Position numbers and translations under genes: made by a program
From: Varroa destructor
Taxonomy: Eukaryota > Arthropoda > Arachnida > Mesostigmata > Varroidae
Length of the DNA: 64,000 nt
Reading direction: 5' to 3'
Assembly (NCBI RefSeq): GCF_002443255.2
Contig: NW_019211457.1
Location: 17,728,242-17,792,241 of the forward strand
In this document: positions 1 through 64,000 of the stretch, piece by piece
Layout of the letters: each line of letters opens with the position of its first letter
How positions within the stretch are numbered: position 1 is the first letter of the stretch
Notes under the pieces: generated by a model
Told to the model about the DNA's origin: nothing
The model's input: the letters and a program-made list of their open reading frames with translations, nothing else
The model's database searches: none

Positions 1-2614
1 CGAGCCTTCGGTTTTTGTTGTTAATAACAATATATCTGCCATTATGCTATGTTTTTATTTAACTCTGTTAATGAATATTTCACAAAATTGGCTATATCAT
101 TGACATAGCTTTGTTTAATCTCTGACAGTTACATTGTATATACTGAACACTTCACCCATTCGTGATTGTCGCAAGAGGGTGCCGTATCGGCCTCCACTCC
201 TAGATTGTACTGACCTGGCAAGCACACCGAAAGTCCCTGAAAGCAATCGATAGGAGTGTAGTATTTCGCAATATTTTACCGGAAACGACGTAGAAATTGT
301 ATTGAATGCTGTCTCATGTATGCCGAAAGCACACGCTCCCGACGTATTGTTTCGGGACATATATCTCACCGAAAACAGCATGTTTCTCTACAAGCTTCTA
401 ATAATCGAGAGATCACCTTAACATCATATAAGAATGAGCCTTTTAACCATGCTCACAGACACCATTGATTTCACTATGTGGAAAACTTGTATACTCGATA
501 CTATTATTTTTAATACTTTTTTTTGATCGCTGGAGCCTTGGCTGCCCAATAAGGAGCATTTCGTACGTTTGTTCTAATTCATGTTATGAATGAACTCTTT
601 AGGTGTGGTAAGGATAGATCAAGTTAAAATGTAAAATTTAGTGAATGCCTCTGAAATTGCAACACATGGATATACTCCTTGAAAATAATATTCTCGACTT
701 ATTTAGTCTTGCTGCTGTGAAAGAGAACAGTGAGCAACTGCTCATTCCGCTAGGGATATCAAACGTTTCTTTCGATACCCTTAGTGGAATAAACTATGAT
801 GTAAAAAGTATTGATTATCGTCATAACACAATGGAAGATGGGTGACTGCGGAAGAGGTGTAAAAATGGCTAAATATTACTAAAAAAAAAAAACAGAAGTA
901 GTTCTGATAGGTAAATAAATAGGCACAAGTCACCTTGTTTTCTCTAAGGTTGTGACTCAATGTCCTGGAACGCTTATAGAACATGAAGCTACCACTTACT
1001 TCATATAAAGAAACGGCAAGAATTTCCAAATCTTACGACGTATGTAGAAGTGGAATAATTAAACGTAGCTTCACAATTAAATTCTATTACAGGTAAGATA
1101 GGGGTATGGTATATGCAACCCGCAAGTTGATAGCGATGTGACTTGTTACGATAAATTACGATAGATAGGTTATATAGATATATCGTCGATTAGTATCTTG
1201 ATGGTACATCTTATGAAATTACAAATAAAAAATTAAATACATGTATGAATCTTTGAAGCATGTGAGTTTTAAACATCGAGCAAGTACCTTGTTTTCTTTA
1301 TGCACATATAAAGTATAGCTCATTCGTTAGCCGCGAATAACTCACAAACGTCCAGCATCTATATTTGCTCTCTGTTGTTTGCAAACTCTTTGTTAGTACG
1401 TCATAATTTATTTCTCCTACTGGAAAATTCTGACTGCCATCAAATGAAAACTTCAACTTGAAGAAGCATTGAGGTTTCTCTATTATTATGCCGGGCATGA
1501 TGTCAGAGCATCGCTCCTTTCCAATAGAACCCACAGGAGAAACTGACAATACCCTTTCCCGTCGATAAATATGACGGCCTTTTTGCGCATTTATTGAGCG
1601 TTCGGCATACTTGTATGAAACTTGTACGCTACATTTGGAATTCTAATGAGATTAAGAAGGGTACTGTACTTAAGGACAAACACACTTTAGAGTTTGTCGT
1701 AAAATCGAATTCCTATTAATAATATCTAACTTATTATTAATTAAGCTTAACAGAGTTCCTACAGATAAAGATATTTAGAGATATAAAAATTAGCATCGAA
1801 AGTTTAAAGATCATACGTAAAAAGTAAGACGGTATAGCATGTATTGTTGCCTAATTGACATTAATAAGTGCTGGAAAATAGTTAATACATATGGGACGGT
1901 GTTTGACCTACCGACAGTAAACGAGTGATTATCTTTAAATGACACCTGAATTTCTCACAAGAACGATAGTATGCTGCTAACAATAGCCCGGGTGTTATTT
2001 GTCTTGCGACCATAAGAAATATTTTTTGTAAACATAGTTGTCTATGTATTAATAAACAACAAAGTCAAAACAGCTCTCACGAAGCTACACGGGTCTGTAC
2101 TCCACATATTACGACATGTTTGTTGGTCTTGCAAGTATAAAGTACTCATGTTAATCTCTATTTCATTGGTAAGTGCGTCATATCTCTGTTTTCACACTCG
2201 AACAACCGGGACGTCAGACTGTGGTCGCGAGGTTTGCTACAGAAAGTGGAAGGTTTCGGTATCCCTGCGATCGACACCCCTCGTCACCGCCAAAAAGCCT
2301 TCTCGGTATACATAGACCTGTGTACGTACACTCAAACATTTCCCCGTTGTTATACTGTAGAGGAATAGATATAATCTACGAACCACTGTAGTCTGCCATC
2401 TCAAGAAACCACTATTGTATTGCTTTAATTATTATACTCAGCAACTGTAAATTGCACTCCTCATCGGATGAATAAAAACAGGCTAAATTTCAGCCGGCCA
2501 CCTACGGCGAACTTGCCCTTCAACGACAAGTCAACTTGACGCATGCATGTGCTGCGTACCTCCCTTTATTTCTTTTCTTGTCCCGATTTTTTCGTATTAC
2601 CAACTGCCTTCGAC

Positions 2615-2818
2615 TTAAACTTGACTGTCTCCGCGTCTTCTTTGTCCGTCCGCAGAGGTAGCCACACGCCACGCGATAGTTTGATCTGATGTTTGCTTGA
2701 CAATCACATAGACATCAACAGCAGCCATTGGTGCTACTGCTAATACTATAACTACTGCAAATAGGAAAAGAAGAAAAGGATATCCGAATGATAGTGTATG
2801 ACGTAAGAGGGACATCAT
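2615..2818 (-). CDS. Hypothetical short ORF with a hydrophobic N-terminus
   Basis: From ATG at 2818 the frame encodes 67 residues. After MMSLLRHTLSFG comes a strongly hydrophobic run (YPFLLFLFAVVIVLAVAP, about residues 13-30), like a signal peptide or a single membrane helix, then a polar tail ending RRRGDSQV. It could be the first exon of a secreted or membrane protein, with a splice donor somewhere after DVYVIVK, but no downstream exon can be tied to it. No family was recognised. The surrounding 2.6-3.1 kb is richer in G+C than its neighbours, which slightly favours coding. Confidence 0.25.
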   Translation of the reverse strand: MMSLLRHTLSFGYPFLLFLFAVVIVLAVAPMAAVDVYVIVKQTSDQTIAWRVATSADGQRRRGDSQV

Positions 2819-3875
2819 CTGGCACTTGTTGTTACCGAAGCCAGCCAATAAGAGAAAAGTCCACCACTGATTCTGCGTACAAGAAGTCTAAGGTTATTAT
2901 TGCAGCTGGTGTAGCGCCTGCTATTCGTCGACTGTTAATGGATCGCCTTCACCGCTGTACTCACCATCGCTACGCTGCTGTTCACCGAGACTTTGGCGAC
3001 TTCCGAGCAGACGCGCAGAGCCGGCAGTTTCCCGCCAAACACTTCATCTTCTGACATCTTCTATGCGTCAGACTAATCCCCAGAACAACAGCTCTCGACC
3101 TCATTCACTTGACCATTATCTCTGCTAGCTACCTACAGCCCTTAGATGGGCACTCCTTCTTCGCGAAACTGTTTTGCGGTGGCTGTGTGTCGCACCTTAA
3201 CTGGTATGACTCAATTGGCAGTAATGATGGGCTAGATACCATTGTATTTATCGTGAACATTCTCAAATCTATCGACGATACTATCTGATTCTGCTAGTGT
3301 GTGTGTATGTACGGAGTTCCGCCATCAATAGCATTGGTAACCGCAAATGAACAATGCTGACTGTTAACTTTTCCTTACGAAAAAGCACGGCTAGATTTGT
3401 GTCGAATGGGCCAAGTAAGAGCAGACGAAATTGCAGGAAAACACTGTCGCTGACGCCACTGATGTTTACTTTAGTCAATCCCTTACTTTAGTTCCTTGGT
3501 CGATGCTACCAGTGTTGTTGTTATTGTCGTCGGGCGTAGAGATTTGGATAGGAAGATTATTGAGACGGTGCGAGAGAGAAGACTGGGCATAATATCGATT
3601 GTTCATCGAAGGCTGCCATATTTATTTGCTTCGGTCGGAGACTACGCAGCTGGTGTCAGTATCAGCCATAAACTAGTCAATTGATACTGGTCATGATGTT
3701 CCAGTTAACTAGGCATCCGGATATCAGATGAATCAAATAGAATAAACAACAGAATTTTTCGGCGGCATTCATGGTGGTGTAGGGATGTTGAAATAACTGA
3801 AAAGTTGCAACAGGCAAAAAAACAAAAGTTAGCTAATTAAGTTTATTAATAACTTGAGTCCGACACAGGAAGATT

Positions 3876-3943
3876 TGTGCTGTACTAGATAAAACGATAG
3901 GACTAAAATTGTGCTATATTAGATAGAGCGATAGGACTAACAT
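3876..3943. repeat. Diverged tandem repeat, 2 x 34 bp
   Basis: Two units beginning TGTGCTGTACTAGATA (3876) and TGTGCTATATTAGATA (3910) share the downstream CGATAGGACTAA with a few substitutions. Confidence 0.8.
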
Positions 3944-6900
3944 TTTAGCGACTCTGTCAGTATATGTGGAGTACGATTTCAGCGGGAATAACGGTGGCTG
4001 TATTCGGTCACGGGTCTCTTTAGGAACGAAGCATCAATTACTTGCATACAATAGCTTAGACCAACCAAATATATCATAACGAACAGCTTCTACTTGAGAA
4101 AATTTAAACCAAGAAGAAACTTATGAAACGGTAAGCATCCTATTGATTTGGACTAAACTACGCGTTTCGCCCGTGTGGGGGCGCTTTGTTACTTTCACGG
4201 TAGCGGTTGTTGTATTTCATTACACGACGTCTGAAAGCACAGGACATGCTCCAACCCAAAACGCGTGCACTTCCTATCGGCTGAGTAAACGAAGTCAGTC
4301 AACCATTTGAAAGATAAAAACGTCCGTTAACCCAAACAAAAGTAAACTAGGAAACGTTACGATTTTTTTCATGTTTTGTCGTATCTTAACAAAGTCCAGT
4401 AATAAACTGTTGGACAGTCATTGTAACTAACGCGTACTGTCGTAACATGTATGTTATGTTGGCGTCCCAGATGTATACTAAATACATAATATAACCTATA
4501 ATATTAGCGGACCCAGTGATAACCGGTTCATCTCAACAGCATACAGTTGACAAGAAATTAGGTAAGCCATATTTAGTTGGGGTCCGCTTCAATCCTGATA
4601 TGTGTATAGAGAAAATATTTACAGATGAAGATATGACTAACCCAGAGGTATTTTAGGAAAACTGGGCATATTACTTTGGTGGATACTCGCAAATGAACAA
4701 AATTTTTAAGAGGGGTTCTTTGTTGATTTATTTTCTTAGTGTTATTAGATAGAATACGCTCAAAACATACCAGTGCCGAATGATACAAATGTATCAGGTA
4801 GGTTTGGCAGATTATTTACTATGTATAGCTTACCTAATAATAGAGTCAGCATAGAAGATAAATATTAATGGATATATGAGTTTTTTAAGCTCAAACGTGT
4901 CAAACCTCGAAACTGTGTCCAAGTATTTTGAATTCACACGTCAAATATTTCAATATAAGCATATTGTATTTTTTTCTTCGAGTGCTGGAAATTGCACGAG
5001 TACCTATTAAAACGACCTATTTTATTCTACAATTAGCTCAATAGTCATTATTTACTAATTCAATGTTGGTTTTTTCTAGGGCACTTCAGAGAACTCCGGA
5101 TGCTGTCTTTGATACGAAAACAGTAAAGCAATGTTGGTTAAACTTAAATGCAAGAAAAATCGTCGTTATTAATCTAATCAGGACATATGACTATAAGTAG
5201 CTGACTGACAGCATAAATTCCGAAAATAAGTTACACTACTGTATACATAATAGTTGTTCAGCGATGAATCACGAAGGTCTTACGAAAGCAATTATAGCAG
5301 ATCTATATTATTCGAGGACATTATGAAGCTGCATTTCTTCTGAATGCATCACAGCACAACAACGATCCGTCAGAAGGTGAAACACATTTAGACTGAATTA
5401 AGTGCGACTCAAATCTATTTATTCATCTTAGTCAAATTCTATTTACCTTTGATGGTAGTGGTCAAAAACTTACAGGACAACTACAAAATATCTTAATATC
5501 AGAGAGAGTATCCAGAACCGTTCAAGACGCTTCGCGTTATGCGAGTCTTGAGGTAAAAACGAATTTAAGAGATTTGAAGTATGATGCCCGAGGGTAACCT
5601 AATGTCTCAAATGATTTTCCTCGCATCTAAAGTATCTTATGCATCGTGATGCTCATGGGAATCGCGTTTCCTGAGACGTCTATAGTGGATCTCACGGCAA
5701 AGCAAATGACAATATATCGGTTTACCTAATTTATCCTATCGCACTTGAAGTAAATTCCCATTCGTTTCCGCGAATTCTGGCTCCCATTTCCTAAGATTGG
5801 TGTTGAGCGCTTTCGTTGCCACGAGCACAAGGACAGTAGCGGCGAACAACTAGAAAATACACGAGGTTATTTCCGGTCACTACGCGCTCATTTTCAGTGC
5901 TCATTTTTCCACTGCAGAATCTTTCTAAATGGCGCCTATTCGAAGCGTCTCGTACGTTGTATTTTATAATATATATATTTAATAATTTTTCTGTTTAAGT
6001 TTTTTTTCAGGTAGTGCTATAGTAAACAGTGATTTATCGAACTTTGAATGTCCTGAATAATGTGTCAAATTGAGCTCTGCAGTGTGATCGATGATATTCT
6101 CAACAAATTGCACATTTGATTATGAAACGTCACTTTAAAGGTCTTTTTCATGTAGAATTTCAGCCTTTCGATATATAGATATATATCGATATATAGATTT
6201 TGGAAGCAAACACTAATATGAGCCCAGTGTTGACCACTATACTTAAGTATAGTATATACACATACTGATGATCTCAATTTTATCTCAGCAGTACATATAT
6301 CCAGGATATGGCGTGAACTTAGACAACGTTCAGGTCTGTTTGTACATCGAACGGCTGATGTTACACAAACACAATATTATTTGTTCATCTTTTTGCTATC
6401 CCCCTGGCTTGAGTGATTACTACAAATCGAGCTTACGGAGGCGTGAGTGGGTAATCTCAATAGTATTGATCTTGTTCCAGATGGATTTTCCATGCACCGA
6501 AGGCATTAAGCGATGTTATTTGTATAAGTACACTTATATGTCAGAACCAGTCGATACTCAAGTGTATAAAAAGACGGAGTGCATAAACTAGTCGTTGCAT
6601 ATAGTTACTAAGAATATCCGATCAAGCGTTGCTTCTCAGTCGAAATTCGTTTATCGGATAAATGCGTATATATGAAGTATCTCACTTTTTTTGTGAATTT
6701 TCTACACACATGGGGTTTTGTCTTAAAACTGAAATCTATGCGATCTAGTGGTTCGTGACAGAGTAGTCATCTAGTTGGCTTATTCTAGCGTACAGCTCAC
6801 CGTAAAATAAAATCCTCTCAGCGTAGAAAAATCAGCTCAAAGGGACTATTTCACCGAGACGATTTGCGGCGGACGGATAATACGCAGTCACGAACACTCA

Positions 6901-8157
6901 GTTTTATGTAGTATACTAGGCAGACTTGCAGGCTTCGCTCCACGTTCGCTTTGCCGTTGATTTAGCCGATATGATATATTGATGTTTCATTCAGGCTAAC
7001 GTAAACTGTAGTAGTGCTGATACTCCACCTAGACGGCCAGTAAGGTCTTTCTGGGAGACAGACAGTGCGCTCTGCGCGGCTCGCGGGTATATAAATATTC
7101 TGCAGTATTTGTCGAGATCCAGTGTGCACTCGATATTACGCTAAGAGATGCGGCGCTTTTTGAGTTAGCTCGGATAGGCGTGCAGTAAAACATGTTAAAC
7201 CTTCCCAAAATATACTGCATATAAACGAAGTGTGCATCCATGACGGTGTAGCAGAACTTGATTCCTTCGAACATGCCCCAGACGAAGATCAGGGTGTTAA
7301 CTTCAGTCCACCATTATCCTCTGTCCTGATCAGTGACCTGCCCAACGAGATCAAGTAACGTCTCTATTTAAAGAATCTCTTCCTGTACGAAAGCGATCTT
7401 GTACTGTATATTTCTAACCGATAATACCTCCACCAAGCCTTAGTTATTTCCAAAACAATACGTCACTGACGTGATGCTTTCAAAAGGTCTATCGGGCACG
7501 GTAAACGCACCCCGACTTCGTGTAAGCGCAATTCAGCATATAAATTTCTTCACTTATTTAAAAATGACACTCACGCTTTTGATACACTTTTGATAATCAC
7601 ATCTCTCAGAGAATGTAAAGGGCTTTGGTAGTAGCGATAACGGTTGATGATTGAAGAAAGATCTCGCTTAAAAAATGGTGGCCGTCTTCCACATTAAGGT
7701 AGCCTTCTGTGCATCGTATGGATTACCGTTAACATAAGGCCATCTTACTTCAATTAACTTTGCACACTTGATTGAGTGAAGCCAGACCTATTCAAGCATG
7801 TCTTGAGTTCCCATGCTTCAGTGTAAAACAGGTTATTTTACTTAGTCTGTGACACATCGCTATTCGTCTCTGAAGCGACGGTGTGACTTGAAAGAAACAG
7901 AACTAACTGTCAAGCAATTCACGAGCACAAATTGAAAATGAATGTCATCGACACAAAATTCTGCCAGATCTGGGCAATGATCAATCCCGCATGGAAAGAC
8001 AGAAAGAGAACTAATGGACACGCTACGATGTGGTACGAGATTTACGCATTTATCTGCCAGACATTGGATTATCTCGTCGGTGGAGACGATACGCGCAGTT
8101 GGTAGTTAGAAGAACCCAGCACCCTTCATTTCGTAAACTTTTCGCAAATTGTTAACG

Positions 8158-8628
8158 GTTGTAGAACAAATCGGGGAAGAATATTCACCAACTAATGAAT
8201 ATAAACCACATACCGAAATAGTTTATATAGGAAATAAACCATCCAACAAATTATCCGGGTTAGCATTATTTCTCCCAAAAGGAGGACTTTCTTGAAGAAA
8301 CTCGAAATGGTGTGTTATCCTTTGAACTTGAACAAACAACATTTCTATATAAACCTTGAGAAATTTGTAACAGTTGTCGAGCGAATCGCCAAAAATGGTC
8401 GACTTGGCCAAATCAGTATTACGCTCTATGGAAGCAAAAGGGTATCCCTTAGAAAACGATATGTGTCAAATCAAAGTACGAAGATACCGTTCATAGTTCA
8501 TCAAGCATTGCGCACATTGAGAAAATTAACGTTATTCCTGCTGCGCCCATTTCGTGCAGATTTAAGAGTAAACTATATAAAGCTCTAATGTAAAGTTTTT
8601 ACGACTTCTCGACGGTTGTCGAGCAAAT
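8158..8628. repeat. Three spaced, diverged copies of a GTTGTCGAGCAAAT core
   Basis: The core occurs as GTTGTAGAACAAAT (8158-8171), GTTGTCGAGCGAAT (8373-8386) and GTTGTCGAGCAAAT (8615-8628), spaced 215 and 242 bases apart, with similar bases just upstream (TAACG/TAACA/CGACG). In one frame the copies read GCRTNR, SCRANR and GCRANY. Open frames cover much of this interval. It may be a degraded tandem gene segment or array; the similarity is short and could be partly chance. Confidence 0.45.
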
Positions 8629-11600
8629 TATGAAGAATCTACCAATTTTCATTACGATTTGTGGAAAAAACCTTATCTTGGAAAAAATATTTATTCGATG
8701 AGCATTATCTCATACTCATTTCTAGAGCTCGACGATACACATAAGAATGAAATTCTTGTAGCTCACGGAAATTAGCCTAAAGCAAGTACTCTTTAGAGCT
8801 CTCGATTTGGATGGGAAAGACAAATACACAGATCGACAAACAGAGAGATATATTCAGTCTTAGTAGCGTCGTGATAATAAGGCGCTACCGAAGCTGTCGT
8901 TTGATGAAAACTTTCTAAAGTTTCAAAACTTCCTAAACAAACAGAAGTTACTGGCCACTACTAAAAGCTACTTATACTTTTATGAGCTGCTAATCTAGAC
9001 TAACCAAGCAATTGTTCGTAGCAATAGTTAATTCGCACATCATCAATAGTCAACCCTCCGTATAGAGTTTTCGATTTCGAAGTCTCAACGGAACACCGCG
9101 CATTTAATTCCTTCATACTTTTTCTCTTGTTTATGTATTGCGGCCTCTCCATGTCGCTTTCCTTGACAAAAAATTCAGTATATATTGCCTTTTTATGCGA
9201 AGGGGCAGAAATGTAGTGTTGTCATATGGGCCTATAAACGATCATACGTTGTCATTAGCGTATGCCGAAAATGGTCTTCGAGCTTCAAGCGGTTTAAAAC
9301 CACTTAAATTATCATAACGTATATAGTGTTAGTTACTTAGATTAAAAAGAAGTTCTATAGCAACTTAAACGCATCTTAGTTGTTCAGTATTTATTATATT
9401 TTCTGACTAATAGAGGTTCGTCTGGCCAACAATCTCGATACAAGCCAAGAACAGTTTCCATTATGCGAACCATACATCGAGATTCATGTCGCTCAATTGG
9501 TAGGTTCGCATGAAAAGAACTGGAAGCCTAAAAAGCAATAACAATATTTCTTTTGCATTTCGTACATGAATATTAACATATAAGCGTGACTTTCCAAATA
9601 CGAATTCAAGCTGGACTATCGTTTCAAGAAGCAATAGAAAAAAAAAGTTCTACCTGAGGCAATATTACGGATGTGTCCTACTACCTGACCTACGTAACCA
9701 GCCTAGACTGGCTTTCGAACATCGCAGCTTTTAATCGTTTTGAAAGCAAGATAATACCTAATAATCGATAAAGGAGGAACACTAACAGAGCAAGCCTAGT
9801 AAAAATGAGCGCATACCTAAAAATATAGATTTCATGGTTTCTTGTTAGCTTGCACAATTGCACCTTAGTAGGCCAAACTAGTTCGTATACTACCATTCTA
9901 TAAATCACAAGTAGGCTTCCTCCCCTTGATACAGAAAATTTGTCCTTTGCTAAAATTTGTTACAACCAAATGCGTTATTAAAATGTTCTGCTAGTTGAAT
10001 TAACCCTGTTTTGATAAAATGCCGGAAAGAAAAAAGATATGATCTAACGATCTTCGATACCTCTTTAGCGAAAGCGGTCAGCAATAACAAACTTATCACG
10101 CATTGATTTTAGCGAAATTCTTATTGCGCAACTCGTACATCACAAAAAGAAAAAAAGAACACTGACATTTTGTTTAGGACGATCCCGCTACGCACCTGTA
10201 TATTTGGGATGTTAGAAGCCGATATACAGGGCAATCTTTTTCATATATGTTTTTTCGCACACAAAAAAAACCCTGTCAGTTTGAACCGTTCGGTTTGGCT
10301 CTTAGACGTCAGCCTCAGCATTCATTAGCCGGTCGCAGTCCGTACTTTTCGCTCCATGGATTTTTAGAGCTTACTATAAACTGGCTAAAAAAATCGTTTT
10401 TCCTGATTGTTTCTAAAACGTTGTGTCTATAGTAGCTATGCTTAATTCGAAAATTGTGTACTAAAAAAAATTATCTACTAACACCAAAGCAGGACGCGTC
10501 CCATTTTAAAGAAAAACCAATAGAACTTCTGGCTAGAGCCCCGTTTATGGTTACGTTGAAGAAATAAAGTAATGACCCTTATTTTAGGCTGAAAAATTAT
10601 TGCTATCTGTTCTGTCCGCTAAACCTACACAATACACTATACATAGATATTTATTCGAAGGGACACGCAGCTTACATCTTTCAATTATGAACATACAATG
10701 TTTTTCGTTAACTTATGAGTCATCGTGTTAAGTTTTAAGCGTACTTTTAAAACAAATCTCGTGATGACTTGAATACTAAATATGCATGATAATATTATTA
10801 ATGAGCGTGTCAGCTATTTACAACAAGGTCGTCAGATAAATCGGAACTGTTTTTTGAAGTTTAGAAGTAATCCTCGATGATTTTGACGGCTAACGGAGCG
10901 GTGAATTTACATTTATTTTGTAAGTGCCGCAGATAAGAGGATCACAGAAGTTTCTTGAATGAAATTTACTAAAGGAGCCCGTGTTGTCTCATGCATGCTT
11001 CAAAAGTTCGTGTATTACATTAGCTATTTCTAATATAATAAGACACTGCCATCACTGCTATGGAGAAATGCATTGAGATCTCAAATTAGGGCCTGGTAAA
11101 TATTTAAATAATTTATGTAAAGCTGTCTAAAGACTAACGAGTTACTTATTCAGGAAACTGGCTCAAAACTTTTTTTTACATAACTAGATTTCCTGTAGGC
11201 CAGTGGACCCATATATATATAATTATTAACTCACTGCGCTATTTTCCACTGACAGCTTTGTCAATGAATAGAGCTAACCTTAATTTAATAAATCAACTTG
11301 ATCCAAATACTACATTTTTCCTCATCAAAAATTTTCAAGCTAATTTGCTGACGTTTCTAGTTCGTTTGTAACTGGAAGCGTCAGCAAAAATCTTGAGATC
11401 CTCGACACTAACGTGGCAGTTAACTATAACTATTGCTTCACCTTAACGAGGCTAACGGGATTTATCATTTGCTGAACGTTACTGTTGAATGGGTTCATTG
11501 TACTCGATGACGTCTCGCAAGCCACTCAATATCGCGAAACAGTGTTTCAAGAACAACAGTCCGCCTCTCTCGTTCGCGCCATAATCCATAGCCCCTAAGT

Positions 11601-14600
11601 CATTTTATTGACTAGTTAAATGCAGACGACTCGGCCTTGCTTGGGTCCTCATTCCCGCCGGTAGGAATAAGGTGGGCCATTGTACAATAAAAATTTACGA
11701 GTACTGCTCACAGCTAACGAGAACTTGCGACGTTTATTGGGAATAAAAGGTCACATAGTGCCTTTATTCTGCTTAGTAGAAGTTCTGCCTTAGTACCCTT
11801 GCCTGCATTGATACAGTGATCTCGCGTCGTTGGACAACGAGTCTTGTCATTACGAAAAATTCAGCATCCTAAGTTACTTCGGCTCATATGTACAATGTTA
11901 AACAATTAGAATCATACATCATAGTTACATAATCGCTGGGTTGTCTATTTGTTGGTTAGTCACACTAACAAATATAGCAATCAATCATAGGATAGCATAT
12001 TTGATTTATTACGATTGGAAAGAAATATAGTTAGTAGGGTAACAATAGCCGTTTGAGCATTTTAATCGTATCTCTTTTGAGAAAGTATCGAAAAATCGTT
12101 CGATCTACAACTTGGATGGAACAATGGATCGTTCTCTTACCGATTGTAGGGTAAATATATTTGCTGCCCTTACAGTTCTCTAATCTCATCCCCTTAATAG
12201 GTTACTTGTTACGATGGTGGGTGTCGAAGGCACAACCGTCAGCCTTTTTGTCATACACAAGTTCTGCATTTCGAGTTCAAACAGATAAAGGGAAAGCCAC
12301 CATATGAGAATTGTACAAGCATATGCTGTTGTAGGATTGCTTTCAAGCTTAAAAATGCTATCGAAACTAACAAACCTAACCCGGCAACAGGAGTAGCTCG
12401 TAAAATAAAATTCTCTACACCGACGAGTTAGTCGTAAAGCTACTTCCAGCAGCGAAAATTGATCGCTAACGGATTTGTCATAGAAATTGGTATACCATCA
12501 ACAGTTCTACCGATCTAGAACAATTAATACCACGGTGAAGCGTTAAGGTAGTACTGACTATAATCGTTCGGCGCAAAGGAAAGCAACATAATAGGAGCTC
12601 TGTCGCCGTGGCGGCCATGAGCGTTTATAGACCCTTTAGCAAAATTTCTTCTTAATTAGACAAGGTGCACACCTGAAATGAAATTGTATGTATTTAGAGC
12701 TTCGTTGTGTTGTTCTTACATTTGGCTAGATAATATTCGATTTCTAGAACTCATATCCATGCAATTTGTACGTACGCAAATGGGGCACAAAACCCCCGTG
12801 CCCATATACCGGAGCACTAGATGCGGATTTTTGTGCCGCTAAAAATTGATCAAATTCATTCTATGCCAGTTTAGTAGCATGGATAATAGTGGATTCTTTG
12901 AAAACTTTAGTTTATATTACGTCGAACATGGCTCTCAAAAAAACGGCAAAACATCCCATAATTACTTAACAAGAAATTACCGTGGAAATGCGGCGTTAGA
13001 GGACGGACCAGTATATACCTGTACTGCGCAAAGCCATCGGCAGTTATAAGACTGCCAGCTCTCTCGATTTGCGGCTTTTGAATGAAACGAGGTTCTGCTC
13101 TAAGTTAAATAATTAGTTTCATAAGTCCAAGGTCAGGGTCGCACGAACAACTGCTTCTGTAATAATAAGTTCAAGACTACGCGCTCGTTACAAAGCTGCC
13201 TTTTAATTTAGCGTATCAAGCCGTACCAATCGGTATTCGTCTATGGCACATACTTCCTACGACAACAAACACTGAAAAGATAGTAAAATAGTCGCTCGAT
13301 TCACATGCTGTTCACTCTGGGAGGGCAGCTTCGGAGGCCCTCGCACGGTAAATCGTTCAAGCGTTCACAATAGTCGATGTGTACCATACGGTGTTTTTCC
13401 TATAGATATCACTATCACATTGATGTGCAACCCCATATAAAACGAGCGTCTTACATTTTTTATAAGTTAGTTCTTGACGTGTCTGGTCGGTCAGTAAGAT
13501 TATCTGTTTATTTCATAGGAGGGAATTAACTCGCATCAGCACGAACCGAAATTTTTATAAATGCCGCAACATGTATACCCAATTTTTTTCTTGCACTGGA
13601 TACTTCTGTCTGTTTTAGGGAATTCTACAAGCACAGCTATGTCTCGTTTATACTAAGCGAACTTCAATTAAATATTAACGCTACTTTTCTATTTATACAC
13701 GACTGGTCTATAGTGATAAATGTCAACTATAATAGCAAATAATGCCTAGTATATATGTGTAATTATACTGTGTTCGAAAACGCGACGTATAAGCGCATGA
13801 AATCTGGTGTTTAAAGGTAAGAGTGAACGAACATTGTACACGAGCGTCACTGTGCATAGGCGGCGGCGGGTGGCGATACTCATCCAGTCTTCATATTCTA
13901 GTCGAAATGGAACCCGCTAGTTCTCACCGTCGACTTTGCTGTCTGTTTCGATAAATCGTTATAAATTTTGTCATGGATCGAGCGGGGCAATGTTATTATA
14001 TCGGCTTTGCACGAGCATCAATGTGGGTTCACTACAAGTACGTCTAGCATCTGTTACCCGCCGCTAAGGTCTAACTGGCATCTATAGTATCTATATGAAT
14101 AGGTAGTAAACGGTCTCTCGCACCTGGGTATATACCCCTGGAGCAAACCGGCCGTAGCTATATATCTTACGGGTCCCTGGAAAACCTCACGGAGTACTGC
14201 CTGGAACGGGATATTTGAGCGAGAACAGATAGTAAATTGGAGCGCACTAGTCCAAGGCCCATAGTCTGGGACAGGTATTCTGTATGGAATGCTAAGGTAG
14301 CCATTGACGCTGAATCCTTGTTAAAAGATAGTCAGCCAAAATGTAATAGTTCTACAGAAGTGAAAGTACAATTACCCTGTTGTCTTGAAGCATAGCAAGA
14401 TCATCGTGGAAGTTTTTAAAAAAATGCTAAGAAATATGCCGAAAGTTAATAAAGGAATAGCTGAAGGAAAGGGTAAATTTGGAAAACCTATAGAAAGGAT
14501 ACGTTACTCTCCATAATAAGTAGCGACATTATGTGCTCCAAAGTACGTTTTTATTAAGAGAGCATTGGTTTTAATAGGCATCAGGCTAAAATAATAAGCC

Positions 14601-15586
14601 CTTAAGGTTAGCCTATGTGTCCTATATATGCATATATAGACGCTTAGATATTTTTTTGTTATAACGAGGTATTAACGAAGATATCGTTTGGCTTAACACA
14701 TATGTAATGTATCGATGAATGATGTACAATGCTAATATTTGTTTATACTTATGATGTTTACAATTTGATGTATTCGGTAGAATTTTAGATATAGGGGCAC
14801 GATTTTGAAAAGAAAGCCCCAGTCACAGTATACAGGGTATCCCAGAATGTTTATATGCAGTTTAAATGATTATAACTCCAGCTTTTATTTGCAAAAGAAT
14901 ATATATATATATTCTATAACTTTGTTTTTAATTTTTCAAGACACCGATTAATGCTGTAATTTTTTTGGTGAGAGCTAGTGACCTAGGAGAGGTTAATTGA
15001 AGATAACTGAAAAAAGTAAAAATCAACTACCCGATAAATTTGCTACTGTTCTAGCTTTACCTTTTCCTGCAGCTCTTTTTTTTACATCTATATGGTTGCA
15101 GTTGACATATGGGGCGTGATCCGATAGCTTTACCCTGAAGAGTGGTTAGGAGATTTGTTTCCGAGGCTTTACTGCTCGAAAGTAACTCATTTGAGTCAGG
15201 TATTTTCTCTATTGCCTAACCAAAGCTTAAATTTAAAAAGACACTTCTTTTTTTCTTTTTTTTTTTTTTTGAAAATACAGTTTTTCTCATTAAGTGACTT
15301 TCGCTCTGCCTTAGACAGAGCTTGTTTGACACCCTGACAAGTCGATTTTGAATCCGCGGATAGCCATTAGGTCTTGGGAGTGACCTGCTCTTACCGAGTT
15401 AGGTTAAGTGGATGCTAGCCAAAGGTAATGCGTTGGTCTCCAACACCATTTAACAAATATAATTAGGTTATACAGAATTATTTTTCATATCGTGATGCAC
15501 GTCAGAACACAGGAACAGAGAACTCCTTCGAAGCATATTGAAATTCGATGTTTCCTGCTATAATATTACTAAATGATGTTTTCTGT

Positions 15587-15609
15587 GCGCGCGCGCGCGC
15601 GCACACACG
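15587..15609. repeat. (GC)n(AC)n microsatellite
   Basis: Eight GC units followed by ACACACGC; a purine-pyrimidine alternation able to form Z-DNA, unusual for this A+T-rich window. Confidence 0.95.
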
Positions 15610-16620
15610 CGAACACACGTATAACAGGTAAATACAGAATCACAAAAATCTCGTGTATTGTAATTGTACATGGGATAGATTTACCTGGGAACTAAGTTAC
15701 GAACTTGACAACATACAAAAAGCGCGACAACCACACGACTGTGATTGTTACTATTAGTGCAACTGTCAATGCACGCACAACAACGCCATCAGTGCCCCAT
15801 TTTTACCTATCGAAATTCGAAGTGTTCGAGATGTTCCACGTTCTTTTAGCTTAACGGTCACTTATTTACTGGCCACTTGTTTAAAGCATAGATAGGGCCA
15901 TTTCGCCAACCCGAACTAGTATCAATACAACAATTTTTAGAGTCAGTATGTCGTCTTGGCAAGATGGATATTGGCCTAATTGGTCTCGTCAAGTGAGCAT
16001 CCAAATGTCTAGCAGCCGCCGCATTAACCAACAAGGTATTACAGATTGTTCGATCGTTGACTAGTTAATTCAGCATCACTGTCGGCCATATTGGTAAGGC
16101 GAATCCGCGGAATTTTTTTCCGCCTTCACTCATACGTCTTCCGTCGCCGTAGAATCAGGCGCATTTCTATACGTTTCGAAGCTCCGAAGCTCGCCATGGA
16201 TTGACTACGTACGGCAGTAAAGCAATAAGACAGTGACCTATTTGGCAAGGTGGTTTCAAAACGAGTTATACTTTGCTCTTGTTGGCAAACATAAGCGTAC
16301 CATTTCTCATTAAGTTGGTGGAAGTTGACGTAACACATACTAACTGGAACAAAGATGATTGGAAAGCCGGACTTTTCCTAACGCCCTTAATTTCGTATGA
16401 GTTCTTAGCCGACGGCCAAGGCTGTAGCTGGGGCCGCAAACAATAGCAACTGCCATGGACCTTGACCAGGCGCGATGACATCATCATATGGTCATCATTA
16501 CCTAACGAACAGCGACGGATTATAGAGATGACGTAGTACGTTCATTGCAGCTACCTCCATATATTTTGACTAATAGATGCCGTTAGCAGTAATTCTTAAG
16601 TGAAGCGATCGATTCCGTCC

Positions 16621-16635
16621 GGCGGCGGCGGCGGC
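16621..16635. repeat. (GGC)5 trinucleotide run
   Basis: Five GGC units in anonymous sequence; no reading frame links it to a gene. Confidence 0.95.
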
Positions 16636-19600
16636 AAGGACGACAGACTGACTGTTCGCCTGTTGATCTCTATTTGGGTATTTTGTTAACCAACTTAACT
16701 AAAAAATACAAATTCAACTGTCGAAAATTATGCATTTGGCAGGCGTTCGGCACCGATAGAGATCGCGTCTCCCGTGTGCCTGTGTCATTATGTACCTATT
16801 TTTAGGACAGCCTTGAATGAAAAAGCCTCCAGAAGATCAACAATAATTCGTTCGCAAACCTATAGCAGGCTACGCAGGTCACGTTATTTAAAGGAATCAC
16901 CACCTCTCGCACGTCGTGTTATTTCTACTTGCAAAAAACGTTAAACTTTATAAACGAATAGCCGATTATTAAACACGAAGTAAATCAATCCAGTTGGATT
17001 GGTCCTTACTATTATTATTAGTACAATTTAGTTATGTAATAGTGGGGGTCTGTTTAAACATTTGGTAAATCAAAGTGCATTTTTATTTGCAATATTAAAA
17101 AGTGTACGTATTGCGCGTTAAAAATACAGGTGAAGAACGTAATTCGATCGAAGATCATAATGCATGCAGTAGAAAATTTCACTAAATGAAAATTGTTCAC
17201 AATTAATATATATAATTCAGTTTAGTAAACCTATAGCATAAGATGCACCGAAACGGAAAAGACGATAAGTCGACTTTCTTTCATAAACGTAAGCGGTAAA
17301 TCCGGCGGATACAACCTGCAGTGACCCGAGAACGAGATAAGAGATCTATTAGTGTTATTATAAACGTTAATCCCACGTGGCGGCAACCAACCCCTAAACC
17401 TGTGTCCGTAAGCAGCTCATATATCACTTCTCTACTTTTATGTACAAGCACTAGGACTCATGAAGTTAATGATGTCCTGCCCCCTTGACGCGATTCATTC
17501 GAAACGTACGAATCCAAGCCAATGCTACCCTGCCACTTTCCTCGACGTTACCTAACTAGAGTTCAGATCTGAATTCCTCTATCAGAGTCATTCTGTCACC
17601 CACGTTATAACGGGTCTCGTTGTTCCACTGCAGTTTTTTCGTTTCAAGTGCTTTATCATCCTGCTCCGTTAGAAAACCCGCTGCATAGTTGGAGACATTC
17701 CGCCATTTTGTTGCGTTATACAATATAGGTCATTTATTCAGCTATCTTACCTCAATTATCAAGTTTTTCTGATTCCCAATGCCACATCCTAATATTCCTG
17801 GCAGCCTAAAAGAGGTGTGTGTCAATTATTTCATGCAGCTGTGGCTGTAAAGCAGTTGTTATACTACCGTTAACCCGGCATACTCCCAAGTTGTTCCGCT
17901 TTCGTACTTTAAAGCCTTAATTTTTTAAAATTTCAAATAGATAACGTTGAACCACTCGAGCAACAAGCAATCTAAAGGTAGCGGGTTTTTCTAGTTCATC
18001 TATTGACGTGCAACATCTCATTCGGCACTGCGTCAGCAAATGAGAGAGATTTCCTTCTCAGATCTAATTCTGTCTCGGCAACCTTTAGATTGTTTCACAA
18101 ATTCTGAAGGATGGCTGAAAACGCAGCTCAGAGTTTGCATTGGAGCCTAACACATGTCGTTTTTGCCAGTCTTCAGTGAACAATGAAGTTATCATGCCGA
18201 GCACTATGCACAGAGAGAATTTGGCTTGGCCACAAACTTCTAAATGTCAATTGTCTTTTATCATTCGGTGGTATCATTTGCCTTATTCATCACGACAGCT
18301 GTCAAACCCAATCGTAAGACATGGTCAGTAGTTGAAATTTTTTTGCATCAAATCTCAAATCGAGTTAGGATTTTCCTTACAAAGTTGTTGAAATCTATAT
18401 GCTTTAATACTAATATCATCAATAATGTTTAGAATATTTTTACATTAGTTATACCAAGAATTTGAAGAGAGATGTTAATTACTACGCGTATCCGGCATAG
18501 ATAACTATGGTACTTTAAGGTACTTTAATGGAGTGCATCAAGCCACTAATCACATATTTCAGTTCAAACAAGGTTTCTTTCTATGAACAAATTTTGCTCG
18601 CGATTGAATCACCCGCCAAATGATTGTTCGAAGAAATATTGGCCCGTTTTCGGTAAGTGCCACCGTTACGTGGTACTCGTTCGACGAAATTTGAGCTAAT
18701 CCGTTCTACGGGACGAACGGTTCGTCATTATGCGAGTGTTGAAGATCCCTTGATCCATCGTTTTAATATCTTTCCCGGGCGCTCTTGTGCTACATACGTA
18801 TACGTATATCGTTAAGTTGAAAATTTTTATATTTAATCGGACGTCGCTCAAAACAGACTATCTGATAGTAAAATTGACACATTTTCAAGTAAGGTTGTTT
18901 GCAATTCGTTTGCGCTTTTCAAATAATAGCGATCATTTCAGGCCAGCCTTAATATCCACGCTAAAGACGTAGTGCAAATGCCCTTTACGGTGACGTTGCC
19001 CACGCTGTCGAAATGCAGCCTGGCAAACTTGAATAACAATTTGAAAATTACTGATTCTCAACACAAAATTAAACACGGATTCTCTTAATCAAACTTCAAG
19101 CATTTTACAAAATCTCGAATAACGTTATCTTGCTTTATTTGAATTACTTTATTTGCTCTAGCCAGCGGACAAGCTTTTTTTCTACCAAAAAATCGAACCC
19201 TGTATAAGGATTGACTCTTTTGCAGACTGGCGTTCTATCTTCTTCTGAAGTCTTCAGTCTATCGTATTATAAAATTTCGTCAAACTGTACGGCGAAGGTG
19301 CAGGAAAAATCAAAAAACGTCAAGATAGAAGCAAACGGATCCAAGCATCAAAAATAAATGGCAGCAATGTTACAAATATACTTTACCTTACAAATACCTT
19401 ATACGTAAATTACCTATAACATAGTTTACAACCGCTCAATGAAAATCCAAGTTAAGAAAGTGAAGTCATTGTAAGCTTCCGATAGCTCATGAGCGTTGGC
19501 GGCTGCGGCATAGAAGAATACCAAGCTTAACACTCTTCTAATAATTACGTAAGGGATATTACCTATATTATCGAAGAAAAAAGAGATTATCTCGATTTTT

Positions 19601-20444
19601 CGAAGCGTTGTAATAGGATAGATCTTGTCTCTAGCCGTCACTGTGTGCGCGGAACATGTCTAGAGGCCTCTGTGCCAATTGGGACACATTTGTTACAACT
19701 ATAGAAGCAATCTTATGAAAAATTGTTGGTCTATTATAAATACATGTATGAAGAACGAGTGCTGTGCCAACTTTAACCCTACACTATATGCTGCCGTGGG
19801 GCAACGGCTGGTATACAGGTTCATAAACCGAATTGGGAATTACGATTTTTATCTCAAGATTACACGGTGGCAGATGGCAAAGCGCCGCTAGGTCGTGTAG
19901 GGCAAAAATCATAAAGACTCAAAGGGAATTCACATTTGATTCCTCTCAAATCTTCCAAGGGGATTCCAGACCATCTCGCCTGACAATGCCACATCGATAT
20001 ACTAATTAGATACAATGAATACACAGAGACGATTGCTGATCTGTTTGATATTATGTAACAAACTAGTAATCTGTGATATGGATTTATAATCCGGAGCTAT
20101 GCTCGGACAGCAGACTCTGATGATATAGTTACTTTGCTCGACTATCTGACATTAGCGAAACTATAATCAGGTTTTAAAATGACACTTTCCTTCAATTAAT
20201 GCTTTTGACGCATGCAGTGCCCATTATCGTCGACCTCAGCACTGACCCTAAGCACACACAGGCTCCATTGGTGCTGTTCAGTTTTTTAAAACATAACTAA
20301 TACCTGCGATAATACCCAACACCGTTCATGGTTATAAACTGCTCGTTTTCAATTTTTGAGAATAGGCCAAACGATCAAAAGACATACAAAAACATGCTGT
20401 TTAAACGTACTTTAGCGGAAGGTGGATTGATTAAACCTGCTCGG

Positions 20445-20580
20445 TACTCTCAGCTTTTATGCAGATGAAACAGTTCTGCTTGATTACTACACATATTAGA
20501 CTCGTATTCAAAAATCTTACCGATATCGGATTTATCAGTTGCAGCGATTTGACGGAATGATTCGTTAACGTCTTCGGAGC
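20445..20580 (+). mobile_element. Short LINE RT relic (FYADETVLL)
   Basis: At 20452-20490 a frame reads SFYADETVLLD, close to the FYADDTVLL catalytic box of non-LTR reverse transcriptases. After a TAG at 20500, the same frame continues RIYQLQRFDGMIR, which sits where 'LQ.+LD.+..W' follows YADD in LINEs. The second catalytic Asp is Glu. The QG motif upstream is not found. It is a small, old fragment; a chance match is possible, but the co-linear second block argues against it. Confidence 0.5.
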
Positions 20581-20589
20581 ACGAACGTC

Positions 20590-23500
20590 AGCTTAGAACG
20601 GCGATTGCTGATATCATGCATAATCCAAGACCATCCTATACATGTTTTTATAGGTTCGAACCAGATACAACTTGATAAAATTGATAAAAACCGCAAAAGT
20701 CCAGTGGTGGCACTATACTATTATTACATTCTGTAGTATCGTATTCCAACATTGTTGGAGCGATATCACACATCTTCGTACGTGTTTAATACAAACATGT
20801 ACACCTAAATTATATAAAATCGGATAATAGACCTAAGGTTAATAGCTCGTACGACAAGTATAGCCCTTCTACAAGCAAGGGAAAACGACACTTATTTTGC
20901 TACAGGACAACATACGTGTATCTAATGTGTGCAATATATTATTAGAACGTAGTACGAGACTGTTATAATACCAATGTGCCAACATGAATATTATCGACAC
21001 GTTTTACTTGCCGAGTCTGACTCAATACACGACCTACTTTATTCATGTAGGTTATGTTGTTTATGTTTACCTAAAATAACCTATGAACATTAGGTTTATA
21101 GGAAATTCGTACTGTTAATTCTAGAGGTTGTAAGAAGATATTACTTAAAAAAAAAAAAAAAAAGCCCATAAATAAATTTGCAAAATGAGTGTACTATTAC
21201 CGTCTACAATGACGAAAGCGTGCGCACGAAACAGCGCTCTCGATACCTTGATTTCGGTATAGATATACTTACTGTGTCCTATGTACTGTCGAATGAAGCC
21301 CGAAACAACCCAAGACGTGCTATTGTTTAACAGCAGATACACTTACGGTTGCTGAGACGACTCAATAATGATAGGCCAAACTGCCGTTTAAGAGAGGTAC
21401 ATGACCAAGAAGTCTGATGCATTCCAACTACATTAGGTCTGACTGTGACGGGCGGGATCAAGATTGGTAGATTGATTTTACCAAAAAATTTAACTATTTA
21501 TTTTACGTACAAGTTAATACAAAGGCTTGAATCCATTAACTAAAAATCATTTTAATACACCGAACATTTGATTAAGACTAACATCATTTAAATGCATCTT
21601 AATAAAAATAATTTATCAAGGTAGCATATTATTAGTTGGAAGGAAATGAAGTTCCTACAATGAAATAGAATGGCCGAAGCGAGCTATTTTCGAAATGACA
21701 CCATGAAGGGGTAATACTTGTTTAGTTCGTGCCAACTTCTTTGAAAGGACGCCAAATATCCCTACCATAAAAGTATGACGTATAATTTAGTACCTAAGCG
21801 TTCAGCTTGTTTCGCAGTTCTTGAATTCCCATACGTCATTTGCCTTACTTCTAAACATGTTAAATGTTAGGAAATCCAAACTGAAGAGTTTTCTCGAAGT
21901 ACAGTTGTTTACTTAGCTTTCTCGGCCTTTTTAGGAGTAACCCCAACATGGACACTAACATGAATACTTTGAGTTAGGCCGTGTGGTCGCTGGTCCTTTC
22001 TCTAAGGGCCCTAATTTGAATAGACCTCTAAATATTATAGGCAGTCATTTCAGCGTAAGTAGCTTCTAGCTGCTTGACTTGAACTCGAGCCCAGGATGGC
22101 TATAGGAGACCACTGCTGCGTCATCAATCGTGCCATCTCAGCTTTTACTCATCTGGTTCGATGGCGGATTAAATCTATCATCGCTGATCAGCGGATGGAG
22201 GAATGGCTGATGCCCTTGACAGATTGTGTCGCAGGAACGGCTATAATAAGACTTAGCTCGATGCTGCTCAACGCTGAACGGAGTCGTCGCGCTCAGTCTG
22301 GTATGTCGCTCGGTACTTGCTCATATCGGCAATAGCCATATTGTTGTAAGGATTTTTTGCTCCTGACTCAGGATGTTCGATGTATCGTTTGCTTCTGCTT
22401 AGGAACGGCGCAACAGACGTAGCAGGTAAAGGCATGATAAGGAATTCTCCGAATTCGATTTTTGAATCGTTCTAAGCTATCTTAACTATATCACGTCTAT
22501 GACTAAGGCGCAATGCCCAACTGTGCATCTCTCCGCGATAATACTTCGTTATGCGAAATATTTCCATAAAATACTTCTTTCGCCACGCAGAAGCTGGATT
22601 ATAATACCAGGCGCGGAATCGCGGAAGTCATTGCCGGGGCAATAGCGGCACCGTTTAAAGATGAGCAAATAACCTAACATAAGGCGGTTTTACAACCTAG
22701 GTGATTGATGGGTCATATCTCGCTATTTTATGCTTTTCTCATAATTGGAGGTCAAATAAAGAACTATTCTAAAATGAGAAAATTGACCCAGTTGAACTGT
22801 GAATAACCCGAAACTATCGTCAACTATAGAACCAGTTCAACTAGTATCTTCCTGGGAACCAGTTGTCCTCTCTTCCCTTTCGCTCACAGACTGGTCATTG
22901 ACCAGGCATTCAATCGTGTACGGCAACTTTGCCTTTCGCCGCAACGTAACGTGTGAAACGGGGCTTCAACGTGAGTCAGCAAATGCTAACTCTGTTGTAT
23001 CGAGTGTTTCGCCTGCGGTGGCATCGGTGCAGACGGTACAGAACATCCAAACAGTTATGAATATGTAATGCCTGTAGATGAGTCAATATGTGCACACTCC
23101 TGGTATCGTCGTTGGGTATCGACTGTGTGTATTCTGGAGGAAGCGACCCAAACAACAACAATCCACTGGCGTTCCTCTTTCTCTTTTATATAGAAATAGC
23201 TCCCATGAGGCGAAAATTTACTATAGTGACTTCACGAATGTAACGAAGCTATGCGACGCCCTCGCTGCGGCGTACTTCATTCGGCATAGCCTCGTTTCAT
23301 TCAAGTTTGCATTGTACAGCCCCCGAAATTGAACAGGCGATGTAATGCGTACACCAGTGCTACCGTAACCTTGTACAAGAGAAACCATTGACAAAAGGTG
23401 AAAGCAGAAATTGGAAATGCTGTCGATATTACTACTGCATAGGACCGTTTATAACGCTGACAGGCCGAGCCTGAACGCCATTGTTAGAATTTCTAAGGAC

Positions 23501-25200
23501 TTGTATTTAATGAAATTTGGTTTATGTAAGTGTAAATGTGAAAAATGACTGAAGACCACTTTTTTTTTGTTACGGATTTTTTTTAAATGGAAACCATGGC
23601 TATAGACTGACAAAGATTTAAGATATCTACGAATTACAAGGTGAAAGCTTTTAGCCTTGAGAAAAGCCTCCGTTACATCTTAGCTGGCCGTTTTTTGGAG
23701 CTTGACGTATCTCACAGTGAAACGTCACAAAGGTGGGCAGTTTCTCCAGAAGTTCGAATTTGCAGTGTGGAAGTTTTAATAAACCCACAGACTGGACAAA
23801 AAAGGTTGAACTGTACTATACTGGGGCATTTCTTAGCAGGATAATAAATCCTAATATTTTAAGCATGCACACAAATGGAGCTGAGCAAAATGGGCATTGA
23901 CATGAAAAGACAATTAACAGGTCAGACGATGTATTCTGGTTCACTGACTGTATCGTTTGATCGTATTATCTTTAGCTACAAGATCTTAGTATATATATAT
24001 ATATACGTTTTCCATTAGAAAGCTGGCGGCGTTGCGCGGTCTATTTTTGCCAATTTCCGGATCAGATGATATACGACTTCAGAGGCTTACCGCCGCTAAG
24101 ACATCGTAAGTAAATTGATCGTTCTTGAATAATTTCTCGCTGAAGTAAGACGTTTTTGTAATGCTTGCTAGATTTTAGAGATATTTGCTAATACAACCAC
24201 AAGAAAACAATACGTGGGCTATATTCTGTATTTATGTGGTACTAAAATTGGAATTTTCATCGTACAATATACCCATCACGTATTTCGTGCACTTTGGCTA
24301 CGGCTGCTGAACAGTCAATTCTACACTAACATCGACTTCCCTAGGACGTGTAGGTAGCCCGGTTATCGATATATTTGTGACCATAACCAGTGAAGTTTCA
24401 GTGTGAGAATTATGCACTGTTAGAGGGCACACGCATTCGTGATCACATACCGATTGTGATAGACCTCGCATCTCTTGGCTTTTGCACAGAACCTCAGAAG
24501 CTGTATTTGCATAAACTGTCAAACGTCAAGCTCCATCGCGACACCTACATATAGGCGAGCTCCTTAAGCACACTGACGAAACTCGTTCTGTACCTGACGT
24601 GGTAAATGCTGAAAATTATGCGCAACATCTGGTTAAAGCTCTCTAGTCTACAGTATAGCCCCTCCGTTTCCCGCGGTAGCACAAGCCATCACCCGACTAT
24701 AGTTGTAGTTTTACCTGGAGAACCCAGACGGCGTTCAGGCTTATGGCTGAAGTACGACCCGAATTTTACCTTTTCTTCGTTTTTAAGAAGATCTATTGAA
24801 AACGTGTAACGACTGAGATTTGTCTGGTCACTGGCGCAAAACGTCAACTATAAAAAGTAACTAGCTGCTACAACGAACATTTCAAAAACGATGTTATTTC
24901 AGCTCTGTGTCGAATGGCACTATTTAGAGATGTTTGAATATTGGCGCATTCTCGGTCCAGTAGAGAAGCTCTATCCATGAGAGAAAAGGCGACCCAACCA
25001 CGCCGTCACCATAATGAGGAGTAGCGTAGTAAGCTGCTCTTCATTGCGACTGGAGAGTATATACCTACTGAACAACATGAAGTTCGGTGAGAACGCTCTA
25101 CTGAAACGGCGTCCAGGATTTTGAGGGCCGACGACGACAGACCACTGGCCACACCGCGTAATCCGCTGTAAGCCGTGTTCCTATGAATTCCGTATGAGTA
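20590..25200. other. No supported gene; anonymous DNA
   Basis: The interval holds a 17-base A run near 21.15 kb. Several open frames between 22.1 and 23.3 kb lie in somewhat G+C-richer sequence but match no family I know, and alternate frames look equally plausible. The minus-strand tract at 24.3-24.5 kb is listed separately. Confidence 0.55.
24298..24522 (-). CDS. Hypothetical coding-like tract, 74 codons
   Basis: The minus-strand frame is open for 74 codons with a Cys-rich middle (CDHECVCPL) and a hydrophobic/polar alternation ending ITGLPTRPREVDVSVELTVQQ, suggestive of an extracellular beta-rich exon. A possible donor, TCG|GTATGT, lies in the middle, so only the first half might be exon. 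No ATG in good context and no recognised family. It overlaps no known element. Confidence 0.22.
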   Translation of the reverse strand: MTVYANTASEVLCKSQEMRGLSQSVCDHECVCPLTVHNSHTETSLVMVTNISITGLPTRPREVDVSVELTVQQP

Positions 25201-25263
25201 TGCTCAACGTATAGGCTGCGGTTTAGAGGAGAATAGAATAACGATCGACGACGAGCGGCCAAG

Positions 25264-25491
25264 TTTCCGCCTTTCACACAAACAACTGGCCTAGGCCAGG
25301 GGAACAACCTGAGCCCGCTCGGATTATCTACCTTGCTGGAGGGCCTCTTTAGTCAAATAAAAGGAAAAAGGAAATCAGTCGAAGTTATCTTGTATGCAAA
25401 CGATTCGGTCATATACGACTCAGTGTCATCATCACTCGTTTTGTTTATGAACTCCACCGTACATTTTGTAGAAGTGAGTTTGACGACGTAA
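25264..25491 (+). mobile_element. LINE reverse-transcriptase palm fragment (QGNNLSPL...YANDSVIY)
   Basis: One open frame of about 75 codons reads QGNNLSPL at 25297-25320, the equivalent of the PQGS.LSPLLF motif. About 25 residues later it reads VILYANDSVIY, the equivalent of YADDTVIY (catalytic box at 25393-25404), and ends at TAA 25489-25491. The second Asp is intact and the first has become Asn, so the active site is lost. Just upstream another frame gives NRITIDDERPSFRLS, the usual 'R...+.G..S' strand before the QG motif, implying a frameshift at about 25.28 kb. Nothing recognisable follows after 25.5 kb. Confidence 0.68.
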
Positions 25492-26788
25492 ATACTTTAG
25501 AAGTGGCGGAAACTGTGATATAGAGCATGTTACTCGTTACCTTTGTAGCGTTGGCAACATCTTTAGGAATCTAGAAAGTTTCTCAAATGAGCTCCTTAAA
25601 GTCCAACGCTCCTATAACCCATATTACCTAAAAGTTTAAATGGCCTTGTGTACTTACTCTGATACTAAAATATTGTGTATATCTGAAACTTTTGAATACT
25701 GCTAGAAATACTGAGATTAAATTGTCCTTTAGGTTTCAGCCTTACTAGCTTTCCATTATTGGAACACGTTACCTTTAGTGAAGTTCCATCATAGACAATA
25801 AGTTTTTTAATTGAATTCCAAGTTCTGTTATCTTCGTAGTTCATAAGACTACGTGCCGAAGGATGTCGGACCGTACGGTACCCAGCTTATTAATGCCAAA
25901 CGTGAAATTAATGAGCTTCATGGGAGGCCATCGTTCCATGGCATCAAGTAACTTTCTGGTTTAAAGCAGGAATTAGAGTTTAGTCATATAACTCTTGCCT
26001 TCGCCAACCTTCTCATTTCATGAGAGTTAAATTAGCTTATAGCTTTTATATATTAATAATGTTCAATCGGTTACAGATACTGATCACAAGACTCATGGAA
26101 CTCAGTATTAGTATGGAAATTACTGGAGTCGACTATATCTCTCTTTGCTGTTCCGAAGAACATGAATTTTTCTCTGCAGGACATTTGGTCAAAATTGAGT
26201 AAGGTGCGGATTGAAACGGATTCTTTTTCCTTTTTGTCAATCAATGCCATTTGTCAATCTCTGGTAAAAATAAAACCTTGTCTTCAAGAGAGCGAGAACA
26301 GCAGACTAACGGTAAGCAACAACAAAAGCACATCTACGTTCCGTTAACGACGGAAGGAATTGCAACGCGCAAGTGCGACAACTAAGGTGCATGAAAACGG
26401 CTGGAAGCAGGAAAAACATTTTCGTCGAACGTGACATCTTGAATGATAACAGAGCGACAGGCACACTATGTGTTATATGTAGAGAGTGGTCGACTTAAGG
26501 CAAAAAGGCCACCTACAGCACTCTCGAACGCCAATATCCAGGAATCTTCTCATTTCCGCAATAACAGCATCGCAATGAATTAAGTGAGCTTATCATTCCT
26601 CAACAAAGGTTTGATACTTAAGTTAGAAATGAAACTGGAGTTTCATTAATTAATTAGTTTCATTAAGTATCGCGTGTTTGATGTTGCTGGCTGCGAGACA
26701 AACCGAACAGTACGAATCCTCTTAGCTTCATTGGCATTCAGAATGAGACCAAAAACTCTGAACATTTCTTGTCGCAAGTAGGTCTAAA

Positions 26789-27040
26789 ATGGCCTTCTTG
26801 GCACCCACAACAGAACTCTTTGTATTGGCGACCCAGGTGGGCTCGATATGGGAACGAATCGAAGAACCGTTCACGTTAGAGAAACTAAATCATGTTCTAT
26901 TCGCTGAAGGCGTGAATGCAATTTACAAAGTGGGTGGACATGTGTGGGTCGTGGAAACCGCAATGCGTTGTGATGTAGACTTTTTGCAATGCAAATTAAA
27001 TAGAATTAGCCTTAACCTGATGTTCTACAGGGAGGTATAA
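26789..27040 (+). CDS. Hypothetical ORF, 83 residues
   Basis: An ATG in good context (AAAATGG) opens 83 codons of balanced composition, including EEPFTLEKLNHVLFAEGVNA and YKVGGHVWVVETAM. No family was recognised. A CAG|GTGGGC inside could act as a donor. No clear polyadenylation signal or partner exon was found. It is listed because its composition looks more like protein than most open frames here, but chance is a fair explanation. Confidence 0.25.
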   Translation: MAFLAPTTELFVLATQVGSIWERIEEPFTLEKLNHVLFAEGVNAIYKVGGHVWVVETAMRCDVDFLQCKLNRISLNLMFYREV

Positions 27041-27261
27041 CTTAAAGCGAATCTGTGATTAGTGTGCATCCCAAACGATCTAAGATCTACAGGATGATCG
27101 AATGATTCAGCAGTTGGGCGCAACACCCGTAATATCTCACCGTCTACCTTTAATTACGTTAGTAAACCCTTGCCAAAGGTGTGCCAGGATTACTCGGTTG
27201 TTCTCTGTTGACTGCGACTTCTCGAAGACCGAGGTGATTAGATGAAAATTTTTTTTTTATT

Positions 27262-27299
27262 AAAAAACCATATATATATATATATATATATGGTTTTTT
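27262..27299. repeat. Perfect A/T-rich palindrome around (TA)10
   Basis: AAAAAACCA, (TA)10, then TGGTTTTTT form a perfect 38-bp palindrome, bordered by further T runs on both sides. It could extrude as a cruciform or be the fused end of a small element. Confidence 0.95.
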
Positions 27300-28129
27300 T
27301 TTAAATATGTTTAATTGACCAGAGGTACTGGATAGAACTACCAGGTCCAGTACTATTGGGCCTAGTAGTTCTGTCCAGTTCTTCTTGTGCCTTTCTGGGC
27401 TGCTATGTTTTTCTATTTGCTATGCAATCTTTGTTTTCTCCAGTGGTACACTTCCTGATGGTTAATATGTTATAGGTCAACTCATAATAATCATACATTT
27501 ACGTGCAAAAAACGTAACTTTTGACACAGAACCGTAATGTTTGGTCTTCGTACTGGGTGTTTTGGGTTGAAGAATACATTAAAAAAACAAGTTCCTAGGA
27601 GACCTGAAAAATTAGGCCATTCCTCTTACCACAAATCAATAACCATGAATCATCGCTTGTGGCGTTGCAATACAACTGAGTACCTCACTAAAACGATTAC
27701 CCCTTTTATATTGGTATTAATACACACAGAATAGTGCTTTATTTTGCTAGAATATTTCCGGGACTATTCGCCGGATTAGGTTACTACACTTTTTCGAGAT
27801 TATGTGTGCTATACTCTTGTTAAAATCTTCGCACAAGTGGCTGTAACTCAGTATCACCTATGAACCTATTGTAAACACCGTCATGCACAGGAAAACGCTC
27901 GCTCTTCCCGCGTTCCCAGTAAAAACATTTTTGACAGGAACTGGCTCAATAGCCGATGTTATCGTTACGGGTCCTTGAGATAAATTGATTAACCACTCAA
28001 GATAAACACACTTATATAGTTGCTCCCTCCGTCGCTTCTCCTGTCGAGATGTTGCGTCATGAAGTGACTGATAATATTAAGCAGTCGTTTCGCTGTATAA
28101 AAGCGCAACGTAAGTATGCAATACCAATC

Positions 28130-28935
28130 ATAAATGTCGAACTCAAACACAGTCGCTTGTGTTTCATCGTAAACAACTACGTAATCAATAGAAGATGTCG
28201 AAATCCTCATCCGACTCGGGAACTCTGTCGAACAAAATGGATACCTCATCATCATCGGCTACGAGACTGCTCCTACAACTGGTATTATTCATATCCAAAA
28301 ATATGTTAGGTTTAATCTCCCCGGACTTTCAACTCTGTCAAATCTCAACCCCCAACTCAGTCCCATATCGAAACCGTATGTGGAACAGAAAACAGAAATA
28401 AGCAGTATTGTTCGAAGTCTGGTACCTTTCAAGGATTCGGAACATCAAGATCTCAAGGCAATAGAAGCGACTTGGAAAGCGCAATTAATTCGTCACTTAT
28501 GACATGACGTGAAGTGGCTGAACTACACCCCTCTACGTTCGTACGTTACCATAAAAGATTATATGGATTACGAAATTTACTGGTTCCGATTGAGCCTCGG
28601 AACGTGTTTACATCCTTTATGGTCCGACACGCACGGACAAACCCTGTGCTGCTGCTCAGATTGCTTCTCCTGGAAGGGTCTATTACAAAAATCAGTCTCA
28701 ATGGTGGCATAACTATCAACAGGAGGAAACCGTCATATTGGACGACTTTTATGGCTGGCTCCTCTGGGATGAGTGACTCAAAATCTGTGACCGATATCCC
28801 TACAGAGTCGAAAAAAAAGGCTCCCACGAAGAATTTACAATTACACTATTACCTCAAAAGTTCACCCGACTTCGTGGTACAAATTACTTGGATTTGACCC
28901 CGCTTCTCTATTTAGTGATAGCTCACTCGCTCTAA
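28130..28935 (+). pseudogene. Endogenous circovirus/cyclovirus-like Rep (CRESS DNA virus) relic
   Basis: A broken copy of the replication-associated protein of circular ssDNA viruses. Rolling-circle motif I appears as CFIVNN (28160-28177), motif II as GIIHIQ (28281-28298) and motif III as QYCSKSG (28403-28423). Then come a conserved linker (HPSTFVRYHKRLYGLRN, from 28526), a worn Walker A GPTRTDK (28621-28641), Walker B VILDD with FYGW (28732-28758) and the following CDRYPYRV block. The order and spacing are those of a Rep with an HUH endonuclease and an SF3 helicase. The pieces lie in three reading frames. Frame changes fall between motifs I and II, II and III, and the linker and Walker A. 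In-frame stops lie at 28505-28507 and 28774-28776. The Walker A glycines are partly lost. It cannot encode an active Rep. No capsid gene is seen beside it. The ends of the insertion are approximate. Confidence 0.87.
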
Positions 28936-28939
28936 TAAT

Positions 28940-31900
28940 AGAACGATGGTAAATACTGAAAATGACTTATCAATAAATTTGCTTAGTGCCGTAAGTTGGG
29001 CAGCCAGTCTGGCGTTTGTTTTGAGCCTCTTTGATTAATAAAGGAACCGACCGGTATCCTTCTGATTGACCGAAGCATAATTCACGCACCCGCTTGCTTA
29101 CACCTGTCTGCTACAGCCGTAGCATCAGCGGTGTTAAAAATTTATAAGCTCCATAACTTGTTTTCTGACGTTGTTTCAAAGAAACAATCTTTGCCTTGCC
29201 AGTAATGAGATCTCTTTACCATATTACCGATAGCCTTGTGCACTCTTCAATAACTACTGCTAGCTGGCACTGTTTTCTATGCAGGTCGTTAGTGAACGAA
29301 AGCTCACAGCGAAAAGTAAACACTCCTCGTAGGGAATGTCACGTTCCACTCACGTTACGATGTCGTCTGCTCCCGGTTCCTAACTGCTATTTTATCCTTT
29401 GTTCACTTACTTCATAGAGGAGCACCGCACATGCGACACGCATTAGGTATTGAGCACCGGTTTTTCAAAGAAGCTTCTCTAAAGAGCGCTGCGAGCCGCT
29501 TCAAAGCAAAGTAACGGAACGAGTCAGGTACAGAACGTCTGTGGTTGTTGAAAAGCCGACAGATTAAATATAAGGTCGAAGAATACTTCGAAGTATGCGT
29601 GACGCGAAACCCAATGACCTGTTCATTGCTTTTCAAGAACCGAAAAGAGGGTATAGTAGAAAGAACCTATTATCACTGCTTTGGTATTCCCTCTGTACTA
29701 AATGCTATTTCCACTTTACTTAGAACGAATAGCATTATCGAATAATAGAACAAAGACGTTCTTCGTCGTGTGCATCAATGGGAACGTTATCACGATTTTA
29801 CTCACACACATAATGGTTTCTAATAAAGAAATTTGCTTTTGAACTTGAGTGGCGAAGAAAGGTGTACTCGTTCGAGTTCACCTCCCTTTGCCATTCAAGT
29901 TGTCTAACAGGACTCGGCTGTAAATGTAGGCCCCCTATCTTCGTGTATAGTTCAGTTTAACGGCATCTGTACTCATTTTGAAATTCCTATTAAGACCTGA
30001 TTCTTACCAAGGGTACTATAAGAATATAGGAAGAAGATAATCTCCAGTAAATACGCTCTGACTAATTATTGTTTACTTTTTTTATTCAATATACATCTGT
30101 CGTGTAAAATTTGCTATCAGAATGTATTTCTAATAAAGATAGCATAAAATAATTCACACATCTAATAAGCCTTTTGATTAGACAATTTTTTTCTGTATTT
30201 ATCACTATGTTAGAATGCTTCACTTACCGATAATAATTTTAAAAAACTTCATCTAATAGAAATTTAAGATACTCACATTGGAAAGAGATTTACAGGTTAA
30301 ATAGAAAATCCATTATGTGTAAATCGTAGAAATGTATCTGCCTTTTCTGCTATTCGTTTCGATGAACAAATGAGTAATTATTATCGAAAACATGGATAAA
30401 CAATAAGGACCGCAATGTCGCTATTATTCGCATAGGAAACGTTACACTACCGACGATATTGCTATTTTTTTAGGCCCCAGGTTTTTGGTATTGGGCAAAA
30501 GGCCTCTTGACAATTTGGGTCTTTTCAGCCTTGTTTCCATTGCATCCCTGCTATTTTCACTGAAACAGTCTAGTGACCTTGGCCCATCCTGTGCATCCAG
30601 TGATTTTTTCTAGCAGTTGTGGCGTAATTTACTGCCTCTTGACCTGCTTCCTACATCCTTATTATGGCTGCAAGAATAAATCGTTTTCGGTGAGACATAG
30701 TATTACTATAATCGGCCACTGGACCAAACCATGCACTTTCTGACACAAATCGACAGAAGAAAAGTGCTAAATATGTCGTATAGTACTAAGCTTCTACATA
30801 AGTGGCTTTTTATTTTTTATAATTTATAATACGCTGTGTTTTTCAAACATTATATGTATTGTATTCAAAGCTGATTTACAAATCAACTAGTAAAAGAAAT
30901 ACGAAAAAAAATCTTACGAACCTTGTCCATTTTTGCTAGTGCGTTGTCCGCTCCACGCTGGGAACTCCTACTCCACAATATCTTGCTGTCTGGCTAGCTG
31001 TCTCTAGAAGCTTCTCCTACAGCCGTTAGGTTATCCGGAGGTAGCGACCTATGTTCAGCTCCTATTATTCATCTACACAAGCCCACAATCGTTTAAGGAT
31101 ATGTTCCTTCACATTTTAGGTAACGAAGAAGTCGATAGACAATACATCTTCTTCATGACACGAGGACTCAACCTGAAGCAGAAAAATTGGGGGTTTAATA
31201 AGGGACACAAGTGTTTACTTCACTAGTGTCTTAAGTTTCGTAAGTTGTGTGAAGAAAAAATGCTCCTAATCATCAACATAATCGTGTTTTTGTTTTATGT
31301 AAAAAGTTATTAGTTCTAACACGTTTCCTCTTTCGCGGAACGCTAATCTTCCAGGTGTAGGCCTCGGGCGAATAAATATCGACAGTGTATCCGAATCGTA
31401 GAGTCCGCTATAATCTCAACGTACTGACGGGTAGCTAAAATTTTGGCTAGTAAAAGTAACTTCATAGAAACCCACTACACACGAGTGCATTAAACACAAG
31501 AGTAGCTGGACTTGTTCAAGTTAGACACTCTGAACTTCGTAAGAAGGCGAAAAAAAAACCCTTTTCTGAGTTGAGTCAGTTCGGCAAATGCAGACACTAT
31601 GCCCTACGGAGCTTCAGCCTGGAATATTCAGGTAAGCCTTTTATATAAAACTGGAAAAGGAATAGTCGGACAAAGGAAAAAGGCCAAAAAGCGGTTCCTC
31701 TATTCTCTTCGTCAAGCCTTTTACGGACAGCAGGACAACTAACGGCCGACCATCCTTTGCTCTTTTAAAGCATGCACAAGAGAATATCTTCAAACAATCA
31801 TTCGTCTTCTACAACAAGCTCTTCAGATGATAGCTTTCGGACTCTTCGTATCTTGAATTAGGGTTTCAGTTTGTCTATATTGTTCACAACGGCTATCGTA

Positions 31901-33160
31901 GAATATCTTTTGTCAAAGGTACGACAAATTAGATTTTGTGTATAAATATTATCCGAAATTAGTTACCTATTCCAATTAAAATTATCCTCAGACATAGCGT
32001 TATTTTGCCTAGATCGATTTCACTGATCTCAGACAGAATCTCAAAAAAAGAAAATATCTATTCTGCAGGTCTACCGCAAGATGATTGAACAAAATCATAG
32101 ACCCACTTTGCCTCTATGTTCGTATTCGATTTTTGCATAAAGCAAACGAATTTTCGATAGTGATTTCCTACGAAGTGTACAAGCAACAATACATAGAAAA
32201 TATACATGCATATATATATAAAATTATTTTTTGTTAGCTTTGTACGTTCTTGTGTCTAGGGGAGCCTATTCTTATCGTCCTATAAAACGAGGCTTCCCTA
32301 CAGGTCGTGCTTCGACAAACACTCGCCCTCGTTTTGAAATACGACAGCGCATAGAAGGTCCTTGCACTACACTAGACCTTTTTTCAATTGATTCTTTAAA
32401 TTTAAATTAAAAAAACAATTAATGGCGTTGGCAAAAGAGCTCCTTTCCATATCCCCCCTGGGGCGCGTACCGAGATGTGATTAAACAGAATCACGTCTGA
32501 ATACGCGCAGTGTACTTTGAGATCCTAAAAAAAAACTTACAGCTACCTTTCTTCTTCTTCTACCAGGTTCTTTTACCAGGTTATGTGTGGATTTTAGGTA
32601 GCTGACGGGTGAACCCCAATGAGCGCGGCAACCATCAAAGAAGTACGGTACCTGTACGATAAATACTTCGAGAAGAACACAGTCAAAACAAGTGTCTAGG
32701 CACAAAAGAACAATTAACGTATTGTGTGACCATCAATGGCGTTTTGGTGAAAGAAGTCAGCAATGATGAAACCGGTGCTTGAATCGCTCAGCTGTTGGCT
32801 AAATTCTTTCAAATCCTTTAATAATCCTTCAAATAATTAGCAATACCTTTTTTTATAGTGTAATTCAATATAGGTTATTTAGTAATAAATATAGAGCTCA
32901 TACCGCACCTCTGTCTGTGTTTGTTTACTATAAGGCAAACCTAAACATTGGCTGCATTTGGCGATAGTCTGCGTCACTTAGTCGTACATGATACGACAGA
33001 TGCCGTGAAAAAAAAACCTAAATATGCTTACATTTTGCGACGACTAAACTGTACATCCATCTGGGCCACATCTTCGGTACGGGACACGGGTACATCGTAT
33101 CAGGTTTAAGCAAATTTTAGCAGGGCCTGACGTTATCAAACAGAACACGTTTAATACGTC
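28940..33160. other. No supported gene between the Rep relic and the sulfotransferase 3' end
   Basis: No capsid-like or other viral frame is visible next to the Rep relic. A minus-strand coding-like run at 30667-30442 is reported as a finding. The frames at 29196-29745 and 32705-32481 show no recognisable motif. Confidence 0.55.
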
Positions 33161-33163
33161 CGG

Positions 33164-33417
33164 TTAAATTTGCGATCTGACATTTGATTTAGCGCGCCAC
33201 TCTGTGTCGCTCTCATCGACCAAACGATAACCAAGTTGTGTTATAAGTGAGCCGCAGGTATTTTGAATTTCTAGAATATTTCGAAATGACAGCATCTGTT
33301 TCCATTTAGAAGCGACGTTCTTTGAATATCTTCGAGTTGAAAGTGGCCCATTGTGCGAATCATCATCTGTCGTGTGAGAGAGCAGGTACTTTTCTGTTGA
33401 CCGTCCGTATTTTAAAC
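33164..33417 (-). CDS. Sulfotransferase terminal exon
   Basis: The acceptor CACCTTTTTGCCAG lies at 33418 and follows a 131-bp intron. The exon's first GT completes a glycine codon, giving FERLG|LKYGRST. It encodes STRRYSKNVASKWKQMLSF, EIQNTCGSL and QLGYRLVDES, matching the C-terminal 'S...W...L....+..I...C......LGY' signature. It ends at a TAA at 33166-33164. An ATTAAA-type signal on the minus strand (33155-33150) sits only about 9 bases past the stop, so the real polyadenylation site may lie further down. Confidence 0.9.
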
Positions 33418-34916
33418 CTGGCAAAAAGGTGTGTAAGGACACATGCACAACACGTTAGGTCGTTGTATGTTGTCTCAGACTTCGTTAACAAATTCGTTTT
33501 ATTTCGACTAAATTAACGAATTTAAACAGAAATGCTTGTTCAACGTACCAAGCCGCTCGAAAAGTCGTCGAGTTTCGTTAAAAGGATCTGAGGCGAACTC
33601 TTCAAACTTCACTTGAATTACGTCGACTCCGTTAAAGAACTTTTTAAAATTCTCAAACACTTGAACGTCTTCGGAGATTTCCGAACATAAGGTGTTACAC
33701 CGAAACTGGCACCAGCCTAAGGCACTCCTGAAATCATTGATAAACGTCTTTGTCAATTTCGATGCGAAGTAACGAGGATACAATTGTAAACGCAGCGTAT
33801 CGTTCCCCACTGCTTTTGAGCGAACGCGTCGAAAAAAAATAGACACGAGATCAAATACAAATCAATGCAATTTATCATTACGAGCACAACATTACTTCTA
33901 AATTAATATAGTTTCTAATATCACACTTGTACCTAGTCGAGCGGACAAAAACAGTGAGGTTGTCACAAGTATTTATTCCGCACAAAATCAGTATAATTGA
34001 TCATTTCGAGACATAGGCAAGTTGTACGGTCTACTAAAGATGCAGTCTTTGTCCGCGTAAAGCTCCCGCGTAAATTAACGCTGCTCACTCGCTCGTCGTC
34101 GGTAATAACATGTAGGATTGAGCAAATCAGAATAGGGTGACTCAACGTTGACGCGGCGCGCTTTGATGCAGGCGTGTTTAGAGTGCATGAAAATAGTATC
34201 AATGGCCTCCATGTCTTTGTTTATGTTCGGCTCATAAGACGATGACAATCAGAGAAAAAGCAGACAATAACAATTTAAAGTTTTGTAATTACTTAGTTGA
34301 AACTCTAATAGAGTCGAGACGAGTAGCTTTATTAATCTGTTCATAGATATGAACGTTTAATGGTCATGAAAACGGAAGTTCAGGCTAGCACGTAGTTAGT
34401 TTTCGTTACAACGACATGGCGATGTTACGTGCTTGGACACCTAATGCTTTAGAAGGCCCAGCTTTTTTTTCGTTAGGTCACTTCGAAAGGAAATATCACG
34501 TAAGTAAATTTCGTCCTTGAACATATTTATTAGAAAAAGCGCGACAGCAAACACGAGTACAAAATTGTTAACCATCGGACGGGTCGGGACGGGTGAAAGT
34601 TGATCGAGTCGAGTTCTTTTAGACATAGAAAGTTCCTTCGAAAAACACCTACTGCTTATTGTCAAGATGAAAAACCCGTTTCTCCGAAAGCTTGTCCTGC
34701 TCCCCTCAATAAAATATAAGGCTTGTAAAGGCCATCCGGTATATGAAGCTCATCGTAGAATTAAAGGAACCTTTCAGCGAAAAAGCCGCCCAAACCATGT
34801 GTTTTCTTAGTGGCTATCATACCTAGGTAGACGTGATTGCGCCTTATAGTAATACAATGGCTAATGAGGCAGCGTCTCGATAAGAGGGACGGCTCATCGA
34901 TAGTCAGGGTCCATTA

Positions 34917-34973
<57 letters not shown>

Positions 34974-37900
34974 GGAACACGGAGCAGGGTTTTTTTACTA
35001 AATTAATATATAACAGGGACAAAACCCTTGTGGAAACCCAACGCCTTTAATATGAACGTATCACGCTAAGAAAAGGCCACCGGCAGTGCAAGTCCTAGCA
35101 GCCTTCAAATTTCCATATTGAAAAAATTACACTAACTTCTTGTCCCTATGTCGCTCGTCCTTTGATAATACTTCAATGTTAATTTTAAACGAATCAAATT
35201 TAATTAATAAAAATTATAAAAATTTAATGTTCTAAAGGAACATAAAATAATCATTATTTGGCCGTTAATGTGGGCCGTGTGGACTTCTGCTACAGATCTT
35301 AAAATCTACATAAATGGCTACGACGGCATAAGAATAAGGAGGAGCTGTCCAAACCTACAATCTCGTTTGCTCGTAATCGAATGAATGGGATATTCTAATA
35401 TCTGCTTTAACAAACTGGTATTTGTAATCAACATTTGAATATGGCTAATTAGCACGAGCCAATATATATATTCTGAAAGTGATTGAAAGCAGTATTAAAA
35501 AAACTCGCTGTGTTTAAGTAACAGCTCCGATTATCCATTCAAGTTATATGGACAGAGCTTAAATGACAGCAGGGGATCAATGAAAGCTTTGTCTTTTCAG
35601 TTTTACTTGCACCTGCGTTCATCACTAACGATCATAAAGACGAGTAAAAAAAAAGCCCCGCACATCGACAAACACCACGCAAATCAATTGTTAAATTTTT
35701 CTTCTATATATATATATAAAGTAGCTTTATTTACGTAGTACTTTCGTCATAAAATGCCTTCCACAAACAACACAGTCTCGTTGAGAACGACGTTAACAAG
35801 ATCGTGTAGCCTACTCGTTCTATGTACCATAACGTGTGGAACACGTTCGAAACGGACCTCGGTGCAAATTTACTACTTCCAGCCTTCCCTTAATATTGTC
35901 ACCGCGAAACTGTTGTTATTCATCTAGCTTGTCATGACACATAGTAATTTACTAAGCTAAACCTCCGCTTAAGCACGCGCCCATCTTCCTGTGTCGCTAG
36001 ATGTTAATCCAGACCGCTCACGTCGGTTGATTGAGGTCAGCATAGGGAAACGGTGTATAAAATATATGGGTGAATGGCTCTCCTAAAGGAAGTTGTCAAC
36101 TCGAAATAGGATCGAGAGCGCCCAGTATGAGAGGATTGCTTCGTCTCTAATAAACAGCCTTGAAGCATCGTCATCCGAAACAATATGCGACGTCTTGAGA
36201 AAGCCCAACGGCTTTCATTGTTCACAGTCTGATCTAATTCGAAACAGTTAGTTCTTACCGTGGCAATCCAGATTAGTAATTCAACATTTGAACGTTTTAC
36301 GAGCCGGCAATGTTCGAACAACGTCAGCGTCAGTTGAGTACAGACGCGTACGCTAGCTAGAATTAAGACCAATATCTGCGTCTGGACGGCGAGGTAACCT
36401 TACGCATATGTATAGATATAGAATACTTATATTGCTTGATAATTAGAGCAAGATCAATCTTGAACTAGATCCGTTTGCTCTATTCGAAATATACGTCACG
36501 TTTGCTGTGAAGTATCGATGTCTTAATCGAAACAAGCTAGCACGAACCTATCCCCATTTTTTCCAAATAGAGTACCAGTAAGGGAAACCACTTGCTTTCT
36601 TTCTCGATTTAACTCCTGGTCTATTTCCAAAGTCTCCTGCAGACCGTGTGCTTAGCTTTTAGTTAACGCTAAACACAGGCGACATTAAAGAGTAATGCGC
36701 CTCAATTTCTAACGAAAAGCTGACTATAAATATATTATATTAGATATATCTGGACAAATTCCAGGTTAGACAGAACTGACTAATCTGATGACATTATACC
36801 TGTTCCAAACTCATTCTCTGTCCGGTGATGCTGGTCGGCGCCGTCAAGCCAAATGCGATACATTGATGGTCCTTCTACTTACATCACAGAATTGTTTGTA
36901 CCTTATATAATGAAGTCCCAGTCGTCTAATTTCTTAACCAATTCGCGGCTAATTCTATTTTTTTTATGTTTAGTGTACACCATAAATGGATTAGGCACTA
37001 ACCTTGAGGCTATGATGCCGCGTGGGTCCCGAACTAAATGTACTATTGTGGTCGTATTTGTAAAGTCCGGATCTCTGGCTATCAGTTCTATTGTCTGGAG
37101 CAGCGGTAAACGTACCAGTTTCATCACCTACGATATGTCAGGGGAAAAGATTAGAACGAACATGATTCTTATCGTTGCCAGTTGACGGGTCGTGTTTTAC
37201 GGACCCCAAATCTCGTTACGATAAAGGGCCCATTTTTAGTGCAACAGTCACATAAAAACTATTCTCTATTTTTCTATCGTATATGTTAGACCCCATGAAA
37301 TCCTCGTAAGGGACCGGTATTTAGAAATAGTGAAACGATCGCAAATTAACAGGCTTTTTTCTAATCTTTCGTTGCTATTTAACTCGTTCGAGGTCGAAAC
37401 GAATCGTTCCAAAGGAACAAATTTGTCACAGCTTCACCAAAATCTGAGCCATACCTCTGAGCGGTACTACGAATAAATGAGTCAAAAGTGCGTAAAATGG
37501 TTCTCGCGACCATTTTACAGTGTTTTGATTCTATTAAATTAACGCTCCAAGATATAGGTACTTTTCGAAATTATCAAGGACCCAATGCATTTATCCGTAA
37601 ACGAACAATCGAAACGAAAAGATAAGTCAGCAGAGCCTCGAATTAGGACCTAAACCAATTAAAAAAAGAAGTGATATTCGTAACTGAAAATTGAAATTTA
37701 GTGGCTCGAGCCCGAACCGCGTTGTGCTAAGTCCTTATAGTTGATAAAACATTCATTGCGAATAGAGGAAAAAGGCTTGACGCAAATCTTTTCGTCGACC
37801 CTCGAATCGTTACCTTCTGCTAGCATTATACGTTAGCATTATATCACGGCGCAGGGATTTGACGCGATTACTACAGCCACACTCGCCGTTAAGGCTTAGT

Positions 37901-40900
37901 TTAGGTCCCGAGATACGATTTTATGTTATAGAAATACATGTTGAAGGACTCCGCATCGGTCCGCTTCTTTTACATGACTATACTCAATAGACACATATAA
38001 ATACATCTAGTTTTTTTGAGCCATAGCACTTAAGTGAGCGCTCTCCTTATTTTTACTGCGAGAAAAAGATTCGAATCGAAAGAGGTCAAACCATTTTTAG
38101 ATTTCAACATAATTTACTGATCGTATGCAATAATAATAATAAAGTTGTTAATTTGTTTTTTTGTTAATTTGGTTACGCACATAGTACAGCGCTTGGGGAT
38201 AGCACGACGTATTAAGACTTTGGTTTAGGTAGCGGCAACGCATGACTACACCAATATGAATCTTTGTACCTTACTAGCTAGCCAATCCTTTTTCTAGACA
38301 CTTCTTGATGGGTTATAAAAATCCTGATCCATTTCTAAATGACAACTTGTCAATTTTCATGACTAAGGTACTATAAAGAGAGTACATGAGCTTATGGAAG
38401 TTGACACATGTCTATAGGCTTGGCATAAGAAAGCCGTCGCAATTATTGAGTTATATATTTGGGCGTACACACGATGATAATTACAGAAATCGAAGAAAAA
38501 GCCACACAAGTAGATCTTCGTATAGACAAGGCGCGAAACTGAAAGTGAAATTAGATGTAAAACGAACAAATTAAATAATATAATGTCTGACGCGATTCGC
38601 ATACGGAGTTACGTCGGAAGCTTTAGATAATATTACCACACGTAAATGCAGAAAAGATCAGCGCAAAACGGAATATGGAAGTGTTGAATAGTCATTTATT
38701 CAAAGTACTACCGAATGATCCTCACGGTTTTTACGCTATGCAGCCTAGCATCGACGTGACACAAAATGATCGAACCTTATCGGTGGAGTCCTTCCAGGTG
38801 GCTAAACCTCGCTGATCCGATATAACTGGGCCAGATAGGGGTAGAATACGATGCGTGTCGTGCCGACGATAACGGATTCCTTGTATAAACACAGCAACGA
38901 CAAATTGCGTCAGCTGACCGGCGAGGACTAGGAACTAGCACGCTAGACTAGGAAATGGCGAACTTCACCGACATAGCTACGCGGAGTCACGGGTTGTAGC
39001 GTGAGTAGGCATTTCAAGCAAAAGATTAATTCGACCACTTTTTGATATTACAGCAACCGGTGCCATTCGAATCTATTCGAACTACTGCCAGAATCCGTTT
39101 TGTTATACATTAACTTTAGAGTAAGGGTCGAATTTTGTTTTCAGTAGATTGGAGCAGTAGGTTGTCATCCTGATAACAAAACAGACCTTAGCAAAGATCT
39201 TCGGGAAGATGGGAGGGCCGAACAGGCCCCGTTCATCAGAAGTGACGCCGATAGACGTTTTTGTCGAGATACCTTAAATATGCCAGAAAACCAGCGATAC
39301 TAAAACATTTAAAAACGCGCCGCAACATCCGAGTGAGTTTTTGAGTCGATAGCTTACTATTACTAACAACGTATTAACCTGAACGGACCTCTGCGGTGAG
39401 AAGAAACGTTCTGCACTCTATATGATCATTTGTAGTCTGCAAGGTTTCATAACGTTTATATCCGACATTTTACGTGCAGTAGTAACGTGGTTAGCTGTCA
39501 CAGCTAGGGCCATATGAGGTAACCTACGTCCGAATCTGGGTATAGACACACTTCATTTATAGCTTGGGGCTCAGCAGAAACACCGAATGTAAAATTTAAG
39601 TTATTTCTCATTGTTGACATTTTGAGACCTGTTTCGATAAGAATTATTCCTCGCTGAACAACACCCCCCAGCCAGTTGCACGATTAATGCACAACTACCA
39701 GATCTTATGATGGACTAACAAATAACTAAAGTTTTTCTCTGGACCAGTCATAAATTTGCCATAAGTAAAGGATATTTAATTTGCAGGTAGCTTATTTCTT
39801 ATTATAGTCTTCCTGTAGGGGCTGACAAACGCGCCAGATAAACGTTGTGCCTGAACATACTTCATATACAGTACTGTCACATAAAGATATTGCCAATTAT
39901 CTATCAGTTATAATTAAACAAGTTACGATTAATCATTTTCATTGTACATTATAGGAATGATCAATGAGTTCACAAACGAACTGCCCATCCACTAACAACA
40001 ACGTCAACTTACTTCGACGTCAGCAGTACTTAGGTCCATAGACAGCGTTACATTATGCCGTTAGCTTATTATATCTGGGGAAATGGTTAAAATTTCTAGA
40101 AATCGTTGCCGTTACGATTAGCGGGCGACAATAACCTTAGCCCAAATTTTGAATCGTACAATTTTTATCCAGTTTAACTATCGTGAATATAAGTATCTGT
40201 GTTTCAAGCCTTGGCTAAACGCAACAAGGAAAACAAAAAGAAAAAAAAAGAAAGCACGAATACTCTGCATATCTTAACGGCTTCACTCAATCGAAGGCTT
40301 CTTGGAAACATTCTGTTATGCCTCGTTGCCAGCTAACTATAAACGTGAATTCGATATCGCGAGTTCCTATGAACAAAGGAAAATAAACATCTTCCTATGT
40401 TAATAAAAATATCTAAAAAGAAAAAATAAGTAAAAACCTTCCGTGACGAACGATGACATGGAAAATGCGCATGTTAAATATTCCGGTCGTGAAATGGTGC
40501 AACAAAAGATGAGGCTGATAAATAATGTAAAGTATGTTGAAAAAATCTGAACGACTGCCTGCGCAGAACGCACACCCGTTGCACAACTAGTACCTGAAGG
40601 GGGCGGCTTCGGCATAGCTTTTCCAAAAACTCTGTGTTTCGGCATTTTCTAATGTTCCTGCGACATGCAAGTTTCAGGACCGGATTTCGATTCATAAGAA
40701 AACCCTTTTTGTATGTCAGAAGCCAGCTGACGTAGTCGGGTATTTCCGTGAACTCGCAGCGTAGTATATGTTGCAACAAATATGCTGTTATCTGATGTCC
40801 TGTTCTGGAAATATTCACTACCAAACACAGAGAGAGAAAATTAATAGGCTGCTGTTCGAATATATTTTTTGTTATCTCTTGTATCCAAAAATTCATAAAT

Positions 40901-42071
40901 GTTTTTGCACAGTCAGCGTGGCAAAACCGGCATGTAGAACGGCGCGAAATTTAATTAACAGAAAAAGGTACAGAGGTCGCCTAGATAAATCGTGTCGAAA
41001 TTATATGATTTTTCTATAATGTTGATATTACATAATATCACGTATATTTTTTGGCATTACAACAATGAAGTGCATTATCCTGACAAACACATCAAGTAGT
41101 CATGGAGTAAGATATGTATGCGCTCTAGATGCTCTATAGTGTACGGCTGCGAATAGTGCTAATCTTCTGAAATTTTCAATATGAACAAAAATGTTCCCTG
41201 AACTGACGTCATGTCTTATAAGACATACGTAAATGATAAAACCACATCAACTCTGGAGAAACTATATCGGAGAGTGGGTTCGATCCTGTCGTTTCCCTCT
41301 GTCGCTGTATTTTCCCTAGGAAGATTTTCGCAAAATTTTCTGTCAAAGTCTGAACTATGAAACTTGGGAGGCAAAAAAACTTTTTGAGTCCTCTTAAGTT
41401 AAACAATTTTTTCGAAGTTCGACACAGTAACGAGCAAAACTTTCTCGCTCTGTATTTAGAAACGCCGAAAATTTCGTTATGAAATGTATGCTTCGGTTTT
41501 TTGCTTTTCAAGAAGATTTCATTTGTATAGAAAGAAGACAAGAAAGTATCGTCAAAAACCATAATGTAACTAATGTTGACATTATCTTCCGAATTCTGCG
41601 CAGAATGGCATCGTTAAATGAAGGACTTCGCCACCCCTCAAGTAGAATATAACTCAGTGGACGACTAAAGCGAACTAACACAGTAAATGTTGTTTCATGC
41701 GCAAAACGGTGTTATTTACAAACAACCAATTGTCCCGCTGAGAATTTCCACAGATACAATTGCTTACTTAACAATTTATGCTTATAACAAGCCATGCCTC
41801 GTAAGCCAGTTACACTACGTCCTATTTATGCGAATTGTTTATATGAAAACGTGAGCTTTTTTTACAGGTTAAAAATTTACCTCATATAAACATGTTAGTC
41901 ATGGCACAACAGCTTTGCGTTTGTTAACTAAATCTAGTATAAAACCGTGTGAACCGTAAACGTAAAAATGAGAAATATTGAAGGGCGCTTACCTTCGATA
42001 GAACCCTTAATATTTCTCCTCGCTTTTTTTCGAAATCAAGGTGATCCTTATTTGCGCGGCGTGGAAAAAAA

Positions 42072-42123
<52 letters not shown>

Positions 42124-42678
42124 GTTTTTTCTCCTGTTTGAATATTTAGAACAATTGAGGAATGTTTAGACACCCATCGGTTGATTTTATAGTCGATTTA
42201 GATAGTTTTTTTAATTGCCGACTAGAAGAAAAAATAATGCTCAAGTGACATGTGTTGCATCATTATTACTTTAGATTATTTTTAATCCTCATTGTAGAAG
42301 GAAGTTCTCAGAATCACCTCTTCGGTATAAGACCAAGGGGCTGTCCGTTTGCAAGGGGCAATCCGAGTGAGTTCTGCCGGATTTATTCGTCGTTTTTGTA
42401 ATAAACTCATGTCAAACGAAGCGATATAGCGACCATACATGCGGCCACTTACCTTTCCGAATTCTGTGTGTTCCACTTATATGCAGTGGCTCGAAGTGGT
42501 AAAAGGAACTGGGAGGTGTTTGTAGAATTTCTCCGAGAAACGAGCTCCCTGACCGGAAATAGGCGACAATTACAATTCGACGGATCTTTGTCGGAAAATG
42601 GCTCTCATGGCTTGCTTGATCGATTGGTAATTGACCAACAACCTGTTTCACGGCAAGAGGGATACGTAATTGGCACAC
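33164..42678 (-). CDS. Carbohydrate sulfotransferase (CHST/GlcNAc-6-O-type), five joined exons, 5' end incomplete
   Basis: The family moves sulfate from PAPS to sugars of glycoproteins or proteoglycans in the Golgi, usually as a type II membrane enzyme. Five minus-strand exons (42678-42453, 40817-40594, 37127-37003, 33727-33549, 33417-33164) join through GT-AG introns in phases 1, 0, 2 and 1, giving about 330 codons, close to the family's catalytic domain. Visible landmarks in order: RSGSSFLGE (5'-phosphosulfate loop), FYHFEPLH, a cysteine-rich stretch ending KLCRSRPLQ, VMKLVRLP, HLVRDPRGIIASR (3'-phosphate site), TLCSEISEDV, VKFEEFASDP, FERLGLKYG, and the C-terminal WKQMLSF...EIQNTC...LGYRLV. 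Introns are about 1.6 kb, 3.5 kb, 3.3 kb and 131 bp. No in-frame ATG precedes the first motif, so upstream coding exons must exist. The exact acceptor (Keratan/chondroitin/GlcNAc) cannot be told from motifs alone. Confidence 0.9.
33549..33727 (-). CDS. Sulfotransferase exon after the 3' site (TLCSEISEDV...FEEFASDP)
   Basis: The acceptor TCAATGATTTCAG lies at 33728; the first base G completes the AGG codon begun in the previous exon, giving ...IIASR|SALGWC, as expected for this family. The exon then has TLCSEISEDVQVFENF and VDVIQVKFEEFASDPFNET, equivalent to the conserved 'C..I..D ... V+YED+A.+P' block. It ends in FERL plus one base at a TTG|GTACGT donor (33549/33548), phase 1. Confidence 0.88.
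34921..34972. repeat. (TA)26 microsatellite in a sulfotransferase intron
   Basis: An uninterrupted TA run in the 3.3-kb intron (33728-37002). Confidence 0.98.
37003..37127 (-). CDS. Sulfotransferase exon with the 3'-phosphate-binding site
   Basis: The exon starts directly after an acceptor (CTTTTCCCCTGACATATCGTAG) in phase 0 with VMKLVRLPLLQTIELI and ends inside HLVRDPRGIIAS. The R-D-P-R-G core with a serine six to seven residues after the first Arg is the 3'-phosphate site of sulfotransferases. The donor is AAG|GTTAGT at 37003/37002, phase 2. Reading on past the donor gives an open frame of about 30 more codons, but the family resemblance stops at the splice site and resumes in the exon at 33.7 kb. 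Confidence 0.9.
40594..40817 (-). CDS. Sulfotransferase middle exon (Cys-rich region between the two PAPS sites)
   Basis: The exon follows a strong acceptor, TTTTCTCTCTCTGTGTTTGGTAG, and starts with TG, which completes a GTG codon with the G left by the preceding exon. It reads through ITAYLLQHILRCEFTEIPDYV and then NRNPVLKLACRRN and TEFLEKLCRSRPLQ. This spacing of cysteines and the final 'LCR..P' pattern match this family between the 5' and 3' PAPS sites. The donor is CAG|GTACTA at 40594/40593, phase 0. The open frame runs past both splice sites by chance. Confidence 0.87.
41970..42018. repeat. Imperfect intronic hairpin in the sulfotransferase gene
   Basis: GAGAAATATTGAAGGG (41970-41985) pairs with CCCTTAATATTTCTC (42004-42018) with one bulged base and an 18-base loop. 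It lies in intron 40818-42452, close to the (TA)23 array. Confidence 0.85.
42074..42119. repeat. (TA)23 microsatellite in a sulfotransferase intron
   Basis: An uninterrupted TA run in the intron 40818-42452, about 330 bases downstream (in gene sense) of the 5'-PAPS exon. Confidence 0.98.
42453..42678 (-). CDS. Sulfotransferase exon with the 5'-PAPS-binding loop
   Basis: This exon encodes IRRIVIVAYFRSGSSFLGEI and then FYHFEPLH; the RSGSSF loop lies at 42555-42538. It ends at a textbook donor, AAG|GTAAGT, at 42453/42452, leaving phase 1. Its 5' boundary is uncertain. Either the acceptor is TTTAG at 42678, which needs a phase-2 upstream exon, or it is GAAACAG at 42643/42642 in phase 0, which has a better pyrimidine run (CCCTCTTGCC). 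The end coordinate given is the longer option. Confidence 0.88.
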
Positions 42679-44387
42679 CCTAAAGCACAGTGCATTATAT
42701 AGCTAGCAAGTATTTGACACAAACGAATAATTCGCCTGGCTTAACTAAAGTATTGCCTAATTATGATATATTATGTAGATTTGCATCTAATTAACCGTAT
42801 CCTAATACATTGTTTTTCATACACAATTCATTCAGGACATTAGCAGGACTGGTCGTTCTTGATAAAGCCCTTGCTTTTAGTCAATATAGTGCAAACAACT
42901 TGAATGGCTTCACTAAATGAGGCGCCTCTCCTCGCCCACCTCGTCTTGTGTAGTCCCCTATTTTGAAGTTCACTCCGCTCAATAAATCACCGAATTAATT
43001 GTTTCTAAATTACTAATTACCATAGTTCGATTATAGTATTCCCGATGAGGTTCTACAAGTAGTAGAATTTTCTAGAAATTATCAATTGCCGTTGAATAAA
43101 CGGCATAAGGGCAGATTTATATAAAACGAACCAGCTATTTTACCAGCGTTTGCTGAAGTTCCAAGAAAAACTATAAACTCACTGAGGTCGGCTACCTTTA
43201 GCAGTGATTCGAAGAGGTTGTCTATATTCCTTTGACGAATTACTTTATCATGCAGCGCACCATATACAGACGTTCTCTTTGCAGCGGAAGAATGTCCAGA
43301 CTTAAAAAACAAGGCGAGTTAGATTAGCCGTCACTAAGATAGCCATCTTTGTTATTATTATGTAAATTATTAGATAAAAATAGAACTTTGATATTGGTTA
43401 TATTTTGTCGTATCGTAAGAGGAAGAAAAAATACATGAAGTCAGTGTAGGCAACCGGTTTTCAAATTCACACATTTATTGAACCTACTAATGTTAAAACC
43501 GTAAAATATCAATGTGTTCTTCTTAAAAAGTCCCGGAGCTAAGTTGCTCTTCCAGCTTACATGCTGTATTTTTTCGTCGGTAAGCCTCGCAACTTGAATT
43601 ACATAGCGATTCAATCAATAGCTACATTTGGCTATAGAGGAACAATAGGTAAAGACATCATAAAGGCATGCTTGTTCGTTCTTCAAAAACAGGGGATTTA
43701 ACTTTTTGCGGAGTGCTTTCGCATTTATGAATAGTGTTTACTTTTCATCTCAGCGCTACGATTTGCACGAGTCAGAACTAGGGATCGTTAAAATAGTATC
43801 GTATATTCATGTACATTGAACTAATTTTTAAGATGAAAATATATCGAAATCGTTGTGTCCAGTACTCTACACAGAGCATTAGATGACAACTTCTACATGC
43901 CATATGTTCTTGGCTTGTTATTAACTTAAGTCCAAATAAGTTTATATGTACGCTATTTATGCTATGATGCGGTTGGCATTTTAAATTGACGTGGGCTGGT
44001 GAGCTAAGCTATTGCAGCATTCAGTAAATTTTTATGGCGTTTAGAGCGTTTAAAAAATGAACATTTGAGATTTAAGTTGCTTCAAGTACTGCTTCAAACG
44101 GCCACCTCTCAGCATGAAACGAAGTGTCTAATGCCCAGTTTTGAATCTAGCTTACCACATGTTCCCAACTTTCCTAGGCAAACACGCTATTACTGCATTA
44201 CCGTACACCTAACCAAAACTTGTTAGAAGTTCCGGAAATGCCTGATGCACATGGGTGGCCGGCGTCTGATGTAACATTTGCAAACTCTACCCCCTCCCCC
44301 CTCAGCCTCACCCTCGTCCTCACCCCGAGATTTGGGACTGCGCTAGAATTTTAATGCTTCCGAAAACCCGTTAACAATCAGACGTAC

Positions 44388-44641
44388 CTTATGTACCTCT
44401 CGTATCCCCGGCATGAACCTGTTGTCACTTTCTGGCCCATCTGTGATTGAAGCAGAATTAGAGGATGTGTCCAGTTTAGATTGTTGTTGTCATTAGTCTC
44501 TCCGTTCAAGGCAGTATCGATGAATACTTGTGAGCATCTATTATCCTCCTCACCGTACCAACCAATAGTGCCATCTAGCGGCGTATAACTAGAACTAGTG
44601 TGAAGAGAAATAAACAAACAATGACACAATACCCATAAATA
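44388..44641 (-). CDS. Candidate N-terminal (membrane/stem) exon of the sulfotransferase
   Basis: This 254-bp open stretch lies upstream of the catalytic exons on the same strand. It ends at a good donor, AAG|GTACGT, in phase 2, which fits the TTTAG acceptor at 42678 (one base, then GTG TGC). It encodes a short hydrophobic start (YLWVLCHCLFISLH) followed by a polar, acidic segment with an N-W-T glycosylation sequon, as expected of a Golgi stem. There is no in-frame ATG, so another 5' exon would be needed. A rival reading is the open frame at 43312-43082, which can also donate in phase 0. The link is inferred from splice phase only. Confidence 0.38.
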
Positions 44642-45540
44642 CTGGACATATTTATTGGAAGGTGTTTTAATACGCTTTGCCTAGTAGAAAAGACGAAATC
44701 TCACATTAGCATTCTTGACAACGTAGAAGCAAATACGTCCATTCGCATTGTCGTTTGGCTTTTCAACGTTTGCAAAGGTTTGCCGTGCAATCAACATAAT
44801 CTACCAGTTGTCTAATGCCAGTATTCCAATAAAGTTCTACCTTCAGAATTAATATAAATAATTTTGGTAGCCGTCGTATAGGTTAAATGTATTATTTATA
44901 TCTTTGCGCTGGCACAAGGGTCATATCGATCTTCCGAAGCAGTTTTCTGCGAAATTCGTAATGACTGTATCAGTGGCCTTGACTGTTGAACTTGATGGAA
45001 AACGGGTTCATGCTCATCAGTCTGCTTGCTGCCTTATGATCTCAAAAATAGCAGTCTACAGTTATGTCCTAAGTACTTTTATGTGTTAACGTGAAGGCCT
45101 TAGAATACTCGACCGACCTTAGGCACAAAGGAATTTAACTGGCAATGCTATATGTATCGGTAAGCTATTGCCCCTGGGTGTTGAAAGAACCTCGGGGGGA
45201 AGTTTCAAGCAAGCTTCGAGGAGCCCAGCCTTCTAGTAGGCAGCTTGTCAGAACCAATTAATTGACGTAGCTATCGATACGTCCTAAGCCTGACCGTGTT
45301 GGCTATGAGCGTGCAGGTTTACTTGTTCTTCTCGAAGGTTGCAAAAACCAGCACATTTAACTGCTTTCCATCAATCTGCGCCACAAACAGTGTTGAATAT
45401 TATATAACCGAAACTATGCGTTTATCCTTTTGATTAATTACTTTAATGGGAAAAGCAAAAAGGAAAGAACGGTCCTCATTGAGCTTAACACTCTGTCGCA
45501 GCTGATGTGTAAAGCCAAATTTCCGATTTTCATATACAGA

Positions 45541-45613
45541 TTAGTATAGTATATATATTAGTATAGTATATATATATATACACACACATATATATATATA
45601 CACGTATATATAG
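45541..45613. repeat. Compound TA/CA microsatellite
   Basis: A duplicated TTAGTATAGTATATATA block runs into alternating TA, CACACA, TA and CACGTATA tracts. Confidence 0.95.
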
Positions 45614-46218
45614 ACTAGAAATTATGACGAACTCTTCACATGCTTATGTGAATCTGCTGCAATCTATAGACGCTGATTGTATAACTGTGAATTTGTATTA
45701 TTACTGCCGCTCGTTTCACTCGTATTTTTTTTTTCGTCATACGTTCGTTTGTTATCAGTTGTTTTCGCTTCCTAATAGCGCAAATGATCGATGATTCGAA
45801 TTTGTATTTTGGTTAGCACGTCTTCAATACGCACTACACTTCAGCATCAGCCATCAGAAGTACTCATTAGCAAATCATGCCGTCGCTGAGATAGCCGCAA
45901 ATAAAAGGTTGCAAGGTAGGCCAGAGCGCGAAAATAGGTCGCGTTTCATAAAGTGCCGCTAAATCTTAGCGCTAGACGCTGCCTAATGTGTGTCTATCGA
46001 GGGCAAAGTCGCTCCTCATTGTTGCCATCCAGGCTAAGCTACCAACAACATCGTACGTGGGACCGACTAACTTTTTTCATTGGTTTTTAACACTAGACTG
46101 ATGATAACATCCCCATATAAGCTGACGAAAAACACTGTGAAACAAAGGGCTAATATCGCGTTCCAACTACGGCGCGGTGACATCACCAGTGAGTACATCT
46201 GAAATAAAATAATCATAT

Positions 46219-46261
46219 TTTATCAAGTAATTATCTCTCTTTTATCGAGTAATTATCTCTC
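46219..46261. repeat. Near-perfect tandem repeat, 2 x 22 bp
   Basis: TTTATCAAGTAATTATCTCT and TTTATCGAGTAATTATCTCT occur 22 bases apart with one substitution. Confidence 0.85.
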
Positions 46262-47104
46262 AACATGACCTACGATCTACGAAATCTATTCCGTAACACG
46301 CAAACATCCGAAGGCCCGAAATACACTTCTCAGAAAATGAGGAAACAGCCGTTGGCTACGAGAGGAACGTCTATCGACCAGTGAACATTGAAAAATAGTG
46401 TATTAGGCAATTGTGTTGTTTGAAATCCTCTTTTAATCATGCAGTAAAATATGATAAATAGATATTCCTTTATACTCGTAAGTAGCAAGCGTTAAAGCTA
46501 GACACCCCTACTATTTGCATGAGTGTGCGATCATTAGACGAGTGAGTAAGGATATTTACGTGGATTTATATGGAGTACTATTTACATTGGATTTTTTTCA
46601 TCCATACATAGACGGTCTTGAAAGCGTAATGTAATACCTTCAGTTTATATCTGTCCATTTCTATATATGTTTTCATCTGTCGCAACCGAAAGGCAACCAA
46701 CGGCGGAATTAAATACCCCTATTTGTTTCACCTGCCTACTTATGGAGGACTTATGTCGTCGAAAACAGGCCAACATTAAAAGTTCGTCTAAAAGATATAC
46801 AAGTCCACTTCGGATTCAAACTCTCGCGACTCGTTTCCATAGTAACAGTTTTTGCCTTCTTTGCGGTGCCTCTAGTTTGCAATGAACACTCAAACTGTTC
46901 GTGAGAGCTTGTAATCCACTCAAATTTGTGGTGACTATACATTGGCTGTCCACTATTCCGATTAATCTGCGATATAGTTTCTGCAAATATGCTTTTGGAC
47001 ACGTACGCAATATCGAAGCCATCATTATATATAGATATGCCACCAAATCTTAGGTTGTTTATGCTCGATTCCTAAAGTTACTTAAAAACAAAATTTTTAT
47101 CGGT

Positions 47105-47420
47105 TCTTTAGAATTTCGCTCCATGTTTCCTTCGACATAACCGCCGTTCCGGAGATTCTAAACCGATCACAAGCACACAGTAATGTTCTTGTTGTGATTC
47201 TGTGATTGTCCTATTTGTAGCATGAGTACGTCGTGGTGAGACTTGTTGTACTGGGTCCACGGTACTCCGTGTGTAGTAATCCGACGAGTTCAAATCTGGC
47301 CTGTTCGGCGGCCATATGCGTTAACCCCGAAACATTCGTACGCAGCCAGCGTACGCATTGGTGAATGAACTGGTGCACCACTTTATTGAATGACGTGTGG
47401 TCTCTCGCTTCAGCCATCCA
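47105..47420 (-). mobile_element. C-terminal relic of a Tc1/mariner-superfamily DDE transposase
   Basis: On the minus strand one frame gives RWLRTNVSGLTHM (within 47417-47320). The next frame gives WPPNRPDLNSSDYY (47314-47273), a clear form of the WPPNSPDLNPLDY motif that carries the third catalytic region of Tc1/mariner-type transposases. It continues for about 55 codons to a TAA at 47110-47108 and ends in a run like the family's C-terminus (CRRKHGAKF). The two pieces are in different frames, so at least one indel has occurred. Upstream, towards 47.6 kb, the similarity fades and the N-terminal DNA-binding part is not recognisable. It belongs to a different lineage from the 49-kb mariner. Confidence 0.75.
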
Positions 47421-48984
47421 CGATCGCCCAGGAGGCCTGTTTAGTGATTCATTTGCATTTCCGGAAGCAGCATTGTCGTCTGACGCCTGTTTCAGTGCAC
47501 GTCACATTCAGAGCTGCCGTTGGCCGATGATATGTTTCTACTTACAATAGGCGTATCCTCCAAAACGTGAACAAATAAATTCTTCGTTCTCCTACCTCAA
47601 CTTCGTCTGCGGCCACACACTCGTATGTCTATCTGACTTAGCCGAAGATTTCTTGGGTCGATCGGGATCATTTCGGTTACGCTTCCTCTATCACGCAGAA
47701 ATTAGATGAGATTAGCCTGCTATTTTTTTTAGCCATGACGAGCTTCTTGTTTTATTATGAAAAAAACTGTTTTTTGTTTGCAATTAGGAGGTAATTAACA
47801 ATTTAGACGGCATGTCTTCTCTTCATTTCCACCTAAAAATAGGATCGATTTCAATTGACGGTATTTGCTTGAGTTCAGGTTTCTATACTTCGTTACAATA
47901 GTAAGGCTGCGGAAAGAGGAGAAATACGGTTCCTGCCAGCCTCTACAAACAAACGAAGCGTCATTCAACGGACATCAAAAGCGTGCATAAACTGAAGCAT
48001 CCTACATAAATCTATATAGACTTCATTCTGCCTCAAGAAGGTATGCACGTGACTACGTATTGATTTGGGAATTTGATTTTCAGAAAAAAAACACCTCACT
48101 TTAAAGGCCTATTGCGTACGTGCGTCACATCATTGGCATCGTCGTCACGAACTCGATTAACGATCTTCATTGTGGAGCATGACCTATTGTAGTGGCAAAC
48201 TGTATGGCTTGAAGTTATTCAGTGTATACTCAACGTAATCGGCATTAGGCACGATTAAAATAACGATAGCAATTGATCTTACCTTTGACGTCGATTTAAC
48301 GTCGATTACAGATATCGGTCACAGATTGCCATTAGGATTTCAATCAAAACCGAGACAACTCAAACGAGGTTCAGACAAACTAATTAAAGCATTCTAGTAG
48401 TTCTAGGAACACTTTTTATCACTAAACCAAGAATAGCTTTGATGTTTACTCGTAAAAAAAAACTACTTATTACAGACCTTCATCAAGGTAAATGAACGCC
48501 TTAAAATTGATTACACTTCGTTGCTAGCAAAAATTCATTGATGCGAAGAGTACTATAATCGGCCTATTTTCCCACTGTGAAACGTGTTCAAATCTTGACT
48601 ATGGTTCGACGGATCGGACCAGATCGAAACTCGTTTATGATGTGCTATTTAATATAAAAGAATAAGAACGGCAAGTGTGTTATCTTCAGTATAGTAGAAA
48701 TGTTCTTCAGTATAGAAGAAACCTACTAAGGTCGAAAAGAGCCGGTATTTCGTATTCTGCTGCCGGCCACTCAGTGTTTTAGTTAATCATCCCGTATTGT
48801 TACGTTAAAACAAGAGTTCCCGTATTTTTTTTTTACAAAAAAGAAAGACATTTATTTTCTACTTATATTCATTTATTATTTACCTCTAATGCGTTCCATC
48901 AGCATGTTATAATGGTATTATATTCTGAGTGCAATTTCAACTCGAGATAACTTCCTAAAGACAGATGCCCTATGTGGATAAAAA

Positions 48985-49960
48985 CGCATTTTCGACTCCT
49001 TCTGTGTTGCGGATCTCGTTGAGACCAAAAAGGTTGTCGAAACAGCCCGAGACATTTACCCTGTGTATGATAACGATGCTATCGCTAAAACAGTGATTTG
49101 TCAAGTTAGAAATGATATCTAGGACCTAAAACTCTCTGGCCGACCATCTGAGGTAGTGGCGACGCTCTGAAGCAAGAAGTTCGAGAATTGGCCAAAAAAA
49201 TAAGCTACAGTTAAAAGGACTCCATTAATCACCGCAGATCTCTTGGATTTACGCAGAACTTTGAAGCTTGAATACCCTATGAACTCTCTGAACCCAAAAA
49301 GGAATTACGGCTTGTCACTGTATCTTAACATCTCGCCTGCTACCAAACGTCATGCGGGCACAGTGATCGATTTTTGCACAGAATTGCCACTGGCGATGAG
49401 AACTAGGACCTGTGCGTCAACGTAAACCAAAGACCGGAATAATTGGTTTCACAAGAAGAGCCAACGCGCAACGTTCGACCAAACCTTCATCCGAAAAGAG
49501 TTGGTGGAATTGCGAGGCCCTGATTAATTGCGTCTTATGGACCAGACAGTTAATGGGAACATTCGCTTTGCCGGGTGCATCTAATCAGCCAGGCTACCCA
49601 AAAGAAACGATCCAGCAGATAAAGTTAAGCCAGCATGCTCCCCGAGGGTGCGAGACCACACACGACAAACATTGACAAAACTGTCTTCCTGTCATTCGAA
49701 TGAGAAGTCTTGCAGCACCCTCCAACATGCTGCGGATTCTGCCCCGACCTTTTTCGTTCATGGGGGGTTCACTCACGTCCGTGGCGTTACTCTCGATACG
49801 GATCAACAATTTAAAACGTGATTGGAAAACCCAACGAAACGGCATCCATTATTTGGTGGAATTATAGGAAAAAGTCCTGATGGTGGAATTATAGGAAAAA
49901 GTCCTGAATGACTATAGGATATACATAATATAATGATTGATTGTCCTAGGAACAGAAAAT
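48985..49960 (+). mobile_element. Decayed mariner (DD34D-type) transposon relic
   Basis: Pieces of a mariner transposase appear in order on the plus strand: an N-terminal ETARDIYPVYDNDAI segment, LSGRPSEV (49132-49155), a PYELSEPKK segment matching the WVPHELSE region, FLHRIATGDEN (49371-49403), NLHPKR (about 49482), GARPHTTN (from 49647) and EVLQHPP (49704-49724). The first catalytic Asp is kept in TGDE. The second site has become E-G-A-R-P-H instead of D-N-A-R-P-H. Several frameshifts and stops (for example TAG at 49404) make it inactive. A perfect 27-bp tandem duplication lies near its 3' end. I could not identify the terminal inverted repeats, so the borders are approximate. Confidence 0.85.
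49854..49907. repeat. Perfect tandem duplication, 2 x 27 bp, inside the mariner relic
   Basis: Copies at 49854-49880 and 49881-49907 start TGGTGGAATTATAGG and end AAAAAGTCCTGA. The unit is a multiple of three, and falls in the transposase C-terminal region. Confidence 0.95.
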
Positions 49961-50036
49961 ATTTTCTAATCGATGAAAAAGCAGGAGTTTCTATTTCCAG
50001 TTTAAAATATACCACGCGCCTAATGTCATGATTTAG

Positions 50037-50172
50037 AAGACGACGTAGTGATTCTTCATTAATCATTGATTGCTATCTTGATTAACGCACGGTTTTGAAA
50101 TGATAAGACGACGTAGTGATTCTTCATTAATCATTGATTGCTATCTTGATTAACGCACGGTTTTGAAATGAT
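50037..50172. repeat. Perfect tandem duplication, 2 x 68 bp
   Basis: Copies at 50037-50104 and 50105-50172 are identical by eye, each starting AAGACGACGTAGTG and ending GGTTTTGAAATGAT. It lies just downstream of the 49-kb mariner relic. The lack of differences suggests a recent duplication or an assembly artefact. Confidence 0.95.
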
Positions 50173-52594
50173 ATACATACATGTACATACGGACTTTCAC
50201 CTTTCATACGGACTATGTCTTTTAAGCGCTTGCGCCGTTCTCAAAAGGGTACCTTTCTGCGATCTGGTAATAATAGAAATGGGCTACTCCTAAGCCTTCC
50301 ATAACTTTGTTCCATCATGAAATGACTATTAAAGGAGGTAAATTGACCTAACAGCGTACAGACGCTGAACATAGTATTGATGCGAGAATAATGATGGTAG
50401 AAGCTTGTAATTATTATCGATCGGTACATAGCCTATGGTAACACGCGGTTGGGTACGTTGTGTTGCCTTCATCTAATAAATGGCAGCTATTGCGAGCCGT
50501 GTCCAGAGATAGTTGCGAAGCATAATGGTAATCGTAGTTGCTCGTTACGAAGCTACGGGATTCTGTGGAGAAATGGGGTATGGGACGAGCTGACAGAAAG
50601 AAGACTTCCATGGAATCTGCTACTACCGTTATAGTTCTGTGCTGTTGTAGGCTCTATCTACACACCGATAGTTGTATTGCGCCAACCAATTGCGTCTTCT
50701 CTGCTCATAGGCCGATAAAAGTAACATCCCCGACACGGTTCCCTTCCACAACATACACAGGGGATCCGACGATGCGTTCGACTTTACTGTGAATTTTCAC
50801 GAGCATTAGCTTCATGTAAACCCCGGCATTTGTGGTCTTCTAGTAAAAAGAACAACTAAGAATCCTGTCAACAAAAGACGCGAAATTCGTGTCTGCTATT
50901 CTGTGTGACGCAGACAGATTCGTGTTTATGCCGCTCTCGTACAGCGAGCCTAGTTTGCAATGAGGAATTTTCGAAGACCGGAGACTTAAAGCTACAAACA
51001 GAATAAGCTTAGTAGCACGCCGACGATGGTCCAGAGTCACGGCAGCAAATTGACGTGGTACAGAAGAACCATAGAACGAAAGGGGTTATATAAGTGTAGA
51101 TGGGTATTGGGTACGGTTTCACGTGTCGCTGAATAAGAACTAGTACTAAATAGCGATAGACCGTCGACTATGTAGATAATACACGGGAAAGACCTCGCGA
51201 GGTGTATTAATAATCATGCAGAGGGGCCGACAACAAAATCATGCGTATACGGTGATGACCGAAAAGAATCGCTGCTAAGACTGGTACGTGCAGAAAAGTT
51301 ACGCGCTCTATGACGATACCTCGACCTTGGTGCATTACGTATTAAGTGTTGGATGGAGTCAGTTAAAGTTGAAAATGTGCGACTTAAGTTTAAGAGGATC
51401 AACGAACACTGTTGTGCCAGCTGAAATTGCCAGCAAAAAAAAGTCTGATAGGCAGAAAACATACTATGAGCCCAGAAGTCTGATATTTGAAAGTTTTTCC
51501 GCTTTAATCGTGTCCCTAACTTAGCATGTAGGCCATAACCATCAAACGAAATAAGGCTGTTGATGCACCATGATTCCTATTACTATTTAATCGTTCAAAT
51601 ATTCCACGCTATATTTACAAATTTGATGTCGCGAGTTCATGGTAAGGTGGAATATCTATGTAAAGTTCGAAGGGATAACATAGATATTGTATTATCCTGA
51701 ACTGGATAAGTGTTCAGGGATGAAAAAATCTTAGATCGAGAATAAAATTCTGATTATTTATTATATTAGAACGTATTGAATGATGCAAAGCGTTTTCTAA
51801 CTAATTCAACATGTTGCATTTAGCGTTCACTAAGCGATAATAAAATACAATTGCACGATGTGCTGAATATACATCACATGAATTATTTATTTTAATGTGT
51901 TCACGATACAAGTGTGTGTATACCTAAGTATTATAATATGGATAATGAGTGCCGCTATATTAAACACCGATGCATTTACATATATCGCCTTCAGATTTGA
52001 CTTCGATGAGAAATAGGTGAGCGAGTGAGCTTCGGCCAGTAATGTCAAAAGGTGTTCGACATATCGTTATATCCGTAACTTTTCAGATATGAACTTTCGG
52101 CAGCACTAGATCATATGTGAATTGCGTTGTTCAGAGTACCTTGTGGTGAAATATTTTCAGGTTGTTAGAAGTTGTTGGAGAACTTGAGGTGCTACGTCGT
52201 ACGAGACTAAGGTGGAAAGAACAGGAGGAAAACAGTTGAATTTGGTGGAAGAGTAGCACCTCTAGAGAGGAACGGAACCCTACAGAAAGATGGATGCAAT
52301 ATATGAGCACACTAGCCGTTTCTACAAATCGTTTGTTTTTCATTAATGTTAAACCACCTACAAAGCCAAGGCCCTAGATGAGAAAATCCAGGGTTTAGTA
52401 GGTGAGAGTTCCATACCACTTGGTAAATACGTTAGTCGTGTGGTCTGGTCCGTACGGTACATTCGCTCCTGTGAAATATAGATTCGCAGCGGTTAGTCTC
52501 TTGTTGTCTGCTGGCTTTAAGCAGAAGCTTTAATCTGCAGAGGAGAAATGTAATATATGTGTATATAAGAGTTAATAAAATATCTCGCAGTTAT

Positions 52595-52644
52595 TCGACA
52601 TAACAACGAGCTAATCACTCTGTGATTACCAGTTGTTATGTCGA
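52595..52644. repeat. Nested perfect inverted repeat (hairpin)
   Basis: The 13-bp outer arms TCGACATAACAAC (52595-52607) and GTTGTTATGTCGA (52632-52644) enclose 7-bp inner arms TAATCAC (52612-52618) and GTGATTA (52622-52628). The transcript of either strand would fold into a stem-loop of about 50 nt with a small internal loop. Confidence 0.93.
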
Positions 52645-53201
52645 GTTACGTTACAGTCTTACTGTGGAGGCTCAAATAATGGCGACGAGAACGATACCCA
52701 ATATACGCCATAAGAGTGACACTTGTTAAGGACCGCACGACTTCAATATAACACCTACGCGTCCAGCGTTATTTTTAATCGAAGCGAAATGATGGATATT
52801 GCAGCGCCGTGGAGAGATAAAATATGTATTATTTCAATTGAAAATGTCAGCGAAAAAAGGTCACGCTAGTGCGCTCGAACTTAATCTCTGAAATCATTGG
52901 TTCAGAGAAGATACGGGACGAGCTTTCGACTAATCCAAGAAAGAAAATGCGTCACTAATATAAATGCGTGATGGGTTATTTTGATTTGTAGCAACGGTAG
53001 ACATCGGTAGCAGTGACAGAGGTGTAAAAAATTTACATGATCTTTAGCTAACAATAGTTCATTTGGTGAACTGAAGGTGTACAATACTCCGCTATGTAAA
53101 ATGCCTTTACATGAGCCACACGTAGATTATATTAGCGATTGACGGTTAACGTTTTTCAAGGTCTATAATACTACCAACGTCCGTAATAACAAAATGCGAA
53201 T

Positions 53202-53285
53202 ATGGGTAAATCAGCTTCGCAGAACAAATTCACCCAGGTGACAAGTTCAGACAGGGGAGAGTGCGAAGTACAAATACTTCCTAGG
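53202..53285 (+). CDS. Candidate first exon (MGKSASQNK..., myristoylation-like start)
   Basis: The ATG at 53202 gives MGKSASQNKFTQVTSS and 28 codons in all up to AGG|GTAAGC at 53285/53286, a good donor in phase 0. Gly2 with Ser at positions 4 and 6 and Lys at 3 is the pattern of N-myristoylated proteins. Reading on past the donor stops within about 15 codons. No second exon could be assigned in the remaining window and no family was recognised, so it may be chance. Confidence 0.25.
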
Positions 53286-54249
53286 GTAAGCATCGTCCTT
53301 ATTTCCACTTGTTCTTGGCCTTATTAGTCTGAATCTGTTGGTAGTCGGTAGTGAAGGTTCCTCGACCTGCACAGCTCTTAGATGAAGCGCAACGTTGACT
53401 TTATTAAGCTTCCAGGTCCAGGGGTACTCCAGAAGGTATTAGGGATCAACACGTACAAGGTATTATGTGCTACTAGCGTTGTCATAAGCATAAAAATTGT
53501 ATCCTGTCCTATTTTTGTTTACGGGACATCTGCATGATCTTATTTCGACAAAAGCACTATGGATCTAGCCAAGTTTAACGTAAATTTGCTTCAGCGCTTG
53601 AAACACGCGCCTCAACTCTCTACGATGGCATATACGCCTGCATCGGGTTAGCCAATTAAAGAATAGTTATGCATGCCCTTTTCAACATAGACGACATAAG
53701 CTGTGAATTATTCAAAGCTCCCAGACTCATCGGTTACTCATACGAACGAAGCACAGCTGGTTACACGGGTACCCAAATATTCCGAAAAGGCTTGCATCTA
53801 ATACGACAAAGCAAGCCATTGTTGAAGCTATAAAATGGCACGTGCGATTAAATTCTCTACACCAGCCTGTTTCAACACAGGGCTCTATATAGATTCCAAA
53901 AAAAACCTATTTCAGATAGTGAACAAGGCCCGGACCTTTTTTCGTGGATGCTGGGCAAATGACAACAAAGTAAAATTCGCTTGAACTTACATGAAGTGCA
54001 ACATTCTATTGTAAAAGGTAACATCATACATAGCATACATAAAACTGGCTCTGTTTGAATCAATTAAATAGTTAAGTACTAAAGGCCGTGAGTAAAAAAT
54101 AATAGGTAAAAAAGATATAAGCCCAGGCAGACTAAAATGTAACCTTGGCTTTTAATATTTTTGTCCAGGACATCAGCCCTTCAAAACCCCACCACCTAAA
54201 ATCATTTGTTAATAACTAACCTCGAACTAAGCTTTCAACATATCGAAAT

Positions 54250-54252
<3 letters not shown>

Positions 54253-54281
<29 letters not shown>
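54253..54281. repeat. (TA)14 microsatellite
   Basis: A simple TA run in otherwise anonymous DNA, about 0.5 kb before the LINE relic. Confidence 0.97.
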
Positions 54282-54283
<2 letters not shown>

Positions 54284-54807
54284 CGCAATAAACAGAACGT
54301 AGCATTCTGGTAACAGCAATTGTTTGTCTTTATTGTTTAATCTAACTAAATTTATTATGTGAGTCGGCACTTATCTATAATAAAAATCGTGTATTATGGT
54401 GATATAATCAAAAATAATAGTTTATTATTTCACTCAATTAGTTGAATTCCGCTTGTTGAAATCTCGAACGATTGTGATAAACGTTGTGACAAATGAAGTT
54501 CTACACAAGTGTAGAAAATCCCAATAAGAGCGAAACTGTTGCTTTGAAGAGATGAAAACTCACACATGTTTCATAAGAAGAAAATGCATTTTGAACAAAA
54601 GGCACCATTGAAATGTTTTTCGTCAAAAATTCTATTTAAAATGTACAACCAGTCGATAGCGAGTGGCACTGGGATATGATAACGCAGTTTTTTTTTACGC
54701 TAGAAGGTATAGATCTCTTCCTTTTTCCAAAAGGAAGCCTCAAGAAGGCAACTCGTTACGAGGGAATATCCTATAGTACGCAACTATAAAAACGTTCAAA
54801 ACTCTGC

Positions 54808-55720
54808 TTGTTGAAATTATTGGTAAGGCACTTCCTAGGCGCAGTTTGTCGACCTGATGTAACACTTGCCAATGATAAGGAGAAGGTTGAAACTTTGAAG
54901 AAGCACTTTGGCGAGACATATCCAACAACCGACAAAATAAATCAAAAGGTTTACTCCGAAAAAAAAAAAAATGTTGCACACGATATCCATATCCATCTAT
55001 TTGGTAAAATATGAAGATGTTGTTGTTGAAAACAAGGGAAACGCAACACGGACTACCTACAATCGTAGAGGAGAAGCTTGGACTGTGTATACATACATGC
55101 ATCGTTCTGATGAATCTTTGCGAACACTTTTCGACGAAGAAGCGGTAGCAGAGATTTTAAGACAGATCCCTCTAGTAATGAGTCGTTATCGTTAGTCTTG
55201 ATGGCGTACTAAATGCTACGGAGTATCATAGCTGAAGTCACACTTAAAAATATTATTATATGGGGACCGATATCGGCCAGACAGTTCGTTTACAGACCAC
55301 AAATCACTAAAGCATTTCAGTCTTTATCAGCAATATAATAATATACTTTGTGTAATTTTCCAGCTTTCTGCAGCCCTTAACGCATATTATACTGGTACCT
55401 CAAATGCATATTCCATACATGGGCTTGATACTAGCCGCTGTCGATATCGATAAAAATATATGCGGATGATATAAAAATATACGGAGCCGTAAGCGGTTCG
55501 TAAAAGAACTCTAATACTCAACGAGCTTTGGTAGATTGTTATGTATGTACGTTAAAACTGGGCCTATAATTGTCTATTGGAAGGTGCATTATTTTGCAGA
55601 TTAGGCCTGCGAATACGAAACACGGCTACAGTAAAGATAATGAAGGTATAAATCACCTGGATACAAATTATTATTAAGGACCCTTATATCTAAATGGTTT
55701 AGGCCGGTAGATATAACGTA
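54808..55720 (+). mobile_element. Decayed LINE (non-LTR retrotransposon) with RT YADD box
   Basis: The 5' part encodes a linker typical of LINEs before the reverse transcriptase: DVTLANDKEKVETLKKHFGE (from about 54853), and further on LFDEEAVAEILRQIP (about 55120-55173). The RT catalytic box is plain at 55459-55470 in IYADDIKIYGAVSGS, followed by stop TAA. Past it a shifted frame gives ...RCIILQIRPANTKHGYS, resembling the 'KC..L..G..N....Y' block that follows YADD in CR1/jockey-like elements. Stops and shifts are frequent and the palm domain between 55.2 and 55.4 kb is not readable. The element is dead and its ends are unknown. Confidence 0.72.
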
Positions 55721-58700
55721 CACATAATTCTCTATGCAACATAACGCTCCAGCTGGGCTTCAGATGGGACACTTCCAGTAAGGGATTCTGGTTTAATCTG
55801 TTTGCATATGTGTTAAACTAATGGTGATCTATGCAGCATCAGTGTGTATTTCCGGCTCGTTCTAAAATCATTGCGGATACATTTATAAGAACAGCAGCAC
55901 ACAAGAGCCAATGTAATGGAAATCCGCATAATACTACACCTATTTTAGATTGTTTGAAAATCTGAGATAGCACGAGATCTAGAAGGATGGACAAATAGAG
56001 TCGGAAACGGTTAACGCTTTATTCGATACTAGAAAGGTCATGATCAGGGTTTATGTTCCAGAAAAAAATTAACCCTCTATATATATATATATTGCGCCGG
56101 CCGAGAAAGTAGATGTCTAAGTACTGGTTTGAACGGAGCTTGGGTATATAAGCCCTACCTACGAGTTAGCTGGTTCAGTCTCGTACCAACCACGGAACGA
56201 CGACACTTACCTCCGACTAAATCTATAGAAGCTATTAAACACTTTTAGGTTTAGACAGGCCATGTGTATGATCGCATGACCCCTCTTTGATTGTAGAGGA
56301 TGGAAGCTGAAATCGGGGACGTGAAAGACGCGGGCCATTTTTGCTACAACGGTTAGTGCCGGCGGCAGTGTTAGATCATAGTCCACATAAACGCCAGAGT
56401 TGAAGCAAAGGAGGGTATGATCATGAATCCTGCGGAAGGACAGAAAGGAAGATTAGACCGACGCCGTACGAAGAGCAAGTGGCCGGATACCGTATAGAGT
56501 TGGCAGATTAGTATGATCAAGACTTTGTGTTCAGAAAGGCGCTACTTATGATGAACTGATATAACTGACGGTGATAAGCTGAGGGGGGCGACCAATTGGA
56601 AAAATGCGGCAAAATCGTTTGACAAGGGTTGCCACAGGCGCAGCCACACGGGGATATGCGAACACTATGTGAACGAAGCATAGCTCGTTCGATGGCCCAG
56701 TGTAATGACGAGGACACGAATTAAAAAATAACTGTTAATTCGGACAGGTAAAAGCTCCTAGCCAACAACCTCAATGATTAGTCTTGTTCTTATCTTATCT
56801 AGAGAACACCCAAATTTTGCGAAGTATCGGCGATCCTTTATTTCACTCTGTTTGCGCCTGTATCGCTCTTCTTCAAACGCTGGAAATTTTTACATCAATG
56901 GCAATTTAATATGATAATTGGTCAACATAACTTGTTGTCATCTACATACAGATTCATATATATCGTAGATAGTAGCGAATCATTGATATATATTTATGTA
57001 TAAGTTCTCAATAGTTTAAAACCATCCTGGGCCGCACTTCCAAACGACGTGTTAATGTAACGTACCTTTTTTTCTTGTTCAACTTACTTTTTCCAGAGTG
57101 GAATACCTGTTTTTTGTACTAAAGTGTAATCCAGAGCAACGCATGGACTCAAGTTCATGAATCATGACGAGTACTGCAATGCTGCTTTCAAGCATCAATG
57201 TCTTCACAAGAGTCGGCGATCATGAATAGATTTTTAAGGATTTTCTTTAACTGAAGATAATACATAATAAATAAAAAATTAGTTTTTACCTAATGCTAAT
57301 GCAATATTTTGGCAAAAGCAAAAATAAATACGTGCGTTGTTGATAGCGATTAGAAGTACTTAGTAAAGCTTATTGGTTAAATTAGCATTATAGCTGAAGT
57401 AAATCCGCTTTATGTCCACGTTGTCTTTGTCTTGAACTTTTGTTGACACTTACCCATTATATTATACATCACAGTTGATATATTGACCATAATATTGTCT
57501 TGCAATCCTCTATCATGTATAAATTACAGTTAGTTAGTGCACAGAAAAATGTGTACTATTATAGATAATTCATTAATCTGTAGTTGTTCATTATCGGGAT
57601 TCCGTTGTTACTCTGATAGGTTGCTACGACGATTGATAGTTTTGGTCTGAGGAAAAAAAGACAAGCTTTAAGGTGAACGCGGAACGAACCTGACAGCCCC
57701 ACAGATGCATAAGGGCCATCATCCGTAATGATACCTCATATACCACCATATATATATGCCACCTGGAGCAGAAGTCCTATGCTCGATATCGCGACAGCCA
57801 CCGTAACGACTCCCAAAAGGAGAAAAAACAAATGCTACAGACTTCTACAAATTCATTACCGACGCTCATCCACAGCATGAGACCGCATTTAACAACGTTA
57901 ACAATATAGTCGCGCATGATCGTCCCGCCAGTCAACTTCCTGTCACCGGTGGAAATGGAAGACGCGGGGCAATGACAAGTGGATCTCGATGCTTCTTCGC
58001 CATCAACAAAACGACGCGATTTCAGCCATTCAATATGAAAATAGGACAATTTATTTGACAACTGCGGTGGCAGACGTCGGGTTTACAATTATGGAGTTTC
58101 CCCTCTATGTGGATTGGAGCGTTTCCAGGTTATTCTGCGGATGGAACGCTTAATGACGATAATATATGGCGAAACATAGAGAGGTCATTCCAGGGGACTG
58201 CGGTGTCTCTCTAAGCTCCTACTTGTGGCAAGAGCTTTGTAGAGAGCGAAGGTTACAGGCGATTCATTCAACAGAGATTTTTCTATACATATATATATGT
58301 ATACGTATATCAAAACAGAGTTACTTCGCTTGGTTACAGGTCGATTTCAAGGTGAACCATTAACAACCTTTACTCACTATGGCCCATTTTAAAAATTTAG
58401 CTTATACATTTCTGGCTTAAATATGAAACGATTGGCCTCAATCCGTTCTATTCGAATCCACAAGTCCTGTTTTCAAGAAAAGTGGAAAGTTCTATTTTTT
58501 ATTAAGGTATAAAAAAGAACGATTCCGAGCTTCGGACAATCGCTATAACATTATACACCATATCTATTATTAATTGTTAGCGATTTTTGATTATAGCGAA
58601 GCTTCTCTTATGGTTAAAAGTCAATCAGTAGAGATTATTACAGGTCTCGTTTATTTGCTGTCGTACTTCGATGGTACCTGATGTAATGTCGTGACAAGGC

Positions 58701-58820
58701 GGTGTGGCTGCAATTGGCCTGGGGAAGAGACTGATAATGGTGAGTATCGAGGTCCTCACAGGCACACCATCGGGAGCCTCCACAGCGTGACATACGGCCC
58801 TGTCATTCTAATAAAGCACT

Positions 58821-58850
58821 TTTTTATGCCCGATGTGACGGGCATAAAAA
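58821..58850. repeat. Perfect 12-bp inverted repeat (hairpin)
   Basis: TTTTTATGCCCG (58821-58832) and CGGGCATAAAAA (58839-58850) pair exactly around a six-base loop. It resembles a bacterial intrinsic terminator in shape, but no bacterial gene lies nearby, so I treat it as a structural repeat only. Confidence 0.93.
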
Positions 58851-59776
58851 CCTCAGCATGGAGGTAAAGAAGGATAAATTCTATAAACTCAAGGCCACAG
58901 AGACGGTTTTAAATGCTCTCCTTTTCTTTCTCTTGCTGTGTGACGACATAGGCGACAAATTCGTCGTATGGCTTCTATGTGGGTGAAAAGAGCCAAAGTC
59001 AAGATGATGTTTTGAAAAATTCTACCGCATGTCGTTAACGAAAAACTGACGAGACGGTTTCAGCAGGAAATAAGATCTAGACATTATAGAAGATGCCTAG
59101 CTAATGTTGTCACGTGCCATGCTAAATACTAGCGCGTAAATTCAACAACTAAAATCAGCTCTCCCGATGCCTCAAACAGACTCTATGAATGAATACACTA
59201 TGATGGACCTGTTGCCGATTATTATCAACGACTGAAGTTAACCTCTTCTTTCACTAAGACATTTCTGCTAAGACGGATGACCCTTCTTCCGAAATTGGTT
59301 ATCTTTAAACATGTCAATAGTTTACTAGAACAAGATACGGGTCGGAGGCTTTCGCAATCAAGGAACGCATGAAGAACGCTCGAAGATCTCCCTGTGAATA
59401 TCAGTTCACGCTGGCGACAGGCCATGAAGATTCTACTTCCAGTAAAGAACCGTTCCAACGTCAGCGAGCGCTTCGTTCTATCGTTACACAAGCTTCCTGT
59501 CCCCGTTCAACTACGCCATCCAGCGCAGAAAAGCGTCGTCGCATTTTGGGTACGCTAACATGTTGCCTATGCTTTCTCAAATAGTTTCGTTAGAAAGAAA
59601 TGACCGCTGACGTTTTCCACTAAGAACAATGTGAGTCAGTACTAATAGTTCGGAGATAATTTCAAGAATAATAACCTAGCAAGCAACAAACGTTCTAGCA
59701 AATCTAGAGTCTCGATCTTGGATCATTTGGCTTGTTAAGGACCTCGAATGTACGTGCCTTCGTTATGCTGCAGTTG

Positions 59777-59819
59777 TTATGCTGCAGTTTGTTAACTTAT
59801 GTTACAAACTGCAGCATAA
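59777..59819. repeat. Perfect 16-bp inverted repeat (hairpin)
   Basis: TTATGCTGCAGTTTGT (59777-59792) and ACAAACTGCAGCATAA (59804-59819) are exact reverse complements with an 11-base loop. The left arm is preceded by a direct copy of GTTATGCTGCAGTT at 59762-59775. Confidence 0.95.
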
Positions 59820-60496
59820 AAATGTTGTCTGTCTTAACTCAACATAAAATATTAGGGCAAACGTCATTCCATGCGTCACATATTAATATGGTAACCTGAA
59901 TTTTACTCTTTTGACGCAATGGAAAAATCGATGCGTTGCAATTCTGTCATAGCTAAAATCGGCATCCAGTACAAAAAGTGATCAGTTTTGTGTTAAATTG
60001 AAAATTGATTACGTGTAGCGCTGGACGCCGTAGACAAACTACCGCGGCTAAAAATGCCCACCGAAGTGCTATATTTTTCGCATACAATCTGTGTACTTAT
60101 AAAAGGAAATGAACACTGTTTATAGGTGAACTATCCATAGTTAAATGCGAATAAAATGAAAAGAAGATCGTCGATCATCGTTTATGCGGATGTGGATGGT
60201 CAACATTACCAAGCGACAAGCCCATATAGCGTTCACTGCACATTTTTCTGCACCCCCTGCTCACCTCCCGCCCCTTCCCCAGAATAATTCGCTTTCGCTG
60301 ATAACATATGGATTATTCAGCGGGTAAGAAAACAAAGTATTGAAAATGGGCTTATTGCTTAAAAAAACAACTCTACGTTTCATAATTTTTTTTGCTTAGA
60401 TTCTTTGCCTGCCGTTTTTTATTATTGTGAACCTATGCGTTTTAACGGTGTGCTTAAGAACAAAAGTAAAATTAGAAAATTAGATCGATACATATA

Positions 60497-60512
60497 CACA
60501 CACACACACACA
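60497..60512. repeat. (CA)8 microsatellite
   Basis: A short CA run flanked by CATATA and ATATATG. Confidence 0.95.
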
Positions 60513-62294
60513 TATATGTATGTTTTTTGCGTGTGTATTTTTGGCAGAGACCACAATCTGTTCGCGTCCAACTATAAACCATGTTTTGTGCGTGTATTTG
60601 CAAATACTATTTTCTAAAACCAATATGACAGTTGTACAAAAAGAACATATATATTTCCATCGTCTTTCATAGTCAAACATCGAATTGGCGAACTATTCCG
60701 GTCATCAGCCTTATTTGTTCGGTCGTCATCAGGACTGATACTGGTCGAGACCTACGCCATTGTGTACGATATGACGCAGAGCATAACCATCCCTACATTT
60801 TCTGCTTGCTCTATCTGTTGTCACGAAAGAAAGCCACTCGATCCGAGCAGCACCATCTTTTTAGCTTTTATATATGGTGATGTTAAGGCCAACTATTAAC
60901 ACTTGTTTGTTATGTGGCTGGCAAATATCTCTTGCGAATGACGAGTAATCGTCCCTCGAACTAAAAATAGCTCTTGTTTTTTTCTATATTCTTATCTCAA
61001 TAAATTACTGCTTTGAACTGCAACTTAGATTTAAGGCTTATCAGTTTTAGATCATAGAACCAGAGACCAACTTACTTTTGGCGTTTGTTAGTGTTGTGGG
61101 TTGACCGTAAAGTTTGAGGGAATGATCGTGACGTTGATAATGAATTATTTGGATATTTTTAAACTTTGCTAATTTACGGTAAAGTTAAATAGGGGCATTC
61201 GTGTGCTGGGGGCAAAATGAACTGTGGTTAAGCTCGCATAGAAATCCGACATTCGCTACTAGGTAGCAGTGAATCTTTCCAATTTGTAGCAGCCTGATCC
61301 TAGACTCCTGAAAGGAGAGTGCTCAACTAACGCTGTAAATTTCATTGGCTATTTAGTTGAAATCTTCTCTCTTGACTTTTTGACGATGCAGATCTTTAAT
61401 GCCAATGTAGTTATGCTAAGGGTATCACCCCCCTCCCCTGATAAAACAAACTTCATAAAATCGTTCCATATTAAACAAAACTTTCCTCCTTTGCTGCCTT
61501 CCGATTCTTCTCCGAGTTTTCGATATTTCCATTACTAATACCATTACTAATAGTTATCGAATTCTTTCTAGTTCCTCCAGGTTGAATAATTTCAACGGCG
61601 CTTTGAAGCTCTCGTCGTCAACAGCTTTGCAGCTTTTTCTCTCGATTGTTCAGTTAGAGTCACTATTTGATTTCCCGTAAGATCTCAATCAACCATCTCA
61701 ACCTGCACAGGTAGGAAGTCTATTTGAAGAACTTTACAAAAATCAACCTTTATCTGATTAAGGTGATCAATCTGAAATTACAGTGACGAAGCTTGTTTTC
61801 GATATTCCCATCACCAGCTAAAATGATGGTCAGGTGATTTTAAAGCCATGAGCTTGAGGAAAATTTATTAGGGGAAAACGCAGTGTGACAGACCATCCCA
61901 GTCGACCATAATGCATATATTTAGAAATTTAAAAGTTGTTTTTACATCCTGAAGGTTTTTCTTTTATTATATCTAACAAATTTTCCTATTGAATAGCGTC
62001 GAAACATCTTAGTGATACTTAATTCTGAGTAAACCTTTGCTAGCCAACATTTAAATAAAGTCTTCATGAAATTATAGAGCTGGGTCGTGTTACTCACTGT
62101 TGTTTTTCGGTAAAAAATAATAGCTTCAAAATTTTGTTGGAGAAATTATTACCTTAATGTAGGGGGCAAATGAGTTTTACTCACAAATCTCCTTGTTGAG
62201 GCGTACGTGTAGCACTACCTTAACACAAAGCCCTTTGATTAAAGCATGAACAGCAAAAAAATGCAGATGTATTATGTGTATTTTAGGTGTCTAT

Positions 62295-62316
62295 TATATA
62301 TATATATATATATATA
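62295..62316. repeat. (TA)11 microsatellite
   Basis: A simple TA run in anonymous DNA. Confidence 0.97.
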
Positions 62317-64000
62317 AAGTAAATAGCGTACATGTTTTCAGTTTAGGCTGATGAGGACACTGCCTGTATCTTTGAACGACCAGTATGGTTGGATCCATTA
62401 AAACGGAATTGTTGTTTACGAAATTATAGATATTTTCATGTGTAGCTTGCTTACTAGGCAAGCGTTTCATATGAAGGGTAGGTAGGCCCGTCTATTTGCA
62501 ATGGGTATTAGATTAGATCAGTTGTAAAATCGCTAGAATCGCTTACGTGGAGTGGTAATTATGTACACGCATAAGCACACAAGTAGAACTTAGAGAACGT
62601 ACTGCTCAATAGCTTGATTTTAATAAAAACAGTGTTTGTTGCTATTTTTATTTTAAGCAAAGGCTAAAAAAAAAAAAACAGCAAACCTTAAAGATTTTTT
62701 AAACTTTAAAACTAAAAAAGTTACCGTTAGCATTTAGATCTGTAGTGTTCCTACTGATGCGATCGAAAACGGCCATCTAGAAGTGTTAGCGAATTTAGCC
62801 ACAGTGATAAAAAGCTAGAATGTTATATCGCACGCTTTTCTATATCCAAATTCAGTGGTTTAAGTAATACTAGTCAACGTTAATACTGGCTGTAATGTTT
62901 CTAATAACTGTTTTTCATCATTAATTATACTGCTGTTCAAAGGGACGACGCTCTCGATGCATTAAATGTTTCTCTGAACATATGACTACTCTGAACAGAA
63001 CGGTCCGTGCATCGGTACTTTGGGTAGCTTTTTGTAAAATGCAAACATTTCAGTCGAGAATATGTGAAATTATTAAGGCCGGTAAAAACGCACCCAGTGG
63101 CTCCATAGAAAATGCTCAACGGTCCACTAGTCGGTAACTATGCTGAATGTATGATGATTTTACAATGAGGCACTCATAGGCACCGGATCCATTGACAGCC
63201 ATATTCCCTTATATATATCCCTGACACCCACATAAGTAGTTCCCACATGGTATCGCACAGCCTTTACGCAATGCCGGTTGAATTAATTATACTAATTGAA
63301 TCTACTTTCACTCACACAGTGAACTCCAATCACAGAAATCGTACGTGCTTCAGAGCAAATAGATCAGTCATCAATTAAAGTTTTTCCTTCTGAACTTACT
63401 TCATAGATTCGTTGACTGCTAAGATTAGGTCGACTTTAAACGTTTCGTACCCTTATTGTCTAATCGTATGGCCATCATAGATACAACTTCAGCCATGGTG
63501 GCAATGTCCCTTGAAATATCACGTTTAGACACGCATTTTATTCGTTCACTGTTGAAATAAGCTGTGTTATTTGATTTTGTTATTTGATTTTTTTTGTTAT
63601 TTGAATTTCTACGGTACTATAACCCCTGTTAGACTGCAGACGGTAGATGTAGTCAGTAAATAACAGTAACCTTGCTCTACGTACGTAAATAGCTATTCCT
63701 GAATTTTTCTAGTCGAACTCAGCGGCTGTCCTGAGGTATCGACTTTTAACGTTCCCAAGAGCTGCATTTACGGAACCGCAGCCATTGTTACAACAAGGTC
63801 ACATTTTAACAGTGAGAGACATGCACAGGAACCGTAACGATAGCACTGATCAACCGTAACTCACATATACATACACTGTAGTTACGACAATCCTATCGCA
63901 AGGTTTGCACAGCCGCCATTAAATCGGAAAACTATTTATCTCTCCGCACAATTGTTTTGTTAGCGATTGTCACGCCAGTGAGTTGATAGACTGGGCGGGT

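Follow-up and report, generated by a model that had tools for sequence, protein, structure and literature searches.

Rep sequences related to those of cycloviruses are already on record for Varroa destructor. According to the sections of the paper available to us, Liu 2011 reported 56 Rep sequences in this mite, nearest to cycloviruses and with mostly unrelated flanks, and few capsid sequences, all of them from other hosts (PMC3198968). Similarly, the available part of Dennis 2018 lists 19 sequences in V. destructor that cluster with cycloviruses and gives no new cap sequence (PMC6069186). The retrieved text of a third paper repeats the mite Rep finding and describes a cyclovirus fossil with Rep and a putative capsid in Hymenolepis microstoma (PMC6186406). 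Among the matches listed in our literature search, no later work on Varroa Rep fossils appeared beyond these three papers. A sequence-only reading of the DNA studied here had pointed to a decayed Rep gene and had called such copies under-sampled; for this host the latter does not hold, since the accessible text of the 2011 and 2018 reports already describes dozens (PMC3198968, PMC6069186). As far as those texts go, the locus described below may itself be one of the published 56 or 19 Varroa sequences.

We analyzed a window of 64 kb, meaning the whole stretch of DNA under study, together with related loci of the same genome. The window very probably contains an old, dead endogenous cyclovirus-like element of V. 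destructor, and its copies look like separate integrations rather than duplications. All seven peptides on which the sequence-only reading had relied are found in the six-frame ORF list, in the claimed order and on the forward strand (Table 1). Three of them contain CFIVNN, HIQ and YCSK, which we take to be rolling-circle motifs I, II and III. Followed from motif I, the frame homologous to Rep is 2, then 3 (motif II), 2 (motif III and the linker), 1 (Walker A and B) and 3 (C-terminus), which amounts to at least four frame changes from motif I onward; one more has to be counted if translation originally began at the frame-3 ATG at 28134, as we presume. The earlier description of decay across three frames with two stops is accurate: both stops are TGA codons, one in frame 2 (28505-28507) and the other in frame 1 (28774-28776). 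Walker A is degenerate (GPTRTDK). Open ORFs of sister copies match this remnant by tblastn with up to 110 bits, and the signal is beyond chance because their best score in the rest of the window is 22.7 bits and the best control scores are 23.1 bits for the reversed window and 26.6 bits for 10 block shuffles.

Table 1. Features of the endogenous element and its flanks in the window (positions are those of the window)
Feature	Position	Strand	Basis or remark
Left flank	26900..27780	.	no other genome copy except an AT-rich simple stretch
5' remains of other-strand genes (ORFa / capsid leader region)	27792..28025	-	tblastn
Decayed origin stem-loop, loop TAATATTAT at ~28071	28055..28090	-	motif scan
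Rep pseudogene	28134..28935	+	at least 4 frame changes, two TGA stops
Presumed rolling-circle motifs I (CFIVNN), II (HIQ), III (YCSK)	28160..28423	+	frames 2, 3, 2
CFIVNN	28160-28177	+	counted by hand from ORF starts
GIIHIQ	28281-28298	+	counted by hand from ORF starts
QYCSKSG	28403-28423	+	counted by hand from ORF starts
RYHKRLYGLRN	28544-28576	+	counted by hand from ORF starts
Open 60-aa piece with Walker A (GPTRTDK) and Walker B (VILDDFYGW) of the SF3 helicase	28594..28773	+	
GPTRTDK	28621-28641	+	counted by hand from ORF starts
VILDDFYGW	28732-28758	+	counted by hand from ORF starts
Rep C-terminal remains (CDRYPYRV), 3' of second stop	28777..28935	+	ORF list; sister-copy comparison
CDRYPYRV	28786-28809	+	counted by hand from ORF starts
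Right flank	28960..29900	.	no other genome copy found

The open 60-aa piece, the best preserved of the gene, carries a circovirus-type SF3 helicase domain: it matches PF00910 with 25.1 bits, above the Pfam cut-off of 21.5, and its PDB matches are Reps (8xms, E 8.9e-12; 7lar, E 2.2e-11), both presumably porcine circovirus entries. The C-terminal piece alone has a weak PDB match (E 0.52), and the window pieces with motifs I-III, each searched alone against Pfam, gave no family, PF02407 included, with the motifs themselves readable. The HUH endonuclease family PF02407 is above cut-off in four of ten sister ORFs and also in L047 and L053, and one sister Rep ORF matches PDB 7lar with E 6.8e-51. The original proposal, that an animal chromosome carries a decayed Rep of circovirus/cyclovirus type, is thus supported by PF00910, the PDB Reps and the sister-ORF tblastn matches. 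Rolling-circle and SF3 motifs are widespread, and for that reason a plasmid, phage or Helitron Rep could be thought to lie behind the remnant instead of an animal virus Rep. This source has next to no likelihood given that the best PDB sequence matches are circovirus Reps and that an origin loop and a capsid-like neighbor occur within the family. A plasmid Rep, a rival that the sequence-only reading had itself named, and a phage Rep were rejected after the phage and plasmid collections returned tblastn matches only at E 0.2 or worse, which is chance level; PHROGs gave a single match, at E 0.1, among five window pieces. Scans of IMG/VR with four queries produced no usable relative; one of them matched three stretches of 42 bases at 64%, which we regard as chance.

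The fossil is wider than the span of 28130..28935 first proposed, as DNA similarity to sister copies starts at about 27839 and protein similarity at about 27792. Judged from these alignments, it would extend from about 27792 and represent about 1.1 kb of virus genome, comprising leader, origin and Rep. On the reverse strand, the region 28025-27792 matches an ORF of L012 (53% over 81 aa, tblastn) and 27942-27823 an ORF of L019 (62.5% over 40 aa, tblastn), and the rest of the capsid-like gene past its start was not found in the window. The idea of a Rep fossil therefore stands and that of Rep by itself does not, because the fossil also includes an origin and the beginning of a second gene.

The window loop TAATATTAT occupies the same place as the loops of its sisters L017 and L012. 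About 5 bp of its stem are left, judged by eye, and it folds no better than shuffles (z -1.3). Among the six loops folded, only that of L042, with a 10-bp stem around TAGTATTAC, clearly exceeded its shuffles (z -4.7); the L017 loop also has a 10-bp stem (z -1.9), and the remaining ones, including that of the window, were unremarkable at z -0.3 to -1.3. The nonanucleotide TAGTATTAC is present in L019 and L042. The motif scan for origin loops found 12 sites within the elements, five of which are AT-rich, have no adjoining Rep 5' end and were set aside (two in L015, one in L021, two in L042). Six of the seven remaining sites adjoin a Rep 5' end, and all six lie on the strand opposite Rep (the window copy, WIN in the locus lists, and L019, L041, L042, L044 and L046), a count that refers to sites selected after inspection among loop-like candidates, looser motif variants giving sites on both strands. 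One L044 site was also scored as lying on the same strand, because the fused L043 query produced a spurious Rep match within the capsid leader, and the polarity of the L017 loop fits by homologous position only. In cycloviruses, rep is encoded on the complementary strand, opposite the origin nonanucleotide, according to the portion of PMC7184566 available to us, and this is the arrangement at all six loci with a clear loop, the window included. Because the origin loop lies on the strand opposite Rep, cyclovirus organization is favored over that of circoviruses, two options between which the sequence-only reading had not decided; this assignment is a placement by organization, not by tree, drawn from a comparison among the mite copies themselves.

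The element belongs to a large family. The 806-bp stretch itself occurs at 11 genome places, itself included, with 65-100% identity; a PF00910 search of the genome yielded 19 matches, and the L014 sister Rep ORF at least 64, which fall into at least 45 clusters (5 kb clustering). We compared the window and 22 fetched loci of 9.5 kb, plus one short locus, L053. Pairwise identity, rather than a tree, was used to sort them into two groups, an older one whose members are mostly decayed (the window, L012-L021 and L047) and a younger one in which more frames are open (L041-L046 and L053); L048-L052 were left outside this grouping. One further stretch, C25, matches C6:1738200-1747700 over almost all of the 9.5 kb compared and looks like an unplaced assembly duplicate of it.

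Host sequence adjoins the fossil on both sides inside a 52.9-Mb contig. The window has zero N, and the flanks are not viral and have no second copy beyond simple sequence. Assembly faults do occur in the family, for instance a 25-N gap in L042, beside one inverted arm and between the two, and an apparent assembly duplicate in L050/L051, so that contamination or assembly error might be suspected here as well; for the window its probability is negligible in view of the gapless sequence within a long contig, the decay of the copy and flanks that occur nowhere else beyond simple sequence. As to other features of the window, ten of the 11 other ORFs of at least 110 aa were scanned and gave no Pfam family above cut-off; the reverse-strand ORF at 33508-33858 weakly resembles sulfotransferases (PF13469, E 0.003, short of the cut-off) and is perhaps a host-gene exon, and a 68-bp unit at 50037-50173 is a perfect tandem duplicate.

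The sister copies show what the other strand of the source virus may have carried. They encode an Arg-rich protein on the strand opposite Rep, and its homologue in L053 is a 213-aa open ORF. Against the circovirus capsid family PF02443, this ORF scores 18.3 bits (E 0.003), short of the 36.2 bits set as cut-off, and this is the sole Pfam family for it up to E 1. A PF02443 search of the genome gave a best score of 23.8 bits, and a sequence search of PDB found no capsid entry up to E 10, the hits being unrelated proteins with E values of 0.2 or above. The L053 capsid-like ORF has 20 genome matches, which fall into 18 of the 45 clusters with Rep and one Rep-free place; for 19 of the 20, a Rep match is no more than 0.8 kb away. 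In 16 of these 19 cases the capsid-like gene is on the strand opposite Rep, with 5' ends facing in 13 (a figure that includes both C6 and its duplicate C25) and 3' ends facing in three. The presence of both junction types is consistent with a ring that was cut open at more than one place. In the other three cases, L043, L053 and C3:13737947, both genes are on one strand, the L043 junction being rearranged. The capsid leader of L043 is fused in frame to Rep within an open frame of 357 aa (positions 4448-5518, reverse strand), apparently through rearrangement of the junction between these genes.

Two further coding stretches precede the Arg-rich part. Between origin and capsid, the younger group has an extra conserved ORF of about 98 codons, in which third positions are the most different in 15 of 15 pairs of six loci (for instance 0.06/0.04/0.23 at codon positions 1/2/3) and whose frame has 0-2 stops versus 5-11 in the other two frames; against Pfam it gave nothing above cut-off (best E 0.09, L046). 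The capsid itself has an in-frame leader of about 88 codons ahead of the Arg-rich stretch, which is third-position biased in four of four younger-group comparisons with L053 and not against L047. In L046, about 0.5 kb, counted by hand, separates the origin from the methionine preceding the Arg-rich stretch. Weak circovirus-capsid matches were also seen at C4:35232242-35232472 and C2:52715696-52715860 (23.8 and 22.7 bits); they have no nearby Rep match, were missed by the search with the L053 capsid ORF and possibly represent another capsid lineage. A weaker one (16.1 bits), at C2:56368590-56368745 on the forward strand, lies about 0.7 kb from an opposite-strand Rep match, C2:56367754-56367909.

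High copy number, with at least 45 clusters, and the endonuclease and helicase domains kept in sister copies could also be explained by a selfish element, in which one Rep-bearing insertion spread within the mite genome through its own Rep, a possibility raised in the available part of Liu 2011 (PMC3198968). Several observations make such spread quite unlikely. The copies hold different parts of the viral ring, their ends, mapped by similarity only, are not coincident, and a comparison of about 3-6 kb per side among the 23 loci found no common flanks except in L050/L051. A capsid-like gene beside Rep in 18 of 45 clusters would be needless for a Rep-only mobile element. Moreover, many copies differ from one another with a third-position excess, in the younger group up to 0.16/0.04/0.57 at positions 1/2/3; third positions differ most, which places much of the divergence in a time when selection still acted on Rep. 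The excess is small in some older pairs, for instance L014-L021 (0.41/0.27/0.43). For the window copy, 14 loci were entered and three (L041-L043) dropped for too few aligned coding columns; position 3 was the highest in all 11 comparisons, with p<0.05 in six and the rest not significant. Its divergence thus partly predates integration, and the partial significance is as expected if some of it arose afterwards. Taken together, the fetched copies give the impression that related viruses integrated independently, rather than that one insertion was duplicated.

Five of the 23 loci contain internal inverted repeats of 217-882 bp, and none contains internal direct repeats of at least 100 bp. The arms differ by 0.5% in L043, 0.6% in L042, 2.8% in L045, 13.8% in L017 and 14.3% in L021. 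The Varroa species pair, with 0.38% divergence and a split 2-3 Myr ago as given in the accessible text of PMC6773775, offers a calibration on which the arms would have rough ages of ~3-5, 15-22 and 80-126 Myr, figures that depend on this single calibration and are subject to possible gene conversion, to arms possibly non-identical at the start and, for L042, to the 25-N gap adjoining one arm. An inverted repeat was sought in the window copy and none is present; its position 2 difference of 0.13 from L012 is only a loose bound on age, not a direct date. Next to L053, a second copy of the capsid leader (C1:76745919-76746221, reverse strand) is 97% identical and inverted, and is probably a further inverted duplicate. 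A literature search on inverted dimers, judged by title, found nothing related.

The arms also bear on whether the Rep copies have been maintained by selection as domesticated host genes. Open frames of 220-357 aa persist in several copies, and L021 keeps 244 codons open despite a 14% arm difference, for which the neutral chance of no stop is ~0.04. We nevertheless consider domestication very improbable: the window copy is plainly dead, three young copies are open by neutral expectation (chance 0.50-0.89, substitutions only), and the arm differences at codon positions 1/2/3 are 16/12/18 in L021, 10/8/12 in L017, 1/3/1 in L042 and 1/1/0 in L043, with no clear third-position excess by these raw counts, from which L045 was left out.

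Repeated integration of cyclovirus-like DNA remains our preferred explanation. The source virus would have had a circular single-stranded DNA genome with Rep on one strand and the capsid gene and origin loop on the other, and ~1.1 kb of it (leader, origin and Rep) would have entered the mite germ line and then decayed. Since the preserved part of the ring varies from copy to copy, we suggest that end joining at broken chromosomes captured pieces of replicating viral DNA, some of which had already undergone inverted rearrangement, and that Rep-guided cutting at the origin was not involved. A broader proposal, to which we give slightly less than an even chance, is that the family records an undescribed cyclovirus-like lineage with an extra conserved gene of ~98 codons and a long conserved capsid leader, both situated between the origin and the capsid core, that this lineage entered the germ line repeatedly in at least two waves (~80-126 and 3-22 Myr ago on the rough clock), and that the inverted-repeat arms, seen in five of 23 loci, serve as a built-in clock.

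These copies tie cyclovirus-like viruses to mites over long times. They also indicate, beside Rep in this mite, the capsid side that was not found in the 2018 screen, as far as its available text shows (PMC6069186). Since some copies retain parts of the remaining virus, their comparison may help to date old infections. Inverted repeats could date insertions without orthologues, which is otherwise hard for non-retroviral viral fossils.

In comparison with described systems, the kind and host of this fossil are already known, and the window copy is ordinary for this host. Host species, Rep kind and mostly unrelated flanks are the same as in the Varroa fossils of Liu 2011 and Dennis 2018, for which the available sections report rep and no cap (PMC3198968, PMC6069186); what is added here is the capsid-like gene, the origin loops, the extra ORF and the inverted-repeat structure. 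Capsid-bearing cyclovirus fossils as such are not new because of the H. microstoma case, which, like the Varroa family, has a capsid beside Rep; that capsid resembled a named cyclovirus capsid in the portion of PMC6186406 available to us, whereas the Varroa match to the capsid family is weak. CVe-Pseudomyrmex is likewise a cyclovirus-derived element in an arthropod germ line, but it is described as fixed, intact and expressed in the retrieved text of Dennis 2018 (PMC6069186), whereas the window holds a dead copy from a large family. Varroa mite associated virus 1 is also a circular Rep virus from V. destructor, but, unlike the fossils, it encodes both Rep and capsid in virion sense and has the nonanucleotide CAGTATTAC (PMC5834324). 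The family resembles the genus Cyclovirus, in which genomes measure 1.7-2.1 kb, in its Rep domains, in TAGTATTAC opposite Rep and in a capsid-like gene that is mostly divergent across the origin. Unlike that genus, the Varroa fossils have the extra ORF and the in-frame leader before the Arg-rich stretch, and the origin-to-methionine distance in L046 compares with a non-coding rep-cap region of 158 nt in duck associated cyclovirus 1, as given in the available part of PMC7184566.
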